Below, one piece after another: positions 1-64,000 of a stretch of DNA of 64,000 bases (position 1 is the first letter of the stretch; each line of letters starts with the position of its first letter). The stretch is from Phycisphaerae bacterium (GTDB lineage: Bacteria; Planctomycetota; Phycisphaerae; UBA1845; PWPN01): positions 1 through 64,000 of the forward strand of contig JAAXZI010000161.1 of NCBI GenBank assembly GCA_012719955.1, given 5' to 3'. The notes below the pieces were generated by a model. The model worked only from the letters and a program-made list of their open reading frames with translations. It was not told the origin of the DNA and did no database searches. A program made the translations under genes and the position numbers.

Positions 1-130
1 ACGGGTGGCCCACCTCTTCAGAGGTGGGTTCACGATTTTTGCTGCTCGCGATGGTTCGTTGGTCAGAAGAGCGGCAGCGGCCACGGCTCTGAAATCGAGA
101 GCCCAGGTCCAGAGAACCTGGGCCACCCGT
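1..130. repeat. Intergenic repeat region bounded by 11-bp inverted repeats, containing a palindromic hairpin
   Basis: acgggtggccc at 1-11 is the exact reverse complement of gggccacccgt at 120-130; the internal cccacctcttcagaggtggg is a palindrome. May extend left of the window. Confidence 0.5.
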
Positions 131-183
131 CGCGCTGGGGAGCGATGAGTGAGAAGCGCAATGTATTCTGATGGGAGTCTGCG

Positions 184-984
184 ATGCGGATGCCTTTGAT
201 AAACAGATTCATGATCCGTTGCGGCGTGGTGGTGATGCTCTGGCCGGCCGGCGCGGTTCTCAACGCACAATCGTCCAATGAGAATCCCGCGCCCACACAG
301 TTGCCGACGACCCGTCCGGCCGTAACTGCGGCGGCCGGGGATGGCGTCGCGCCCCGTCCGGCCACGCGTCCGGTCGCCGCCAAGCCACTCGGCGGCGAGC
401 CCGAAAGCATCGTCCAGGTGGCCAACCTCATCTACGCGGGGACCAAGAGCAGCAAATGCTTCTCCGACCACTTCCTGGTCAAGGCCGAGAAGGAGTCGGC
501 CATCTCCACCAGCCGTCGGTTCCACGCGGTGAAACTGGCCTCCGAAGAGTTGTTCGCCTTCCCGCTGGTGATCATGACCGGCGAGGGCGAGTTTACACTG
601 ACCCCCGAGGAGCGTGAGAACCTGCGCTGCTACGTTGAGCGTGGCGGCTTTCTGCTGGCTTCGGCCGGCTGCTCTTCGGTCGAGTGGGATCGCTGCCTGC
701 GGCGCGAGCTGGCCCAGATCTTCCCCGGGAACCCCCTCCAGGAGATCGGCATGGACCACCCGATCTTCCACACGGTGTACGAGATCAAGAGTCTCCAGGC
801 CAAACAGGGCACGCCGCGTCCGCTGGAGGGAATTACCATTCACGGCCACCTGGGGGTGGTGTATTCGCGGGAGGGCCTCAATGACACCGCCCATACCAAG
901 GGCTGTTGCTGCTGCGGGGGCAATGAGATTACCAACGCGGTGCTGGTGAATGTGAATATCCTGGCGTATGCGCTGGTGTATTAG
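184..984 (+). CDS. DUF4159 domain-containing protein, N-terminal signal/TM
   Basis: ORF 266 aa; FPLVIMTGEGEFTLTPEERENLRCYVERGGFLLAS resembles DUF4159; C-terminal Cys-rich KGCCCCGGNE. Confidence 0.75.
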   Translation: MRMPLINRFMIRCGVVVMLWPAGAVLNAQSSNENPAPTQLPTTRPAVTAAAGDGVAPRPATRPVAAKPLGGEPESIVQVANLIYAGTKSSKCFSDHFLVKAEKESAISTSRRFHAVKLASEELFAFPLVIMTGEGEFTLTPEERENLRCYVERGGFLLASAGCSSVEWDRCLRRELAQIFPGNPLQEIGMDHPIFHTVYEIKSLQAKQGTPRPLEGITIHGHLGVVYSREGLNDTAHTKGCCCCGGNEITNAVLVNVNILAYALVY

Positions 985-1020
985 AGGGGTCAGGGTTCGA
1001 GGTTCAGGGTTCAGGCGTTC
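985..1020 (+). repeat. Heptamer degenerate tandem repeat (GGTTCAG)n just after a stop codon
   Basis: aggggtcagggttcgaggttcagggttcaggcgttc. Confidence 0.65.
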
Positions 1021-1115
1021 GGCCGAGTCGGCAAACCCGATATTCGGATGCGAAGGGGAAGTGATAAGGTGGGCACGTGTGAAGGTGAGAGAGTGAGCAT
1101 GCAACGGGGCGTCTT

Positions 1116-4100
1116 ATGATCAACTACGCGTCGATCGGTTCTGTGCATGTCCCCGGTGTAGCAGTGAAGAGGTGCAGGGCAGGGCTCGCTCTGGCCGCAC
1201 TGCTGATGTCAACGGGGCTCTCAATCCCGGCCCAGGGGCAGATGGTCCTTGACTCTGCCTCCCCCGGCCTCGCGTTGCAACCGGTGGCAGAAATCCAGCC
1301 GGTGCTCAGTGCCACGACGCAGCCTGAGCTGTCGGCCGATTCCCGGCCGGTTGCCGTGGTTCCTGCCGAGCGCAACGCTGTCGCCGGCACTCAGCCCACT
1401 ACTCGGTCCGCCGCGCGGCCTGCGGCGACCGCACCGGTCAATCTGCTGCTGGAAGCGGAGGGTCTCTACCCGGCTATTGAGGTGATCGAAATTCTTGTTG
1501 CGGTCCAGTCCGCCGCTACCCAGCCGGTTGCTACCCAGCCAGTCGTAGCCGAGGTGGCCCGATCTGATGAGAAGGTTCCGTCCTGGACGCACGGCCTTAA
1601 GGAAGCCGTCAAGTTGGCTCAGCAAAGCGGCCGGCCCGTTCTGGTGCGGGCGGGCGCGCCCTGGTGCGGCTGGTGTCGCCGCTTGGAGGCTGAGATAGGC
1701 AGACCGGAAGTGCGGAAGGAACTGGCCCGCTGGACGCTGGCGTACCTCGACGTCGATCGCGACTCCGAGGAGGCCGAGTCGCTGGGCATAGGGCTCATTC
1801 CGGCCCTGCGCGTGCTGACGTCCACCGGCCGGGTGGTGGCCTCCCAGGACGGCTACATGGAGGCCGATGCCCTGGTCGCCTGGCTCGGTCAGCAATTCGA
1901 TCAGGCCTCCATCGTCGCGCCCAGAGAACTTGGTGACGACGCGCCGCCGGACGCGGCCATGCTGGCCAGGCTGCTCAAGCAGTTTGATCATCGCGACCCG
2001 GTGATCCGTGAGGCAGCGATCCGGCGATTGGCCCCGCATCCGGACGTGGCCGCGGCTGCAGTAGTCAATGCCTTTTCCGACGGCAAACTGGCGGTCCGCC
2101 TGACTGCGCTGGAACTGCTCGAAGCCTGGAACGCGCCCATCCGTGGGATGGATCCCTGGCAGCCCGCAATCATCCCGGTGGCACGGCTCGAGCAGCTCAA
2201 AGCATGGGCTAGCCAGCCGGGCAAGACTCCCGCGACCCGTCCGGCGGATCTGGATGAGTCTCAGCTCGCCTCGGCCCGCGAGGAGTTGGCTGCCTATCTG
2301 AAAGCCGGGAACCCTACCGAGGTTCTGGCCATCCGTGAACGGTTGGCCCGTTACGGTCCGGCCTTGTTGCCGGAGGTGCTCGACGCGCTCAAGGCTGTCG
2401 AGGATGACGCGACCCGCGAGCGGTTGGGCGCCCTCCGATACCGCCTGGCGGCCAGCGATGCGTTGGCGCTGAGCTGGCCGGGAGGTTTCGAACGGCTGGC
2501 GTCTTTGTCCGTCGCAATGAGCCAGCAGGCCGCCGAGGAGCTGACCGCCAGGGCCACCGACGCCGACGTGCCGTTGCTGCTGGAGTTGTTCAGCCATCCC
2601 GACCCGCTGATGCGCGAGACCGTCTTACGGGCCTTGCAGACCATCGGCGGGGCCCAGACCATCGGTGCGCTGGTGAAGCTGCTGCGCGACCCCGAGCCCA
2701 ACGTGCGTGCGGCCGTGCTCAAGCAGCTTGCCGAAAAGCCCAACCGCCAGCTTGTTCCCCGGATCGCAGAATACGTCAAGACCGAGACCGACGCGGATCT
2801 GGTCGTGCATGCGGTGCGGTTCCTGCGCGAAGCCCGGGGCGAGGCGGCGGTGAATTGCCTGGTGACGCTGCTGTCGCATGAAAGTTGGCGCGTCCGGGCC
2901 GAGGCGGCGGAGGCCCTTGGCCAGAGCGTGGGCGACATGAACAGTCTCTCCGCGGAGAAGCGGGCGGATGCCTACGCCGCCCTGATCAAACTGCTCGACG
3001 ATCCGGATGGTTTCGTGGTCAGCCGGGCGGTGGCGGCTCTGGGCGGGAGCGACCTGGCCGCGGCCGTGGAGCCGTTGTCGCAAGCGGCGGTAAAGCATCC
3101 CGAACTGGCCGAGGAGATCGCGCAGATGCTGGCGCGGATGAGAGGGCGGTCGAGCGCGGGGGCGGCGCACTTGCGCAGTTTCCTTAAACATGGCGACGCG
3201 CGCGTGCGGGCGGGGGCGATCACCAGTCTGGCCTCCGCGGAGCCGCTGAGCATTGGCGAAGAACTGCGCACTGCCCTGGAGGACCAGGATCGCTCGGTGC
3301 GAATCGCGGCGGCGGGGGCGCTTATGGAGGTGGTCGAATACTATCGCAACACAGAAGGAGCGAGAAGAATCGAACGACCGGTCGTAGTTCGAAGTCGCCG
3401 TAGCCTGTTGGGCGCCCTGTTCGGTGGCCGGGGGAGTGTGGCCACCACGCAGCCGGATGACGCCCAGCCCGCGAGCCAGCCGTCCGGCGGCTCCCAGGAG
3501 CCCGAACTCGATCCTCAGAGCAAATGGCTCCTGGCCTTCCGCGCGGGGCAGGACCGGCCGCAGTGGATGAACGCCCTGATTCCCCCCCTGGAGACCATGC
3601 TGGCGGCTGATGTGGTGGAAGAGCGCATGGCCGCGGCTCTCCCGCTGATTGCTCTCGGAGCCGACGAGCAGGCCCTGCCGCTGTTGATGGTGGAAGCGAC
3701 TACGACGCCGACCATCCAGTCGAAGGCCATTGCGGCGCTACCCTGGCTGCCCTGGGAGAAGCGCCTGGAGTTGTTTACGCTGCTGCTCCAGTTGGACTCC
3801 ACCCCCGAGCGCCTCAACGAGCTGGCTGCCGGCCTGGCCAAGGTGCCCGACCCGCGTGCGGCCGATCCGCTCTGGGATCTGCTGGCCCGGCCGGAGTTCA
3901 ACGACCAGGGGGCGACGGGCATTTATCAGGCCCTCCTGACGCTCTACGTGGGCGAATATCAATATAACCCCAGTATGATCCCGCCCCCCCGGCGCGTGGC
4001 GGCCACGGCGGCGGCGCGCCGGCGGATTGAGGGCGGGACGCCCATTCAGCGCGTGGTGGGGCTGGCCATTCTGCTGACTGTCGCTCGTGAAGAGGCCGGC

Positions 4101-4745
4101 CGGCTGGCCAAGGAACTCCTGGAGGATCCGGCCACCGCCGGCGATCCACAACTGCGCCGCGATGCCGGGCAGGTATGGCTCCTGGCGGACACAGGCGAGC
4201 GGGTTGCGGTGGAAGCCCTCTCGTCCGATTCGCCCGACCTGCGCCGGATGGCGCTGTTGTATTTGGCTTTCGGGCGTTCCCACCTGCAGGTGCTGCGCAA
4301 TCACATCCCGGTGGTCATGAGTTTTCATGAGCAGGAGGAATACCTGGCATACTCCGCCAGGACGCCCATCGAGCCGAAGGCCCCGGAAGGCTTGAGTGCC
4401 CAGGCGGTTCGGCCGTTCCTCAAGGACCCTGACGCGAAGATCGTTGCCTGCGCGGGTTACCTGCTGGCGCTGCTGGGCGAGGCCGAAGGGTTGCCCCCGT
4501 TGATTGCCTATTGGCGCGGCAATGCCAGGAACGATTCGACGGTCTTCCGGCTGGTCTACCGCGCCATTGCCGCGCTGGGCGATGACGCGCAGACGCCCGT
4601 CCTCGAGGAGATTTACCGGCAGTTCGAAGGGGAGGATTATCGTATTCGCGAGTTCTACTGGACCATCCGGACCATGAAGGGGCCGGAGTGCCTCAAGCTG
4701 CGCGAGAAAATCCGCCGGGAGGTGGGCACGGAGAACCTGCGTTAG
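1116..4745 (+). CDS. Thioredoxin-fold domain fused to a large HEAT-repeat array
   Basis: ORF 1209 aa; signal-like N-terminus; VLVRAGAPWCGWCRRLEAEIG (CxxC thioredoxin motif) followed by many HEAT-like repeats. Confidence 0.8.
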   Translation: MINYASIGSVHVPGVAVKRCRAGLALAALLMSTGLSIPAQGQMVLDSASPGLALQPVAEIQPVLSATTQPELSADSRPVAVVPAERNAVAGTQPTTRSAARPAATAPVNLLLEAEGLYPAIEVIEILVAVQSAATQPVATQPVVAEVARSDEKVPSWTHGLKEAVKLAQQSGRPVLVRAGAPWCGWCRRLEAEIGRPEVRKELARWTLAYLDVDRDSEEAESLGIGLIPALRVLTSTGRVVASQDGYMEADALVAWLGQQFDQASIVAPRELGDDAPPDAAMLARLLKQFDHRDPVIREAAIRRLAPHPDVAAAAVVNAFSDGKLAVRLTALELLEAWNAPIRGMDPWQPAIIPVARLEQLKAWASQPGKTPATRPADLDESQLASAREELAAYLKAGNPTEVLAIRERLARYGPALLPEVLDALKAVEDDATRERLGALRYRLAASDALALSWPGGFERLASLSVAMSQQAAEELTARATDADVPLLLELFSHPDPLMRETVLRALQTIGGAQTIGALVKLLRDPEPNVRAAVLKQLAEKPNRQLVPRIAEYVKTETDADLVVHAVRFLREARGEAAVNCLVTLLSHESWRVRAEAAEALGQSVGDMNSLSAEKRADAYAALIKLLDDPDGFVVSRAVAALGGSDLAAAVEPLSQAAVKHPELAEEIAQMLARMRGRSSAGAAHLRSFLKHGDARVRAGAITSLASAEPLSIGEELRTALEDQDRSVRIAAAGALMEVVEYYRNTEGARRIERPVVVRSRRSLLGALFGGRGSVATTQPDDAQPASQPSGGSQEPELDPQSKWLLAFRAGQDRPQWMNALIPPLETMLAADVVEERMAAALPLIALGADEQALPLLMVEATTTPTIQSKAIAALPWLPWEKRLELFTLLLQLDSTPERLNELAAGLAKVPDPRAADPLWDLLARPEFNDQGATGIYQALLTLYVGEYQYNPSMIPPPRRVAATAAARRRIEGGTPIQRVVGLAILLTVAREEAGRLAKELLEDPATAGDPQLRRDAGQVWLLADTGERVAVEALSSDSPDLRRMALLYLAFGRSHLQVLRNHIPVVMSFHEQEEYLAYSARTPIEPKAPEGLSAQAVRPFLKDPDAKIVACAGYLLALLGEAEGLPPLIAYWRGNARNDSTVFRLVYRAIAALGDDAQTPVLEEIYRQFEGEDYRIREFYWTIRTMKGPECLKLREKIRREVGTENLR

Positions 4746-4792
4746 AGCGCCCTCCGCGACAGTTCGGCAAGCTCAGCGCGGCGCCGTGGCCG

Positions 4793-5110
4793 CTACATCC
4801 CCATCCCGCCTTCGCCCGGCTCCTCCTTGCCGCCGAACTGGGGGAGCTTCTTCACGTATTTTTCCGGGTTCTTCTCGAAGATCTTGTCGCAGCCCTCGCA
4901 GCAGAAGTAGACCTTCTTGCCCTTGTACTCGATGAACACCGCCGGGTCGATCTTGTCGCCGCCCACCGGGCAGAGGGTCTGCCCGCCGGTGTCCACGGCC
5001 GCCGCCTGTGTGGCCGGGGCGGTGGTTGGAGACTCCTTCCGCTCACACCCTGTCGTAATCAGACTCAACAAGAGCCCCAGCGCGCATACCAATCCTGTCG
5101 TCGTTTTCAT
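4793..5110 (-). CDS. YHS-domain lipoprotein
   Basis: LLSLITTGCERKE lipobox-like; CPVGGDKIDPAVFIEYKGKKVYFCCEGCDKIFEKNPEKY = YHS/TRASH-like metal-binding motif. Confidence 0.75.
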   Translation of the reverse strand: MKTTTGLVCALGLLLSLITTGCERKESPTTAPATQAAAVDTGGQTLCPVGGDKIDPAVFIEYKGKKVYFCCEGCDKIFEKNPEKYVKKLPQFGGKEEPGEGGMGM

Positions 5111-5283
5111 AGGGATGTTATCTCTCCGTCAGAACCTTGCCTGGTATATTCCTTGAGGAACCCGACGAACTCGCGGCGGGGCTCCTCTTCGTCGCCCAAC
5201 AGGCCGATCACGATGTCTTACGTAACGCAGCCACGCCCTCGCACAGCCGGATGCAAAGGATTCTAGAAGGCCGCGCGCGGTAT

Positions 5284-6087
5284 TCAACCCGGTTGTGAGG
5301 GGGCCCAGAAAATGTGGCCACCGCCCAGCACGCGCCGGCCCCAGCCCGGGGGCGGTGTGACTGCCGCAGACAGGTGCGCCGTGTCCGAATTGGGCCGATA
5401 GAATGTCACCACGATGCAGCGCAGCCGGACGGTGAGGATCTCCACCGGGGCGGCCTCGTGGGCGTGGCCGTATCGGGCGGCATGGGCCGCATGAAAGGGC
5501 CGCAACAGTCGGGCCGGGTCGGTGAGCGATTCGGCCGGCAGGGTCAGAACCTCGGCCCGGCCCCGGTAGCGGGCGTCGATCAGCCGATCAAGCAAACTGT
5601 CGTCCTGGTCCAGTTGCGCGACCTGAAGATCTTCCGAGGCCTGCTCCATCAACTCCGCAAAGCACTGGCGCAACGCGCAGAGGTTGTTGATTGCCTGCTC
5701 GGGGGCCGGGCGGGCGTATTCCCGAACCTGCTGTGAGGGAAGCACGCCTTCGGACCACAGCACGCACGGCCAGGCCGGCCCGATGAGGCCGCGCATGCCC
5801 AGTGCGGCGGCCATTTGGCCGGCGGCCTCCATTCGGGTGCTGCCCAGGCAGACGAGAAAGCAATCCGCCGGCCGACGCCCGTGTTCCGCGCACAGAGCCC
5901 GGATGGCCTGTTGAATCTCCGCTGGATCCCGGCTCGGGATGGCCCGGAACGTTTCCACGGCGGCCCGCACCGGCCACGTGGCTTCCAAGGCTTCCAGTCC
6001 GGCGCCCGCCGGCTGCGTCCAGTAGGCCAGCAGGGTCAGCCCCTCGCCGGTATCCAGCCCCACGTACGTGCAGCGTGAGTCGCTCAT
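5284..6087 (-). CDS. Short hydantoinase/oxoprolinase (HyuA)-like protein
   Basis: ORF 267 aa; C-terminal LIDARYRGRAEVLTLP...HAAHAARYGHAHEAAPVEILTVRLR resembles the HyuA C-terminal region; N-terminal YVGLDTGEGLTLL resembles the HyuA start; the middle is missing. Confidence 0.5.
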   Translation of the reverse strand: MSDSRCTYVGLDTGEGLTLLAYWTQPAGAGLEALEATWPVRAAVETFRAIPSRDPAEIQQAIRALCAEHGRRPADCFLVCLGSTRMEAAGQMAAALGMRGLIGPAWPCVLWSEGVLPSQQVREYARPAPEQAINNLCALRQCFAELMEQASEDLQVAQLDQDDSLLDRLIDARYRGRAEVLTLPAESLTDPARLLRPFHAAHAARYGHAHEAAPVEILTVRLRCIVVTFYRPNSDTAHLSAAVTPPPGWGRRVLGGGHIFWAPSQPG

Positions 6088-6974
6088 GACTTCAGCATCA
6101 AAAAGGCCATTACGTTATTGAGCAGATGGAACACGATGCCCGGGACCAGACTTTTGCGCCACCAGAAGAGCACGCCCATGACGATGCCCAGCAGCATGGT
6201 CTGGACTATGGCCAGCGGCCCCTGGTAGCCGTGTCCGAACCCGAACAGCACTGCTCCAATCGGGATGGTCAGCCACCATCTGCGGAAGATTGACTGGAGG
6301 CGGGTGAGCATGAAGCCGCGAAAGGCGATCTCCTCCCAGATGGCCACAAAAGTCATCAACGCGATCATGCCCGTGGTTCCCATCGGCGGGAAGTTGGCTT
6401 CGATGGCCTTGGCGGCGTCGTCCTGGTGTTTGCTGATCTCCGGAAACAGCAGGATGACAAAGGCGCCGAGTATGAACAGACAGATGATGGTCAGGACATA
6501 GGAGCCCACGCCGATCCACGCGTTGACGACCAGTTCTCGACCGGTCAGTCCGATGGAATGCAACGGTTGGCCTGCCCACTTCAACAGGGCCACGCAGGCC
6601 ACAAGTGCGACCAGCCCCCCGGTGGCGGTTGTGAGGAGGTTGAACCAGCGCTCGTCCTCCGGCTGCCAGAACATCAACATCGGGATAGCCAGCAGGGAGC
6701 CGCCGATGCCCGCGGCCAGGGGCGTGAAGGCTTCCAGCAGGGCCCGCCACCAGCGCATTTGTGGCTGAGCCGGCGCAGGCGCGCCTGCCGGGACAGGCGG
6801 GGGAAGGCCTTCGTCCAAGCTCACCGGCCTGGCGAAGGGCACATAGAAGCATTCCTGGCCGGTGCCCTGAAACGAGGCGGCCTCATGCTCCTGACGGGCA
6901 GATGGTCCATAGGGCAGGGGAGAGGCTTCATCGGCCCGGATTTCCTCTGGCGGTGAGCGATTCTCAAGATTCAT
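6084..6974 (-). CDS. CPBP family intramembrane glutamic endopeptidase
   Basis: Multi-TM; EEIAFRG (EExxxR), FGFGHGYQG (FxxxH) and HLLNN motifs. Confidence 0.85.
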   Translation of the reverse strand: MNLENRSPPEEIRADEASPLPYGPSARQEHEAASFQGTGQECFYVPFARPVSLDEGLPPPVPAGAPAPAQPQMRWWRALLEAFTPLAAGIGGSLLAIPMLMFWQPEDERWFNLLTTATGGLVALVACVALLKWAGQPLHSIGLTGRELVVNAWIGVGSYVLTIICLFILGAFVILLFPEISKHQDDAAKAIEANFPPMGTTGMIALMTFVAIWEEIAFRGFMLTRLQSIFRRWWLTIPIGAVLFGFGHGYQGPLAIVQTMLLGIVMGVLFWWRKSLVPGIVFHLLNNVMAFLMLKS

Positions 6975-7644
6975 GCGGCCTCTCGTTCTCCGGGAACGGC
7001 ACGACCGGCAATGGAGTGGTGATCGCCGCCCGCAGGCGCGGTAGCCAGCGCACGAAGAACTGCACCGCCTCGGGATCCTGGCGTCTCATGCTGAACACCG
7101 CCTTCCCGTAGGCGTTTGGACCCAGGGCGTATCGCCCGAAAGCGCCGCCGCCGATGGCGATGTACCCGGCCGCGCCGCCACCAAACGCGAAAACGCCAAC
7201 AGCCCCGCCACCCAGGGCCACGAGGCCGATGGCTCCACCGCCGATGGCCACAAGGCCGACCGCGCCGCCGCCGATCGCGATCACGCCGACCGCCAGCCCG
7301 CCGAAGGCGATGATGCCCAGGCCAATCCCGGGGTGGTTCGTGCCAGTACCAGCCGAATCGAACAGCGGTATTGGCCCGATCATGGGCAGATTGGGCAACA
7401 GGCTCGGCAGCAGAGGCAACAGGACGAAAAGCACAAACAGTAACTGCAACGGCAGCATGAACACGAACAGGTAGAAGCGCAACGCCTTCTGAAACGCCGC
7501 CTGACTGAAGCACGGATTGTCCGGGCCGACCACACCCTCGATCTGACGGCGCAGGCGTTCGTTCTCCCGCTCCAGCAGGTCCATCCGCCGCGCTAGATCA
7601 TCCTGTGAGCCATGCTCCGGCTTGCCGGGTGTGAAGTTGCCCAT
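6964..7644 (-). CDS. Membrane protein with glycine-rich periodic repeats
   Basis: ORF 226 aa; TM segment then repeated GGGAVGLVAI/GGGAIGLVAL/GGGAVGVFAF/GGGAAGYIAI/GGGAFGRYAL. Confidence 0.7.
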   Translation of the reverse strand: MGNFTPGKPEHGSQDDLARRMDLLERENERLRRQIEGVVGPDNPCFSQAAFQKALRFYLFVFMLPLQLLFVLFVLLPLLPSLLPNLPMIGPIPLFDSAGTGTNHPGIGLGIIAFGGLAVGVIAIGGGAVGLVAIGGGAIGLVALGGGAVGVFAFGGGAAGYIAIGGGAFGRYALGPNAYGKAVFSMRRQDPEAVQFFVRWLPRLRAAITTPLPVVPFPENERPHES

Positions 7645-7725
7645 GGTTGCCTCTTGAAACTGTTGGCTTCCGGCGGCATCTGGGCCGCGTCAGAAGGCAG
7701 GCAAGACGCCCGCCCCCAGCCATAC

Positions 7726-8967
7726 TCATGTCGGCCAGTTCCGTGGCCCGACGCTGATAAGATAGCCCGGCCCGGTGATGGGGAAGCGCTCAAAATACTC
7801 GCGGATGCTCTCCGCCGAGACCGCGTTGACGGCGGCCATTCGCGCTTCTGCGGGGCGAGGCGCGCCGAAGTACTCGATGTCGTCGGCGATCTGCCCCAGC
7901 CGGTAGAAGGGGGTCTCGGATTCGACGGCCAGCGAGGTGCGCCGCAGATTCTTGACCCGGGCGATCTCTTTGGGCTCTACACCCTTTTCGACCAGTTCGG
8001 CGGCTTCGCGGCGCATGGCCTCCACGAGTTTTTCGCAATTCTCCGGCTCGCACAGTCCGAACAGCGTCAAGGCGCCGAAGTCGGCGTATTCGTCGCGGAA
8101 AGCGCCGGCCCGCGGGCTGAGGCCTTTCTGCATGATGTTCCAGTAGAACCGCGAGTTGACTCCGCCCAGGATGGCCGCCGCGGCTTCGGCGGTTTCGTCC
8201 AGCGGGTCGGTGCCGGCTGCCGCCGGATAGGCCAGCATGATGGCCTGCTGGTGAAAGCGATCCATGGCCCGGGCGGCCGTGCCTTCGCGCATCTGGGGCC
8301 GTACCCGCTGCCCGTTCGTCTCGCCGGCCGGCTCCCAATCCCCACAGTATCGCCGGGCCGAATCCATCACCTGGTCCGGGTCCAGGTTGCCGGCCACAAT
8401 CAGCACGAGGTTGTCGGGCGCGTACCGCCGCCGGAAATACTCATGCATCTGGTCGCGGGTCATGGCCCGGATGGTCTCTTCGTAACCGAGAATGGGCCAG
8501 GCCAGGTCACTGTCCGCGCACAGGTGCTCATACAGGATGTCGTAAGCGGTCGAAGCGAGATCGTCTCTGGACATGGCGATCTCTTCGAGGACGACGTTTT
8601 TTTCCGTCTCGAACTCATCCGGCGGCAGCGTGGAGCGCATCATGTCCGCCAGCAGCTCAAGCTGACGGTCGAAGTCCTCCGGACGCACCCAGCCGTAGTA
8701 GAAGGTTCGGTCCCGGCTGGTGAAGGCGTTGTACTGGGCCCCCATCTGATCGAATTCGATGTTGATCTGGATGGAGGTCCGCTTGCGGGTGCCCTTGAAA
8801 CACATGTGCTCCAGGAAGTGCGAGACCCCGGCCAGTTGCCGGCTATCGTCGCGCGCTCCGGTCCGCGCCAGGAACCCGCAGGCCGCCGACTGGACGTGAG
8901 GCATGACCTCGATGACCACCCGCAGGCCATTCGGCAGCTTCTCTTGCACGAATATGGTTTGAGACAT
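7726..8967 (-). CDS. M16 family zinc metallopeptidase (catalytically competent subunit)
   Basis: HFLEHMCFKGT = HxxEH motif; start chosen at MSQTIFVQEKLPNGLRVVIE. Confidence 0.85.
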   Translation of the reverse strand: MSQTIFVQEKLPNGLRVVIEVMPHVQSAACGFLARTGARDDSRQLAGVSHFLEHMCFKGTRKRTSIQINIEFDQMGAQYNAFTSRDRTFYYGWVRPEDFDRQLELLADMMRSTLPPDEFETEKNVVLEEIAMSRDDLASTAYDILYEHLCADSDLAWPILGYEETIRAMTRDQMHEYFRRRYAPDNLVLIVAGNLDPDQVMDSARRYCGDWEPAGETNGQRVRPQMREGTAARAMDRFHQQAIMLAYPAAAGTDPLDETAEAAAAILGGVNSRFYWNIMQKGLSPRAGAFRDEYADFGALTLFGLCEPENCEKLVEAMRREAAELVEKGVEPKEIARVKNLRRTSLAVESETPFYRLGQIADDIEYFGAPRPAEARMAAVNAVSAESIREYFERFPITGPGYLISVGPRNWPT

Positions 8968-9084
8968 TCCTGAGTCCTCGACGACAGATGGAGAGGAGCG
9001 GAGACGGAGCCATGGAGAGAATGAGCCCCGTCTCTCCATCTTTCCTCCTCTATCCTTCCATCTTTCACTTCCCGCTCGCCTGCT

Positions 9085-10338
9085 TCACAACGCGTCCGAC
9101 TTCTCCGGCGTCGGCCCCAGCGTGACCACGCTCAGCCGGTCGCGCGGATGGCCGGCCAGGTAGTCGCAGATGCGCTGGATCGTGACCGCCTGCACGCGCG
9201 CCATCTTTTCTTCAGTCGGAATGGGACGGCCGTGATAGAAGAGATCTTCGGTTAACTCGACGGCCCGCGCCCGCGTGATGTCCCCGCGGGTCTGGTTCCG
9301 AATCACGATTCCGGCGATGGCCCGCTCAACCTCTTCAGTGGTCAGATCCTCGGAGAGTCGGTCGATTTCGCGCAGGAGCGTCGTGTAGGTCTTCTCCAGG
9401 TTCTGCGGCGTGGTGGAGGCCCCCAGGTGAAACATTCCGCTGCGCCGCGATTGATCGCTCCATGCGCCCACCCAATACACCAGCCCCTGCTTCTCCCGCA
9501 CCTCGGTAAACAGCCGGGCGCCCATGCCGCCGGCCAGCAGGCCCACGATGACCTGGGCAGTGGGAAAATCCTCGTCCTGGGCCGCCGGGCCGGGGAAGCA
9601 GATGGCGATCTGTTCCTGTTCGAGGTCTTTCTCATGATGGGAGCGGGCCGCATTGAACTGGAAACCCAGTCCATCGAGGTCCGGCTCGCCCCGCCGGAAG
9701 CCCTCGAATTCCCGCTCGAACAGGTCGGCCACCGCAGCCGGCTCCACCGCCCCGGCCACCGCCACCTGCATGCGCGCGGCGCAAAAATATCGCTGCCAGT
9801 GGTCCAGGATCTGCTCCCGCCCGATCCGCTCCAGCGTTTCCTCCTCGCCCAGCGGGTGACGGCCCAGCGGTTCCCCGTAGGCCTGACGGTGGAGCAGCTT
9901 CTTGGCCAGCTCCTGGGGGTCATCTTCCAGCGCGGCCAGCGTCTGGCTGGTCAACTCCACCGCTACCGCGCAATCCTCGGGCGGAAAGCTGGGCGTCCGG
10001 ATCATTTCCGCATGCAGAGCCACTGCCCGTTCCAGGAACTCCGGCAGGCACAGACACGAGAACCCGAACCGCTCGCGCCCCGCGTACGAGGAGTGCGTGG
10101 CCCCGATGGCGTCAAAGGCATCGTTCAGCGCCCGCCCGTCGCGTTTGGCCGTGCCCTTGACGATGGCCTCGTCGAGCACGTGGGCTACGCCGAGGTACTC
10201 CGGACGCTCGAAGGCATATCCGGCCAGTATGCGAATCTCGACCGCGACCACCGGCCGGCCGGCCAGAGGCAGCACCGCCAGCTCGATCCCGCAGTCCAGA
10301 CGCTTGTGCTCAATGTTTTCCGTCACGCCTGCTCCCAT
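9085..10338 (-). CDS. M16 family peptidase-like, degenerate active site
   Basis: M16 fold sequence with HVLDEAIVKGT in place of HxxEH; adjacent to the canonical M16 gene. Confidence 0.8.
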   Translation of the reverse strand: MGAGVTENIEHKRLDCGIELAVLPLAGRPVVAVEIRILAGYAFERPEYLGVAHVLDEAIVKGTAKRDGRALNDAFDAIGATHSSYAGRERFGFSCLCLPEFLERAVALHAEMIRTPSFPPEDCAVAVELTSQTLAALEDDPQELAKKLLHRQAYGEPLGRHPLGEEETLERIGREQILDHWQRYFCAARMQVAVAGAVEPAAVADLFEREFEGFRRGEPDLDGLGFQFNAARSHHEKDLEQEQIAICFPGPAAQDEDFPTAQVIVGLLAGGMGARLFTEVREKQGLVYWVGAWSDQSRRSGMFHLGASTTPQNLEKTYTTLLREIDRLSEDLTTEEVERAIAGIVIRNQTRGDITRARAVELTEDLFYHGRPIPTEEKMARVQAVTIQRICDYLAGHPRDRLSVVTLGPTPEKSDAL

Positions 10339-10358
10339 TGGCTCAAACTTCGGTCAGT

Positions 10359-11966
10359 TCAAGCTGGTGTCCCCATCAGCGGAAAGAGTTCGTTGAGCTT
10401 CCCTTTCAACATCTCTTCATCACGGGCTTCCACGTTCAACCGCAGGAAGGGTTCGGTGTTCGACGGACGCACATTGAACCACCAGTCCGCGTACTGCACC
10501 GTGATGCCATCCAGGTAATCGATCTCCCCGTCGCTGTACCGATCGGCCAGGCGCTGGATGGTGCCTGTTTTGTCCTCGTTATGGAAGCTGCGCTCGCCGG
10601 AATGTGCATATCGCCGCAACGGCTCGATGAGCTCGTGCAGGGGCTGTCCCGACTCGATCAGCAGGTTGACCACCTGGGCGAAGGTGATCATGCCCGAGTC
10701 GCAGAACCCATTGTCGCGGTAGTAATAGTGGCCGCTGAGCTCGCCGCCGAAGACGGCCTTGGCGTCCATCATCGTTTTCTTGATCATGGCATGACCGGCC
10801 CGCTCCCGACGCGGCAGCCCACCGGCCTTGCGGATTTCCTCCGGCACCACGCGCGACGAACGCAGGTCGTACACGACGGCCGAGCCGGGCGACTTCTTCA
10901 GGAAGTAGCCCGCCAGGAGCGCGGTCATCAGGTCCGCCGGGATGATCCGTCCCTCGCAATCCACGAAGATGGTCCGATCGGCATCGCCATCGAAGCAGAC
11001 CCCGAAGGCCGCCCGGGTCCGCTTCATCCGGTCGCAAAGCTGGGAAAGGTTGGCCGGTACCAGAGGGTTCGGCTCGTGCCGGAAATCCCCGTTGTGCTCA
11101 AAGTTGAGCCGGGTCACCTCCAGCCATTCCACATCCCCAAACAGCACGGGAAACCACCTGCCGGCCATGCCGTTGGATGCGTCCACGACCACTTTCATGG
11201 GCCGGTCGGAGTTGTACCCGCCGGGCGAAGTGGTCAGGAATTGCCGGACGAACTGCTTGTACGGCCCGGACAGGTCGCGCTGTTCCAGGCCGGCCATCTG
11301 TGGTGTGGTATGGCGGATGGTGTTGATGGCCGCCTTGCTGATCTTGTTCAACCCGGTGTCCGCGCTGACGGGCTTGCCCTTCTCCCCGCAGATCTTGAAC
11401 CCATTGTAGGTGCCGGGGTTATGACTGGCCGTGACCTGTACCCCGCCGCAGCAGGTGATGTGGTTGACCGCGAAGTAGAGCTGCGGCGTGTCCACCATGC
11501 CGATGTCAATGACCGGCGAGCCGCCCGAGCGTAGACCCTCGATGACCGCAGCCGCCAGGGCCGGGCTGCTCTTGCGCATGTCCCGTCCCACCACCACCGC
11601 TGACTTTTCCGTCCGGCTCCGCTCGTAACCGCGGAGCTCGGAACGCAGGAAGTTGGCCGTGGCCTGACCAATCCGCCAGGCCAGCTCCTCGTCCAGAGGT
11701 TGTGGATAAACGCCCCGAATGTCGTAGGCCTTAAAAATTGAAGCTATACGTTCTCGCTTATTTTTTTCCTCTTCTGCTGCTTTCCGGTCGATTCCCGGCA
11801 TGACCAGGCCGCCGATCTTGTTCTCGTCGTCATTGAACTGGCAGCCCTTGCACTTGGGGTAGTTTGCCCGTCGACGTCCCAGGCAGACGGCGTTGGAGAG
11901 CTTAATGCGTTCTTCGCCGGGGCAGAAACGGTAATAGTCTTGTTGGTTCGGGGTCGCCATGGGCAC
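10359..11966 (-). CDS. Phosphomannomutase/phosphoglucomutase with N-terminal Cys-rich extension
   Basis: VTASHNPGTYNGFKI catalytic Ser loop, CFDGDADRT metal loop; N-terminal CPGEERIKLSNAVCLGRRRANYPKCKGC extension. Confidence 0.85.
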   Translation of the reverse strand: MPMATPNQQDYYRFCPGEERIKLSNAVCLGRRRANYPKCKGCQFNDDENKIGGLVMPGIDRKAAEEEKNKRERIASIFKAYDIRGVYPQPLDEELAWRIGQATANFLRSELRGYERSRTEKSAVVVGRDMRKSSPALAAAVIEGLRSGGSPVIDIGMVDTPQLYFAVNHITCCGGVQVTASHNPGTYNGFKICGEKGKPVSADTGLNKISKAAINTIRHTTPQMAGLEQRDLSGPYKQFVRQFLTTSPGGYNSDRPMKVVVDASNGMAGRWFPVLFGDVEWLEVTRLNFEHNGDFRHEPNPLVPANLSQLCDRMKRTRAAFGVCFDGDADRTIFVDCEGRIIPADLMTALLAGYFLKKSPGSAVVYDLRSSRVVPEEIRKAGGLPRRERAGHAMIKKTMMDAKAVFGGELSGHYYYRDNGFCDSGMITFAQVVNLLIESGQPLHELIEPLRRYAHSGERSFHNEDKTGTIQRLADRYSDGEIDYLDGITVQYADWWFNVRPSNTEPFLRLNVEARDEEMLKGKLNELFPLMGTPA

Positions 11967-12224
11967 GGTACGCTTCCTTTAGCCGAAGGCTCTTGCGTGA
12001 ACGACCTATCATAGCCGAATTGGCGACTCTTCGCACGGCCGTCAAGCCGGGGTTTACCTGTGCTTCAGGATTCCCGGCCGTCAGATTCCGGGGGGGCGGG
12101 GCTTTGCCGTTTGACACGATTCACCTCATCCATACAATGGCCTCGGCTGTTTGCCGCAGGGAGGCGCGCAAATAGGATCCACTGCGCTCCATCTGGCCAT
12201 CGTCTAGCCCCGAGGGAACCTCCA

Positions 12225-14117
12225 ATGCCCACGCATGGGTGGTCTTGCTTTACGATTCGACAACTTGTGCTGAGTGGCTTACTGATGGCCCTGGGTTGCC
12301 GGACGACCTCTTCTGACGTCGAGTCGGTTACCGTCAGCCCTGATCCGGCCGGTCGCGCCAAGGTGATTGCGGCTCGCCGGCTGGCCCAGGAGGCCGCCGC
12401 CGCGGATGAGCCCAACCCGGCGGCGCCCGACCGGGTGCCGGTTCGTCCGATGGGGCCGCCCGCGACCACCCAGCCTGTCAGCCAGCCCACGCCCGACCAG
12501 ATCGAAGAAGAAGTCCCCGATCCGGTGGACGAGCTCAAACGGATCGACGCCCTTCTCAGTCGAACCGACCTGAGCCTTCCGGATCGGCGCTCGCTGGAGC
12601 GTCTCCGCACTCGTGTGGCCGCCACGCAGCGCGAAAACGCGGTCCGGCTCAGCTTGGGGGATGCCGTTCGCCGGGCACTGCAGAACAACTACTCCATTCA
12701 GGTACAGTCCTATAACCCTGCGATCGATGCCACGCAGATTGTCGAGGCCGAAGCCCGGTTTGACGAAGTCTTCTTCACCAGCTTCAACTACAACCGTCAG
12801 GATCGGCCGACCAGTTCGCAGCTTCAGGGTACGCAGTCGGATACCCGCGTGTTCAACGGTGGAATTCGCAAGCTGCTCTCGACCGGCACGCTGGTTCAAG
12901 CCAGCTACGCGTTAACCCGCACCAAGACCAACCTGAGCTATCAGACGCTCAACCCGGCCTATTTCAACCAGTTCATTGTGGAGTTCCAGCAGCCGCTCCT
13001 GCGGGGGTTCGGGCTTGACTTCAACCGTTCTCAAATCGAAATCAACCGGCTGAACCGCCGCATCAGCCTCGCCCGCCTGGAGCGGGAGATTCGCGAAACG
13101 CTCTTCAACGTGGAGCGGGCCTATTGGCGGCTGCTCCAGGCCCGCCGGTCCATCACCGTGCAGGCCCGATTGCTGGAAGAGCTCCAGAGCATTCTGGCCG
13201 CGCTGGAAGCGCGCCGCGACTACGACGTGTATCCCATTCTGCTCAACCAGACCAGCAGCCGGATCCAGCTTCAGGAGGCCCAGTTCATCCAGGCCGTCAA
13301 CAACATGCGTTCGGCCGAGGTTTTCCTGAAAGGCCTGCTGAACGATCCGACCCTCAACCAGGCGGTGGACGTGGACATCATCCCGACCGATACGCCCAGC
13401 CTCGAACCGATCATGCTCGATCAGTTGGGTGAGCTTTCCGCCGCCCTGACCCACCGCGCCGAGTTGCACGAGGCCCGGCTGGCCATTGAGCAGGCCCAGA
13501 TCGCCATCGGGGTGGCCAAGAACCAGGCCCTGCCCCGGCTCGACCTGCTGTTCCGGTACATCGTGGACGGCTTGGGCGGCAACCCCAGTTCCGCCTTCAG
13601 CCAGATGAGCAACAACGACTTTAACGAGTACGTAGTAGGCCTGGAATTTGAGTGGCCGATCGGCAACCGCGGCCCCGAGGCCGCTATCCGCCGGGCCCGG
13701 CTGCAGCAGGCCCAGGCCATCGCCGCGCATCGCGCCCAGATCGAGCTGGTCATCACCGAGGTCAAGCAGATACTCCTCGATCTTCAGAGCACTTTCGAGC
13801 AGGTGGGGCCCAACTTCCGGGCCGCCCGGGCGGCATTCGATCAGCTCCGGGCCACCCGGGCCAAGATCGAGCGGCGCGATCCGGCCAACTTGAATGTCGA
13901 ACTGACCGCCAACCAGGATCTGGCCAGCGCCCGCCTGGGATTGCTGGACGCCCTGGTCAGCTACAACATCAACATCATCGATCTGGAGCGCCGCAAAGGT
14001 ACGCTGTTGCGTTACAACAACGTGGTCATCTGCGGGGCCGAAGACGAGGCCGCCCAGAAGCCCTACCGTCCCAGCAGCAGCGGCTGGGGCCAGAATGTCG
14101 GCATGACGGCTGAGTAG
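12225..14117 (+). CDS. TolC family outer membrane efflux lipoprotein
   Basis: Lipobox-like LLMALGCRTTSSD; two OEP-like repeats; ORF opens at 12060 but the ATG at 12225 fits the signal peptide. Confidence 0.8.
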   Translation: MPTHGWSCFTIRQLVLSGLLMALGCRTTSSDVESVTVSPDPAGRAKVIAARRLAQEAAAADEPNPAAPDRVPVRPMGPPATTQPVSQPTPDQIEEEVPDPVDELKRIDALLSRTDLSLPDRRSLERLRTRVAATQRENAVRLSLGDAVRRALQNNYSIQVQSYNPAIDATQIVEAEARFDEVFFTSFNYNRQDRPTSSQLQGTQSDTRVFNGGIRKLLSTGTLVQASYALTRTKTNLSYQTLNPAYFNQFIVEFQQPLLRGFGLDFNRSQIEINRLNRRISLARLEREIRETLFNVERAYWRLLQARRSITVQARLLEELQSILAALEARRDYDVYPILLNQTSSRIQLQEAQFIQAVNNMRSAEVFLKGLLNDPTLNQAVDVDIIPTDTPSLEPIMLDQLGELSAALTHRAELHEARLAIEQAQIAIGVAKNQALPRLDLLFRYIVDGLGGNPSSAFSQMSNNDFNEYVVGLEFEWPIGNRGPEAAIRRARLQQAQAIAAHRAQIELVITEVKQILLDLQSTFEQVGPNFRAARAAFDQLRATRAKIERRDPANLNVELTANQDLASARLGLLDALVSYNINIIDLERRKGTLLRYNNVVICGAEDEAAQKPYRPSSSGWGQNVGMTAE

Positions 14118-14140
14118 GCGGTGGCACACTATAATCCCCT

Positions 14141-15019
14141 ATGCCTGTGGAGCCGAACAAACCGTCATTGAGATCCTTCTTCGCCAACCATTCCCGGAGC
14201 TGGAGAGACAATCTTTATGTCTACCCGGTGATCAGCCGCCGGGCCGGGGGGGTGTCCATCGGGATCAATCTGAATCCCGACAAGGCCTGTAACTTCGACT
14301 GCGTCTATTGCCAGGTGGATCGGACCATTCCGCCGACGGTCCGCACCGTCAAGCTGGATGTGCTTCGCGAGGAGCTGGAACGGACCATGGCCGCGGTGGT
14401 CGGCGGCGAGTTGTTCCAGGGGCCGCAGTTCGCCAGCGTCCCTGCCTCCAACCGGCGGCTCAACGATATCGCCTTCTCCGGCGACGGCGAGCCGACCGCC
14501 TCGCCGGTGTTCCTGGAGGCGGTCCAGGTGGCGGCCGACGCGCGTCGCCGTTTTGAGCTTGACGAGCTGAAGCTGGTCGTGATTACGGACGCCGCGTGGC
14601 TGCACCGGCCCCGTGTGCGCGAGGCCCTCACGATCCTGGACGCTAACAACGGCGAAATCTGGGCCAAGCTCGATGCCGGTACGGAAGAACGCTTTCGTCT
14701 GATCAACCGGCCCAACTGCTCGCTGCAACGGATCCTCGACAACATCCTGGATGCCGCCCGTATCCGTCCGATCGTCATTCAATCGCTGTGGATGAACGTC
14801 CACGGCGCGCCGCCGCCGGACGCGGAAGTGGACGCCTTTGCCCATCGTCTGCGCGAGATCCTGGTCGCCGGCGGCAAGATCAAGCTCCTGCAGATTTACA
14901 CCATCGCCCGGCGAACCACGGAGCCCTGGGTTACTCCGCTGGACGATCCCGCGCTGGCCCGCATCGCCGAGCGCGTCCGATCCATCGTGGACGTGCCCCT
15001 CGCCATCTACGGCACGTAA
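14141..15019 (+). CDS. Radical SAM protein
   Basis: PDKACNFDCVYCQVDR = CxxxCxxC cluster motif. Confidence 0.85.
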   Translation: MPVEPNKPSLRSFFANHSRSWRDNLYVYPVISRRAGGVSIGINLNPDKACNFDCVYCQVDRTIPPTVRTVKLDVLREELERTMAAVVGGELFQGPQFASVPASNRRLNDIAFSGDGEPTASPVFLEAVQVAADARRRFELDELKLVVITDAAWLHRPRVREALTILDANNGEIWAKLDAGTEERFRLINRPNCSLQRILDNILDAARIRPIVIQSLWMNVHGAPPPDAEVDAFAHRLREILVAGGKIKLLQIYTIARRTTEPWVTPLDDPALARIAERVRSIVDVPLAIYGT

Positions 15020-15090
15020 TCAGTACGGTCCGTGCGCCGCGGCCGGGAGCGGCACGGAGCCCCCATGACGCCCTGAACGAGAACCCCTGC

Positions 15091-15230
15091 GCATTCGGTT
15101 TGCGTTGCAGACCCGGGTGGGTTTCCGTCTGGTTGTTGGTAACCCCGCTACGGATTTCGCCCGGATCTTCGCGCCCCCCCTCTGAAGAGGCGGGGCACCC
15201 AACCACAGGATTCATTTGGAATCCTTATCA
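15091..15230 (+). repeat. Dispersed ~140-bp intergenic repeat, copy A
   Basis: Shares gggtttccgtct..ggttgttggt..atcttcgcgcccccc(ct)ctgaagaggcggggcacccaac.cacaggattcatt..ggaatcc.tatca with copies at 43807 and 63506. Confidence 0.7.
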
Positions 15231-15402
15231 AACAGAGGCCGAGCCGGCCGGACCGCCGTTTCTGAATCGTGTCCCCGTTTTGTCGCAACGCCGTCCCGCG
15301 TATGATAGCCCCCAGCCGGCAGTTGGCGCGCGGATCCGTTCTTGTGCCTCTTGGGGCGGGAAGCTTTTCCCGCCATGCGATATCAGATCGGGAGGTGAAC
15401 CG

Positions 15403-17109
15403 ATGCAACGAGTGGTCGACGTCCAGAATCTCAAGGTGATCGAGGTCGATGACCTCTCACCTCCGCCCAACCGTATCCATGCGGAGGTGCTCGTCGTCGG
15501 CGGCGGGCTGGGCGGCGTGGCCGCCGCGCTCGCGGCCAGTCAGGCCGGGCGTACGGTATGCCTGGTGGAGGAGACCGACTGGTTGGGCGGCCAGGCCACC
15601 AGTCAGGGCGTCAGCGCATTGGATGAGAACAACTGGATCGAGACCAGCGGGGGGACGCGAAGTTACCTCGCCTTTCGCACGGCCATCCGCGACTGGTATC
15701 GCCGCAACACGAAGCTCAAGCCCGAGGCGGCACGCAACGAACGACTCAACCCCGGCAACGGCTGGGTCAGCCGGCTGTGTTTTGAGCCCAAGGCGGCTTT
15801 GGCCGTCATCGACGATTGGCTCGGACCGTTTGCCAAAAGCGGGCACCTGCGAATACTCAAACGCTGCAAGGCCTGGGCGGTGGGGGTGCAGGGCTTCCGC
15901 GTGACCTACGTGGATCTCGTGAACCTGGAGAGCGGCGAGCGTTTCCGGGCTACCGCCGATTACGTGATCGACGCCACTGAGCTGGGCGACCTGCTGGCCC
16001 TGGGCGCGGCCGATTTCGTCACCGGCGCCGAGCCACGCGAATGGACCGGCGAGCCGGCTGCCATCGACACGTATGACCCCGAAGACGTGCAGAGCTTCAC
16101 CTACCCCTTCGCCATCGAGTATCGCCCCGGCGAGCGGCACGTCATCGCCAAGCCGCCCGGTTATGATCAGAATGTTACGTTGCAGCCTTACACGCTGGTG
16201 GTCCAGTATGCCCGCGGGCCGCGCACCTACGGTATGTTCAAGCGCGCCGAAGACACCTACGGCCCGTTCTGGACCTACCGCCGGCTGATCGACGCCGGTC
16301 AGTTCGACGACCCGCGTTACCCCCACGACATCGCGATGATCAACTGGCCCGGCAACGACTATCGCCACGGCAATATCCTCGTGCCTTCTCCCGAGGAGCA
16401 GATTCAATATCTGCGCGCGGCCAAGGATCTCAGCCTGGGGCTGCTCTATTGGCTCCAGCACGAGGTCGAGCGCGACGACGGCGGCAAGGGCTACCCCGAG
16501 TTCAAGCTGCGCCCCGACGTGATGGGCACCGCCGATGGTCTCTCTATGTTCCCCTACATCCGCGAGTCCCGGCGGATCCTTGCCCTTAAGACCATCGTGG
16601 AGCAGGAGGTGGCCACCGACGGCGTGCGCGCGGTCCACTTCGCCGACAGCGTGGGCATTGGCCGTTACGGCATCGACATCCACGAGAGTAAGCGCAACCG
16701 CAAGCAGGTCATCAGCCCGGCCAAGCCTTTCCAGATCCCGTTGGGGGCCTTAATCCCCAAGGTGATGCGCAACCTGCTGGCCGGCTGCAAGAACATCGGC
16801 ACCACGCACATCACCAACGGCTGTTACCGGCTGCACCCCATCGAGTGGAACATCGGCGAATCGGCCGGTGACCTGGCCGCCTTCTGCATCGAGCAAAGCT
16901 GCACGCCGCACGACGTGCGCGCCCGGCCGGAGTTGCTGCTCGCCCTGCAGCGCCGCTTGGTTCGCCGGGGCGTGCCGCTCATGTGGTACGACGACGTGCC
17001 GGTGAATGATCCACGTTTCGAGAAGGTGCAGATGCTCCCGTTCGAGCAGCCGGAGGTGCTGGCCAGGCTGGACAAGGATATGCACGCACCCCAGGTAACC
17101 GACAAATGA
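15403..17109 (+). CDS. FAD-dependent oxidoreductase
   Basis: VLVVGGGLGGVAAALAASQAGRTVCLVEETDWLGGQATSQGVSALDE = Rossmann GxGxxG; start at ATG 15403 after ggaggtg RBS. Confidence 0.85.
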   Translation: MQRVVDVQNLKVIEVDDLSPPPNRIHAEVLVVGGGLGGVAAALAASQAGRTVCLVEETDWLGGQATSQGVSALDENNWIETSGGTRSYLAFRTAIRDWYRRNTKLKPEAARNERLNPGNGWVSRLCFEPKAALAVIDDWLGPFAKSGHLRILKRCKAWAVGVQGFRVTYVDLVNLESGERFRATADYVIDATELGDLLALGAADFVTGAEPREWTGEPAAIDTYDPEDVQSFTYPFAIEYRPGERHVIAKPPGYDQNVTLQPYTLVVQYARGPRTYGMFKRAEDTYGPFWTYRRLIDAGQFDDPRYPHDIAMINWPGNDYRHGNILVPSPEEQIQYLRAAKDLSLGLLYWLQHEVERDDGGKGYPEFKLRPDVMGTADGLSMFPYIRESRRILALKTIVEQEVATDGVRAVHFADSVGIGRYGIDIHESKRNRKQVISPAKPFQIPLGALIPKVMRNLLAGCKNIGTTHITNGCYRLHPIEWNIGESAGDLAAFCIEQSCTPHDVRARPELLLALQRRLVRRGVPLMWYDDVPVNDPRFEKVQMLPFEQPEVLARLDKDMHAPQVTDK

Positions 17110-17356
17110 GGTGACTGGCCCGAGAGCGACCTCCTCTGTCAACCCCGTTCAAGAGGTTTTCCCGCCGAAGGCGGGCTCTGAACCACGGGTTCCGCTTCGC
17201 TCCACCCGTGGCTACTTTCTCGCCGCCCCTGCGGGGCGCGTGTCCACCGGAAGGTGGCGGTCTGTGGTGCTCTCCATGCCCTCTCCTTATTCCGTGCGAT
17301 TCAGCCGGTGTCGGCCGGACTTACGTTGATGCCGTCGGCACCTCCATTGGTTGTCC

Positions 17357-17395
17357 AAATCGTGAACCCACCTCTGGAAGAGGTGGGCCACCCCG
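17357..17395 (+). repeat. Palindromic hairpin repeat (cccacctctggaagaggtggg family)
   Basis: aatcgtgaacccacctctggaagaggtgggccacccc; near-identical to the reverse complement of 3-42. Confidence 0.7.
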
Positions 17396-17561
17396 GCCGT
17401 TCATTACCCGGTTGGAGAATCAAACGCCATAAGCGGCGCAGGCAGAACGGTCCGCTTCTCATGTGCGGAAAGAAGTTCCCGCTCATGGAAAGTGCGAGAG
17501 GTGATTCCCGCACCCGCCCATGGCAGCGCCCGGTCAAGCCAATGACAAAAGGACAACTGAC

Positions 17562-17596
17562 CCAACAACTGACCACTGACCACTGACTACTGACAA

Positions 17597-17600
<4 letters not shown>
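17562..17600 (+). repeat. Degenerate heptamer tandem repeat (ACTGACC)n
   Basis: aactgacccaacaactgaccactgaccactgactactgacaact. Confidence 0.7.
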
Positions 17601-20374
<2,774 letters not shown>

Positions 20375-20571
20375 GTGTGATCTCCCTGATTTCGCGTCAA
20401 ATGGCCGATTCGCTCGTTAATCGAGCCCGGCACTTCCGGCCACTCATTGTATGACCAGATTCGTTTCGGAACGCTGCCTGGGCTCCGCGGCGGGGGGCGG
20501 ATCCGGCAGTCGGCGCCGCTGGCATGTCCCACCGGCCCACTTCGCGTCCGTTCTGAAGGTTGTGCAACGGC

Positions 20572-21816
20572 TCAGACGATCTCGTCTTTCTGCCGGTCGT
20601 AGCGCAATTTGCGCCCGGAGCGCATGGCCTCCTGGGCCAGCAGGCTGGTGACGGCATGCTGATAGCCCACGTCGATCCCGGCGATGGGCTCCTTCCGGCT
20701 GCGCATGCACTCCAGGAAATCGAGCATGTGGGCGTGCGGGCGGGCCTTTTCCACCTTGAGCTTCTGCTCTTCCGCCGGCAGGAGTGCATCCCCCGGCAGG
20801 CCGCCCTTGCCGCTGTAGACCGCCCGGTCCAGATCCAGCATGCCGTTAGTTCCATAAAGCGTCAGGTTCGGCTGAACCGCGTTGCCCAGGCGGGTAGTGT
20901 AATGCAGGATGAACTCCTCGGGGAATTCGATCAGCGTCTCGAAGGTGTCTTCGACCTCCCGGCCGTCCTTGTACACGTACACTCCGCCCAGCGAGACCGC
21001 GCTGCTCGGGAAAGGCGCGTCCAGCACGAACTGCATGATGTCGTACATGTGGCAGCCCAGCAGCCCGCTGACGCCCATGGTGAATTCGCGAAAGAGTTTC
21101 CATTCCAATACGTGGCGGGGGTTGAACGGGCGGTAGGGCAGATCGCGCAGGTAGAACTTCCAGTCGAAATCGGACTCCTTCATGGCCTTGCACTCGGCCT
21201 CGCGCCGCCAGCGCGGGCTCCGGTCGTTGTAGGCTCCGTCGGCGGTGATGATCTTGCCCAGCCGGCCGGACTTCACGAACTCCCGGGCCGCGTGGAACTT
21301 CGTCTCGCTGCGCCGTTGCGTGCCGACCTGTACGATGCGATCAGAAGCCTTCACCGCGGCACGGGCGAGCTTGGCCTCCTCGAAGTGCACGCACAGCGGC
21401 TTCTCCACGTATACATCCTTGCCCGCCTTGATGCAGTCCAGCAGTATGGGTACGTGCCAGAAGTCCGGCGTGGTGATGATCACCGCATCCACGTCACCCC
21501 GTTCGAGCAATTCGGTATGGCGGACAAACGCCTCCGGCTTGCGTCCGGTGAGCTTCTGCGCCTCGGCCACGGCCTTTTCGCGCCAGGGCGTCCACAGCTC
21601 GCAGACGGCCGTCACTTCGACATTGGCCAGTTGCCGCTCCGCAAGCTGGGCCAGGGCCTTCAGATGCTGCGTCCCGCGGACGCCCATGCCCACGATGCCG
21701 ACGCGAATCCGGTCGTTGGCTCCCATGGCCCGCGCGACGGGAGTTGCCAGCAGAGCGCTGCCGGCCGCCAAGGTGGATGTCTTCAGAAAATTCCGCCGGT
21801 TCATTGCCTCGTTCAT
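20572..21816 (-). CDS. Gfo/Idh/MocA family oxidoreductase, Tat-like signal
   Basis: MNRRNFLKTSTLAAGSALLA signal; IRVGIVGMGVRGTQHLKAL; VYVEKPLCVHFEEA. Confidence 0.9.
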   Translation of the reverse strand: MNEAMNRRNFLKTSTLAAGSALLATPVARAMGANDRIRVGIVGMGVRGTQHLKALAQLAERQLANVEVTAVCELWTPWREKAVAEAQKLTGRKPEAFVRHTELLERGDVDAVIITTPDFWHVPILLDCIKAGKDVYVEKPLCVHFEEAKLARAAVKASDRIVQVGTQRRSETKFHAAREFVKSGRLGKIITADGAYNDRSPRWRREAECKAMKESDFDWKFYLRDLPYRPFNPRHVLEWKLFREFTMGVSGLLGCHMYDIMQFVLDAPFPSSAVSLGGVYVYKDGREVEDTFETLIEFPEEFILHYTTRLGNAVQPNLTLYGTNGMLDLDRAVYSGKGGLPGDALLPAEEQKLKVEKARPHAHMLDFLECMRSRKEPIAGIDVGYQHAVTSLLAQEAMRSGRKLRYDRQKDEIV

Positions 21817-21940
21817 CGGTTACTCCGTGGGCCCAAGTACCATACGGGAGCGGCCCGCCTCTTCAGAAGCGGGGAATGCGAGACGCCATGCGAGCGCCCG
21901 CATCGGGCGGCTTCGCGTGCGGCTCAAGTCGCCGCGTGGG

Positions 21941-22390
21941 CTACGAGGATAGCCGAGTGCCCCGGTAAGTGCCAAGGTCTCCGGCGTCGCCGTTCGTATC
22001 CGAGAATTCGACGCAAAACTCGTTTCCGTCTTCGCTGAACAGGAACAGTACATCCGCTCTGTAATTGGTGTCTCCGTTCTGAGGCACAAGCTGGATCTCC
22101 AGACGGTTGCCCTGTAGCACGGCCTCGCCCATCAGACGACGATCATTGCTGTTTTCATACGTGGTGTCGGTCACCCGGACGAGGTCGCCTTCCTGCTCGA
22201 ACGTGATGGTGCCGATCAGCAGAAATGGACGGGTACCGAAATAGCGATACACGCCGGCCACGTTCACGACTGCCGCGGAGTTTTCCTCCGGGCAGGGCTC
22301 CTGTTGGGCCGGACAACCTGAACCGGCAAGCAGCGGCAGAGTTGCAATCAACAGACCGGAACCGACAAGACAGCGATAGGTCCTGGACAT
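21941..22390 (-). CDS. Hypothetical lipoprotein
   Basis: LIATLPLLAGSGCPAQQ lipobox; no recognised domain. Confidence 0.55.
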   Translation of the reverse strand: MSRTYRCLVGSGLLIATLPLLAGSGCPAQQEPCPEENSAAVVNVAGVYRYFGTRPFLLIGTITFEQEGDLVRVTDTTYENSNDRRLMGEAVLQGNRLEIQLVPQNGDTNYRADVLFLFSEDGNEFCVEFSDTNGDAGDLGTYRGTRLSS

Positions 22391-22477
22391 GAGCGGGTTT
22401 TTCCAAAGGCAAACAGAGCTGTGGCCCGACGGCTCCGTCCGCCCGGCGTTCCGCGGCCGGGGGCCTACATGGCCATT

Positions 22478-23191
22478 CTACCGTTCGCCTGCGGCGGAGT
22501 CTTGTTGGGGCTCCGATTCGGGCGAAAGCGGCTCAGCCTGGGGCGGTAGATGGGCCAGCGTATCGGGGGGGGCCTCGGGAGAGACGCCTGTGGCGGCCAT
22601 CAGCCGCTTTTGCCGCCGATGAAAATACACCGCGGCCGTCACCAGCAGCCCCACCAGAATCGCCAGCACGATAAAGTGCGTGACCGTGCGTACTTCGCTG
22701 GTGATCTTGTCGAGGTTATGCCCGAAAATTTTTCCCAGGATCACCAACGTGGGCACGCTGATGCAGGCCGCAAAGCCATTGACGGCCAGAAAGGTGGTGA
22801 AAGGCACCCGCAGAACGCCCGCCGCCATGAAGATCATGGGGCGTAGACCCGGCAGGAATCGCCCGATGAAAATGATTTTAACCCCGTGGCGCTGGAAGAG
22901 CCGTTCGGCCATCAGCAGCCGGGGCGGATTCACCACGCGTCGAAAATAACGGTGCTCCACAATGTGGTGGCCGAAACGCCTGCCCAGCGCAAACAGGATA
23001 CAATCGCCCCCCAGCACACCCGCCATGGTCACAGGGATCATCAGTGCCAGATGGGCTAACTCCCTGTGAACCAGAAACCCGCTGAAGAGCAGGGGGACAT
23101 CTTCCGGCAATGGTAACCCCAGGCTGCAGGCCAGCAGCACCAGGAAGACACCCAGGTACGGCCCGCCTATTGATACCATTTGCTCGACCAT
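22478..23191 (-). CDS. DedA family membrane protein
   Basis: GLPLPEDVPLLFSGFLV; RFLPGLRPMIFMAAGVLRVPFTTFLAVN. Confidence 0.8.
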   Translation of the reverse strand: MVEQMVSIGGPYLGVFLVLLACSLGLPLPEDVPLLFSGFLVHRELAHLALMIPVTMAGVLGGDCILFALGRRFGHHIVEHRYFRRVVNPPRLLMAERLFQRHGVKIIFIGRFLPGLRPMIFMAAGVLRVPFTTFLAVNGFAACISVPTLVILGKIFGHNLDKITSEVRTVTHFIVLAILVGLLVTAAVYFHRRQKRLMAATGVSPEAPPDTLAHLPPQAEPLSPESEPQQDSAAGER

Positions 23192-23313
23192 TGCATTCCT
23201 CTGAGGGCCCTGTCGGTAGCCACGCGGTCCACACCCTATAATCGTTGCCAGTCCGGGCTGCAACGGGTACGCTCAGGGCCGCTCCAAAGTGTTTTTCAGT
23301 GAGAGTTGGATTT

Positions 23314-23748
23314 ATGGCGGAAAAATGGTACAAGGGCGGATTGCGGTTCACGTGTACCCAGTGCGGCAACTGTTGCACGGGGCCGCCGGGCTATGTCTGG
23401 GTAACCCGCGAGGAGATCGGTAAGATCGCGGAGTTCCTCGAGCGCAAGGATGGTTCCCTCCCGGAGGGCACCCTGCGCCGGGTGGGCTTTCGCTATTCGC
23501 TGACCGAGCGTTCCAACGGCGACTGTGTCTTTTTGATGACCACCCCGGAGGGGAAAAAGATCTGCAGCATCTACCCGGTCCGGCCCCTTCAGTGCCGCAC
23601 CTGGCCCTTCTGGAACCAGAACCTGCGTTCGCCCCGCGATTGGGCCGAAGCGGCGGAACGCTGCGAAGGCATGAACAACGGCGAGACGCACAACTTCGTG
23701 GCCATCGAGAAGGTCCGGCTCAAGAAGTCGTGGATAGAGGATGAATAG
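23314..23748 (+). CDS. YkgJ family cysteine cluster protein
   Basis: FTCTQCGNCCTGPPGYVWV...CSIYPVRPLQCRTWPFW. Confidence 0.85.
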   Translation: MAEKWYKGGLRFTCTQCGNCCTGPPGYVWVTREEIGKIAEFLERKDGSLPEGTLRRVGFRYSLTERSNGDCVFLMTTPEGKKICSIYPVRPLQCRTWPFWNQNLRSPRDWAEAAERCEGMNNGETHNFVAIEKVRLKKSWIEDE

Positions 23749-23779
23749 GGTTCAGGGTTCGGGGTTCAGGGTTCAGAGT
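23748..23779 (+). repeat. Heptamer tandem repeat (GGGTTCA)n starting at the stop codon
   Basis: gggttcagggttcggggttcagggttcagag. Confidence 0.75.
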
Positions 23780-23878
23780 TGCGGGCTTGAGGCCGTATGG
23801 CTGTGATCCCCGTGATACCCCAAGGGTGCGGATGCGAGAATCCCTTCCCGCCAATCAAAGCTGAACGCTGATCGCTGA

Positions 23879-24547
23879 ATGCTGAACGCTATGTCTACCA
23901 CCGGCGACATCCCGATCGAAGCCGTTATTGACGCCGTCCGCCGGCCGGAGGTCGTAGAGGCCATGCAGGCCTTCTATGCGGAGGCTGATCGTCGGATTGC
24001 CGCCAACAAACCCACCTGCTGGAACAAGGGCGAATGCTGCCGTTTCGGCGAGTACGGCCATCGCCTCTACGTGACCGCCCTGGAGGTGGTTTACTACCTC
24101 GCGATGCAAACCGAACCACCAGCACCCGCTCCAATAGGAGACGTCGGCGCTCCGGCGGTGGCCGGGCTCGATACTGGGCGTGGCTCTGTAGCGGCCGGGC
24201 TCTGTACCGGCCGTTCTCCCGCGGCGCCCAAACCCGATACCGGCCGTTCGCAGGAGGCTGAAGACGCTGTACCTTCGGCGAGCCCTCTCCCCGTCCTGAT
24301 CCCGCCGATAACCGCCGACGCCTGCCCACACGCCTACGATGGCCGATGCCACGCCCGCGCGCGTCGGCCCCTGGGCTGCCGGATTTTCTACTGTGACCCG
24401 GCTGCCCAACACTGGCAGGGTCCGCTAACCGAGGAATGCCTGGAGGAACTCAAACGCCTGCACTGGGAACTGGGCGTGCCGTACTTTTATGCGGACTGGA
24501 TGACCGTGCTGCGATCACTGGAAGACACTCATTCCAGCCGCGATTAA
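23879..24547 (+). CDS. YkgJ-like cysteine cluster protein with in-frame repeat insert
   Basis: CWNKGECCRFGEYGHRLYVT...CPHAYDGRCHARARRPLGCRIFYC; ORF 222 aa. Confidence 0.75.
   Translation: MLNAMSTTGDIPIEAVIDAVRRPEVVEAMQAFYAEADRRIAANKPTCWNKGECCRFGEYGHRLYVTALEVVYYLAMQTEPPAPAPIGDVGAPAVAGLDTGRGSVAAGLCTGRSPAAPKPDTGRSQEAEDAVPSASPLPVLIPPITADACPHAYDGRCHARARRPLGCRIFYCDPAAQHWQGPLTEECLEELKRLHWELGVPYFYADWMTVLRSLEDTHSSRD
24161..24259 (+). repeat. Three in-frame 33-bp tandem repeats inside the YkgJ-like gene
   Basis: Translations AGLDTGRGSVA / AGLCTGRSPAA / PKPDTGRSQEA. Confidence 0.75.
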
Positions 24548-24821
24548 GTGGCCAGAGACCATCACCAGCAAGGGCCCGCCGATCAGAAGGCCTCGTTTGA
24601 TCCGCCGCCGCCTGGCTCATGGAGTTGCCTGCTGTTGGTTCATTTCCGCATCGACCTGAATCTCTTCCGAGAAGCCGACGATGATATCCGGCCGCCGATA
24701 ACTATGCAGCAGGAATAGCTGGGATCATCGCTCGCCTTGCTTCGAAGGCATTGTAACCGCACACGATTCCATCCTCACCGTCACATCACCTCCCGACCTG
24801 CCCACCTCGCCACCTTGGCAT

Positions 24822-24866
24822 TTTCCCACTTTCCCACCTTCTCACTTTCCCACGCTTTCCCCTTCC
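24822..24866 (+). repeat. Octamer degenerate tandem repeat (CTTTCCCA)n
   Basis: ttttcccactttcccaccttctcactttcccac; the same pattern recurs at 30538-30573. Confidence 0.65.
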
Positions 24867-25027
24867 CCTCGCGTCCGTATAACCGCACATTCACACAGTC
24901 ACATACCGTCTCCTCATTGCCCCCTGTATGCGTGCCGATGAACACTGGCGGGAAAGCCTGACGGCCGGCCATTGAGGTGGGGCACTTCGGTTTGGTCGTC
25001 GCAAAATGTACCCCCGCCGAGGGATCC

Positions 25028-26272
25028 ATGAATACGCAAGAACAGTACCGGCTGGGCATCGCCGCCTACAGCGCCGGTGAGTTCGAAGAGGCCATCCGCC
25101 TGTTGACGCCGGCCGCGTCCGGACGACGGCACGGGCCTGCTTCGGCCGCGCGCTACTACCTGGCCCAGGCGCACTATCGCCTGGCTGTTCAACTTTTTGA
25201 GGCACGGCGATTTCCGGAGGCGACAAAGCATTTTCAGGCTGCCGCCCGGGTGAATCCCATGGGTGCGGACTATGCCCAGTATCTGGCCGCCTGTTACGTG
25301 CAGACCGGCCAGTTGGAGACCGCCGCGGCTGAACTGCAGGTCCTGCTGGATCGTCGGCCTGAGGACGCCGACATCCGCATCCGCCTGGCCCTGACCCTCT
25401 GGCAGCAGGGCAACCCCACCCAGGCCCAGGCAGTGCTGCGCGAGGGGCTCCGCGAACAGTCCATGCACGCGGAACTGCACTATCAGCTCGGGGTCATGCT
25501 GGCGGCCGAAGACAATCTCGCTGAGGCCGAGCGGCTTTTCGAACGCACGATCGCCCTGGATCCGACGCATGCCGGGGCCTACGAGCGCCTGGCCCAGTGT
25601 TGCGCCCTGCTCAGCCGGTTTGAGCGGGCCTTGAGCTATCTCAAGAAGGCCCACCAGCTCGAGCCGGCCAACGCGCGGGTTGCGCTGCAGCTCAACCTGC
25701 TGGCCCAGTCCCTCATGGCCTCAGGTCAGCCGGTGCAGATCCAGTGGCAGACCAGACCGGCCCCGCGCCGCGATGCGGAAAGCATCGAACGGCTGGGGGA
25801 GGCCATCCTGCGCGAACCGGACTTCGTCGAGGCATTCCTCTCGCTGCCGGAGACCGAGGTGGATGGAGAGGTCTTCTCGACGCTGGCGGCTGTGCTCGAA
25901 GAGGCCCTGCGCAAGAAACCCGAGTATGCGGACCTGCACTATCACTGCGGAGCGGTTTACCGGCGGCTGGGCCGTCACGACAAGGCCCTGCATCATGCCG
26001 AGCGCGCCGTGGCCCTGAATAACAAGTACGTCAATGCCCTCATCCTGCTGGCCGACCTGTACGCGCAGACCGATCGCTGGCGGGCGGGCGTGGAGCGTCT
26101 GGAGCAGGCCATCGCGGCCGGCGCCGACTATCCGGACGTACACTGCCTGTTGGGTCGTTTGTTCCAGTCGGGGGGCGAACTGGACCGTGCCCGGCAGGAA
26201 TATCAGCGCGCGTTAGAACTGGATGACAACTATCCGGCGGCCCGGGAAGCCCTGGCCGCCCTGGCTGCTTGA
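25028..26272 (+). CDS. TPR repeat protein
   Basis: MNTQEQYRLGIAAYSAGEFEEAIRLL...; multiple TPR motifs. Confidence 0.85.
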   Translation: MNTQEQYRLGIAAYSAGEFEEAIRLLTPAASGRRHGPASAARYYLAQAHYRLAVQLFEARRFPEATKHFQAAARVNPMGADYAQYLAACYVQTGQLETAAAELQVLLDRRPEDADIRIRLALTLWQQGNPTQAQAVLREGLREQSMHAELHYQLGVMLAAEDNLAEAERLFERTIALDPTHAGAYERLAQCCALLSRFERALSYLKKAHQLEPANARVALQLNLLAQSLMASGQPVQIQWQTRPAPRRDAESIERLGEAILREPDFVEAFLSLPETEVDGEVFSTLAAVLEEALRKKPEYADLHYHCGAVYRRLGRHDKALHHAERAVALNNKYVNALILLADLYAQTDRWRAGVERLEQAIAAGADYPDVHCLLGRLFQSGGELDRARQEYQRALELDDNYPAAREALAALAA

Positions 26273-26288
26273 TGGGGAAAGAAGAGTT

Positions 26289-27968
26289 ATGTCGTACCTT
26301 TTGGAGGTACTTGGTCGCGGGTGGGCCGGCCGGCTGTCCCGGGTGTTCAAGGACCGTCTGAATCGCAATCCGGCCGATCCGCGGGAGCTGCTTGAAAAGC
26401 GGGAGCGCGAATCCGACTCCGCCGAATTGCAGCTCGGACTGGGCTTCGCCTGGCTGCACGCCGGTGAAGCCGCCAAGGCCCGCGACGCGTTCCTGGAATC
26501 CGCCCGCCTGGACGGCGAAAACCCTCTGGCCCGGATCGGTGCGGCCTGCTGTTGCGAGCAGTTGGGGCTCATCGACGAGGCCGGAGAGCAGCTTAGCGCC
26601 GCCGCTGACCTGGATCCCGACGACGCGGCCGTTCAATTCGGCCTGGGGTACTGCCACGAACGCCAGGGCCGACGGGGCGAGGCCATCACGCACTACCGGG
26701 GCGCGCTGCGCGTCTGTCCGACCATGCGCCCGGCCCGCGAACGGCTGGCGGCCATCTTCCTCCGGCAGAATGCCCTGGCCGCGGCCATTGACCAGTACGA
26801 ACACCTGCTCGTGGAAGAGCCCGGCGACACCGACCTGTGTCTGACCCTGGCCGGTCTGCAATTGCGTCACGGCCAGCCCCAACAGGCCATTGAGCTGTTC
26901 GAGCGGGCCCTGACCATGGATCCCGACAACTGGCAGGCCCGCACGGACCTGGTGGACACGCTGGAACAGTCCGGCCTGATCCGCGAGGCCATCGAGCACT
27001 TGCACGAGATGTGTGAACGCCAACCGGCTTTTGCGGACACTTACGTTCGCCTCGGCGATCTGTACGGGCGCGCCGGAAACGCGGGGGCGGCCCTCAAGGC
27101 CTACATGCAGGCTCTCGATCTGCAGCCCGACTACCTGGAAGCCACGGTCAAAGCGGGCACCCAGCATCTTCGCGCCGGCCGGCACCTTGAGGCGGCGACC
27201 TTTTTCTCCCGGGCTATCGAGATCAACGACCGCCTGCTGGTGGGGTACGTCGGCCTGGGCGTGGCCCAGCATGAGGCCGGCAAGTCTGAAGAAGCCATCT
27301 CTACCTTCGATCTGGCCGCCAGTATCGAGCCGAACAGCACGCTCCTCTATTCAGAGGTGGCCCGGCTCCAGCTCAAATGCGCTGTCCAGCAGGAGGCCCG
27401 CCGTTACCTGCAAGCCGGCCCGGGCGAAGACACCGCGCCCCCGGCAGACGGGATCGACGACCTGATCGACCGCCAGATCGCGCGTCATGAGCAAGCGGTG
27501 GCCGAGCACCCTCACCATCCTGATGCCCACTACCGGCTGGGCCTGTTGCTCCGCCAGCGCGGCCGGCTGGATGAGGCCATCGACCACTTCCGGGAGGCGG
27601 TGCGGATCAATCCGGCCTACACCAAGGCCTGGATCAAGCTCGGTCTCGCCCTGCATGATGCCCACCGCGATGACGAGGCCATCCCCGCGTTGCAGAAGGC
27701 CCTCGAATTGCATCCCGACTACGTGGACCTGCACTACCGGCTGGGTGTGATGTTCGCCAACCGCGAACAATTCGAACTGGCCGTAGAGCGCTTCGAGAAG
27801 GCCACCGCCCTCAAGCCCGACTGCGTCGAGTTCCGCGAGTACCTCGCCCTGAGCCTGGAGAACATGGGTCTGATCGACCGGGCCAAGGCCTGCTGGCATC
27901 GCATCTGCGAGATGGCCCCGCACAGCCCACAGGCGGCCCGGGCCAAAGCGGCGCTGCGGAAGGAGTGA
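26289..27968 (+). CDS. TPR repeat protein
   Basis: Repeated A.Y.LG...  TPR units to C-terminus; starts 17 nt after the upstream stop. Confidence 0.85.
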   Translation: MSYLLEVLGRGWAGRLSRVFKDRLNRNPADPRELLEKRERESDSAELQLGLGFAWLHAGEAAKARDAFLESARLDGENPLARIGAACCCEQLGLIDEAGEQLSAAADLDPDDAAVQFGLGYCHERQGRRGEAITHYRGALRVCPTMRPARERLAAIFLRQNALAAAIDQYEHLLVEEPGDTDLCLTLAGLQLRHGQPQQAIELFERALTMDPDNWQARTDLVDTLEQSGLIREAIEHLHEMCERQPAFADTYVRLGDLYGRAGNAGAALKAYMQALDLQPDYLEATVKAGTQHLRAGRHLEAATFFSRAIEINDRLLVGYVGLGVAQHEAGKSEEAISTFDLAASIEPNSTLLYSEVARLQLKCAVQQEARRYLQAGPGEDTAPPADGIDDLIDRQIARHEQAVAEHPHHPDAHYRLGLLLRQRGRLDEAIDHFREAVRINPAYTKAWIKLGLALHDAHRDDEAIPALQKALELHPDYVDLHYRLGVMFANREQFELAVERFEKATALKPDCVEFREYLALSLENMGLIDRAKACWHRICEMAPHSPQAARAKAALRKE

Positions 27969-28332
27969 CCAGCGCCGAAGGACGAGGGGGGAGAGGATAG
28001 CGGAAGGGGAGGCGCGGGGACGCGGGGACAACGCGACACGGGGACAAGGAGACAAGGGGATGCGCAGGGCGGGGGGTTCTGCGCGTTCCGTTCCTTGAGC
28101 CTGCGGCCGGCATCGGGAACAGATTCCCTAGTGCCCGGCCCGACGGGCACGGCGGCACCGGCGACTTGCGAGTCCTCTCGGGCGCATTCGCAACGCGTAT
28201 ACAACGCAAATTGCCGAAGTCAGGATCATTGATGCGGGGGGCGAGCCGCAATTTGAGGGTGTGAAAGCTGTCCATACGCGTGAGCTTCGCAGTAGACGTT
28301 CAGGTTCAAGTCCGTTTCGGCTGAGCAGCCGA

Positions 28333-28361
28333 TTGACATATATCAATTCAGATGCGATAAT
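28333..28361 (+). promoter_or_regulatory. Candidate sigma70-like promoter (TTGACA-N17-GATAAT)
   Basis: TTGACA 28333-28338, 17-nt spacer, GATAAT 28356-28361; near-palindrome ttgacatatatcaa covers the -35. Confidence 0.6.
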
Positions 28362-28392
28362 ACTTTAAGAAGCATCCGCCCAGTCAGACGAC

Positions 28393-28758
28393 GTGATCGG
28401 AGTCGATATGGGCAAGCCGAAGGATCGAGCTGCTCTCGAGTGTTATCGCCAGGTGCTTCTGAATTGGGGGCACGTGAGCGGTTACATCCAGTGGAAGCGT
28501 CTGCCTCTGGCATGGCTTTCATCAAACTTGCCCAACGTCGGCGTCCGATTGGTGCACCAATTGATGGCCGAATACGTTGCATCGGGCGGCGAAATCGACC
28601 AGATCGAGGAAACGCGGCCGGAGTACGTGGCGTGCCGGTTTCACTATGACCTGCGATTGCCCATAGGGGAGAGACGAGTCTATATCGAAACTGTTCTCGA
28701 CGAGGCCGATGAACCTGAGGATTGCACAATCTGGGTCGTGAACATGCACGATGAGTGA
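28393..28758 (+). CDS. Unknown 121-aa protein, candidate toxin partner of the downstream MqsA/YgiT-type protein
   Basis: GTG start (alternative ATG 28408); stop overlaps the downstream GTG start; no recognised toxin motif. Confidence 0.55.
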   Translation: MIGVDMGKPKDRAALECYRQVLLNWGHVSGYIQWKRLPLAWLSSNLPNVGVRLVHQLMAEYVASGGEIDQIEETRPEYVACRFHYDLRLPIGERRVYIETVLDEADEPEDCTIWVVNMHDE

Positions 28759-29291
28759 CGACTCTCGATTGCACAGGCGAATTCATGATCAGCGATCATA
28801 ACAGCACCAAGGCCGTTGAACGCCGCAAAGCATATCCGATCCGATGCGTCGAATGCGGCAAAAAAGAAGTCCGGCCTGCCGTACTTCGTCAGCATCACGT
28901 TCAAAGGAACCATGATGGCCGACTCTACGATCTGGTCGTAAATGATCTTCCCGTGACCCGATGCAAAGCCTGCGGCGAGGTCTATTTCACCGAGGAGTCC
29001 GATGAGCGCATCGTGGCCGCTCTTCGCGATCACCTGGCCCTGCTCACGCCCGCTCAGATTCGCGCCAACCTCGAAACGTTGGGTCTCAGCCAGAAGGAGG
29101 CCGCCGGGCGGCTCGGCATCGCGCCGGAAACGCTTTCGCGCTGGTTGTGTGGGGCGGTTATCCAGTCGCGGGCGATGGATAACCTGTTACGAGCGTTCTT
29201 CGCCTGTCCGCAGGTGCGAGAGAAGCTGACCGGCGCGGAAATAGATCGGGCGTTCGGGGAAAAGGTTGAGATGGGGACGAGCCGAATTTGA
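28755..29291 (+). CDS. MqsA/YgiT-type zinc finger and HTH protein (antitoxin-like)
   Basis: IRCVECGKKEV...VTRCKACGEVYFT (two CxxC), then LSQKEAAGRLGIAPETLSRWLCG XRE-type HTH. Confidence 0.8.
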   Translation: MTTLDCTGEFMISDHNSTKAVERRKAYPIRCVECGKKEVRPAVLRQHHVQRNHDGRLYDLVVNDLPVTRCKACGEVYFTEESDERIVAALRDHLALLTPAQIRANLETLGLSQKEAAGRLGIAPETLSRWLCGAVIQSRAMDNLLRAFFACPQVREKLTGAEIDRAFGEKVEMGTSRI

Positions 29292-29537
29292 CGTTGACGA
29301 GAGAAGGCCACCGTTGACCTCAAAAGGCGCTGCCCTGATGTGATCTCGACGGCTGGAAGCGCGAGACTCTGCGGCGACCGGAACGCCTGTCCCGCTGCGC
29401 TTGCTTGCGCCTCGGGCTCGTGGGTCGCGCATGACAGAACGTGCACTGCTCTTCTCCCCCTCGCACGGCAGGGGAGCGGATGATATGCTGACGGAGCGGC
29501 AATTAGATGGAACGTGGTTTCGTAGCGAGGTGAAACG

Positions 29538-30392
29538 ATGACGCGTCGCGAGGTGCTTTCAGGGGCGGCCGGGACATTGGCGGGGCTGGCGGCGGCGGGG
29601 CGGTTGACTGCGGCCCAGTCCGCCGGCGGGTGGAAGATGTCGATGTGCGACTGGTCCCTGGGCAGGCCCGCCGATCCGTCGGTGTTCGAACTGGGCAGGA
29701 AAATCGGCCTCAACGGCATCCAGGTGAGCATCGGTTTCCCCGAAGACGGTCTCAAACTGCGCCGCCCGGAGGTGCAGAAGCAGTTCCGCGAGGCCGCGAA
29801 GGCCAACGGCATGAGCTTCCATTCCGTGGCCATGGGCGTGCTTAACAACGTCCCGCTGGTCAGCGAGCCAAGGGCCGCCGTCTGGGTCGCCGACACCATC
29901 GAGGCGGCCAGGAACCTGGACGCCCGGAACATCCTGCTGGCCTTCTTTGGCAAGGGCGAACTCAAGGAAACGAACGCCGATGACATGCGACGCGTCACCG
30001 AACTGATGCAGGAGCTGGCCCCGCGCGCGGAGAAGGCCCAGGTGATCCTGGGGCTGGAGACCTACCTGAGCGCGGAGGCCCACCTCAAGATTCTCGACGC
30101 GGTCAAGAGCAAGTGGGTGCAGGTCTACTACGACGTCTACAACGCCAACCACAAAGGCCACGACTATCTCAAGGAGATCAAGTTGCTGGGCCGCGAGCGC
30201 ATCTGCGAGGTGCATTTCAAGGAGGGCGGCAACTACCTGGGCTCCGGCAAGATCGACTGGCCGGCCGTGGCCGCAACGCTCCAGGAGATCGGCTATCGCG
30301 GCTGGCTGGTCCTGGAGACCACCAGCCCCTCCGGCGACCTGGTCGCCGACACGAAGCGCAACCTCGAATACCTCAAAAAGCTCTTCGCGTAA
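29538..30392 (+). CDS. Sugar phosphate isomerase/epimerase (TIM barrel), Tat-like signal
   Basis: MTRREVLSGAAGTLAGLAAAG; VYYDVYNANHKGHDYLKEIKLLG...EVHFKEGGNYLGSGKIDWPAV. Confidence 0.85.
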   Translation: MTRREVLSGAAGTLAGLAAAGRLTAAQSAGGWKMSMCDWSLGRPADPSVFELGRKIGLNGIQVSIGFPEDGLKLRRPEVQKQFREAAKANGMSFHSVAMGVLNNVPLVSEPRAAVWVADTIEAARNLDARNILLAFFGKGELKETNADDMRRVTELMQELAPRAEKAQVILGLETYLSAEAHLKILDAVKSKWVQVYYDVYNANHKGHDYLKEIKLLGRERICEVHFKEGGNYLGSGKIDWPAVAATLQEIGYRGWLVLETTSPSGDLVADTKRNLEYLKKLFA

Positions 30393-30400
30393 CAAAGCAA

Positions 30401-30532
30401 ACCGCCAAGCCGCCCAGGCCGCCAAGAAAAGCAAACAGAAGTCAGCAAAGAAAGCAACGAGCTCTTGTAATCTCTTGTTTCCTTCACTTCCTTCTGTTTT
30501 GTTCTCCTTGGCGTACTTGGCGTCTTGGCGGT
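30401..30532. repeat. Long imperfect inverted repeat between convergent genes
   Basis: Left arm accgccaagccgcccaggccgccaagaaaagcaaacagaag (30401-30441); right arm 30491-30532 reverse complements to accgccaagacgccaagtacgccaaggagaacaaaacagaag. Confidence 0.75.
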
Positions 30533-30583
30533 TCAAATCACTTTCCCACCTTCCCACTTTCTCACTTTCCCGCGCTGTTCAGA

Positions 30584-32047
30584 TCAGCACTCCTCGAACA
30601 CCTCGATTCCCGTGAACCGCGCGAAGCGTTTCGCGTCCGTCATGTGGCTGCCGTAAAAGATCACCCGGTGCAGGCCGTTGGACCAGTTTTCCAGTAGCTT
30701 GCGGGCGTCGGACACCTTCACGGCGGCTTTGGTGCGGCAGCCCCGGTCCGAGTCGGGAATGGCCACGATCCGGCCGGTGGACAGCAGCAGGATGTTTGCG
30801 CCCCAGCTCTCAGCAGGGCTGGCCGCCAGGGACGGGGCCTGGAGATCCCGCGGGATCGCGCCAACGAGCTTGGCCATGGTGATTTCCTGGCCGACGCGCA
30901 TCTTGGTCTGTAGCACCGCGCCCTTGTGATCCTCCAGGTGCGAGCGGATTTCGTAGGGGGCCGACTCTCCGGCCGGGCCATCCATCTTGGTGGCGGCCAC
31001 GCAATGCGCGTGGATGACGGTGTTGTTGGACAGGTCCACCACCGGATCAGTCACGAAGCCGGGGACGCCTTCCATGTGCTGGAAGATGATCTGGGTCATC
31101 GTGGAAGGCAGGTCGGCCTCGCACACGCCGGCCAGTCCGAGATCATTGAGCCGGGCGAACCCGAAGCACGGATAGGCCGGCAGCCCGTGCGAGAACAAGC
31201 CCAGGCAGTTAATGGTGATCGCGAAGGCCTTTTCTTCGGCCATGACCTTCTGGAGGGCCAGGCAGAAGCGGGCCGACTTGGCGATCTCTTCGCGGTTGGG
31301 TTCGCGCACGCGCTGAGCGCCCTTGATCCACTTCTCCGTATCCGCCTCGACAGCCGCGGCGGGGATCGCGTCGTACGCCTCCACCAGCCGGGTGTGGTCG
31401 TAGGTGACCACCGTCGTGCCGAATTTCTTCTTGATATCGGCCACGTAGTCGGCCGGCGGCTGCCAGTTGTGCCCGCCGACGAACAGCACTCTGGTTTGCT
31501 TCATCCGCCCGATGGCCCGGAACACGCGCACGGCCTCCAGCACGTTCTCAAACCGGCTGGACGCGATGACGTCGATCTTCTTGCCCGTCCGTTGCAGGTC
31601 CGGCACGATGGACCATTCGTGCCCGCTGTACGGCGTGGCGAACAGTACGGTCGGCCGGCCCGAGTCGGCCATGATGTTCAAGAAGTCGCTGGTGCCCATG
31701 CACACCTGGACGGCCAGGATGCCGGCCGCGTCCTGGTGCGCCTCCATCAGTTCGGTCAGCGCCTTGGGGTCGTTCACGAAGGTGTTGCCCACGTACTCGA
31801 TGTCACCCTGGCCGGGGACCTCGTCGAGGGCCTTCATGAGCCGCTCGTGTTCGGCCTTGGTGTCCAGGTCCGGCCGGGGCCAGCCCGGGTGTCGGCCGAT
31901 GAACACCCGTAAGACCCTGGTTTTCCCAAATGAAAACGGTGACCCGCCGGCCTGCGCGGCCAGGGTCGCCTTACACAGCCCGCCGGCCACGGCTGTTCCC
32001 GCCGCAGCCGTCCCCAGTAACTCTCGCCTGCTGATTTCCGTGTTCAT
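30584..32047 (-). CDS. Tat-signal, sugar isomerase (fucose/arabinose isomerase-like) family protein
   Basis: MNTEISRRELLGTAAAGTAVAGG; L-fucose isomerase-like pattern in C-terminal half. Confidence 0.6.
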   Translation of the reverse strand: MNTEISRRELLGTAAAGTAVAGGLCKATLAAQAGGSPFSFGKTRVLRVFIGRHPGWPRPDLDTKAEHERLMKALDEVPGQGDIEYVGNTFVNDPKALTELMEAHQDAAGILAVQVCMGTSDFLNIMADSGRPTVLFATPYSGHEWSIVPDLQRTGKKIDVIASSRFENVLEAVRVFRAIGRMKQTRVLFVGGHNWQPPADYVADIKKKFGTTVVTYDHTRLVEAYDAIPAAAVEADTEKWIKGAQRVREPNREEIAKSARFCLALQKVMAEEKAFAITINCLGLFSHGLPAYPCFGFARLNDLGLAGVCEADLPSTMTQIIFQHMEGVPGFVTDPVVDLSNNTVIHAHCVAATKMDGPAGESAPYEIRSHLEDHKGAVLQTKMRVGQEITMAKLVGAIPRDLQAPSLAASPAESWGANILLLSTGRIVAIPDSDRGCRTKAAVKVSDARKLLENWSNGLHRVIFYGSHMTDAKRFARFTGIEVFEEC

Positions 32048-32344
32048 ATCCTGGCTCCTTGTATGGTTCGCGCAACGACGACAACACGTAGAGATTGCGG
32101 AGGAGAATGCCCGAATGGCGGGGCGTGATGGTGAGACGGCAAAGCGCATGGCGCGTGTGCCACGGCTCTTGAGCCGTGCCGGGACAATTCCGACATGAGG
32201 CACTGCTCTTTTCTGCGGCGAATGATGGGCCAGGCTGCAAGAGCAATGGCACACACAAAGCAGCGGCGCGTCCCAGGATGTGTCGCAAGATCGCGCACGG
32301 TTAATGAGGGTTGCGTTGAGAATCTGGAATCACCAATCTGAAAT

Positions 32345-32470
32345 TTGAAATCCCAAATCTCAAATTGTTACGTCTTTGCGTCTCAGCGTCTCGGTGTCTC
32401 CGCGTCTCCGCGGTTTAACTCTTCTCTGTGCCCTCTGTGGCCGAAACTCGTTCTCTGTGTCCTCTGTAGC
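32345..32470. repeat. Low-complexity/tandem repeat tract including octamer (CGTCTCNG)n and a 22-bp direct repeat
   Basis: cgtctttgcgtctcagcgtctcggtgtctccgcgtctccgcgg; ttctctgtgccctctgtggccg and ttctctgtgtcctctgtagccg. Confidence 0.65.
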
Positions 32471-32473
32471 CGC

Positions 32474-34060
32474 TCACGCCGACAGGCACTCCCACTCGAT
32501 TCCCAGCTTCTTGATCGCGTAGCCGACCTCGCGGGTGCAGTCTCCGTAGCAGGTCATCCAGTGGAAACCGCGCATCTCCTCAAGCAGCTTGTGCCAGTCG
32601 CCCTCGATGGTGATGTCGGTTTGCGAGCGGCATATGGCGTGGAACGGGTTGCCGATCACCTTCCCGGTGAAGCCGACCCACTTTTTCGAGGCAAAATCGG
32701 GCACCACGTTGGTGGTCAGCGTGCCTTCCTTCATCGCCACTTTGGGGGCGGCGCCGTAGTCCGACTCGAAATGCGTGTGGATCTCCACCGGCTCGTAATT
32801 CTTGCCGTCCAGCTTGCGCGGGGCGGTGCAGTGGGCGATGGTCACCTGCCCGTGATGTGGCCAGGTGGGGTCGTTCAGGAACACCGGCAATCCGGTGATG
32901 TGGTGCATGAGCATCCCCGCGGGGATGACCACGAAATCGGACTCGCAGAAGGCCAGCAACCCCTCATCGTTGATCAGACTCAGAGGCAGGCAGGCGGTGG
33001 TCTTGGAAATGGGCATGACCGTGCCCATGCAGTGCTGGATGGTCATGGCCGTGGCTTCGTGGTCGGCCATCAGCTCTTTGAACGCGTGGTAGAGCACGAA
33101 CGCGTTCTCGACCGCCTCGCGCTCGCACTTGAGGGTGACGCCGGGTTGGGCGAGATACTCGGCCGCTTCCTTTTTGGCCCTGGCCATCGCCTCGGCGCCC
33201 TGGCGGTACTTCTCGATGCGCTTGCCCAGCTCGTCGTAGGACACGTCGCGGATATCGAGATGCCACGTGTTGCGGGCGACCGGCGGAGCGAGCTTGCGGC
33301 CCTCGCCCCAGCCGCCGGCGCCGCCGATGGCGACGATCCGCTGGCCCAGCGTCAGACGCAGGGCGGCCAGTGCCCGCAGCCGCCAGGCCAGATCCTTGTA
33401 CTCATCCACCACCACGTCGTCCACGTCGATCTGCTTGATCTTGTATTCGTCGGATGCCCGGCGCAGGAAATGCGGATGCAGGATCTCGTACCACAGCGAG
33501 ACCGGTCCGGAGTTGTGCCGGAGGAAGAAGACGGTGGGGCGGTCGGGCGACATCAGGGCGTCGAGGACGGCCGTGCTGCCGCTGGACGCGTAGATGAGCA
33601 TGGTGTCGCACTTGCCCGTGGCAACCTTCCGGGCCTCTTCGACGGTGCGTACGGCCGCTACCGGGAGCAACTTGACCTTCAAACCGTGAGCGGCCACCAT
33701 CGCGCGCAGTTCGGCCTCGATGCGTTTGACCTCCGCAACCACGTCGCTCTCGTTCATCAGGCCGCCCCAGGGTCGCCAACTGGTTTGCTCGCGGCGCTGG
33801 TGCAGGGCGTAGACCAGTGCGGGCTGGACCACCAGCTCCTGGGCGGGCATGATCGCGGGCTTGCCGCCCTCTGCGGGCTGGGCGTTGGCCTCCTTAGCTC
33901 CCCCGGAAAGCATCCAAGACCCGATCGCGGTCGCACCCAGTCCGCCGATGAGCGCCCGGCGCGAAAGGCTCGCCTGGATGAGCGCCTCCCCGGCCTGGTG
34001 TAACGCGCTCGAGCAGCATCGGCATGAGCCGGCCGCGTGTGACAGTTGTTCGCGGTTCAT
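32474..34060 (-). CDS. Second sugar isomerase-like protein with Tat-like N-terminus
   Basis: 528 aa; LSRRALIGGLGATAIGSWML; similar architecture and C-terminus to 30584-32047. Confidence 0.6.
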   Translation of the reverse strand: MNREQLSHAAGSCRCCSSALHQAGEALIQASLSRRALIGGLGATAIGSWMLSGGAKEANAQPAEGGKPAIMPAQELVVQPALVYALHQRREQTSWRPWGGLMNESDVVAEVKRIEAELRAMVAAHGLKVKLLPVAAVRTVEEARKVATGKCDTMLIYASSGSTAVLDALMSPDRPTVFFLRHNSGPVSLWYEILHPHFLRRASDEYKIKQIDVDDVVVDEYKDLAWRLRALAALRLTLGQRIVAIGGAGGWGEGRKLAPPVARNTWHLDIRDVSYDELGKRIEKYRQGAEAMARAKKEAAEYLAQPGVTLKCEREAVENAFVLYHAFKELMADHEATAMTIQHCMGTVMPISKTTACLPLSLINDEGLLAFCESDFVVIPAGMLMHHITGLPVFLNDPTWPHHGQVTIAHCTAPRKLDGKNYEPVEIHTHFESDYGAAPKVAMKEGTLTTNVVPDFASKKWVGFTGKVIGNPFHAICRSQTDITIEGDWHKLLEEMRGFHWMTCYGDCTREVGYAIKKLGIEWECLSA

Positions 34061-34179
34061 TGGCTGTGTCTCCCTGTCGAGGTCAACAAGAGTTGCGAAA
34101 GCCCAGCGATGTCGTTCTCGCCAGCACTGGACCCCGGCATCCTAACCGGCGCGTGGCGCCGGTGTCAACGCCATGCCGA

Positions 34180-34935
34180 TTACTTGCCTGAGTTGCCGTG
34201 CGCGCGGCGGTACGCCGCGCAGGCCTCCACGAAGGTCTTGAACAGTCTGCGGGTCACCCGGCTGTAAGGCAGCCGCTCGGGGTGCCACTGCACCGCCAGG
34301 ATTTCCGGGCGCAGCGGATTTTCGATGGCTTCGATGATGCCGTCGTCGGCCACGGCGCTGGGGATAAAGCCCGGGGCTATGTACCGGATGGCCTGGTGAT
34401 GATCGGAGATGACGCTCACGGTGCGCGCATCCAGAATCTCCGCCAGTCGGGTGCCGGGCATAACATGCACGTCGTGCCGGACTTTGCGTTTGCCGCGATG
34501 GCTGATGCGGATGCCCTTTTTCTTGGGGTGCAGATGCTGGTAGAGCGTGCCGCCCTCCAAGACATTGATGAGCTGCATGCCGTAGCAGATGCCGAAGATC
34601 GGCAGCCGGCGGCGTTTACCGGCCTGGTAGAGCCAGGTTTCGAAAGCGGTCCGCTTGGAATAGATGACGTGCGTATAGCTGCGCGGCGTCTCGCCGTACA
34701 GCCGCGGGTCCACGTCGTCGCCGCCCACGATGAGCAGTCCGTCGATGCCTTCCAGGAAGCGCTTCAGGACGCGCTTCTTGTGGGCCACCGGCAGCAACAC
34801 CGGGTGCCCGCCGGCATTGTCGATGGCCATGGCGTAGCGGTGATCGCAGACCAGATCGTAATCGGCGTAATCCTTCCTTTTCGAGATCGTCTCGCAACTG
34901 ATGCCGATCAGCGGGGCGTGGATTCGTCTACGCAT
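34180..34935 (-). CDS. PuuD-like class I glutamine amidotransferase / gamma-glutamyl hydrolase
   Basis: FGICYGMQLINV nucleophile elbow, SDHHQAI, VQWHPE catalytic His-Glu. Confidence 0.85.
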   Translation of the reverse strand: MRRRIHAPLIGISCETISKRKDYADYDLVCDHRYAMAIDNAGGHPVLLPVAHKKRVLKRFLEGIDGLLIVGGDDVDPRLYGETPRSYTHVIYSKRTAFETWLYQAGKRRRLPIFGICYGMQLINVLEGGTLYQHLHPKKKGIRISHRGKRKVRHDVHVMPGTRLAEILDARTVSVISDHHQAIRYIAPGFIPSAVADDGIIEAIENPLRPEILAVQWHPERLPYSRVTRRLFKTFVEACAAYRRAHGNSGK

Positions 34936-36034
34936 CCACGGACGCTCCCTTCCGGCCGAGATAAACCGAATCGATGTTCGGCAGCTTCACCTTCAGGGCA
35001 TCGGTGAAGTATTCGAGCGAGTTGCCGCTGAGCAGATCTTCCAGGCCGATGCTGTAGCGTTTGGCGAAGCGCCGCTGCCAGGTCTGGGGGTGCTCCTGGC
35101 GGGCGATCAGGGCGGCGTTGTGGATGATCTTGGCCCCGTTGTACCCGCGTTTGAGCAGCTTGAAGATGTCGTAGACTTCGCTGGGAACGTCCATTTCCTC
35201 GAACTCGTCCCGATACTCCCACAGAAAACGGTCGAGGTACTTGCGCGCGGGGATCCACTCGCCATCCCACGGCAGCCGGCACTTCATGCCCCGGGTTCCG
35301 GCGTCGAACCGGGCCTGAATGTAGTCCTCCTGATTGTGGATGGGGTTCGGCGCCCCCTTGCGGCGCAGCCAGCCCAGTGCGACCGCCTTGGTCACGCAAA
35401 CGGCCGCCACAATGAATTCGGGAATGTTCGAGTCCAGCACGCGCAGTTCCAGCGTGGCCGGCTTGCGCTTCCGGCCGGGGCTGTAGACCATCTCGCGCGT
35501 ATCTTTGGAGGTCAGCTCGCCGCGTTTGAGCGCCTCAAAGTAGGTGTCCGTGCCGCGCAGCAGGCGGTTGGAGGCCTTGGCCGTGATCTTTTTGTCCCAC
35601 ACCGGCGAGTTGGCCCCCATGGCGATGAGCAGCGGGATGTTGTCGTGCAGATGAGCGGCCAGCGAACGGGCCCGCGGCCGGGTCAGCTCCTCATTTGCAA
35701 CGGACAGGTGCAAATGGGCGCCGGCGAACCGATTGGTCCATCCGCCGACCAGCAGGGGAATGTTGTGGTCCGGCTCGCCGTGCTGTTGACCGTAGAGGTT
35801 CCGCAGGTATTTGCGAAGCCCGCTCTTCAGCAGGAACAATGATTCCCGAACCGTCTCAAACGGGCGGCTGTTGTATTCACTGCCGATGCTGGTATCGCGA
35901 GCGAACCGTTCTCCGTTCTCAGACACCCCGGGGCGCGGCCGGGACAGACGGCGCCCAATCTGGTAATCGGCCGCCCCAATGCTGTACGCTTCGATCTCGA
36001 CGCCGATCACAATGCGTTTGTGAAAGCCGTTCAA
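34928..36034 (-). CDS. GCS2/amidoligase-like carboxylate-amine ligase
   Basis: IGVEIEAYSI; GAHLHLS; MGANSPVWDKKITAKASNR; overlaps the GATase start by 8 nt. Confidence 0.65.
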   Translation of the reverse strand: MNGFHKRIVIGVEIEAYSIGAADYQIGRRLSRPRPGVSENGERFARDTSIGSEYNSRPFETVRESLFLLKSGLRKYLRNLYGQQHGEPDHNIPLLVGGWTNRFAGAHLHLSVANEELTRPRARSLAAHLHDNIPLLIAMGANSPVWDKKITAKASNRLLRGTDTYFEALKRGELTSKDTREMVYSPGRKRKPATLELRVLDSNIPEFIVAAVCVTKAVALGWLRRKGAPNPIHNQEDYIQARFDAGTRGMKCRLPWDGEWIPARKYLDRFLWEYRDEFEEMDVPSEVYDIFKLLKRGYNGAKIIHNAALIARQEHPQTWQRRFAKRYSIGLEDLLSGNSLEYFTDALKVKLPNIDSVYLGRKGASVDA

Positions 36035-36283
36035 AGGACTGGACTCTGGGCAGGAGCGCGGGCACGGTCGATTCCAGGCCGTAGAGGTCGATATTCAGGT
36101 CCCACGCTGCATGCATCAAACATGACCTTTCTGCGACGGTCCGGGGGCAGACAGGGGTCTGCTCTCACCGCCGCGACCACGCATAAGGATAATCAGGAAG
36201 CCGTTGCAAGGGCAAGCAGCCTTTCAGATGAACCTGGACTGATCCAGGCGATGAGAGGCTTCAACAATCAGGCTGGCCGAACA

Positions 36284-37828
36284 TCAGGGGCGCTGGGTCG
36301 GCTGAGATTCAACTTCTTTGACCACAGTGATTTGTGGCTTACCCATGGTGATCCAGACCGAGCCGGCGAGTTCGGCCACGCCGCCGTCATTCCCATCGCT
36401 GAGCCCCAGGACGATATGGCTGGGGTCTACGTCGGTTTGTTCAAGTGCGGCGTCCACGTCCACCCACTGACCCTCTATGTAGAACTGCGTCCACAGGTGG
36501 CCGACGAAGACCCGCTCCCGGCCCAGGAACTCATCCGTATACACAAACCCCGTCGCGAGGCGAGTGGGAATGCCCACGGCCCGGCCCAGGGCCGCCAGCA
36601 GCACGCCGTGCTCGGTGCAATCTCCCTCCTTGCTGCGGGCCACTTCGCCGGCGGTGGCAAAGCCGACGCTGAGGTCCTTGGTCTGAACGTAATTGCTCAC
36701 GAACGCGCGCAGCCGGTCGGCCAGCTTCATGGGGTCTTTCTCTTCTCCGGCGGCTTCTTTGACCAGCCTGGCGACTGCGGGGTCTTTGTAGTTGAGCACG
36801 GATGAGGCGGCCAGGTAACGCGCGCGCTCTTCCTGGCTCAGGGCCGTGCCGGCCGGCTTGGCCGGGCGGGCCGAGTGCCGGGTGTTGGTCAGCGTTACGG
36901 CGTCGTTCTCCTGGCTGACGATTTTCTGCATGTCCGTTTCGGGAAGCCGCGGCAGCTTATCCTTGCCATCCCACCGGAGCCGGAAGGTGATTCGGGCGGC
37001 CTCGCGGTCGATCGGCTCTTTCACCGTGATCAGCGTCCGGCCCATGATGTCGGCGGGGTCATCCTCGGCCAGGGCCACCGCCTTGGGACAGGCGATCATC
37101 ACCACGGGAATGTCCATGACGTTCATTTCCATCCGCACCGCGTCGCCTGCCTCGGTCAGCCAGATGGTGGTAGCGATCTCCGTTGATTTCCCGAACAGCC
37201 CGGGAATCGTGAGCGTCTGCCGGCTGCGGATGGTTTCCACCTTCCGGCCGAACAGATCGATCTGCTCCCTATCGAGAATCTCGACCTTGGCGGTGGTGAG
37301 CTTGTCCGGGGCGATGGTGGGGTCGTAGAGGGACAAATCGTAGCTGGTGCCGGGTTTGAGCCCGCGGTCGATCTGCTCGCGATAGGCGCCCCAGCTCATG
37401 CGCGCCCCTTTGGGCAGCGTGTAGGTCTTTTTGTCCGTGGCGAGGCCGAACTGGCGGGTGACAATGGTGACCTTGCCATCGGCGAAGGTGCCCGAAGTGG
37501 AGGTGGGAATTTTGCCCAGCGACATCCGGCTGGAGAACTTGAGAGGCTCACCGGCCAGCGTCTCCTCGGTTTCCTGGGTCATTTTGACGGTCAGCGCCCC
37601 CTCGCCTCGCCCGGCGATCATGGTCATCTCGTTTCGCGTTCTGATCACGTCGCCCCCGTCGCGCTTCACGCGCTCCATGGTCGCGTGCATGTGGCCGCTT
37701 TTGGCGCCGGCCAGCATGACCGCGTACCACTCGTTGGCGAAGACGCCTTGAGGTGGATCATTGACATCCAGGGCCAGGGCCGGGACCGCCAGAACGGTTA
37801 TCAGCAGGGCGCAGGTATGCTTTTTCAT
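36284..37828 (-). CDS. Secreted transglutaminase-like domain protein
   Basis: Signal MKKHTCALLITVLAVPALA; EGDCTEHGVLLAALGRAVGIPTRLATGFVY...GHLWTQFYIEGQWVDVDAAL (C-H-D triad). Confidence 0.85.
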   Translation of the reverse strand: MKKHTCALLITVLAVPALALDVNDPPQGVFANEWYAVMLAGAKSGHMHATMERVKRDGGDVIRTRNEMTMIAGRGEGALTVKMTQETEETLAGEPLKFSSRMSLGKIPTSTSGTFADGKVTIVTRQFGLATDKKTYTLPKGARMSWGAYREQIDRGLKPGTSYDLSLYDPTIAPDKLTTAKVEILDREQIDLFGRKVETIRSRQTLTIPGLFGKSTEIATTIWLTEAGDAVRMEMNVMDIPVVMIACPKAVALAEDDPADIMGRTLITVKEPIDREAARITFRLRWDGKDKLPRLPETDMQKIVSQENDAVTLTNTRHSARPAKPAGTALSQEERARYLAASSVLNYKDPAVARLVKEAAGEEKDPMKLADRLRAFVSNYVQTKDLSVGFATAGEVARSKEGDCTEHGVLLAALGRAVGIPTRLATGFVYTDEFLGRERVFVGHLWTQFYIEGQWVDVDAALEQTDVDPSHIVLGLSDGNDGGVAELAGSVWITMGKPQITVVKEVESQPTQRP

Positions 37829-38047
37829 ACCTTTGTTATACACGCCTCGTGCCTGAAGGACGAGACGCTCTTCGCGTAGAGTTCGGTAACGTCGCACCGC
37901 ACGAGAAAAAGGTGTACAATAACTGATGGGCATTCGGGCGAAGCACACACGGGGAAAATGGGGCCCGGCGGATTGTCAGTAGCGCCTGGCGGGTGAAACC
38001 GGCAGGCTCCAGCCAATACGAGGGAATGCACGAGCGGGAGGTGCATT

Positions 38048-38992
38048 ATGGTCTTTCGTCCCACGTCAAGACGGTTCGAGTGGGTAGCGGGCGCTTCGGC
38101 TTTCACGCTGATGGAAGTTCTGGTTGTCGTAGGCATTATCGCGGTCCTGGTGGCGCTTCTGGCCCCTTCACTGGCCGCCGCTCGCCAGCAAAGTCGGGCC
38201 GTGGTCTGTGCCAACAATATCCGTCAGATTGGCGTGGGTTGGCATCTGTATGCCCAGCAATGGCAGGAGGTCGCCGTGGCCGGTCGGTTCCCCAAGATCG
38301 CCGGGTCTACCAATCTCTATTGGGTGGGAAACGGCTGGAAGTACCGCGCCCGCTGGTACGCGATGCTCGGTGCCCAGGTACGGTTGTTCGCTTTCTCCAA
38401 GCCCAGCCCCGACCCCGCCCTGGATAACACCCAGCCGGTGGACGGCGAGGTCTTCCTCGACCCGGAGGCGCCCGAGTACATTAACGCTCGCAACTATCCA
38501 TATGGCTATAACTTCCAGTTCCTGGGCAACAGCCGGTCGCGGCTCGGGGCCGGCCCGACGGACTGGGTTCGCTGGCCGGTGAAGGTCGGCCAGATCAAGA
38601 CCCCGGCACGCACCGTTATGGCCGCTGATTCGCTCGGCACCGCCGCCAGCACGCCCACCGCCGAGCGGTTGCCCTACGATCCGACCGGCACTTCCGCCAA
38701 TACCCATCCATCACGTGTCGTCAATCACGGATGGGCCCTCGATCCGCCCCGGCTGACGGCCACAGGCGACTTCTGCGATGACGGTCTCCGGGGTCAAGCC
38801 CGCTCCGCTCCGGACGAAAGGCACCGTGGCAAGGCCAACGTGATCTTCTGCGATACCCACGTCGAGCGCCTGCGCTCCAAGCAACTGGGCTACGTGGTGA
38901 ACGACGACGGCACGGTCCCCCTGACCGGGGCGGGGAGTAATTCTCTCTTTTCAGGTACCGGCCGCGACGATGACCCGCCGCCCATCCAATAG
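38048..38992 (+). CDS. Type II secretion/prepilin-type protein (DUF1559-like)
   Basis: FTLMEVLVVVGIIAVLVALLAPSLAAARQQSRAVVCANNIRQIG; HRGKANVIFCDTHVERL. Confidence 0.85.
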   Translation: MVFRPTSRRFEWVAGASAFTLMEVLVVVGIIAVLVALLAPSLAAARQQSRAVVCANNIRQIGVGWHLYAQQWQEVAVAGRFPKIAGSTNLYWVGNGWKYRARWYAMLGAQVRLFAFSKPSPDPALDNTQPVDGEVFLDPEAPEYINARNYPYGYNFQFLGNSRSRLGAGPTDWVRWPVKVGQIKTPARTVMAADSLGTAASTPTAERLPYDPTGTSANTHPSRVVNHGWALDPPRLTATGDFCDDGLRGQARSAPDERHRGKANVIFCDTHVERLRSKQLGYVVNDDGTVPLTGAGSNSLFSGTGRDDDPPPIQ

Positions 38993-39157
38993 ACGGCCTG
39001 CGTCCGGCTCAGCGACGCGTGCTGGCGCGATGCTGACCAGCCCGGCCCAACGTCCCTCTTGATCGCACCGGGAGTTGGAGGCGGATGCCTGTGGGAATGG
39101 AATATGTTTATTTTCGGTGATATTTGCAGGGCTTAGCCGGCCTCTGGAGCACCCCCT

Positions 39158-39216
39158 TTTGTTGCCACGAAAAAAAGATTTTGTTGCCACGAAAAAAAGA
39201 CCGTTCTTTTCGTGGA
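39158..39216 (+). repeat. Perfect 22-bp tandem duplication followed by an inverted arm (hairpin)
   Basis: ttttgttgccacgaaaaaaaga at 39158-39179 and 39180-39201; ccacgaaaa (39188-39196) pairs with ttttcgtgg (39208-39216). Confidence 0.8.
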
Positions 39217-39446
39217 TGGATTGCCCCAGGCACTCCGCGTCACCCCGCCATAAACATATTGCCGCACCCCGACGACCAGTCCGGCCATGTTTGACGCCTT
39301 GCATGGCCCGTGGTACACATAAGCTTAGCCGGAGCCTACACTCCCCCGGCGGGACGAGTAGTGCTGTCCGGTGCCGCCTCTGGAGCTGTGGCACAGGCTT
39401 TCTGAGGCATGGGTTCCGACCCGTGCCGGCATGGGCAATGAGGCCT

Positions 39447-41453
39447 ATGCGCGCTGACACTGCGATTGCGGAGTCCCTTGTGAAAACCTACATGCCCGCC
39501 ATTCTCGTCCTGTTGATTCTCGGCCTGCTCGTGGGAGTGGGTTTCCTGACCGCTGATCTGTTGGTTTCTCCCGAAGCCGCCTTCAATCAGCAGGTGGACC
39601 AAAAGGTTGAGCGGGCCGAGCGCCTGCTGGCCCAATATGAGGGAGGTCAGCCGTTGCTGCTGGCCGCCCTTGAGCGGCTCTCGGCCGTACAGGCTGAATC
39701 AACCACCCAGCCGGCCATCGAAGAACCGCTTCCGGATGATGCCGCCGGAGGTGAGAAGCCCAACCTGCTTCGCGAACAGCAGCAGGATCTCGACCGGCAT
39801 CGCGATGAGCTGCGGCAGAAGCTCGTCAACATGGGCGGAGATACGCAGACAGCTGCCGCCGAATTCGATTCCGAGGAGGATCTTCGGCGTCTGGTCCAGG
39901 CCAACGTGGACCTGCTCACGAAGGCCCTTGCGGCCACGCGCGAGGCCATCGGCACCAGCGAGGGCGAGTTCAGCGGTTCTTCGCATCCCGTCGCCACGCG
40001 GTTGGAAGCGATGCTGATTTACCACCAGGTCGATCTCCAGCGGCGGCAGGCGTCAATCCATCGGGCGCATTCCGATGTGCATCGTGGCGAATTCAACCAG
40101 GTGTTGTTGACCTGGCGCGAGGCGGATAACCGGGTCAAAGCCCTGCAGACTGAGCTGAACGGTACAACTGGCGCTCCCGCGGAAGGTGAAGCCGTCCCGT
40201 CCATGGACGGGCGGATTGAGCAATTGCAGGCTAAAGCGCGCGAGACCGATACCCAGATTGCCGAAGCCCGCCAGGAGGTCGATCGCCTCTCGGCCGCGGT
40301 GGCGGAAGTGAAGGGGAAATTGGACCAGGCTCGCAGCCGGGCGGACGCCGCCACCAGACGCATGATGGAACTGGAGGATGCCGGCATCGATGCGTCCGAT
40401 CCGGATGCCATCAAGCGTTTCACCGAAGCGTACAACCAGGCCGCCCGGACGGAGCGCGAAGCCTCGCGCGAGGCTGACGCCCTGGAGTACGGCATCCTGC
40501 GGAACGCCCGCCCCGAGGCTCAGGAAGAGAACGAAATCCTCACGGCTCCGCTGGTTCCCGCCCAGGCCGGCCAGGAAATCACGCCCCAACTCGGGCTGGT
40601 GGCTTTGGAGGCGGACCTGAGAGCCGCCAAGGCCCTGCTGGAGACCCGCCAGGCGCTGCGCAAGCAGATCGACGCCCAGATCAAGGTTTTGGAAACCCGC
40701 CGGGATCAGCTCAAGGCCGACCTGGCCAAGGCGGAAAGCTGGCGGGATTCGCTGGTCAAGGAAGCGACCGGGCGAGCCCAGGCGGCCATTGCCGAAGCGA
40801 TTGCCGCCGAAAAGCTGGAGAACGAGGCCATCGCCAAGGTGACCGAGGAAGGGTTGCCGGCGGCCGAGCGGGCTGAGGGCGCTGCGAACCGGCGCGGCAG
40901 CGAGATTCAGGACTTCCACCGCCAGCAGATGGCCGGTTCACCGGCTACGGGCTTTATGACCGGTTACGTTCAGACGGTTGCCGGTGACCTCGAACTGGAG
41001 CGGGCCCTGTTGTTGGCCCAGCAGGCTCAGTCGCTGAATCGCCACGAGCCCCTGCTGGCCGCGCTGGTGCAGATGGGCATCGATCCGGGCAAGCTGGCCG
41101 TGGTCCAGGCCGGCGAGGACTCCTCGGCTGAGGCCGCCGCGATGCCGGCCGGCACTCCGACGACCCAGCCCCAAGGCATCGCCGAAGCCGCCAATGCCGC
41201 TCGCACCCAGGCTCTGGAGGCGGCCAAGGCGGCCCTGAAACACTACGAGGACGCAAGCGGTCAGTTGAATCGGCTGTGGCTGGTACACACGCAAATGGCG
41301 GCTGTTCATTACCTGATGGCCAGCCTGACTACCGGCGATGAGGCCCAGAAGCACCGGGCGAATGCGGCCAGAGAGTACCAACTGGCCACCCGTGACCGGC
41401 CCGACCGGCCGGAGAGCAAGGCGTATCGGTTTGTCACCGAAGCCCCGCGCTAA
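39447..41453 (+). CDS. Membrane-anchored coiled-coil protein
   Basis: Single TM YMPAILVLLILGLLVGVGFLTADLLV then a long coiled-coil-rich region. Confidence 0.65.
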   Translation: MRADTAIAESLVKTYMPAILVLLILGLLVGVGFLTADLLVSPEAAFNQQVDQKVERAERLLAQYEGGQPLLLAALERLSAVQAESTTQPAIEEPLPDDAAGGEKPNLLREQQQDLDRHRDELRQKLVNMGGDTQTAAAEFDSEEDLRRLVQANVDLLTKALAATREAIGTSEGEFSGSSHPVATRLEAMLIYHQVDLQRRQASIHRAHSDVHRGEFNQVLLTWREADNRVKALQTELNGTTGAPAEGEAVPSMDGRIEQLQAKARETDTQIAEARQEVDRLSAAVAEVKGKLDQARSRADAATRRMMELEDAGIDASDPDAIKRFTEAYNQAARTEREASREADALEYGILRNARPEAQEENEILTAPLVPAQAGQEITPQLGLVALEADLRAAKALLETRQALRKQIDAQIKVLETRRDQLKADLAKAESWRDSLVKEATGRAQAAIAEAIAAEKLENEAIAKVTEEGLPAAERAEGAANRRGSEIQDFHRQQMAGSPATGFMTGYVQTVAGDLELERALLLAQQAQSLNRHEPLLAALVQMGIDPGKLAVVQAGEDSSAEAAAMPAGTPTTQPQGIAEAANAARTQALEAAKAALKHYEDASGQLNRLWLVHTQMAAVHYLMASLTTGDEAQKHRANAAREYQLATRDRPDRPESKAYRFVTEAPR

Positions 41454-41638
41454 ACAGATTGAAACAGTCCGGGGCGGCGAGCACGTATAGGGTTCGCCAC
41501 TTGGGTGCAGGCGCCTGGCCGGTGTAGTGGCGCGGGCGCATCATCACTTTCTCGGCAGAGGCTGGTTCTCGCATTCCGCTCACAGAGCAGTGTACACGCC
41601 CTGCCAGGAGAGGCTCTTACTTGCAGCAGGACAGATCC

Positions 41639-42286
41639 ATGATGCTCGGCGAATCCCAGGAGGAGTTTCTTAAACGCGTTCGCACGGCCCTTTCTGACCG
41701 GGGTGCCCCCGTTGATCTGCCTGAGGAACACGAGATAGCTCGCATTATCGACTCCGGCCGGGACATCGTCAGCGAGTTTGCCCAGCGCGCCGAGCAGGCC
41801 AAGATGACGACCTGTCGGGTCCAGGATGAGGACGCTCTGCTGGACAAAATCGCCGAAATTGCCCGTCAGCTCGGGGCCACCAGCGCGGTGGTTCCCGACG
41901 ACGGCCTGCCCGCCCGCGATCGTATCGTGGCTCGCCTCGAACAGGAAAACCTGCGCGTGCTGGATGCCGATGATCGCGAAGCCGCTTTTAGCGCCGATCT
42001 GGGCATCACCGGGGTCACGTCTGCGATTGCGGAGACCGCTTCTCTGTGCCTGACCAGCGGCGGCGGGCGTCGCCGTCTGGCCAGCCTGGCTGTGCCCGTA
42101 CACATCGCGGTCGTACGCGCCGAACAGATCGTGCCCGACCTGCTGGACTGGGCCGCCCAACAGACTGCAGAGCCGCCGGCCAATCAGACACTCGTGTCCG
42201 CTCCCAGCAAGACGGCCGATATCGAACTGGCCCTGGTGATGGGCGTTCACGGTCCCAAACAGGAATACGTCATCATTCTTGGTTGA
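41639..42286 (+). CDS. LUD domain (LutC/YkgG-like) protein
   Basis: SAVVPDDGLPARDRI...DLGITGVTSAIAETASLCLTSGGGRRRLASLAVPVHIAVVRAEQIVPDL. Confidence 0.85.
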   Translation: MMLGESQEEFLKRVRTALSDRGAPVDLPEEHEIARIIDSGRDIVSEFAQRAEQAKMTTCRVQDEDALLDKIAEIARQLGATSAVVPDDGLPARDRIVARLEQENLRVLDADDREAAFSADLGITGVTSAIAETASLCLTSGGGRRRLASLAVPVHIAVVRAEQIVPDLLDWAAQQTAEPPANQTLVSAPSKTADIELALVMGVHGPKQEYVIILG

Positions 42287-42584
42287 TGTTGGATCGTGGC
42301 CGGGAGGCAAGCTCGACTCCGGGGCCGCATGCTCCCATCATGTTCAGTATTGACAGGCGGTTACACACCTCCTGGAGTTGGCCGTCCTGCCTTCGCGCGC
42401 ACTTTATCGGTCGAGACTTGGTTCGAGACTCGTCAGTTTGCTTTTGACCCTTGCCCCCGCGCTCACTAGGATGGTGGAACTGTGACCGAGGTCGCGACGC
42501 CTCCGACGACAGGTCTTCGGCTTGTCTTTCAGCGCAAACGCCTCGTTCGAATCTTTCACAATTCCTCTTTCTTGAGGTGTCGGC

Positions 42585-43727
42585 ATGAAACGTCTTTGCA
42601 AGACATTGTCTTTACTATCTGGCCTGACCCTGGCGGCTGCGCCGGCCTGGGCCCAGACCACTGCCCCGGCCACCACACGCCCGGTCCTGCGGCTTGGGCA
42701 GGGCTCAGTCGCCACGCGCCCGGCTTCCGACGAGGTGGCTTTTACTCTCAACGGCAAGAAGTTCACTGAAGGCGATCTGGAGAAGACCTTCCGCCAGCTC
42801 ATGGGCGGTGGTCAGTTGCAGATGGATGAGAGCCAGATGGCCCGGCTGATGCAGGCCTCCCGGCGGCAGCTCATCGACGCGATGATCCGCGATGAGTTGC
42901 TTCGCGGGGAAGCCGAGAAACACAAGATCTCAGTCACCGATGCCGACCTGGAAGCGAACGCGGAGAAGCTCCTGCAACGGACCCTCAAAGAACGTTCAAT
43001 GAGTCGCGAGCAGCTCGACCAGGAGATAAAGCGGCAAGGCAACATCACGCTTGATGAGCAGATGAAGCGCATCAAGGAAGATCCCCGCTTCTACAAGCAC
43101 GTGCTGCAGGAGAAGCTTGGGCAGGCGATGTTCAAGAATCTCGAAGTCAGCGAAGAGGAAATCCAGAAGCGGCATCAGCAGGACCGCAGATACGCGGCCC
43201 AGGTTCAGGCCAGCCATATCCTGATCCGGGCGGATGCAAGTGAAGCTCCGGAGAAGCGTGAAGAGGCCCGCAAGAAGGCGGAGGAAGTGCTGGCCGAGGT
43301 CAAGAAGCCGGGCGCGGATTTCGCCGAGTTGGCCAGGAAATATTCTGACTGCCCCTCTAAGAGTCGGGGCGGCGATCTGGGCTTCTTCCCCCGGCAGGGC
43401 GCCATGGTGGAGCCGTTTGCCGCGGCCGCTTTTGCCCTGAAGCCCGGAGAGGTCAGCGGCGTGGTGGAAACCAACTTCGGTTATCACATCATCAAGACCA
43501 CCGACACCCGGCCGGCCAAGGACCTCGACGCGGTTCGCGAAGAAATCAAAGACGAAGTGCGGGCCAGCAAGGTGCAGTTCGAGTTGCAGAAGCGACTCCA
43601 GGAACTTCGGGCCGAGGCCAAGGTGGAGTACCCGCCGGGCAAGGAGCCCGCGACGCAGCCGGCGCTCGGGCGTTCCCGGCCCCCTGCTCCCACGGGCGGA
43701 CGGGCCGCCACCCAGCCGGTATCGTGA
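42585..43727 (+). CDS. Parvulin-type peptidylprolyl isomerase (SurA/PpiD-like)
   Basis: VQASHILIRADASEAPEKREEARKKAEEVLAEVKKPGADFAELARKYSDCPSKSRGGDLGFFPRQGAMVEPF. Confidence 0.9.
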   Translation: MKRLCKTLSLLSGLTLAAAPAWAQTTAPATTRPVLRLGQGSVATRPASDEVAFTLNGKKFTEGDLEKTFRQLMGGGQLQMDESQMARLMQASRRQLIDAMIRDELLRGEAEKHKISVTDADLEANAEKLLQRTLKERSMSREQLDQEIKRQGNITLDEQMKRIKEDPRFYKHVLQEKLGQAMFKNLEVSEEEIQKRHQQDRRYAAQVQASHILIRADASEAPEKREEARKKAEEVLAEVKKPGADFAELARKYSDCPSKSRGGDLGFFPRQGAMVEPFAAAAFALKPGEVSGVVETNFGYHIIKTTDTRPAKDLDAVREEIKDEVRASKVQFELQKRLQELRAEAKVEYPPGKEPATQPALGRSRPPAPTGGRAATQPVS

Positions 43728-43806
43728 GGCTTACGGAAAGAGGCACAGAGAAACGGTGAGACAAAAAGGCCGCGGGCGAATAACCGCGGCCTTTTCCCTG
43801 CGCGCC

Positions 43807-44161
43807 GGGCTTGGTTCATACGGTTTCCGTTACAAACCTGGGTAGATTCCTGCCCGGTTGTTGGTCGCCGCGCTGCTGATCGCTTGAATCTTCGCGCCCC
43901 CACCTCTGATGACGTTTGATTCTCTAAGCGGGCAATGGCGGGCCGGGTGGCCTACCTCTTCCAGAGGTGGGCCACCCGGCCCAAATGAATCGTGTGCGTT
44001 GTTCCGCATCCAACAGGGCGGGGCTCATCAATGCACGAGTTTGAATTGGGATCGGTATGAGTGGGCTTGGCCGGCCCGCGCTTGCGCTTCGGGCGCAGAA
44101 TGGGGGCTGCTTGAGCCCAGGTGGGGCGCCCAACGCACAGGATTCATTGGGGATCCGTATT
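43807..44161 (+). repeat. Dispersed ~140-bp repeat, copy B, interrupted by a hairpin-bearing insert
   Basis: Left part 43807-43910 and right part ~44108-44161 match copies A and C; insert carries ggtggcctacctcttccagaggtgggccacc (about 43953-43977) and an inverted tail motif. Confidence 0.65.
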
Positions 44162-46001
44162 ACTCGGCGACCAGGTTGAACTTTTCGAGATTGACATCCG
44201 TCCGGCCGGTGTAGATCTTCGTGGCCCGGGTCCCGACTTTCACCTGGTAGACGAAATAGAGAGCGTAGTCGCCCGTGAAATCCTGCCGCTTGATCCGCTC
44301 GAAGTGGGGCAGCTTGGCGAATACGTCGTCGCCCTGGCGAGCGGTCTCGTCCAGCAGAACCATCTCAAAGGTGGGTCTGCCGCCGACGCGGGCCAGGCCG
44401 TACATGCCCACTGGCAGGTAGGCGGTGCCGCGGGCATCATAGAGCTTGTAATCGGCGATGTTATCGCGAGCAAACCCCATGGCTTGCCCCAGCACGCTGC
44501 CCGGTTGGAGCTTCTCCAGGTTGACCTGGATCAGGCGCATGTCGGACGGCACATAAATGCTCTCGACGGGGGAACTGTTGCCCGGGACCGGCTGCCAGTC
44601 ATCCGTGAGGGTGGCCAGCAGGCGGCCGCCTCTGATGGCGCCGTTGGAGACTTCCGCGTTGCCCCCGTACTGGGTAAGCGGCGTCTCGAACGGCAGCTTG
44701 TCGGATACGAGGGCTTCCCGTGCCGGGCCGATGCCGGAGACGCGGTCATGATTGGAGGTGCTGCGGTTTGAAGGACCGGAGGGGCGCCGGCTGGCTCCTC
44801 CCGATTGCGGCGCCGGCTGACGCGGCGCGGGGGATGGTTCGGCCGCGCTGCCGTTGGCCGGGGCCTTGGCGCCCGGGGCTCCCAGGGCGACCGGTCGCTT
44901 TTTGTTGCGGTCCATGCGGGGGGTGATTTCCGCGCGGGCATTCTGCTTCAGTTCGACGAAGCTGCCCTCACCAAACTCAGCGTTCTCCGGCACCTCGAAG
45001 ACGAAGTCGAGCTTGTTGTCCTTGCCGCCCGGGCTGCGGCTGATGATTTCCCCGGCCCAGGTCTGCACCAGCTTGTTGCCGGCCTTCGCATCATTGATGC
45101 CGACGAGGAAGTACTCGCCGGACTCGCCCCGCTGCTCGTCCCGGATCACCAGGCGCACCTGCTCGGGGGTGAACTTGAGCGAATCGGCATTCGAGAAGGC
45201 CACGCGGACCGCCAGTCGCTTGTGCCCCGGCTTGGGTTGGTTCTTGCTGGCCACCAGAGAGAGCTTCTTGGGGTCTTCTTTGCTGGAGCTTTCGCGGGTG
45301 AAGAATTCGTTCTGCCGGATATCCCAGTAGCCGTCCACGTTCATTTCGGACGTGGTGGTCGTGGACATCTCGTCGCCCATGCGGGCCCGCGAGCGGTAGG
45401 CCTGGGCCATGAAGTCCGGATAGAAGTCGCCCAGGCGGTTTCGGCCGTGCAGGGCGTTGCCGGAGAGGTGCGAGACCAGCGCTACCGTGAATTCATCCTG
45501 CCGCAGCCAGGGGCTGCTGCGAATGTATTCCAGTTGGGCGGGGTCCTTCTGAGGCAATTCGGCATCGGGGATCGGCTGGTTCGTGCCCTTTTCCACCAGC
45601 GGCATGCGGGCAAAGCTCAGGATCGTGGTGCCAAACGGCAGCATCTCGAAACCGATGGAGAGCATGCCCACCACGATCATGCCGGTAATGAACCCGAGCA
45701 CGCCTCCGCCGGCGCGATCCACATAGAGGGGGAATTGCAGGTTGCCCTTGATGAGGACGTCCAGGAACGTGCGCAGCACCAGCAGCGAGACGATGAAGAT
45801 GCCCAGCAAGGCAATCGCCCGGCCGTGGTCGGGCTGATACTCCTTGAGGAGGGCGAAGTAGAGATCCTCGTAGAGGCCAAACGCCAGCGCGGCGGCCAGG
45901 ATGGCCAGGATGCAGTTGATCAGGGCGGTAAACAGCCCCTGCAGCCCTTCATAGAAGGCGACGGCCAGGATCAGGACGGCGGCGAAGAGAGAAAACCACA
46001 T
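44160..46001 (-). CDS. CvpA family membrane protein with C-terminal extension
   Basis: N-terminal 4-TM CvpA-like region with GGGVLGFITGMIVVGMLSIGF. Confidence 0.7.
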   Translation of the reverse strand: MWFSLFAAVLILAVAFYEGLQGLFTALINCILAILAAALAFGLYEDLYFALLKEYQPDHGRAIALLGIFIVSLLVLRTFLDVLIKGNLQFPLYVDRAGGGVLGFITGMIVVGMLSIGFEMLPFGTTILSFARMPLVEKGTNQPIPDAELPQKDPAQLEYIRSSPWLRQDEFTVALVSHLSGNALHGRNRLGDFYPDFMAQAYRSRARMGDEMSTTTTSEMNVDGYWDIRQNEFFTRESSSKEDPKKLSLVASKNQPKPGHKRLAVRVAFSNADSLKFTPEQVRLVIRDEQRGESGEYFLVGINDAKAGNKLVQTWAGEIISRSPGGKDNKLDFVFEVPENAEFGEGSFVELKQNARAEITPRMDRNKKRPVALGAPGAKAPANGSAAEPSPAPRQPAPQSGGASRRPSGPSNRSTSNHDRVSGIGPAREALVSDKLPFETPLTQYGGNAEVSNGAIRGGRLLATLTDDWQPVPGNSSPVESIYVPSDMRLIQVNLEKLQPGSVLGQAMGFARDNIADYKLYDARGTAYLPVGMYGLARVGGRPTFEMVLLDETARQGDDVFAKLPHFERIKRQDFTGDYALYFVYQVKVGTRATKIYTGRTDVNLEKFNLVAE

Positions 46002-46003
46002 GT

Positions 46004-47851
46004 TTATTGACCCCCTTTCTTCGGGGCAGCGCCCTGGCTTGGAGCCGGACCAGGTCGGTGGGGTGGCCGGCCGGCGCCTCCTCCACGGCTCGGGGGCGCG
46101 TCTTCATCGCGCATGACCCGAAGCACCTCATTCATGCTGGTGACGCCGCTGATGACTTTCTGGATGCCCACCTCCTGGAGGAAGAGCATGCTGTTGCTGC
46201 GCGCCTGGGCGCGGATATTGTTGATGGGTTGCCCGTTACGGATCATGTCGCGCATGGTGTCGTCCACCACGAGCAGTTCGAACACGCCGGTCCGTCCGAA
46301 GTAGCCGCTGGCCTGGCAGTTGGCACAGGGCGGCAACGGGTTGCCCTTGGCGTCAAACAGTCCCTCCGGCGGCGGTGGACGGTAAAAGTGATCGATCTTG
46401 TCGGCCGGCAAGTTGGCTTTCTTGAGCAGGGCGACGTCGGGTTTGTAGGCCTGCCGGCAGGCGATGCACAGTTTGCGAATGAGCCGCTGGCAGGATACGC
46501 CCAGTAGCACCGAGGCCACGCCGTCGGTGTCGCCGGCCAGGCTGATCAGTTTCTTGAGGGCCTCGAAGCTGTCCTTGGCCTGGATGGCCATGTAGATCTT
46601 CTTGCCGTCCTGGGCGGCCTTGACGGCCAGATGCGCGGTCTCGCGATCGGGGCAGTCGCTGATCATGACCACGTCCGGCTCGCGCCGCAGGATGGTCTGA
46701 AGCTGCCGCGAGTAGGGGGCGTCAGCCTTGGTGGGATCGAAGATGTTCTGGGTGATGTTTTCGAGCTCCATGAGCGGGGAGCGTTCGATGGTCAGCAGGT
46801 TCTGCATGAAGGCATCGTGGGCGCGAAGCGCGGCGTAGAGCGTCGTGGTTATGCCGCTGACCCTCGGCCCGCTGACGATGATCAGCCCGGAGGGCTTCGC
46901 GCAGATTTCCTCGAACTGCTTCTGCTGGGCCTCGGTCATACCCAGGTCGGCGATGCGGAGCCGGTTTTCGTCGCCGACGATCTTCAAGTTCAGACGCTCG
47001 CCCTGGGTGGTGCCGCTGGTGGCGACTTTAATGGCGGTCATGTTTGCCTTGGTGCCGCTGATAGCCGCGCTGAACGAGCCCTGCTGGGGCTTGCGCCGTT
47101 CGTTGACGTCCACGCCGGCAACGCCCTTGAGGAAGTTGAGGGCCAGTTCGGCGTTTTCCCGGGGGATCAGATCGTGCCGGGGTGTGGGCACGCCGTCGAC
47201 CAGGTATACGAGCTTGACCGCGTTGGGCGAGACGACCATCTCCACCTCGGTGGCCCGGCGCCAGAGGGCGTCGAAGAGCAGCGTCTGCGCGGCCTCGTAG
47301 GGGTCCACCTGAGTCGGGTCGGTTGGAACGGTCACTTTCTTGTTATCGTGGGCGGTCAGCCGGACGCGTTCGACGGCGTCGTAGCCCTCATCTTTCTTCC
47401 GGCCCATGCCGGCGAGCTTGGATTTAATGTGCCGGGGCGTAAACACCCGGGCGTTCACATCCACCATCCCATTTCGCATGATCACGTAGATCGCGCAGGT
47501 GCCCGCAGTGATGAGGAACCACAGGCCGAAGCCGGCGGCGAACAGGCCGGGGGTCTTCCAGGGCAGCATGAGCCAGACCACTAATCCGACCGCGCCACCG
47601 CCCAGCACGACGCCGTTCCACAGCTCGCGGTTCATCCGCTTGACGAAGACGGTGTCTTTGTCCACCCATTGGCAGAACGCCAGCCAGGGGAGTATGGCCA
47701 CCAGGATCAGGGCGATTCGCACAGGGCTGGTGTAGCCGCCGGGCGGAGGCAACTCTGCCAGAGGGGCACCCACCGCCAGGGACGCATTCAGGAGGCCCGA
47801 TCCCAGGATCAGAGCGCCCCAGCGGGCCGTTTGGGAAGGGAAGAGATTCAT
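46004..47851 (-). CDS. Membrane-anchored GspE/PilB-family protein with degenerate Walker motifs
   Basis: SGPRVSGITTTLYAALRAHD, DPTKADAPYSRQLQTILRREPDVVMISDCPDRETAHLA, CIACRQ...CANCQASGYFGRTGVFELL; hydrophobic N-terminal segments. Confidence 0.85.
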   Translation of the reverse strand: MNLFPSQTARWGALILGSGLLNASLAVGAPLAELPPPGGYTSPVRIALILVAILPWLAFCQWVDKDTVFVKRMNRELWNGVVLGGGAVGLVVWLMLPWKTPGLFAAGFGLWFLITAGTCAIYVIMRNGMVDVNARVFTPRHIKSKLAGMGRKKDEGYDAVERVRLTAHDNKKVTVPTDPTQVDPYEAAQTLLFDALWRRATEVEMVVSPNAVKLVYLVDGVPTPRHDLIPRENAELALNFLKGVAGVDVNERRKPQQGSFSAAISGTKANMTAIKVATSGTTQGERLNLKIVGDENRLRIADLGMTEAQQKQFEEICAKPSGLIIVSGPRVSGITTTLYAALRAHDAFMQNLLTIERSPLMELENITQNIFDPTKADAPYSRQLQTILRREPDVVMISDCPDRETAHLAVKAAQDGKKIYMAIQAKDSFEALKKLISLAGDTDGVASVLLGVSCQRLIRKLCIACRQAYKPDVALLKKANLPADKIDHFYRPPPPEGLFDAKGNPLPPCANCQASGYFGRTGVFELLVVDDTMRDMIRNGQPINNIRAQARSNSMLFLQEVGIQKVISGVTSMNEVLRVMRDEDAPPSRGGGAGRPPHRPGPAPSQGAAPKKGGQ

Positions 47852-48173
47852 GGCAAGTATCGCTCAGCACGAAACATAACACTGTCTTCAGGACCGCCCA
47901 TCGGTCGGGAGCAGCTTCTTCATCATAACCGCAACCGCCCGGTGTGAGTAGGGCGGCGGGGCGGCCTGAGACCCGATGGGGTCCATACCGGTTGAGGGGG
48001 CCGGCCGGGTCCTCCCCGGCCTTTGCGCCCAAAGCGACTCCGAGCCAGTCCGTACCCTTCTTGCCTGATGGCAAGCACATCAGGACTGGTTGAGCCGCGC
48101 CATGCGTGTTCGGTTTTCTCACCCCTGCCTGTGGTACCCGTTTTGACCGGATTTCCTGCCCATTCCGGCTCTC

Positions 48174-49373
48174 TCAGCCCAGAATGGCAGCCCCGCCGGT
48201 GCTGATGCCCTTCAGTCGCATCTTTAATTCTTGCGGGTTGGGTGAAGCTGCATAGGCCGTTGAGGTCTCAATGAACTCATTTTCCACGAGGTTCTTGAGG
48301 CACTCATTCATGTCCAGCATGCCTTCGGCCTGGCAGGCCCGGATGACCTTGCCGATTTCATCCTCACGCTTCTCATCGATCAGCTTGCGGATGGTCGGAT
48401 TGGCAAACATGATCTCGACCGCCGGTACCCGGGCAATGCCGGGCTTGATGCAAGGCAGAAGCTTCTGACAGATGATAGCTTGAAGGTTGAACACCAGGGT
48501 CTGGCGGACGAGATCGCGGGAGCCCTCCGGGAGCAGGTCGAGCACACGGGTGACGGTCTGGGCGGAGCCCGAGGCGTGCACGGTTCCGAAGACCAGGTGG
48601 CCGGTTTCGGCGGCATTCAGTGCGGCCATGAAGGTTTCGGCGTCGCGCATTTCGCCGACCAGCACGACGTCCGGGTCTTCACGCATGAGGTACTTGAGGG
48701 CTTCGCCGAAATCTTTGACGTCGATGTGTACCTCGCGCTGGTTGATGAGGGCTTTCTTATCCTCAAAGAGATACTCGATCGGATCCTCGATGGTCACGAT
48801 GTGACAGGCCCGATGGGCGTTGATGTAATCGAGGGCGGCCGCAATCGTCGTGGACTTTCCGGAGCCGGTGATACCTGCCAGGAGCACGAGGCCCTGGTGG
48901 TATTCAGTGATTTTGTAAATCGATTTCGGAAGGCAGAGCTGATCAAAGTTGAGAATCGTCTTGTTGACCCGGCGGGCAGCCACGCTGAGGGTGCCGCGTT
49001 GACGGAAGATGTTGACGCGGAAGCGGTCGGAGCCGCCAAGCTGGTAGGCGAAGTCGGAAGCGCCTCGCTCGGCGAGCTGGCGCTTCTGCTGGTCGGTCAT
49101 GATCTCGAACCAGATGGCTTCCACTTCCTCGGCGCTCAGGGGCGGACCTTTGATGGGGCGCAACTCGCCCTTGTAGCGGACGTGCACGCGGGCGCCGCTC
49201 TTGAAGTGCAGGTCGGAAGCCTGGATATCCACCATGTACTTCAGGTACTTGTGGATCTTCGGCTCCTTCTTGGGCGTGGCGGGTATCCCCTGACCATTGT
49301 CCCCAGACGCGCTCTCGCTGTCCGAAATGTTCATTTCCAGCCCGCTATCCGCTTTGATGTCCGTATCTGCCAT
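48174..49373 (-). CDS. PilT/PilU-family twitching ATPase
   Basis: LLAGITGSGKSTTIAAAL (intact Walker A), REDPDVVLVGEMRDAETFMAAL, GTVHASGSAQTVTRVLDLLP. Confidence 0.9.
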   Translation of the reverse strand: MADTDIKADSGLEMNISDSESASGDNGQGIPATPKKEPKIHKYLKYMVDIQASDLHFKSGARVHVRYKGELRPIKGPPLSAEEVEAIWFEIMTDQQKRQLAERGASDFAYQLGGSDRFRVNIFRQRGTLSVAARRVNKTILNFDQLCLPKSIYKITEYHQGLVLLAGITGSGKSTTIAAALDYINAHRACHIVTIEDPIEYLFEDKKALINQREVHIDVKDFGEALKYLMREDPDVVLVGEMRDAETFMAALNAAETGHLVFGTVHASGSAQTVTRVLDLLPEGSRDLVRQTLVFNLQAIICQKLLPCIKPGIARVPAVEIMFANPTIRKLIDEKREDEIGKVIRACQAEGMLDMNECLKNLVENEFIETSTAYAASPNPQELKMRLKGISTGGAAILG

Positions 49374-49396
49374 GATGCAATCTGCCTCCTCCAGGC

Positions 49397-50167
49397 TCAC
49401 AGCCGAACCGGGATGCCCCGGTCGGCCATGAAACGCTTGGTTTCATGAATGCTGTAGGTTCCAAAGTGAAAAATGCTTGCCGCCAAGGCGGCATCGGCCT
49501 TGCCGATCGTGACGGCATCGGCCAGATGCTGCGGGCAACCCGCCCCACCGGACGCCACGACGGGGATGGTAACGGCCTCGGCCACTGCCCGGGTGATCCC
49601 CAAATCATAGCCGTTCTGCGTCCCATCAGCGTCCATACATGTCAGGACGATTTCCCCGGCTCCAAGTTCTTCCACGCGTTGGGCCCAGGGGACGGCTTCC
49701 AGCCCGGTGGGGATTCGCCCCCCGTTGATGTGGACGTCCCAGACCTCGCGGCCGTCGCGGCGGACTCGCTTGGGGTCGATGTTGACCACGATGCACTGGC
49801 GGCCGAAGCGTTCCGCCGCCTGACGGATGAAGTCGGGGTTGCGCACCGCGGCGGAATTGATGGAAACCTTGTCGGCTCCGGCGTTTAAGAGTCTGCGAAT
49901 ATCTTCCAGGTGACGGATGCCCCCGCCGACGGTGAGGGGCATAAAGACCTGCTCAGCGGTCCGGGCGACCACGTCGAGGAGGATGTCGCGTTGTTCGTGG
50001 CTGGCGGTGATATCGAGGAAGACCAGCTCGTCAGCCCCGGCCGCCTCGTAGCCGCGGGCGATTTCCACGGGGTCGCCGGCATCGCGCAGATTGATGAAAT
50101 TGACTCCCTTGACTACCCGACCGGCATGCACGTCGAGACAGGGAATAATGCGCTTTGCAAGCATCAA
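49397..50167 (-). CDS. hisF: Imidazole glycerol phosphate synthase subunit HisF
   Basis: [55 protein letters not shown]. Confidence 0.95.
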
Positions 50168-50551
50168 CCGCTACTCATTCAGCAGGACACATCGAGCAAA
50201 TCCTGGCCAATGGCTGGCCACTCCAGCCTGGGGCGGGTGTCACCGACCCTGGCCTTCGCCCCCTCCCAAACCCGGTCGAGGACTGAAGGTATGGCCCTTC
50301 GGCGGGAACGGATCTGGCCGGCCAAGACGATTCGTTCAGCAGACCGGAATCCGTTATCGGTATTGTATCTGTTTGTAAGTGCCCCGTTCAAGGGGAGGAT
50401 CTTCCCATTGGTATCACACGAAGGGCCGCTGTTTCGGGGGTGTTCAGGAAGTCGCGGGTGGCTTTTACCCGCTGCTGAATCGTACATTTGGGTATCACCG
50501 GCCTGTACCGGGGTCCGGTAAGCCTTGATCAACCAACTCGGAGAGAACCAG

Positions 50552-50995
50552 ATGCTGGACACGCGGATGGGGGAAGTGTTGTGCCGGATGGGGATTATTC
50601 AGAAGGAGGATATCGACAGGATCCTGAGCCAGCAGCGGCAGACCCGACAGAAGTTCGGGCAGATCGCGATTCGGCTGGGCCTGGTTACTCAGGAGCAGAT
50701 CTGGGAGGCCTGGGCGCGGCAACTGGCCGAGCGCGAAGGCATTGACCTGGATGCCGTGGGCAGCGACACCCCCGCGGTGGAGACGCTCCCGCTGGCAACG
50801 GCCCGGCGTTTTGGGGTGGTTCCCCTTCGGCTGTGGGGTCAGAACCTGGTGGTGGCCGCACCGGCCGACATCTCCGGTGCGACGCTGGAGCAACTGGCCC
50901 GGGAGACGGGGTGCCAGATTCACGTGTGCGTTTCGACGTCCTCCAGCATTCGCGAGCACCTTCAGCGGCTGTCCGAGGCCATGTGCGCCGCCTGA
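50552..50995 (+). CDS. Stand-alone MshEN (GspE N-terminal II-like) domain protein
   Basis: TRMGEVLCRMGIIQKEDIDRILSQQ and KFGQIAIRLGLVTQEQIWEAWARQL; start at MLDTRMGEVL. Confidence 0.75.
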   Translation: MLDTRMGEVLCRMGIIQKEDIDRILSQQRQTRQKFGQIAIRLGLVTQEQIWEAWARQLAEREGIDLDAVGSDTPAVETLPLATARRFGVVPLRLWGQNLVVAAPADISGATLEQLARETGCQIHVCVSTSSSIREHLQRLSEAMCAA

Positions 50996-52629
50996 GCGAC
51001 CGGCGGACCGGCAGTCGCTGTCGGGCCATCGGGCAGGTCTCGGCCGAAGGGGATCTCCTGCAGAGGGATTTCCGGGTGTTTGGAGGCGAAGTAGCGCAGC
51101 GTCCAGTCATTCGGAAAGAGCAGGACGGCGTTGTCGGACGCATCCCGGGCCAGTTTGACGCCGCCGGGCAGGATCAATTCGCGAAGCTGATTGCCGGATA
51201 CCTCCGGGGAAACCCAGCGCAGGACGGTCCAGGGAGCCGGCTCCAGGCGGGTTTCGACGTTGTACTCGGTTTGGAGGCGGTACTGGGCCACGTCGAACTG
51301 GAGAGCGCCCACCGCGCCGAGGATGGATACCCGGCGCGCCTCGTCGGGATCGTGGAAAAGCTGGATAACGCCTTCGCGTTCGAGTTGTCCGAGGCCCTCG
51401 CGGAACTGCTTGGCCTGGGCGGTGCCGGCGTGCAGATACGCGAAACACTCGGGGGCGAAGGGGGGGATGCCGTGATAGATGAGACTGCCATCCTCGGTGA
51501 GGGTATCGCCCACGCGAAATTCTGAATGGCCGACGATGCCGATGATGTCGCCGGCGAAGGCTTCGTCGATGGTCTCGCGGTCCTGGCCGAAGAGTTTGTG
51601 GGAGCTGGCCAGGCGCGTCCTGCGCCCGGTGCGCGGGTGAATGACGGTCATGTCGCGTTTGAACTGTCCGGAGCAGACGCGGACGAAAGCCAGCGTATCG
51701 CGATGCCGGGGATCCATGTTGGCCTGGATCTTGAAGATGAAGCCGGAAAACTGGGCGAGATCGGGTGGTACCGACCGGCCAATGGCCTCGCGCGGACCGG
51801 GGGCGGGGGCCAGCTCCAGGAAGGAGTCGAGCAGCAACTGGACGCCGAAGTTATTGGCCGCGCTGCCGAAGAACACCGGCGTGAGATCGCCCCGTCGCAC
51901 AGCCTGGCGGTCGAACGTGGCGCCGGCGACCGTAAGCACCTCCAGCTCCTCGACAACCGGATCGAGCAGATGGGCGGGGATTCTCTCGCGGACCAGCGGA
52001 TCGGAAAGGCCGGCCACCTGGACCGGGGCCTTGTAAGCCCCGCCGGGGGTGCGTTCGAAGAGATGCATCCGGCTGGTGAGACGATCGAAGACGCCGCGGA
52101 AATCCGGGCCGGAGGCCAGCGGCCAGTTCACCGCATAAGCTTGCATCCCGAGGACGCTTTCCAACTGGTCGAGCAGCCAGAGAGGTTCGCGCGCCGGGCG
52201 GTCGAGCTTGTTCATGAAGGTAAAGATGGGAATCCGCCGGCGACGGCAGACCTCGAAGAGCTTGCGGGTCTGGCTCTCGATGCCCTTGGCGGCGTCGATG
52301 ACCATGATCACCGAATCGACGGCCATCAGCACCCGGTAGGTGTCCTCGGAGAAGTCCTTGTGGCCGGGGGTGTCCAGCAGGTTGATGACGTAGCCGTCGT
52401 ACTCGAACTGGAGCAAGGTCGAGCTGACGGAGATGCCGCGCTGCCTTTCGAGCTCCATCCAGTCGGAGGCGGTGGCGCGCTGGTGTTTGCGGGCGGTGAC
52501 CGAACCGGCCAGTTGGACGGCCCCGCCGTAGAGCAGGAACTTCTCGGTCAGGGTGGTCTTACCGGCATCCGGGTGAGAGATAATCGCGAAGGTCCGGCGG
52601 CGCCGGATCTGGTCATTAAGGCTGGGCAT
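50962..52629 (-). CDS. prfC: Peptide chain release factor 3
   Basis: RRRTFAIISHPDAGKTTLTEKFLLYGGAVQLAGSV; LLDTPGHKDFSEDTYRVL. Confidence 0.95.
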   Translation of the reverse strand: MPSLNDQIRRRRTFAIISHPDAGKTTLTEKFLLYGGAVQLAGSVTARKHQRATASDWMELERQRGISVSSTLLQFEYDGYVINLLDTPGHKDFSEDTYRVLMAVDSVIMVIDAAKGIESQTRKLFEVCRRRRIPIFTFMNKLDRPAREPLWLLDQLESVLGMQAYAVNWPLASGPDFRGVFDRLTSRMHLFERTPGGAYKAPVQVAGLSDPLVRERIPAHLLDPVVEELEVLTVAGATFDRQAVRRGDLTPVFFGSAANNFGVQLLLDSFLELAPAPGPREAIGRSVPPDLAQFSGFIFKIQANMDPRHRDTLAFVRVCSGQFKRDMTVIHPRTGRRTRLASSHKLFGQDRETIDEAFAGDIIGIVGHSEFRVGDTLTEDGSLIYHGIPPFAPECFAYLHAGTAQAKQFREGLGQLEREGVIQLFHDPDEARRVSILGAVGALQFDVAQYRLQTEYNVETRLEPAPWTVLRWVSPEVSGNQLRELILPGGVKLARDASDNAVLLFPNDWTLRYFASKHPEIPLQEIPFGRDLPDGPTATAGPPVAQAAHMASDSR

Positions 52630-53087
52630 GTTGATACAAGTCTTTTGCTGTTACGTGATGATTGTTTATCAGTGATCCTGTGGCCGATGGACGGGTTCCC
52701 ATGGGGATCCCATCAGGCAGTCGTTGTGTAACCGTCGGGAAGCAGGCTAGGGGGGACTGACCGTATTCCCTCCGGGCGTGCGATACAGCGTGACTGTCGG
52801 CGTGGTTTGTTTCATGACCAGAGTATAGGACGGGGCAGGCTGGGCCCGCAAGTGGCCAGTTTCTGGAGGTAATTTCCAGGGAGCAGCCCGCGGTCAGCTT
52901 TCGGCCCTCGCGCTTGCTGGTGGCCTGGGGTGTGGGCATTGGCCATTCCATGCCATGACGATTCACCACGACGCGGGGGGCTTCGTGCTGACCACAGCGG
53001 GGCGCGGTGTGGTGTTGACTGGCCGGGCGTGATCCTTCGCAGCCCGCGGGAGCCTCATGCCTGATCGGCGGCCGGTTATCGGGCCCG

Positions 53088-54128
53088 GTGTTCAAGCCTG
53101 CTCAAATCCTGGCCGATGGCCTCAATGTGAGAAGGTATCGACTATGGCTTGAAACCCTTGCGCGCCGACCATGCCCCGTGCGCCGCCGGCGGCGCGCGGT
53201 CACGCTGGTGGAGCTCATCATCGTCGTAATGCTGACCGGCACGGTCATGCTGACGGTCGGGTACGTGACCACGCAGATTACCTCCGGCGTGGCCAACGTG
53301 GACCGACGCTCGCAGGCCCAGACAGAGGCGGCCCTGGCCATGGTTCGCATCAGGAACGAGCTGGAATACGCGACTTCCATTGTCGCCCTTGATTCCAAAC
53401 GGATCAGCTTCAAGCATCCCGACGTTAACGGGGACAACCAGGTAGACACCATTACCTATGAATGGTCCGGCGTCGGCGGGGATCCCATTACCCGTGAGAT
53501 CAATGAGGGCGGGAAACAGCCGGTGCTGGATCGGTGTCGATCCCTGACCTTTCGCTCCGCAAGGCGGCCGATCACTCTGATAGCCGGCCGGAGTTACCCG
53601 CTGAAACTGGAGTATTACGACAACACGGGGCTAGCCACCTGCGTTCTCAAATGGTCGGCCCGGGGAGTCAGCAAGCAGGTCGTGCCCAGCGCCTGTCTGC
53701 GCCCCGCATCTATCGATCCCCAGGCACCCAACGGAGGGGCCGGCCTTACCGGTCAGTACTATGACAACATTGATTTCACCGATCTCAGGCTGACCCGCAC
53801 CGATGCGGTGGTGGACTTCGACTGGGGCTATTCGCGGCCCGCGCTCCTGATCGATGACAATACCTTCTCGATTCGGTGGACCGGGCAGGTTTGCCCCGCA
53901 ATCACCGGCGAGTACACCTTTTATGTCACCTCCGATGATGGCGTTCGGCTCTGGGTGAACGGCATGCTCGTGATCGATAACTGGACGGACCATACCTCCA
54001 CTGAGGATCAAGGCGCGTCCATGGGCCTGTGGCGGATCGACATCGGCATTGAGGCCGGATCGGCCGAGGTCCCGGTGCGACTGGATGGGGCCGTGAACCT
54101 GGTGAATCGACCAGGGATGGAGGGGTGA
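53088..54128 (+). CDS. Prepilin-like protein with PA14-domain segments
   Basis: RAVTLVELIIVVMLTGTVML pilin N-terminus; LIAGRSYPLKLEYYDNTGLATCVLKW...GLTGQYYDNIDFT...IRWTGQVCPAITGEYTFYVTSDDGVRLWVNGMLVIDNW. Confidence 0.8.
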   Translation: MFKPAQILADGLNVRRYRLWLETLARRPCPVRRRRRAVTLVELIIVVMLTGTVMLTVGYVTTQITSGVANVDRRSQAQTEAALAMVRIRNELEYATSIVALDSKRISFKHPDVNGDNQVDTITYEWSGVGGDPITREINEGGKQPVLDRCRSLTFRSARRPITLIAGRSYPLKLEYYDNTGLATCVLKWSARGVSKQVVPSACLRPASIDPQAPNGGAGLTGQYYDNIDFTDLRLTRTDAVVDFDWGYSRPALLIDDNTFSIRWTGQVCPAITGEYTFYVTSDDGVRLWVNGMLVIDNWTDHTSTEDQGASMGLWRIDIGIEAGSAEVPVRLDGAVNLVNRPGMEG

Positions 54129-54766
54129 TGTCCGCTTTAGTTTCACAGTTTCGTGAACCATCAGCGGGAATAACCGGCGCGGCGCCCGACCGCTACGGCG
54201 AGAAGGGTGGCGACGGCGTCTGGTCGATGCGGTGGCCCCGATCGGTGCGGACTCGCCGGGGCCTGACGATGGTCGAAGTGACTATCAGCCTGATCATCCT
54301 TGGCGTGGCCATTACCGCCGGGGTGCGCACGCTGGGCAGCTTCGCGACCAGCAGCAAGGCCTGGGCGGAACGCAGCGTGGCCATGGAACTGGCCAATGCC
54401 CTTATGAGCGAGATTACGACGCTTCCCTTCGCCGATCCGGATGGGGGCAACGTGATCGGGTGCGATCCCGGTGAGACCGCCGCGGATCGAACCACCTTTG
54501 ACGACATTGATGATTATCACGGCTGGGAGGCTTCACCGCCGCAGGATGCCTCCGGGACGGCATTGACCGCCTATAGCGGCTTCCGGCAGCAGGTTGCCGT
54601 AGCGTATGACGACGCGCTCGGCGAGCCCCTGGCCGTCGATTTTGAGGCGGGCACTTTCAAGAAGATCACGGTCACCATTTCGAAGGATAACAAGGTGCTG
54701 GCCCGGCTGGTGACTGTGCGGGCGCGTCAGGCCGACGTGATGAACGGTTCAACAATCGGTGAATGA
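54125..54766 (+). CDS. Prepilin-type protein (PilV/GspI-like)
   Basis: RRGLTMVEVTISLIILGVAITAGVRTL; start overlaps the upstream stop. Confidence 0.8.
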   Translation: MMSALVSQFREPSAGITGAAPDRYGEKGGDGVWSMRWPRSVRTRRGLTMVEVTISLIILGVAITAGVRTLGSFATSSKAWAERSVAMELANALMSEITTLPFADPDGGNVIGCDPGETAADRTTFDDIDDYHGWEASPPQDASGTALTAYSGFRQQVAVAYDDALGEPLAVDFEAGTFKKITVTISKDNKVLARLVTVRARQADVMNGSTIGE

Positions 54767-54835
54767 AGCGGGCCGTCCTTCGAGGGACGGCGGTGAGCGC
54801 GAGCAGTCTCAAGGTTGGTCCTGGTGGTGGTGGAG

Positions 54836-56131
54836 ATGAGTCGGTTTCTTCGAGCTGGTGGGCGGAGCGTGTGGCGGACGCATAGTCGTCGAGCCGCCGC
54901 CGTCTACCTGTTGACGCTGTCCATTTCCATGCTGCTGGTTGGGGTCGGTTTTACGCTCATCACCATTCAGCGGGCGGACCGGCGACTGCAACAAAATCTG
55001 GCCTGCACCGATGAGCTGAAATGGTGTGCCCGTGCCGGGATCGAAATAGCCCTGGCGGTGATGGAACAGAAGCCGGATTGGCGCGCGACGATGGTGGGCG
55101 ATGAGCTCTTCAAGGACTTGCCGGTCGGGAAGGGCAAGGTGACCGTGCAAGTGTTTGACGATCCGGATGGCCAGAGCGCCAACAATGATGCCGATCCGCT
55201 GCGCATCAAGGTGGTGGCCAGCCGCGACGGGGCCCAGTCGTGCCTGGAGGCCCGTCTGCGTCCGCGACCGCATCGGGCGCTGCGCTACGCGCTCTTCGGA
55301 ACGGGTGTGGAGCCGATCGAGTTCAGAGCCCAAGCCACCGTCAGCGGGCCGGTTCGAGCGCACGGTCCGATCCTCGCGAATGCCGGTAACCAGGTGCAGG
55401 ATGATGCCAGCTTTGAGACCATGACGGGTTACGCGATCGCAGATCCGCTGGCGCCCAAGCGGTTCGTGGACACGGCGATTCCGGCTCCGCAGCCGCCGAT
55501 GGCCTTCTATCAATCTATGGCCACGGTCATCACCGGCAGCTCCGGCAGCCACTGCGAACTCAAGGGCTTTAATCTGACCCCGACCAGCAATCCCGGCGGC
55601 ACGCCTAATCCGCACGGTATTTACTGGTTGCGCGCCGGCGGTCGGGAGGTCCTGATCGAAAATCTGCATCTGCGGGGAACGCTGATCATCAGCGAAACCG
55701 GCACGAACGGCGTGACCTTTCAGAAGGGACTCATGGTAGAGCCCGGCCCGCTGTCCTATCCGGTTCTCCTGGTGGACTGCCCGTGGGGCACACTGCGAAT
55801 CTCTCCGGATTCCGGCATGCTGGAAACCCTTATTACCATCACTCCATACGTCCCCGGCATTGGCCTGCTGGGCGTCGATATGAACGAGGATGGGGATAAG
55901 CTGGACACGATTCCCTCGCAGGTTCGGGGGCTCGTCTGGAGCAACGCCGCCCATGTGGTCCTGGAGTACCAGCAATGGTCTTTCAGCGGTTGTTTGATCG
56001 GCAACCGAATCACCGTTGACCACGGAGTGAACGTGGACAACGACCTGGCTCTGCTGGATACGTCGTGCCCCGGTTTCGTGGACAGCGCGATGTCCGTTGA
56101 ACAGGGATCGATCCGGGAGGGGCGACCATGA
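54836..56131 (+). CDS. PilX/GspK-like pilus assembly protein
   Basis: RRAAAVYLLTLSISMLLVGVGFTLITIQRADRRLQQNLACTDELKWCARAGIEIAL; position in prepilin cluster. Confidence 0.6.
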   Translation: MSRFLRAGGRSVWRTHSRRAAAVYLLTLSISMLLVGVGFTLITIQRADRRLQQNLACTDELKWCARAGIEIALAVMEQKPDWRATMVGDELFKDLPVGKGKVTVQVFDDPDGQSANNDADPLRIKVVASRDGAQSCLEARLRPRPHRALRYALFGTGVEPIEFRAQATVSGPVRAHGPILANAGNQVQDDASFETMTGYAIADPLAPKRFVDTAIPAPQPPMAFYQSMATVITGSSGSHCELKGFNLTPTSNPGGTPNPHGIYWLRAGGREVLIENLHLRGTLIISETGTNGVTFQKGLMVEPGPLSYPVLLVDCPWGTLRISPDSGMLETLITITPYVPGIGLLGVDMNEDGDKLDTIPSQVRGLVWSNAAHVVLEYQQWSFSGCLIGNRITVDHGVNVDNDLALLDTSCPGFVDSAMSVEQGSIREGRP

Positions 56132-56628
56132 GGAATGGTTGCATCTTGCGTTCCGGCCGCTGGGCACGCCTGCCGCGTGCTGTCCGTGGCTTCAGCCTGG
56201 TCGAGCTGATCATGGTGCTGGTGATTCTGGCCCTCCTGTCGGCCGTGGCCGTGCCCCGGACGGGTAATATGCTTCGCCGCAGCCGGCTCGACCTGGCCTC
56301 CCGGCGGCTGCTGGCGGATCTGCAACTGACGCGTTCGCAGGCCATCCGCGATTCCGCCGAGCGCAAGCTGATGCTCGACCTGTCGCTGCAACAATACACG
56401 ATGCCGCAGCACGGCGGCACCAACCGAACCCACACGGTCGCGCTGAACGTGTCACCCTACGAGGGGGTACGGCTGGTGGGGAGCAGTTTCAACCCGCCCG
56501 AGGTGATCTTCAACCGCCTGGGCTTGCCCCAGAGCGGGGGGACGATCATGTTGCAGGCGGGTTCTGAGATCGTCACCATCACCATCAGTTCCACGACCGG
56601 GCGCGCGACGCGGGTGTGGGGGCCGTAG
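56128..56628 (+). CDS. GspH/FimT-like prepilin
   Basis: RGFSLVELIMVLVILALLSAVAVPRTGNMLRRSRLDLASRRLLADLQLTRSQAI. Confidence 0.85.
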   Translation: MRNGCILRSGRWARLPRAVRGFSLVELIMVLVILALLSAVAVPRTGNMLRRSRLDLASRRLLADLQLTRSQAIRDSAERKLMLDLSLQQYTMPQHGGTNRTHTVALNVSPYEGVRLVGSSFNPPEVIFNRLGLPQSGGTIMLQAGSEIVTITISSTTGRATRVWGP

Positions 56629-56688
56629 CGAAACATACTCAGTCGAAGGATTGGAGGTCGGTGGGCGGGGGGATCGGGTGACCAGCGG

Positions 56689-57957
56689 TCATTGGCTCGC
56701 CATACTCACCACCAGCAGGGTGATGTCGTCCTTTCGCCACTTCTCGTCCGGCGTCCGGGTGGCCAGTTCACGAATCTCCTGGATCGCGGCGGCCGCTCCC
56801 GCTTCGATCAGACGGCGGATCCAGGTGGAATCCTCGATGTTGCCGGCGCTGAAGGCCTCATCGTGCCGGAGCAGCAGCGCTTCCAGGCCGTCCGTGAAAA
56901 ACAGCAGCGTGTCGCCCGGCGCGAACTGATGGCTCACTACCTCGAAGTCGGCACTCTCGAATGCTCCCATCAATCCGCCGTAGCTGGCCAGTCTGCGGGG
57001 CGCCTGGCCCGCACGAACCAGCACAGGGTAAGGCAAGCCGCCGCGGGCCCAGCGGATCTGGCCCGTGCTGTGGGTGAAAACCGCGTGCAGGCCGGTGATG
57101 AACTGGCCTCCGCTCAGACGAGCGTTGAACAGCTCGGCGTTCAGGCGGCGGAGGACCTCGTCAGGCTCGAGGATCCGGCTGGTTGTCCCGGTTACTTCCT
57201 TTCCGCGAAACGAGTTCTTCACGAAAGTGGTCAACAATGCCGCGGGCAGGCCATGACCGGTCGCGTCCGCGACAGAGAAAGAGCTGTGATCCTCGTCCAG
57301 CCGGCTCACGTCGTAGGTGTCGCCGCTGACGAAGTTCGCGGGCAGGTACAAGGTCTCGATGGTCAGCGGGCTGGTGTCCGGCAAGGTGCCGGGCAGCAGA
57401 TCTCGTTGAATCTGGCCGGCCAGTCGAAGCTGTTCATCCAGGTGGAGAACGTCCTGGCCGCCTTCCGCATCCCGGCGACGGAGCCGGGCCAGCTCTTCGC
57501 TCATCCGCCGCATGGGGGAGCGAATCTCGCACAGGGCCTTGATACGCCCGGTCAGTTCATCCGCGTTGAGGGCCGATGTCTCTTCATTGCGGGTCATCAA
57601 CCGGCGGAGCGGATCGGGAAGGACGCCGGGGTTGATGGTGGCGGAAGGGCCCTGCGGGCACGGCGCGGGCCATGCGCTTTCTTCAGCGCCTTCGCCGACG
57701 AGTTCGTCCGTCGATTCGAGTACCAGGGTCGCACAGGCGCGCTCGGTGGCGTTGGCCAGGATCCGGTCGAGCACATCCGGACTGCTTTGCTTCCGGGGCA
57801 GAATCACGCAGATATCGGCCGTAGGCGAGATACCGTCAGCCAGGGCCTTGTCCAGCGACCGCAGCGACACGCGGGCCTTGACCCGGTTGAGAGCGGTTCT
57901 GAGGGCTCCGGGAACTTGGTTCTGATCGAGGATGACCTGAACGTGCGGGATATCCAC
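56689..57957 (-). CDS. SpoIIE/PP2C-type serine phosphatase (RsbU-like)
   Basis: AGQIQRDLLPGTLPDTSPLTIETLYLPANFVSGDTYDVSRLDEDHSSFSVADATGHGLPAALLTTFVKNSFR; GTG start 57957 chosen. Confidence 0.85.
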   Translation of the reverse strand: MDIPHVQVILDQNQVPGALRTALNRVKARVSLRSLDKALADGISPTADICVILPRKQSSPDVLDRILANATERACATLVLESTDELVGEGAEESAWPAPCPQGPSATINPGVLPDPLRRLMTRNEETSALNADELTGRIKALCEIRSPMRRMSEELARLRRRDAEGGQDVLHLDEQLRLAGQIQRDLLPGTLPDTSPLTIETLYLPANFVSGDTYDVSRLDEDHSSFSVADATGHGLPAALLTTFVKNSFRGKEVTGTTSRILEPDEVLRRLNAELFNARLSGGQFITGLHAVFTHSTGQIRWARGGLPYPVLVRAGQAPRRLASYGGLMGAFESADFEVVSHQFAPGDTLLFFTDGLEALLLRHDEAFSAGNIEDSTWIRRLIEAGAAAAIQEIRELATRTPDEKWRKDDITLLVVSMASQ

Positions 57958-58408
57958 GACTTGGCTCCGGCGCTGACGGCAGCGGGCGTGCCGGTGATGT
58001 CGCCATCCTGGTCCGACTACCAACTGCCTCTACAGGCTTTTTTTCGGACGCGTGTTTATCGCTCTTAATATCATTTTGTGGAATTAGGTAAGCTTCGCGC
58101 TGCCTGCTGGTTGCATTCTGGGGTGTGTGCCCCATGCCGAGGCCGTACTTATTGATTGCCGAAGAGGATGAACGCTGCTATCGTATCGCTTTGCACTTGG
58201 AGTTGTTGCCGTGCGTTCAGCCGGCTTGCCGGCGGAACCGCGCGGGAACCGGGAAGTTGGCCCCATGAGCTGATCACGAGGTCAGCGCTGGGTGAGGCGT
58301 TCATGCCGTTAGGCCCGCGTCAATCACGGTCCAGCACTGCTTGGCAGCAACGGCACACAACCTTGCGGAAGCGACACTGAGAGACGCCTTTCGACGCGAC
58401 AGCAGGCA

Positions 58409-58966
58409 ATGAGCTGGATTCAAGTCATAGCAATTGCTCTCGGGCTTTCGATGGATGCCTTTGCCGTTTCGATCGCTACGGGGATGAGTCTGCCGGTGTT
58501 GACGTATCGGCACGTGTTTCGGCTGGCTTTTCACTTCGGATTATTTCAGTCGTTGATGCCGGTGCTGGGATGGATGGCCGGTAAGAGTCTGGCGGATTGG
58601 ATCGGCGCGTACGATCACTGGATCGCCTTCTGTCTGCTGGCCTTTATCGGCGGTCGGATGCTCTGGGAGGCCTGTACGGGGGGCGAAGAGAAAAGCGTCC
58701 AGGATCCTACGCGCGGGTGGCTGCTGGTAACGCTGTCCATTGCCACCAGTCTGGACGCGCTGGCGGTGGGATTGACGATGGCGTTTCTGAAGGTGCTGGT
58801 CTGGGGGCCGAGCCTGGTGATCGGATTGATCACCGCCTCACTGGTGACCATCGGCATCCGCTCCGGCCATCGTCTGGGGGGACGGTGCGGCAAATGGGCC
58901 CAGATCACCGGCGGCCTGGTTCTGGTGGCCATCGGCGTGCGGATTGTCATCTCCCATACCGTGTGA
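58409..58966 (+). CDS. mntP: Manganese efflux pump MntP
   Basis: LGLSMDAFAVSIATGM; ATSLDALAVGLTMAFL. Confidence 0.9.
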   Translation: MSWIQVIAIALGLSMDAFAVSIATGMSLPVLTYRHVFRLAFHFGLFQSLMPVLGWMAGKSLADWIGAYDHWIAFCLLAFIGGRMLWEACTGGEEKSVQDPTRGWLLVTLSIATSLDALAVGLTMAFLKVLVWGPSLVIGLITASLVTIGIRSGHRLGGRCGKWAQITGGLVLVAIGVRIVISHTV

Positions 58967-59050
58967 AGCTTCTGACCGGCACACCTGGCTTCGAGCCAGA
59001 CACCCTTGCGCAAATTGACCGGAGGGCCGCAGCGACTTCTGGCCGCCCGA

Positions 59051-60241
59051 TCACGTCTCTCTCAAGGCCGTCGCCACCGGCAGGCGCGCTGCCCGGATGG
59101 CGGGGAACAATCCTCCGATCAACCCGATGACCGCAGCCCACAGGATGGCGTTGGCCAGCAGACGCGGGCTGACCCGGAAGGCAAAGGCCACTTGGCTGAA
59201 CGTCTGCCAGTTGATGGTGGCCGCCTGGAAGCCGTTGAAGGCGAAGTAGGCCGCGGTGGCGCCCACCGCGCCGCCGACCAGGGCCAGAACCAGCGATTCG
59301 AACAGCACGGAACAGATAATCGGGCTGGCGCCGAAACCCAGGGCCCGCAGGGTGGCGATCTCACGGGTTCGTGCCGCCACCGCGCTGTACATGGTGTTGA
59401 GCGCGCCGAACAGGGCCCCCAGGGCCATCAGGCCCGCGATTGCGAAGCCGAAGGTTTCGATGAAGGTGGTCAGCATGCTGGACTGATCCGCCAGCAGATC
59501 AGCCTGACGGACGGCTTTGACCTTGAGCTGCGGATTGGCGGTCAGCGCGTCTTTGAACTCTTTGAACTTCTCCGGCGAGGCCAGCTTGACGAAGACGGAC
59601 TGGAACGAATCGCCGCGGTGATAGGCCGGCTGGAGAACGGCGGCATCCGTCCAGATCTCCGATTCCGCCGCGCCCCCGCCCCCCGAAAAGATGCCCACCA
59701 CGGCCCAGTCGCTCTGCCCCACGCGGATCGTCCCGCCCACGTCCAGCCCGGCAAAGGCCCTGGCCGTGCCGGCCCCGACGATGACCTCGTTTCGCCCGGG
59801 CTCGAACATCCTGCCCTGCGAGATAGTGATGTCGCCTCGTACCGCCCGGGCCGCCTGCTGCACGCCGCGCAGCGGCACGTGCGCGTCCGTGCCCGTCGAG
59901 CGTTTGGGCAGGTTGATGATCACGAACAGCTCGGCGGAAGCCAGCGGCCCGGCGGCGCTCCAGGCGATGCCCGGCGCGTTCGTGACCAGGCGGGCCTCCT
60001 CGCGCGAGAGGATGCTGGTCATCTCGTTGTCCGCATTGCTGCGCAGGACAATGACGATGTCGTCCGCCCCGGTCGCGGTCATTGCCGCGCGGAAACCTTC
60101 GGCGATGGACAACACGCCGACCAGCACCGCCACGACCCCCGCAATGCCGACAGCCGCCGCGACGGCCGCTCCCTTGCGCTCGGGGATCGTGCGCAGATTG
60201 AAGAGCGTCAGTGAGAAGATCTGCACCAGCCAGTTGATCAC
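59051..60241 (-). CDS. ABC transporter permease (FtsX/MacB-like)
   Basis: Four-TM FtsX-like; LGALFGALNTMYSAVAARTREIATLRALGFG. Confidence 0.9.
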   Translation of the reverse strand: MINWLVQIFSLTLFNLRTIPERKGAAVAAAVGIAGVVAVLVGVLSIAEGFRAAMTATGADDIVIVLRSNADNEMTSILSREEARLVTNAPGIAWSAAGPLASAELFVIINLPKRSTGTDAHVPLRGVQQAARAVRGDITISQGRMFEPGRNEVIVGAGTARAFAGLDVGGTIRVGQSDWAVVGIFSGGGGAAESEIWTDAAVLQPAYHRGDSFQSVFVKLASPEKFKEFKDALTANPQLKVKAVRQADLLADQSSMLTTFIETFGFAIAGLMALGALFGALNTMYSAVAARTREIATLRALGFGASPIICSVLFESLVLALVGGAVGATAAYFAFNGFQAATINWQTFSQVAFAFRVSPRLLANAILWAAVIGLIGGLFPAIRAARLPVATALRET

Positions 60242-61395
60242 GCGTTTCTCCTCAAGGCCACGGCTACCGGGAGCCGCATGGCCTGTATTGCCGGCACGAT
60301 GCCCGTTACCACACCGAGGACCACGACCAGCCCCACGCCCAGTAGCAGGTCCTCATTGGGCAGATAAAACACCGGCAGCATGGTGGGCACGGGGCTTCCG
60401 CGGACGGTCACCAGCCAGGCCGCGCCCAGGCCGGTCAGGCCGCCGAGCGCCGCCAGCAGGCACGACTCCGCCAGCACCAGGGCCAGCACGAGCCCATCAG
60501 AAAAACCTACCGCCTTGAGCACGCCCAACTCGCCGGTCCGTTCGCGCACGGCCTGGGCCATGGTGTTGCCGGCCACCAGCAGAATGGTGAAGAACACCGC
60601 GCTGAGAATGGCGATCAGGATGGTTCCGATATTGCCCACCTGCTGAATGAAGCCCTGGGCGAATGCGCCTTCCGGCTCGGTCTTGGTCTCATAGGGCGAG
60701 TTGGCGAACTCGGCGTCAATCGCCCTGGCCACTTCGTCGGCCCGCTCGGGATTCTCGACCTGGACATAGTACCAGCCGACCTCCCCCTGGCCGTAGGCCC
60801 GGGCCTCGTCGAAGTAGTCGTATCGAAAGAAGAACCCCGAGGTGTCGGTGCTCTTCTTGCCGGCGTCGTAGATGCCGACGATGTCGAACTCCCAGGCCCC
60901 CTCCTCTTTACGCGGCCAGATCGGCGAGGTCAGCGGCACGCGGTCGCCGATCTTCCACCCGAACCGTTCCGCCAGTTGCCGCCCGATCACCGCGCCCGTG
61001 CGCGTCTGGAGCCATGCCTGCTTCTGATCCGCCGGCAGCACGTACTCCGGGTACATCTCCAGAAACGGCTCCGGCTCCACCGGGATACTGGGGAAGAAGT
61101 TCTTGGGTTCGTTCTGGTAGATACCGTTGAACCAGGTGCTATGGGTGGCCGAGACCACGCCGGGAATCCGCTCCATACGTGGTCCGTAAGTCATCGGAAG
61201 GGACACCAGGAGCGACACCTTGTGCCGCACGATCAGCCGGTCGGCGCCGGCCATGGTCACGCCGGCCGTAAAGGCGTTTTCGATCGTGCACAGCAGCCCG
61301 AACAGCAGGAAGGCTACGAAGATCGACAACAGCGTCAGCGACGTACGCAGCTTTCTGCGCTTGAGGTTACTCCAGACCAGAAAGAGCAGCTTCAT
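60238..61395 (-). CDS. ABC transporter permease (FtsX/MacB-like)
   Basis: LLVAGNTMAQAVRERTGELGVLKAVGFSDGLVL; 4-nt overlap with next gene. Confidence 0.9.
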   Translation of the reverse strand: MKLLFLVWSNLKRRKLRTSLTLLSIFVAFLLFGLLCTIENAFTAGVTMAGADRLIVRHKVSLLVSLPMTYGPRMERIPGVVSATHSTWFNGIYQNEPKNFFPSIPVEPEPFLEMYPEYVLPADQKQAWLQTRTGAVIGRQLAERFGWKIGDRVPLTSPIWPRKEEGAWEFDIVGIYDAGKKSTDTSGFFFRYDYFDEARAYGQGEVGWYYVQVENPERADEVARAIDAEFANSPYETKTEPEGAFAQGFIQQVGNIGTILIAILSAVFFTILLVAGNTMAQAVRERTGELGVLKAVGFSDGLVLALVLAESCLLAALGGLTGLGAAWLVTVRGSPVPTMLPVFYLPNEDLLLGVGLVVVLGVVTGIVPAIQAMRLPVAVALRRNA

Positions 61396-62090
61396 GCCGG
61401 CGCCTCCATGGAAAGCTGCCCCTTGTCCAGGTGCACGGTGCGCGTGGCCCGCGCCGAGGCGTGCGGGTCGTGCGTGACCATGATGATGGTCTTGCCGTGT
61501 TCGCGGTTGAGGGCCTGCAGGAGGCTGAGGATCTCATCGCCCGACTTGCGGTCCAAGTCGCCGGTGGGTTCGTCAGCCAGGATCATAGTCGGGTCTGTGA
61601 CGATGGCCCGGGCGATGCCCACGCGCTGCTGCTCGCCGCCCGAGAGCGTGTGCGGGTAGTGCCGGGCGCGGTGCGACAGGCCGACCACCTCCAGGGCGGT
61701 GTGCACGTGCCGGCGGCGCTGGGCCTTGGTCAGGTGCGTCAGCAGCAACGGCAGCTCCACATTTCGCTCGGCCGTCAACACCGGCAGCAGGTTGTAAAAC
61801 TGAAACACGAACCCCACGTGCCGTGCCCGCCACTCGGCCAGTTGCCGGCCGGACATCTGGTCGATGCGCTCGCCGCTCACTTCCAGCGAGCCGCTCGTCG
61901 GCCGGTCCAGCCCGCCGATCAGGTTGAGTAGCGTGGTCTTGCCGGAGCCTGAGGGCCCCATCAGGGCCAGGAATTCGCCCTCGGCCACTTCGAGGTTCAG
62001 CCCGGAGAGCACGTGAATTTCTTCGGAGCCCCGGCGGAAGGTTTTTTCGACGTCCTTGACCTTTACCAGGATCCCATTCTGGCCACTCAT
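61392..62090 (-). CDS. ABC transporter ATP-binding protein (LolD/MacB-like)
   Basis: MGPSGSGKTTLLNLIGGLD, LSGGEQQRVGIARAI, ILADEPTGDLD. Confidence 0.95.
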   Translation of the reverse strand: MSGQNGILVKVKDVEKTFRRGSEEIHVLSGLNLEVAEGEFLALMGPSGSGKTTLLNLIGGLDRPTSGSLEVSGERIDQMSGRQLAEWRARHVGFVFQFYNLLPVLTAERNVELPLLLTHLTKAQRRRHVHTALEVVGLSHRARHYPHTLSGGEQQRVGIARAIVTDPTMILADEPTGDLDRKSGDEILSLLQALNREHGKTIIMVTHDPHASARATRTVHLDKGQLSMEAPA

Positions 62091-63340
62091 CTCTTTGCCT
62101 CCGTTACCGCGGCCCCGTCCGTCAGATCGTCCGGCCCTTCCACCACCACGCGCTCGCCGTCGCTGACGCCGGCCTCAATGGCGATGCGGTCGCCTTGTTC
62201 GGTCCCGACCTTCACTGCCCGCCGTTCGACTTTCCCGTCGCGGACGATCCACACGATGTCCCGTCCGTCGACATGGCGGACGGCCGCTTTGGGCACGGTC
62301 AGACTGGGGCGGGTGGCCGTCGTCCCGTCCGCGCTCCCGGAGCCGGTGGGAGCGTCCCTGCGCGCGGCTTCAGGACTTTGAAACGCCACCTTCACGCTCA
62401 TGTCCGGCAGGATGCGCGGGTCGAGCTTCTCGAACCCTACGCGCACCTTCACCGTGGCCTTTTGCCGGTCGGCCGTGGGAATAATCGCGATCACCTTCGC
62501 GGGAATGGGCCAGTTGGGATACGAGTCCAGCGTAGCCTCCACCGGCTGGCCTGGTTGAACGCGATTGATGTAGCTCTCGCTCACGTCCACCTCGATCTCC
62601 AGCGAGCTCATGTCCACGATGGTGCAGATACCCGTCCGGGTGAAGCCGCCCACCGACAGGGGCGAGATCATCTCGCCCGGCTGGGCGTTCTTGGCGGTCA
62701 CCACGCCGGCAAACGGCGCGCGAATGACCGTATCTTCAAGCTGCTGCTGCCACACGGCCACTTCGCGTTCATAGACCGCGATCTCGGCCAGTTGCCGTTC
62801 CAGCCGGGCCCGCAGCGCCCTTGCTTCCGTCTCGGCCCGGTCGGTTTCGACCTGGCTGGCGGCCTGCTCAGAGAGCAGGCGTGAGAGCCGCCGCACCTCG
62901 CGCTCGGCATGTTCGAGGTTGGCCCGGGTCTCTCCCAGGGCTTTGCGGGACGATTCGAGTTGCGCCTCTGCCAGCCGGAGGCTCCGTTCCACGTTGGACG
63001 AATCGATCCGCGCGAGCACCTGGCCGGCCTCGACCCTCATGCCCTCTTCGACGAGGACTTCGATCACCTTGCCGGTCACCTTGGAGGAGACGGTCGCTTC
63101 GCGCCGGGCGGTCACGTAGCCGGAAGCATTCAGGAGCGTCCGCTCCACGCCCGGGGCCGAGGCCTGAACCACGGCCGTGCGCACGACGGCCGCCTTCGGC
63201 CGGCCCAGCCACCAGGCCACGCCGCCCGCCGCCGCGCCGGCCACCAGCACGGCCACAACCAGCACGGCCGGCCACCGGCTCCGCGACGCATGGGTGCGGT
63301 CAATGCGCAGAGCGTCGAGTGTCTTCTTGTCCGGACTCAT
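62087..63340 (-). CDS. HlyD/MacA-type efflux periplasmic adaptor
   Basis: GYVTARREATVSSKVTGKVIEVLVEEGMRVEAGQVLARID; GVVTAKNAQPGEMISPLS; start at MSPDKKTLDAL. Confidence 0.9.
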   Translation of the reverse strand: MSPDKKTLDALRIDRTHASRSRWPAVLVVAVLVAGAAAGGVAWWLGRPKAAVVRTAVVQASAPGVERTLLNASGYVTARREATVSSKVTGKVIEVLVEEGMRVEAGQVLARIDSSNVERSLRLAEAQLESSRKALGETRANLEHAEREVRRLSRLLSEQAASQVETDRAETEARALRARLERQLAEIAVYEREVAVWQQQLEDTVIRAPFAGVVTAKNAQPGEMISPLSVGGFTRTGICTIVDMSSLEIEVDVSESYINRVQPGQPVEATLDSYPNWPIPAKVIAIIPTADRQKATVKVRVGFEKLDPRILPDMSVKVAFQSPEAARRDAPTGSGSADGTTATRPSLTVPKAAVRHVDGRDIVWIVRDGKVERRAVKVGTEQGDRIAIEAGVSDGERVVVEGPDDLTDGAAVTEAKR

Positions 63341-63505
63341 CCGTCGGAGTGCTCCCAGGCTGCCGGCTTCGTGCGACCCGGTTGATTTCAAGGCATCGGG
63401 GTATCCGCCGGCCGCGGCACTATACCCCACGAGTAGGATAGGGGTAAAGAGTCGCCGGCTCATGGAGTCTGCAGAGCCAGGGGGGGCGGTGGGCTGAAGC
63501 CTGTC

Positions 63506-63646
63506 TTACACGGTTTCCGTTGTGAACTTGGGTAGGTTCCTGCTTGGTTGTGGGTCGCCCCGTGGCTGATCGCTTGAATCTTCGCGCTCCACCTCTGAAG
63601 AGGCGGGGCGCCCAACGCACAAGGTTCATTCCAAATCCGTATCAGT
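63506..63646 (+). repeat. Dispersed ~140-bp intergenic repeat, copy C
   Basis: cggtttccgttgtgaacttgggtaggttcctgcttggttgtgggtcgccccgtggctgatcgcttgaatcttcgcgctccacctctgaagaggcggggcgcccaacgcacaaggttcatt. Confidence 0.75.
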
Positions 63647-63711
63647 CGTGTCTGGGGCGGGCGTTCCACCTGTGCCCGTGCCGACGAGATGGCGTCACCC
63701 GGTACAGGCGC

Positions 63712-64000
63712 TTACCGATCGAACCACCGCCGAAGGGAGTAGATCGTCAACTGCCGGTTCGCCCGGGCGATGGCGTCGGTCAGCGGCACGCCCTTCGGGC
63801 AGACCTTCACGCAGTTCTGAGCGTTGCCGCACCCGGCCACTCCGCCGGTGTCCCGCAGGGCCTCCAGGCGTTCCTCGGCGAGATTCTGGCCGATGCCGTG
63901 CTTCTGGTAGAGCATGGCCTGCCCGATGGCGGCCGGACCGATGAAGGCGTTATGTTCGTTGACCTGGGGACAGGCCTCCACGCAGCACCCGCAGGTCATG
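63712..64000 (-). CDS. sdhB: Succinate dehydrogenase/fumarate reductase iron-sulfur subunit, C-terminal part (truncated by window end)
   Basis: MTCGCCVEACPQVN...CGNAQNCVKVCPKGVPLTDAIARANRQL. Confidence 0.85.
   Translation of the reverse strand, partial: MTCGCCVEACPQVNEHNAFIGPAAIGQAMLYQKHGIGQNLAEERLEALRDTGGVAGCGNAQNCVKVCPKGVPLTDAIARANRQLTIYSLRRWFDR

Follow-up and report, generated by a model that had tools for sequence, protein, structure and literature searches.

A divergent GCS2/YbdK-type ligase gene overlapping a peptidase C26 gene: a putative gamma-glutamyl ligase and hydrolase pair

Two genes that overlap by eight nucleotides on one strand of the window (by which we mean the whole 64,000-nucleotide stretch of Phycisphaerae DNA that was analysed) probably encode, with a rough probability of 0.6, a coupled pair of enzymes in which a ligase builds a gamma-glutamyl amide of an amine and a hydrolase cleaves that same amide. 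We infer these activities from sequence comparisons and predicted models, on the basis of results on gene structure, overlap, family and fold, catalytic residues and selection. The features are the following:

34928..36034, minus strand: ligase gene, 368 aa, TTG start; divergent GCS2/YbdK-like carboxylate-amine ligase
34180..34935, minus strand: hydrolase gene, 251 aa, ATG start; PuuD-like class I GATase / peptidase C26
34928..34935, minus strand: 8-nt stop/start overlap ATGCGTAG, of the form ATGRNTAR in relatives

Both open reading frames lie where the initial annotation had placed them, without giving the strand, and the overlap it had described between the ligase stop and the GATase start is exact when read from the sequence. 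The ligase gene ends in ...GTGG-ATGCGTAG and the hydrolase gene begins with ATGCGTAGACGA, so that exactly 8 nt are shared. A ligase start just 5' of the conserved H5 is compatible with the relatives as well, one of which (L006) has a TTG start at the matching place.

Profile comparison, active-site motifs and predicted fold agree in pointing to a divergent GCS2/YbdK-type carboxylate-amine ligase. The sole Pfam match of the window ligase is GCS2 (PF04107), at 15.8 bits for a gathering score of 21, and it scores 31.2 bits against the NCBIfam model of YbdK (TIGR02050), below the curated cut-off of 176.4. Each of the seven sequences in the first family alignment matches the GCS2 and YbdK models weakly, and none of them matches PF12224 (Amidoligase_2) at E 1. 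Of the label "GCS2/amidoligase-like" in the initial annotation, which had suggested these two Pfam models for a search, the GCS2 part is supported and the PF12224 part is not. When seven genomes were scanned with PF04107, the family's own locus exceeded the cut-off in five of them and fell below it in the window and in L002, a Nitrospirae MAG. A profile of 23 family sequences matched that of the YbdK-type GCS2 proteins of the window's own phylum with 98.7% probability (E 4.5e-16, 287 columns); for a second group of GCS2 sequences (L093-L095) the match between profiles was not significant (16%). Searching the PDB by sequence, with the ligase or the family profile as query, retrieved no ligase.

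The GCS2 / carboxylate-amine ligase superfamily is defined by active-site motifs, e.g., GhExE on core strand 1 (PMC2588565), and every residue class that defines it occurs in the ligase. GhExE is present as G11-V-E13-I-E15, with the glycine and both glutamates invariant in the 27 rows of the alignment. The acidic residues D47 and E53 are located on predicted strands 44-47 and 52-56; D47 is invariant in the ligase family and mostly Glu in the YbdK rows. The [HD]x[NH] motif of strand 4 appears as H107-x-H109 on a predicted strand at 105-112, and Ex[RK]x2D of strand 6 as E196-x-R198-x2-D201. The arginines expected before and on strand 5 are R157 and R188, the latter presumably on strand 5. In addition to the residues of GhExE, E53, R157, R188, E196, R198 and D201 are invariant in 27/27 rows. 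The ligase motifs quoted in the initial annotation were also recovered (GVEIEAYSI at 11-19, GAHLHLS at 105-111, ANSP at 141-144 and ASNR at 154-157).

An AlphaFold model of the ligase, built with YbdK-type rows added to the alignment, reached a pLDDT of 80.8 and a pTM of 0.86; this confidence depends on those rows, as the family sequences alone gave a pLDDT of 40 and an unusable model. The best PDB match of the model is YbdK (1r8g, E 6.9e-11), followed by plant glutamate-cysteine ligase, Dop and PafA. The window ligase thus resembles YbdK in fold, active-site motifs, size and the extent of the profile match, but it is only about 16-19% identical to the YbdK-type rows, it carries an extra family-specific C-terminal block (314-327) with the invariant stretch EHPQTWQRRFAKRY, and it shares an operon with a C26 hydrolase.

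The assignment of the hydrolase is more direct. Its match to PF07722 (peptidase C26) scores 195.8 bits for a gathering score of 20.5 (E 1.1e-57), and its PDB matches include Lin1909 (3fij, E 2e-33) and PuuD (6vtv, E 3.6e-22), which bears out the earlier description as a PuuD-like class I GATase. The Cys-His-Glu triad C117, H218 and E220 is intact and invariant in the five aligned hydrolases, and the motifs GICYGMQ (115-121), HHQ (179-181) and QWHPE (216-220) are present as had been reported. The protein shares the C26 family, the triad and a full-length alignment with the gamma-glutamyl-GABA hydrolase PuuD; however, it scores 92.6 bits against the PuuD equivalog NF008471, under the cut-off of 266, so we regard it as PuuD-like rather than as PuuD. 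No conserved pathway genes lie nearby. The window's paired hydrolase is 57-60% identical to those of the aligned Nitrospirae loci, in comparison with 33% to an unlinked second C26 protein of its own genome (L037, 1435-2241, minus strand) and 34% to an unlinked one in the genome of L002; the paired hydrolases are therefore a group of their own. Plasmids hold relatives of the hydrolase at less than 60% identity, with no ligase alongside in the one record examined.

The ligase is rare in the genomes sampled from the window's phylum and common in one Nitrospirae family. Counting the window's genome in both cases, it was found in 2 of the 296 sampled genomes of its phylum, and as a strong match in 2/398 genomes of its class. 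Strong matches occur in 4/296 genomes of the phylum of L002. In the Nitrospirae family to which G491 belongs, 20 of the 50 species surveyed have the ligase; two of these loci are cut by contig ends, and in each of the remaining 18 the hydrolase follows with an overlap of exactly 8 nt. Profile sampling covered these two phyla, and one pattern-based scan beyond them returned a single locus; no relatives of the ligase were found in plasmid, phage and viral collections. Among the Nitrospirae pairs compared, dN/dS is 0.03-0.08 for both genes, which are under strong purifying selection. These low ratios, together with the identical overlap in all the checkable relatives, indicate that the reading frames and their overlap are not due to chance.

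Such conservation supports the coupling proposed in the initial annotation, for which lack of pair conservation would have been the counter-evidence, but not its strictness, since the ligases of L006 (from the window's family) and L007 (from its phylum) have no adjacent hydrolase. The genome of L006 contains no strong C26 match anywhere, so some lineages can dispense with the hydrolase. In the ligase tree, the window clusters with these two orphans, separate from the Nitrospirae. As the overlapping pair is thus present on both sides of the tree, the orphans have most simply lost the hydrolase, although lateral transfer may be the alternative. In L003, the genes at 559-1407 and 1480-2595 are, by eye, an AraC-like regulator gene and the orphan ligase gene of G078, the latter some 70 nt downstream of the former and in the same orientation.

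A third conserved gene, for which a neighbourhood survey had been suggested, was not found across lineages; only the ligase and the hydrolase are held in common, which argues that the pair is the functional unit. Nor did any C26 gene lie within a flank of about 1.5 kb of the ordinary GCS2 genes of the window's phylum, and the C26 linkage is therefore specific to this ligase subfamily. Genes for a YtxH protein and for a two-component system stand near the pair in part of the Nitrospirae loci only, several of which have the arrangement of L012, where these genes flank the ligase-hydrolase operon:

L012, 9791-10081: YtxH-like protein
L012, 5250-6926 and 3899-5422: histidine kinase / sigma-54 response regulator pair

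Cytochrome bd-like genes were noted by eye upstream of the pair in L002. No pathway genes linked to the pair were found in the loci compared, and none of these neighbours suggests a substrate.

We propose that the two genes form a translationally coupled operon. The ligase would phosphorylate a carboxylate at the expense of ATP, the likeliest one being the gamma-carboxylate of glutamate, and would then join the activated group to some amine, giving a gamma-glutamyl amide. The hydrolase, by means of its triad, would hydrolyse this amide and release glutamate, so that the pair would add and remove a gamma-glutamyl group on one small molecule. A joint substrate is likely in view of the strictly conserved overlap, and the cycle might serve for protection, storage, detoxification or turnover. 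More tentatively, and as a possibility that we consider rather less likely than its negation, Nitrospira-type bacteria, and a small number of bacteria in the window's phylum, would use this GCS2 subfamily for a hitherto undescribed, reversible gamma-glutamylation of one specific metabolite, and the acceptor would be a novel one, different from cysteine and from polyamines.

It seems unlikely that the ligase is instead a divergent glutamate-cysteine ligase whose product, gamma-glutamylcysteine, serves as a cell thiol or precursor and is degraded by the hydrolase. YbdK and plant glutamate-cysteine ligase are indeed the nearest in fold and profile, NCBIfam models named "glutamate--cysteine ligase" match weakly, and the title of the YbdK structure paper, as cited in PMC2588565, names gamma-glutamyl:cysteine ligase activity. 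Against this, the ligase scores far below the GshA and YbdK cut-offs, and GshB (PF02955) is absent from the window's genome and the tested relatives; the weak PF02955 matches in Nitrospirae include one that on examination was RimK. Orthology to GshA, which had been named as a competing explanation, is improbable on these two grounds, and a role in glutathione synthesis is unlikely because no GshB was found beyond RimK-type cross-matches, even if gamma-glutamylcysteine as an end product may be compatible with that absence. Orthology to EgtA had been raised as well, and no EgtA model of NCBIfam matched the ligase.

The class I GATase fold supplies ammonia in GuaA, CarA and CTP synthase, and the pair could by analogy be a glutamine-dependent amide synthetase, in which ammonia set free from glutamine by the GATase would be channelled to the ligase for amidation of a carboxylate. 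The overlap would suit stoichiometric subunits and GuaA models match the hydrolase weakly; yet C26/PuuD models fit it far better (92.6 bits vs 42.7 bits for amidotransferase models) and the orphan ligases keep all the catalytic residues without a GATase, which makes ammonia channelling a quite improbable function. Dop and PafA among the fold matches also bring to mind a modification of proteins or peptides, as in pupylation, reversed by the C26 enzyme. We give very little credence to this idea, as YbdK is nearer in fold and the lineages share neither a small tag-like ORF nor any other third gene beside the pair. Formation and cleavage of a gamma-glutamyl amide by the two enzymes is the reading that we prefer.

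Known systems offer partial parallels to this proposed cycle. PuuA, the ligase of the Puu pathway, resembles glutamine synthetase and is not of the GCS2 type. In ergothioneine synthesis, a GCS2-type ligase, EgtA, adds a gamma-glutamyl group that a hydrolase, EgtC, later removes, which is the same succession as proposed for the window pair; EgtC, however, is a class II amidohydrolase, whereas the window hydrolase is of class I. Another parallel is offered by the "New CAL" ligases, which belong to the same superfamily and which we take to be Amidoligase_2 (PF12224), the model that found no match in the seven members of the present family. For these ligases, neighbourhoods with a GATase-like thiol peptidase have been predicted (PMC2588565), so the principle of a ligase with a GATase is already predicted, for another ligase family. 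A limited literature search found no function assigned to the pair and no description of this GCS2 subfamily or of its invariant C26 overlap, both of which appear to be new. Known ligase-plus-GATase pairings are thereby extended to a separate branch of GCS2 ligases. We think that the pair deserves attention because it is common in one Nitrospirae family, nitrite oxidisers with a central part in nitrification being among the members of that phylum, and because a likely joint substrate reduces the question of function to a simple two-enzyme assay.

Some other genes of the window surround the pair. A transglutaminase-like gene (36284-37948, minus strand; PF01841, weak DUF3108) is located 250 nt upstream of the ligase gene and has the same orientation; it was considered as a third component and rejected, being absent beside the relatives' pairs. 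Two large adjoining ORFs (30584-32254 and 32474-34060, both minus strand) have Tat-like N-termini by eye; one has a weak match to an L-arabinose isomerase central domain and the other has no Pfam match. On the plus strand, 38048-38992 encodes a DUF1559 prepilin-like protein, of a kind that is abundant in Planctomycetes.
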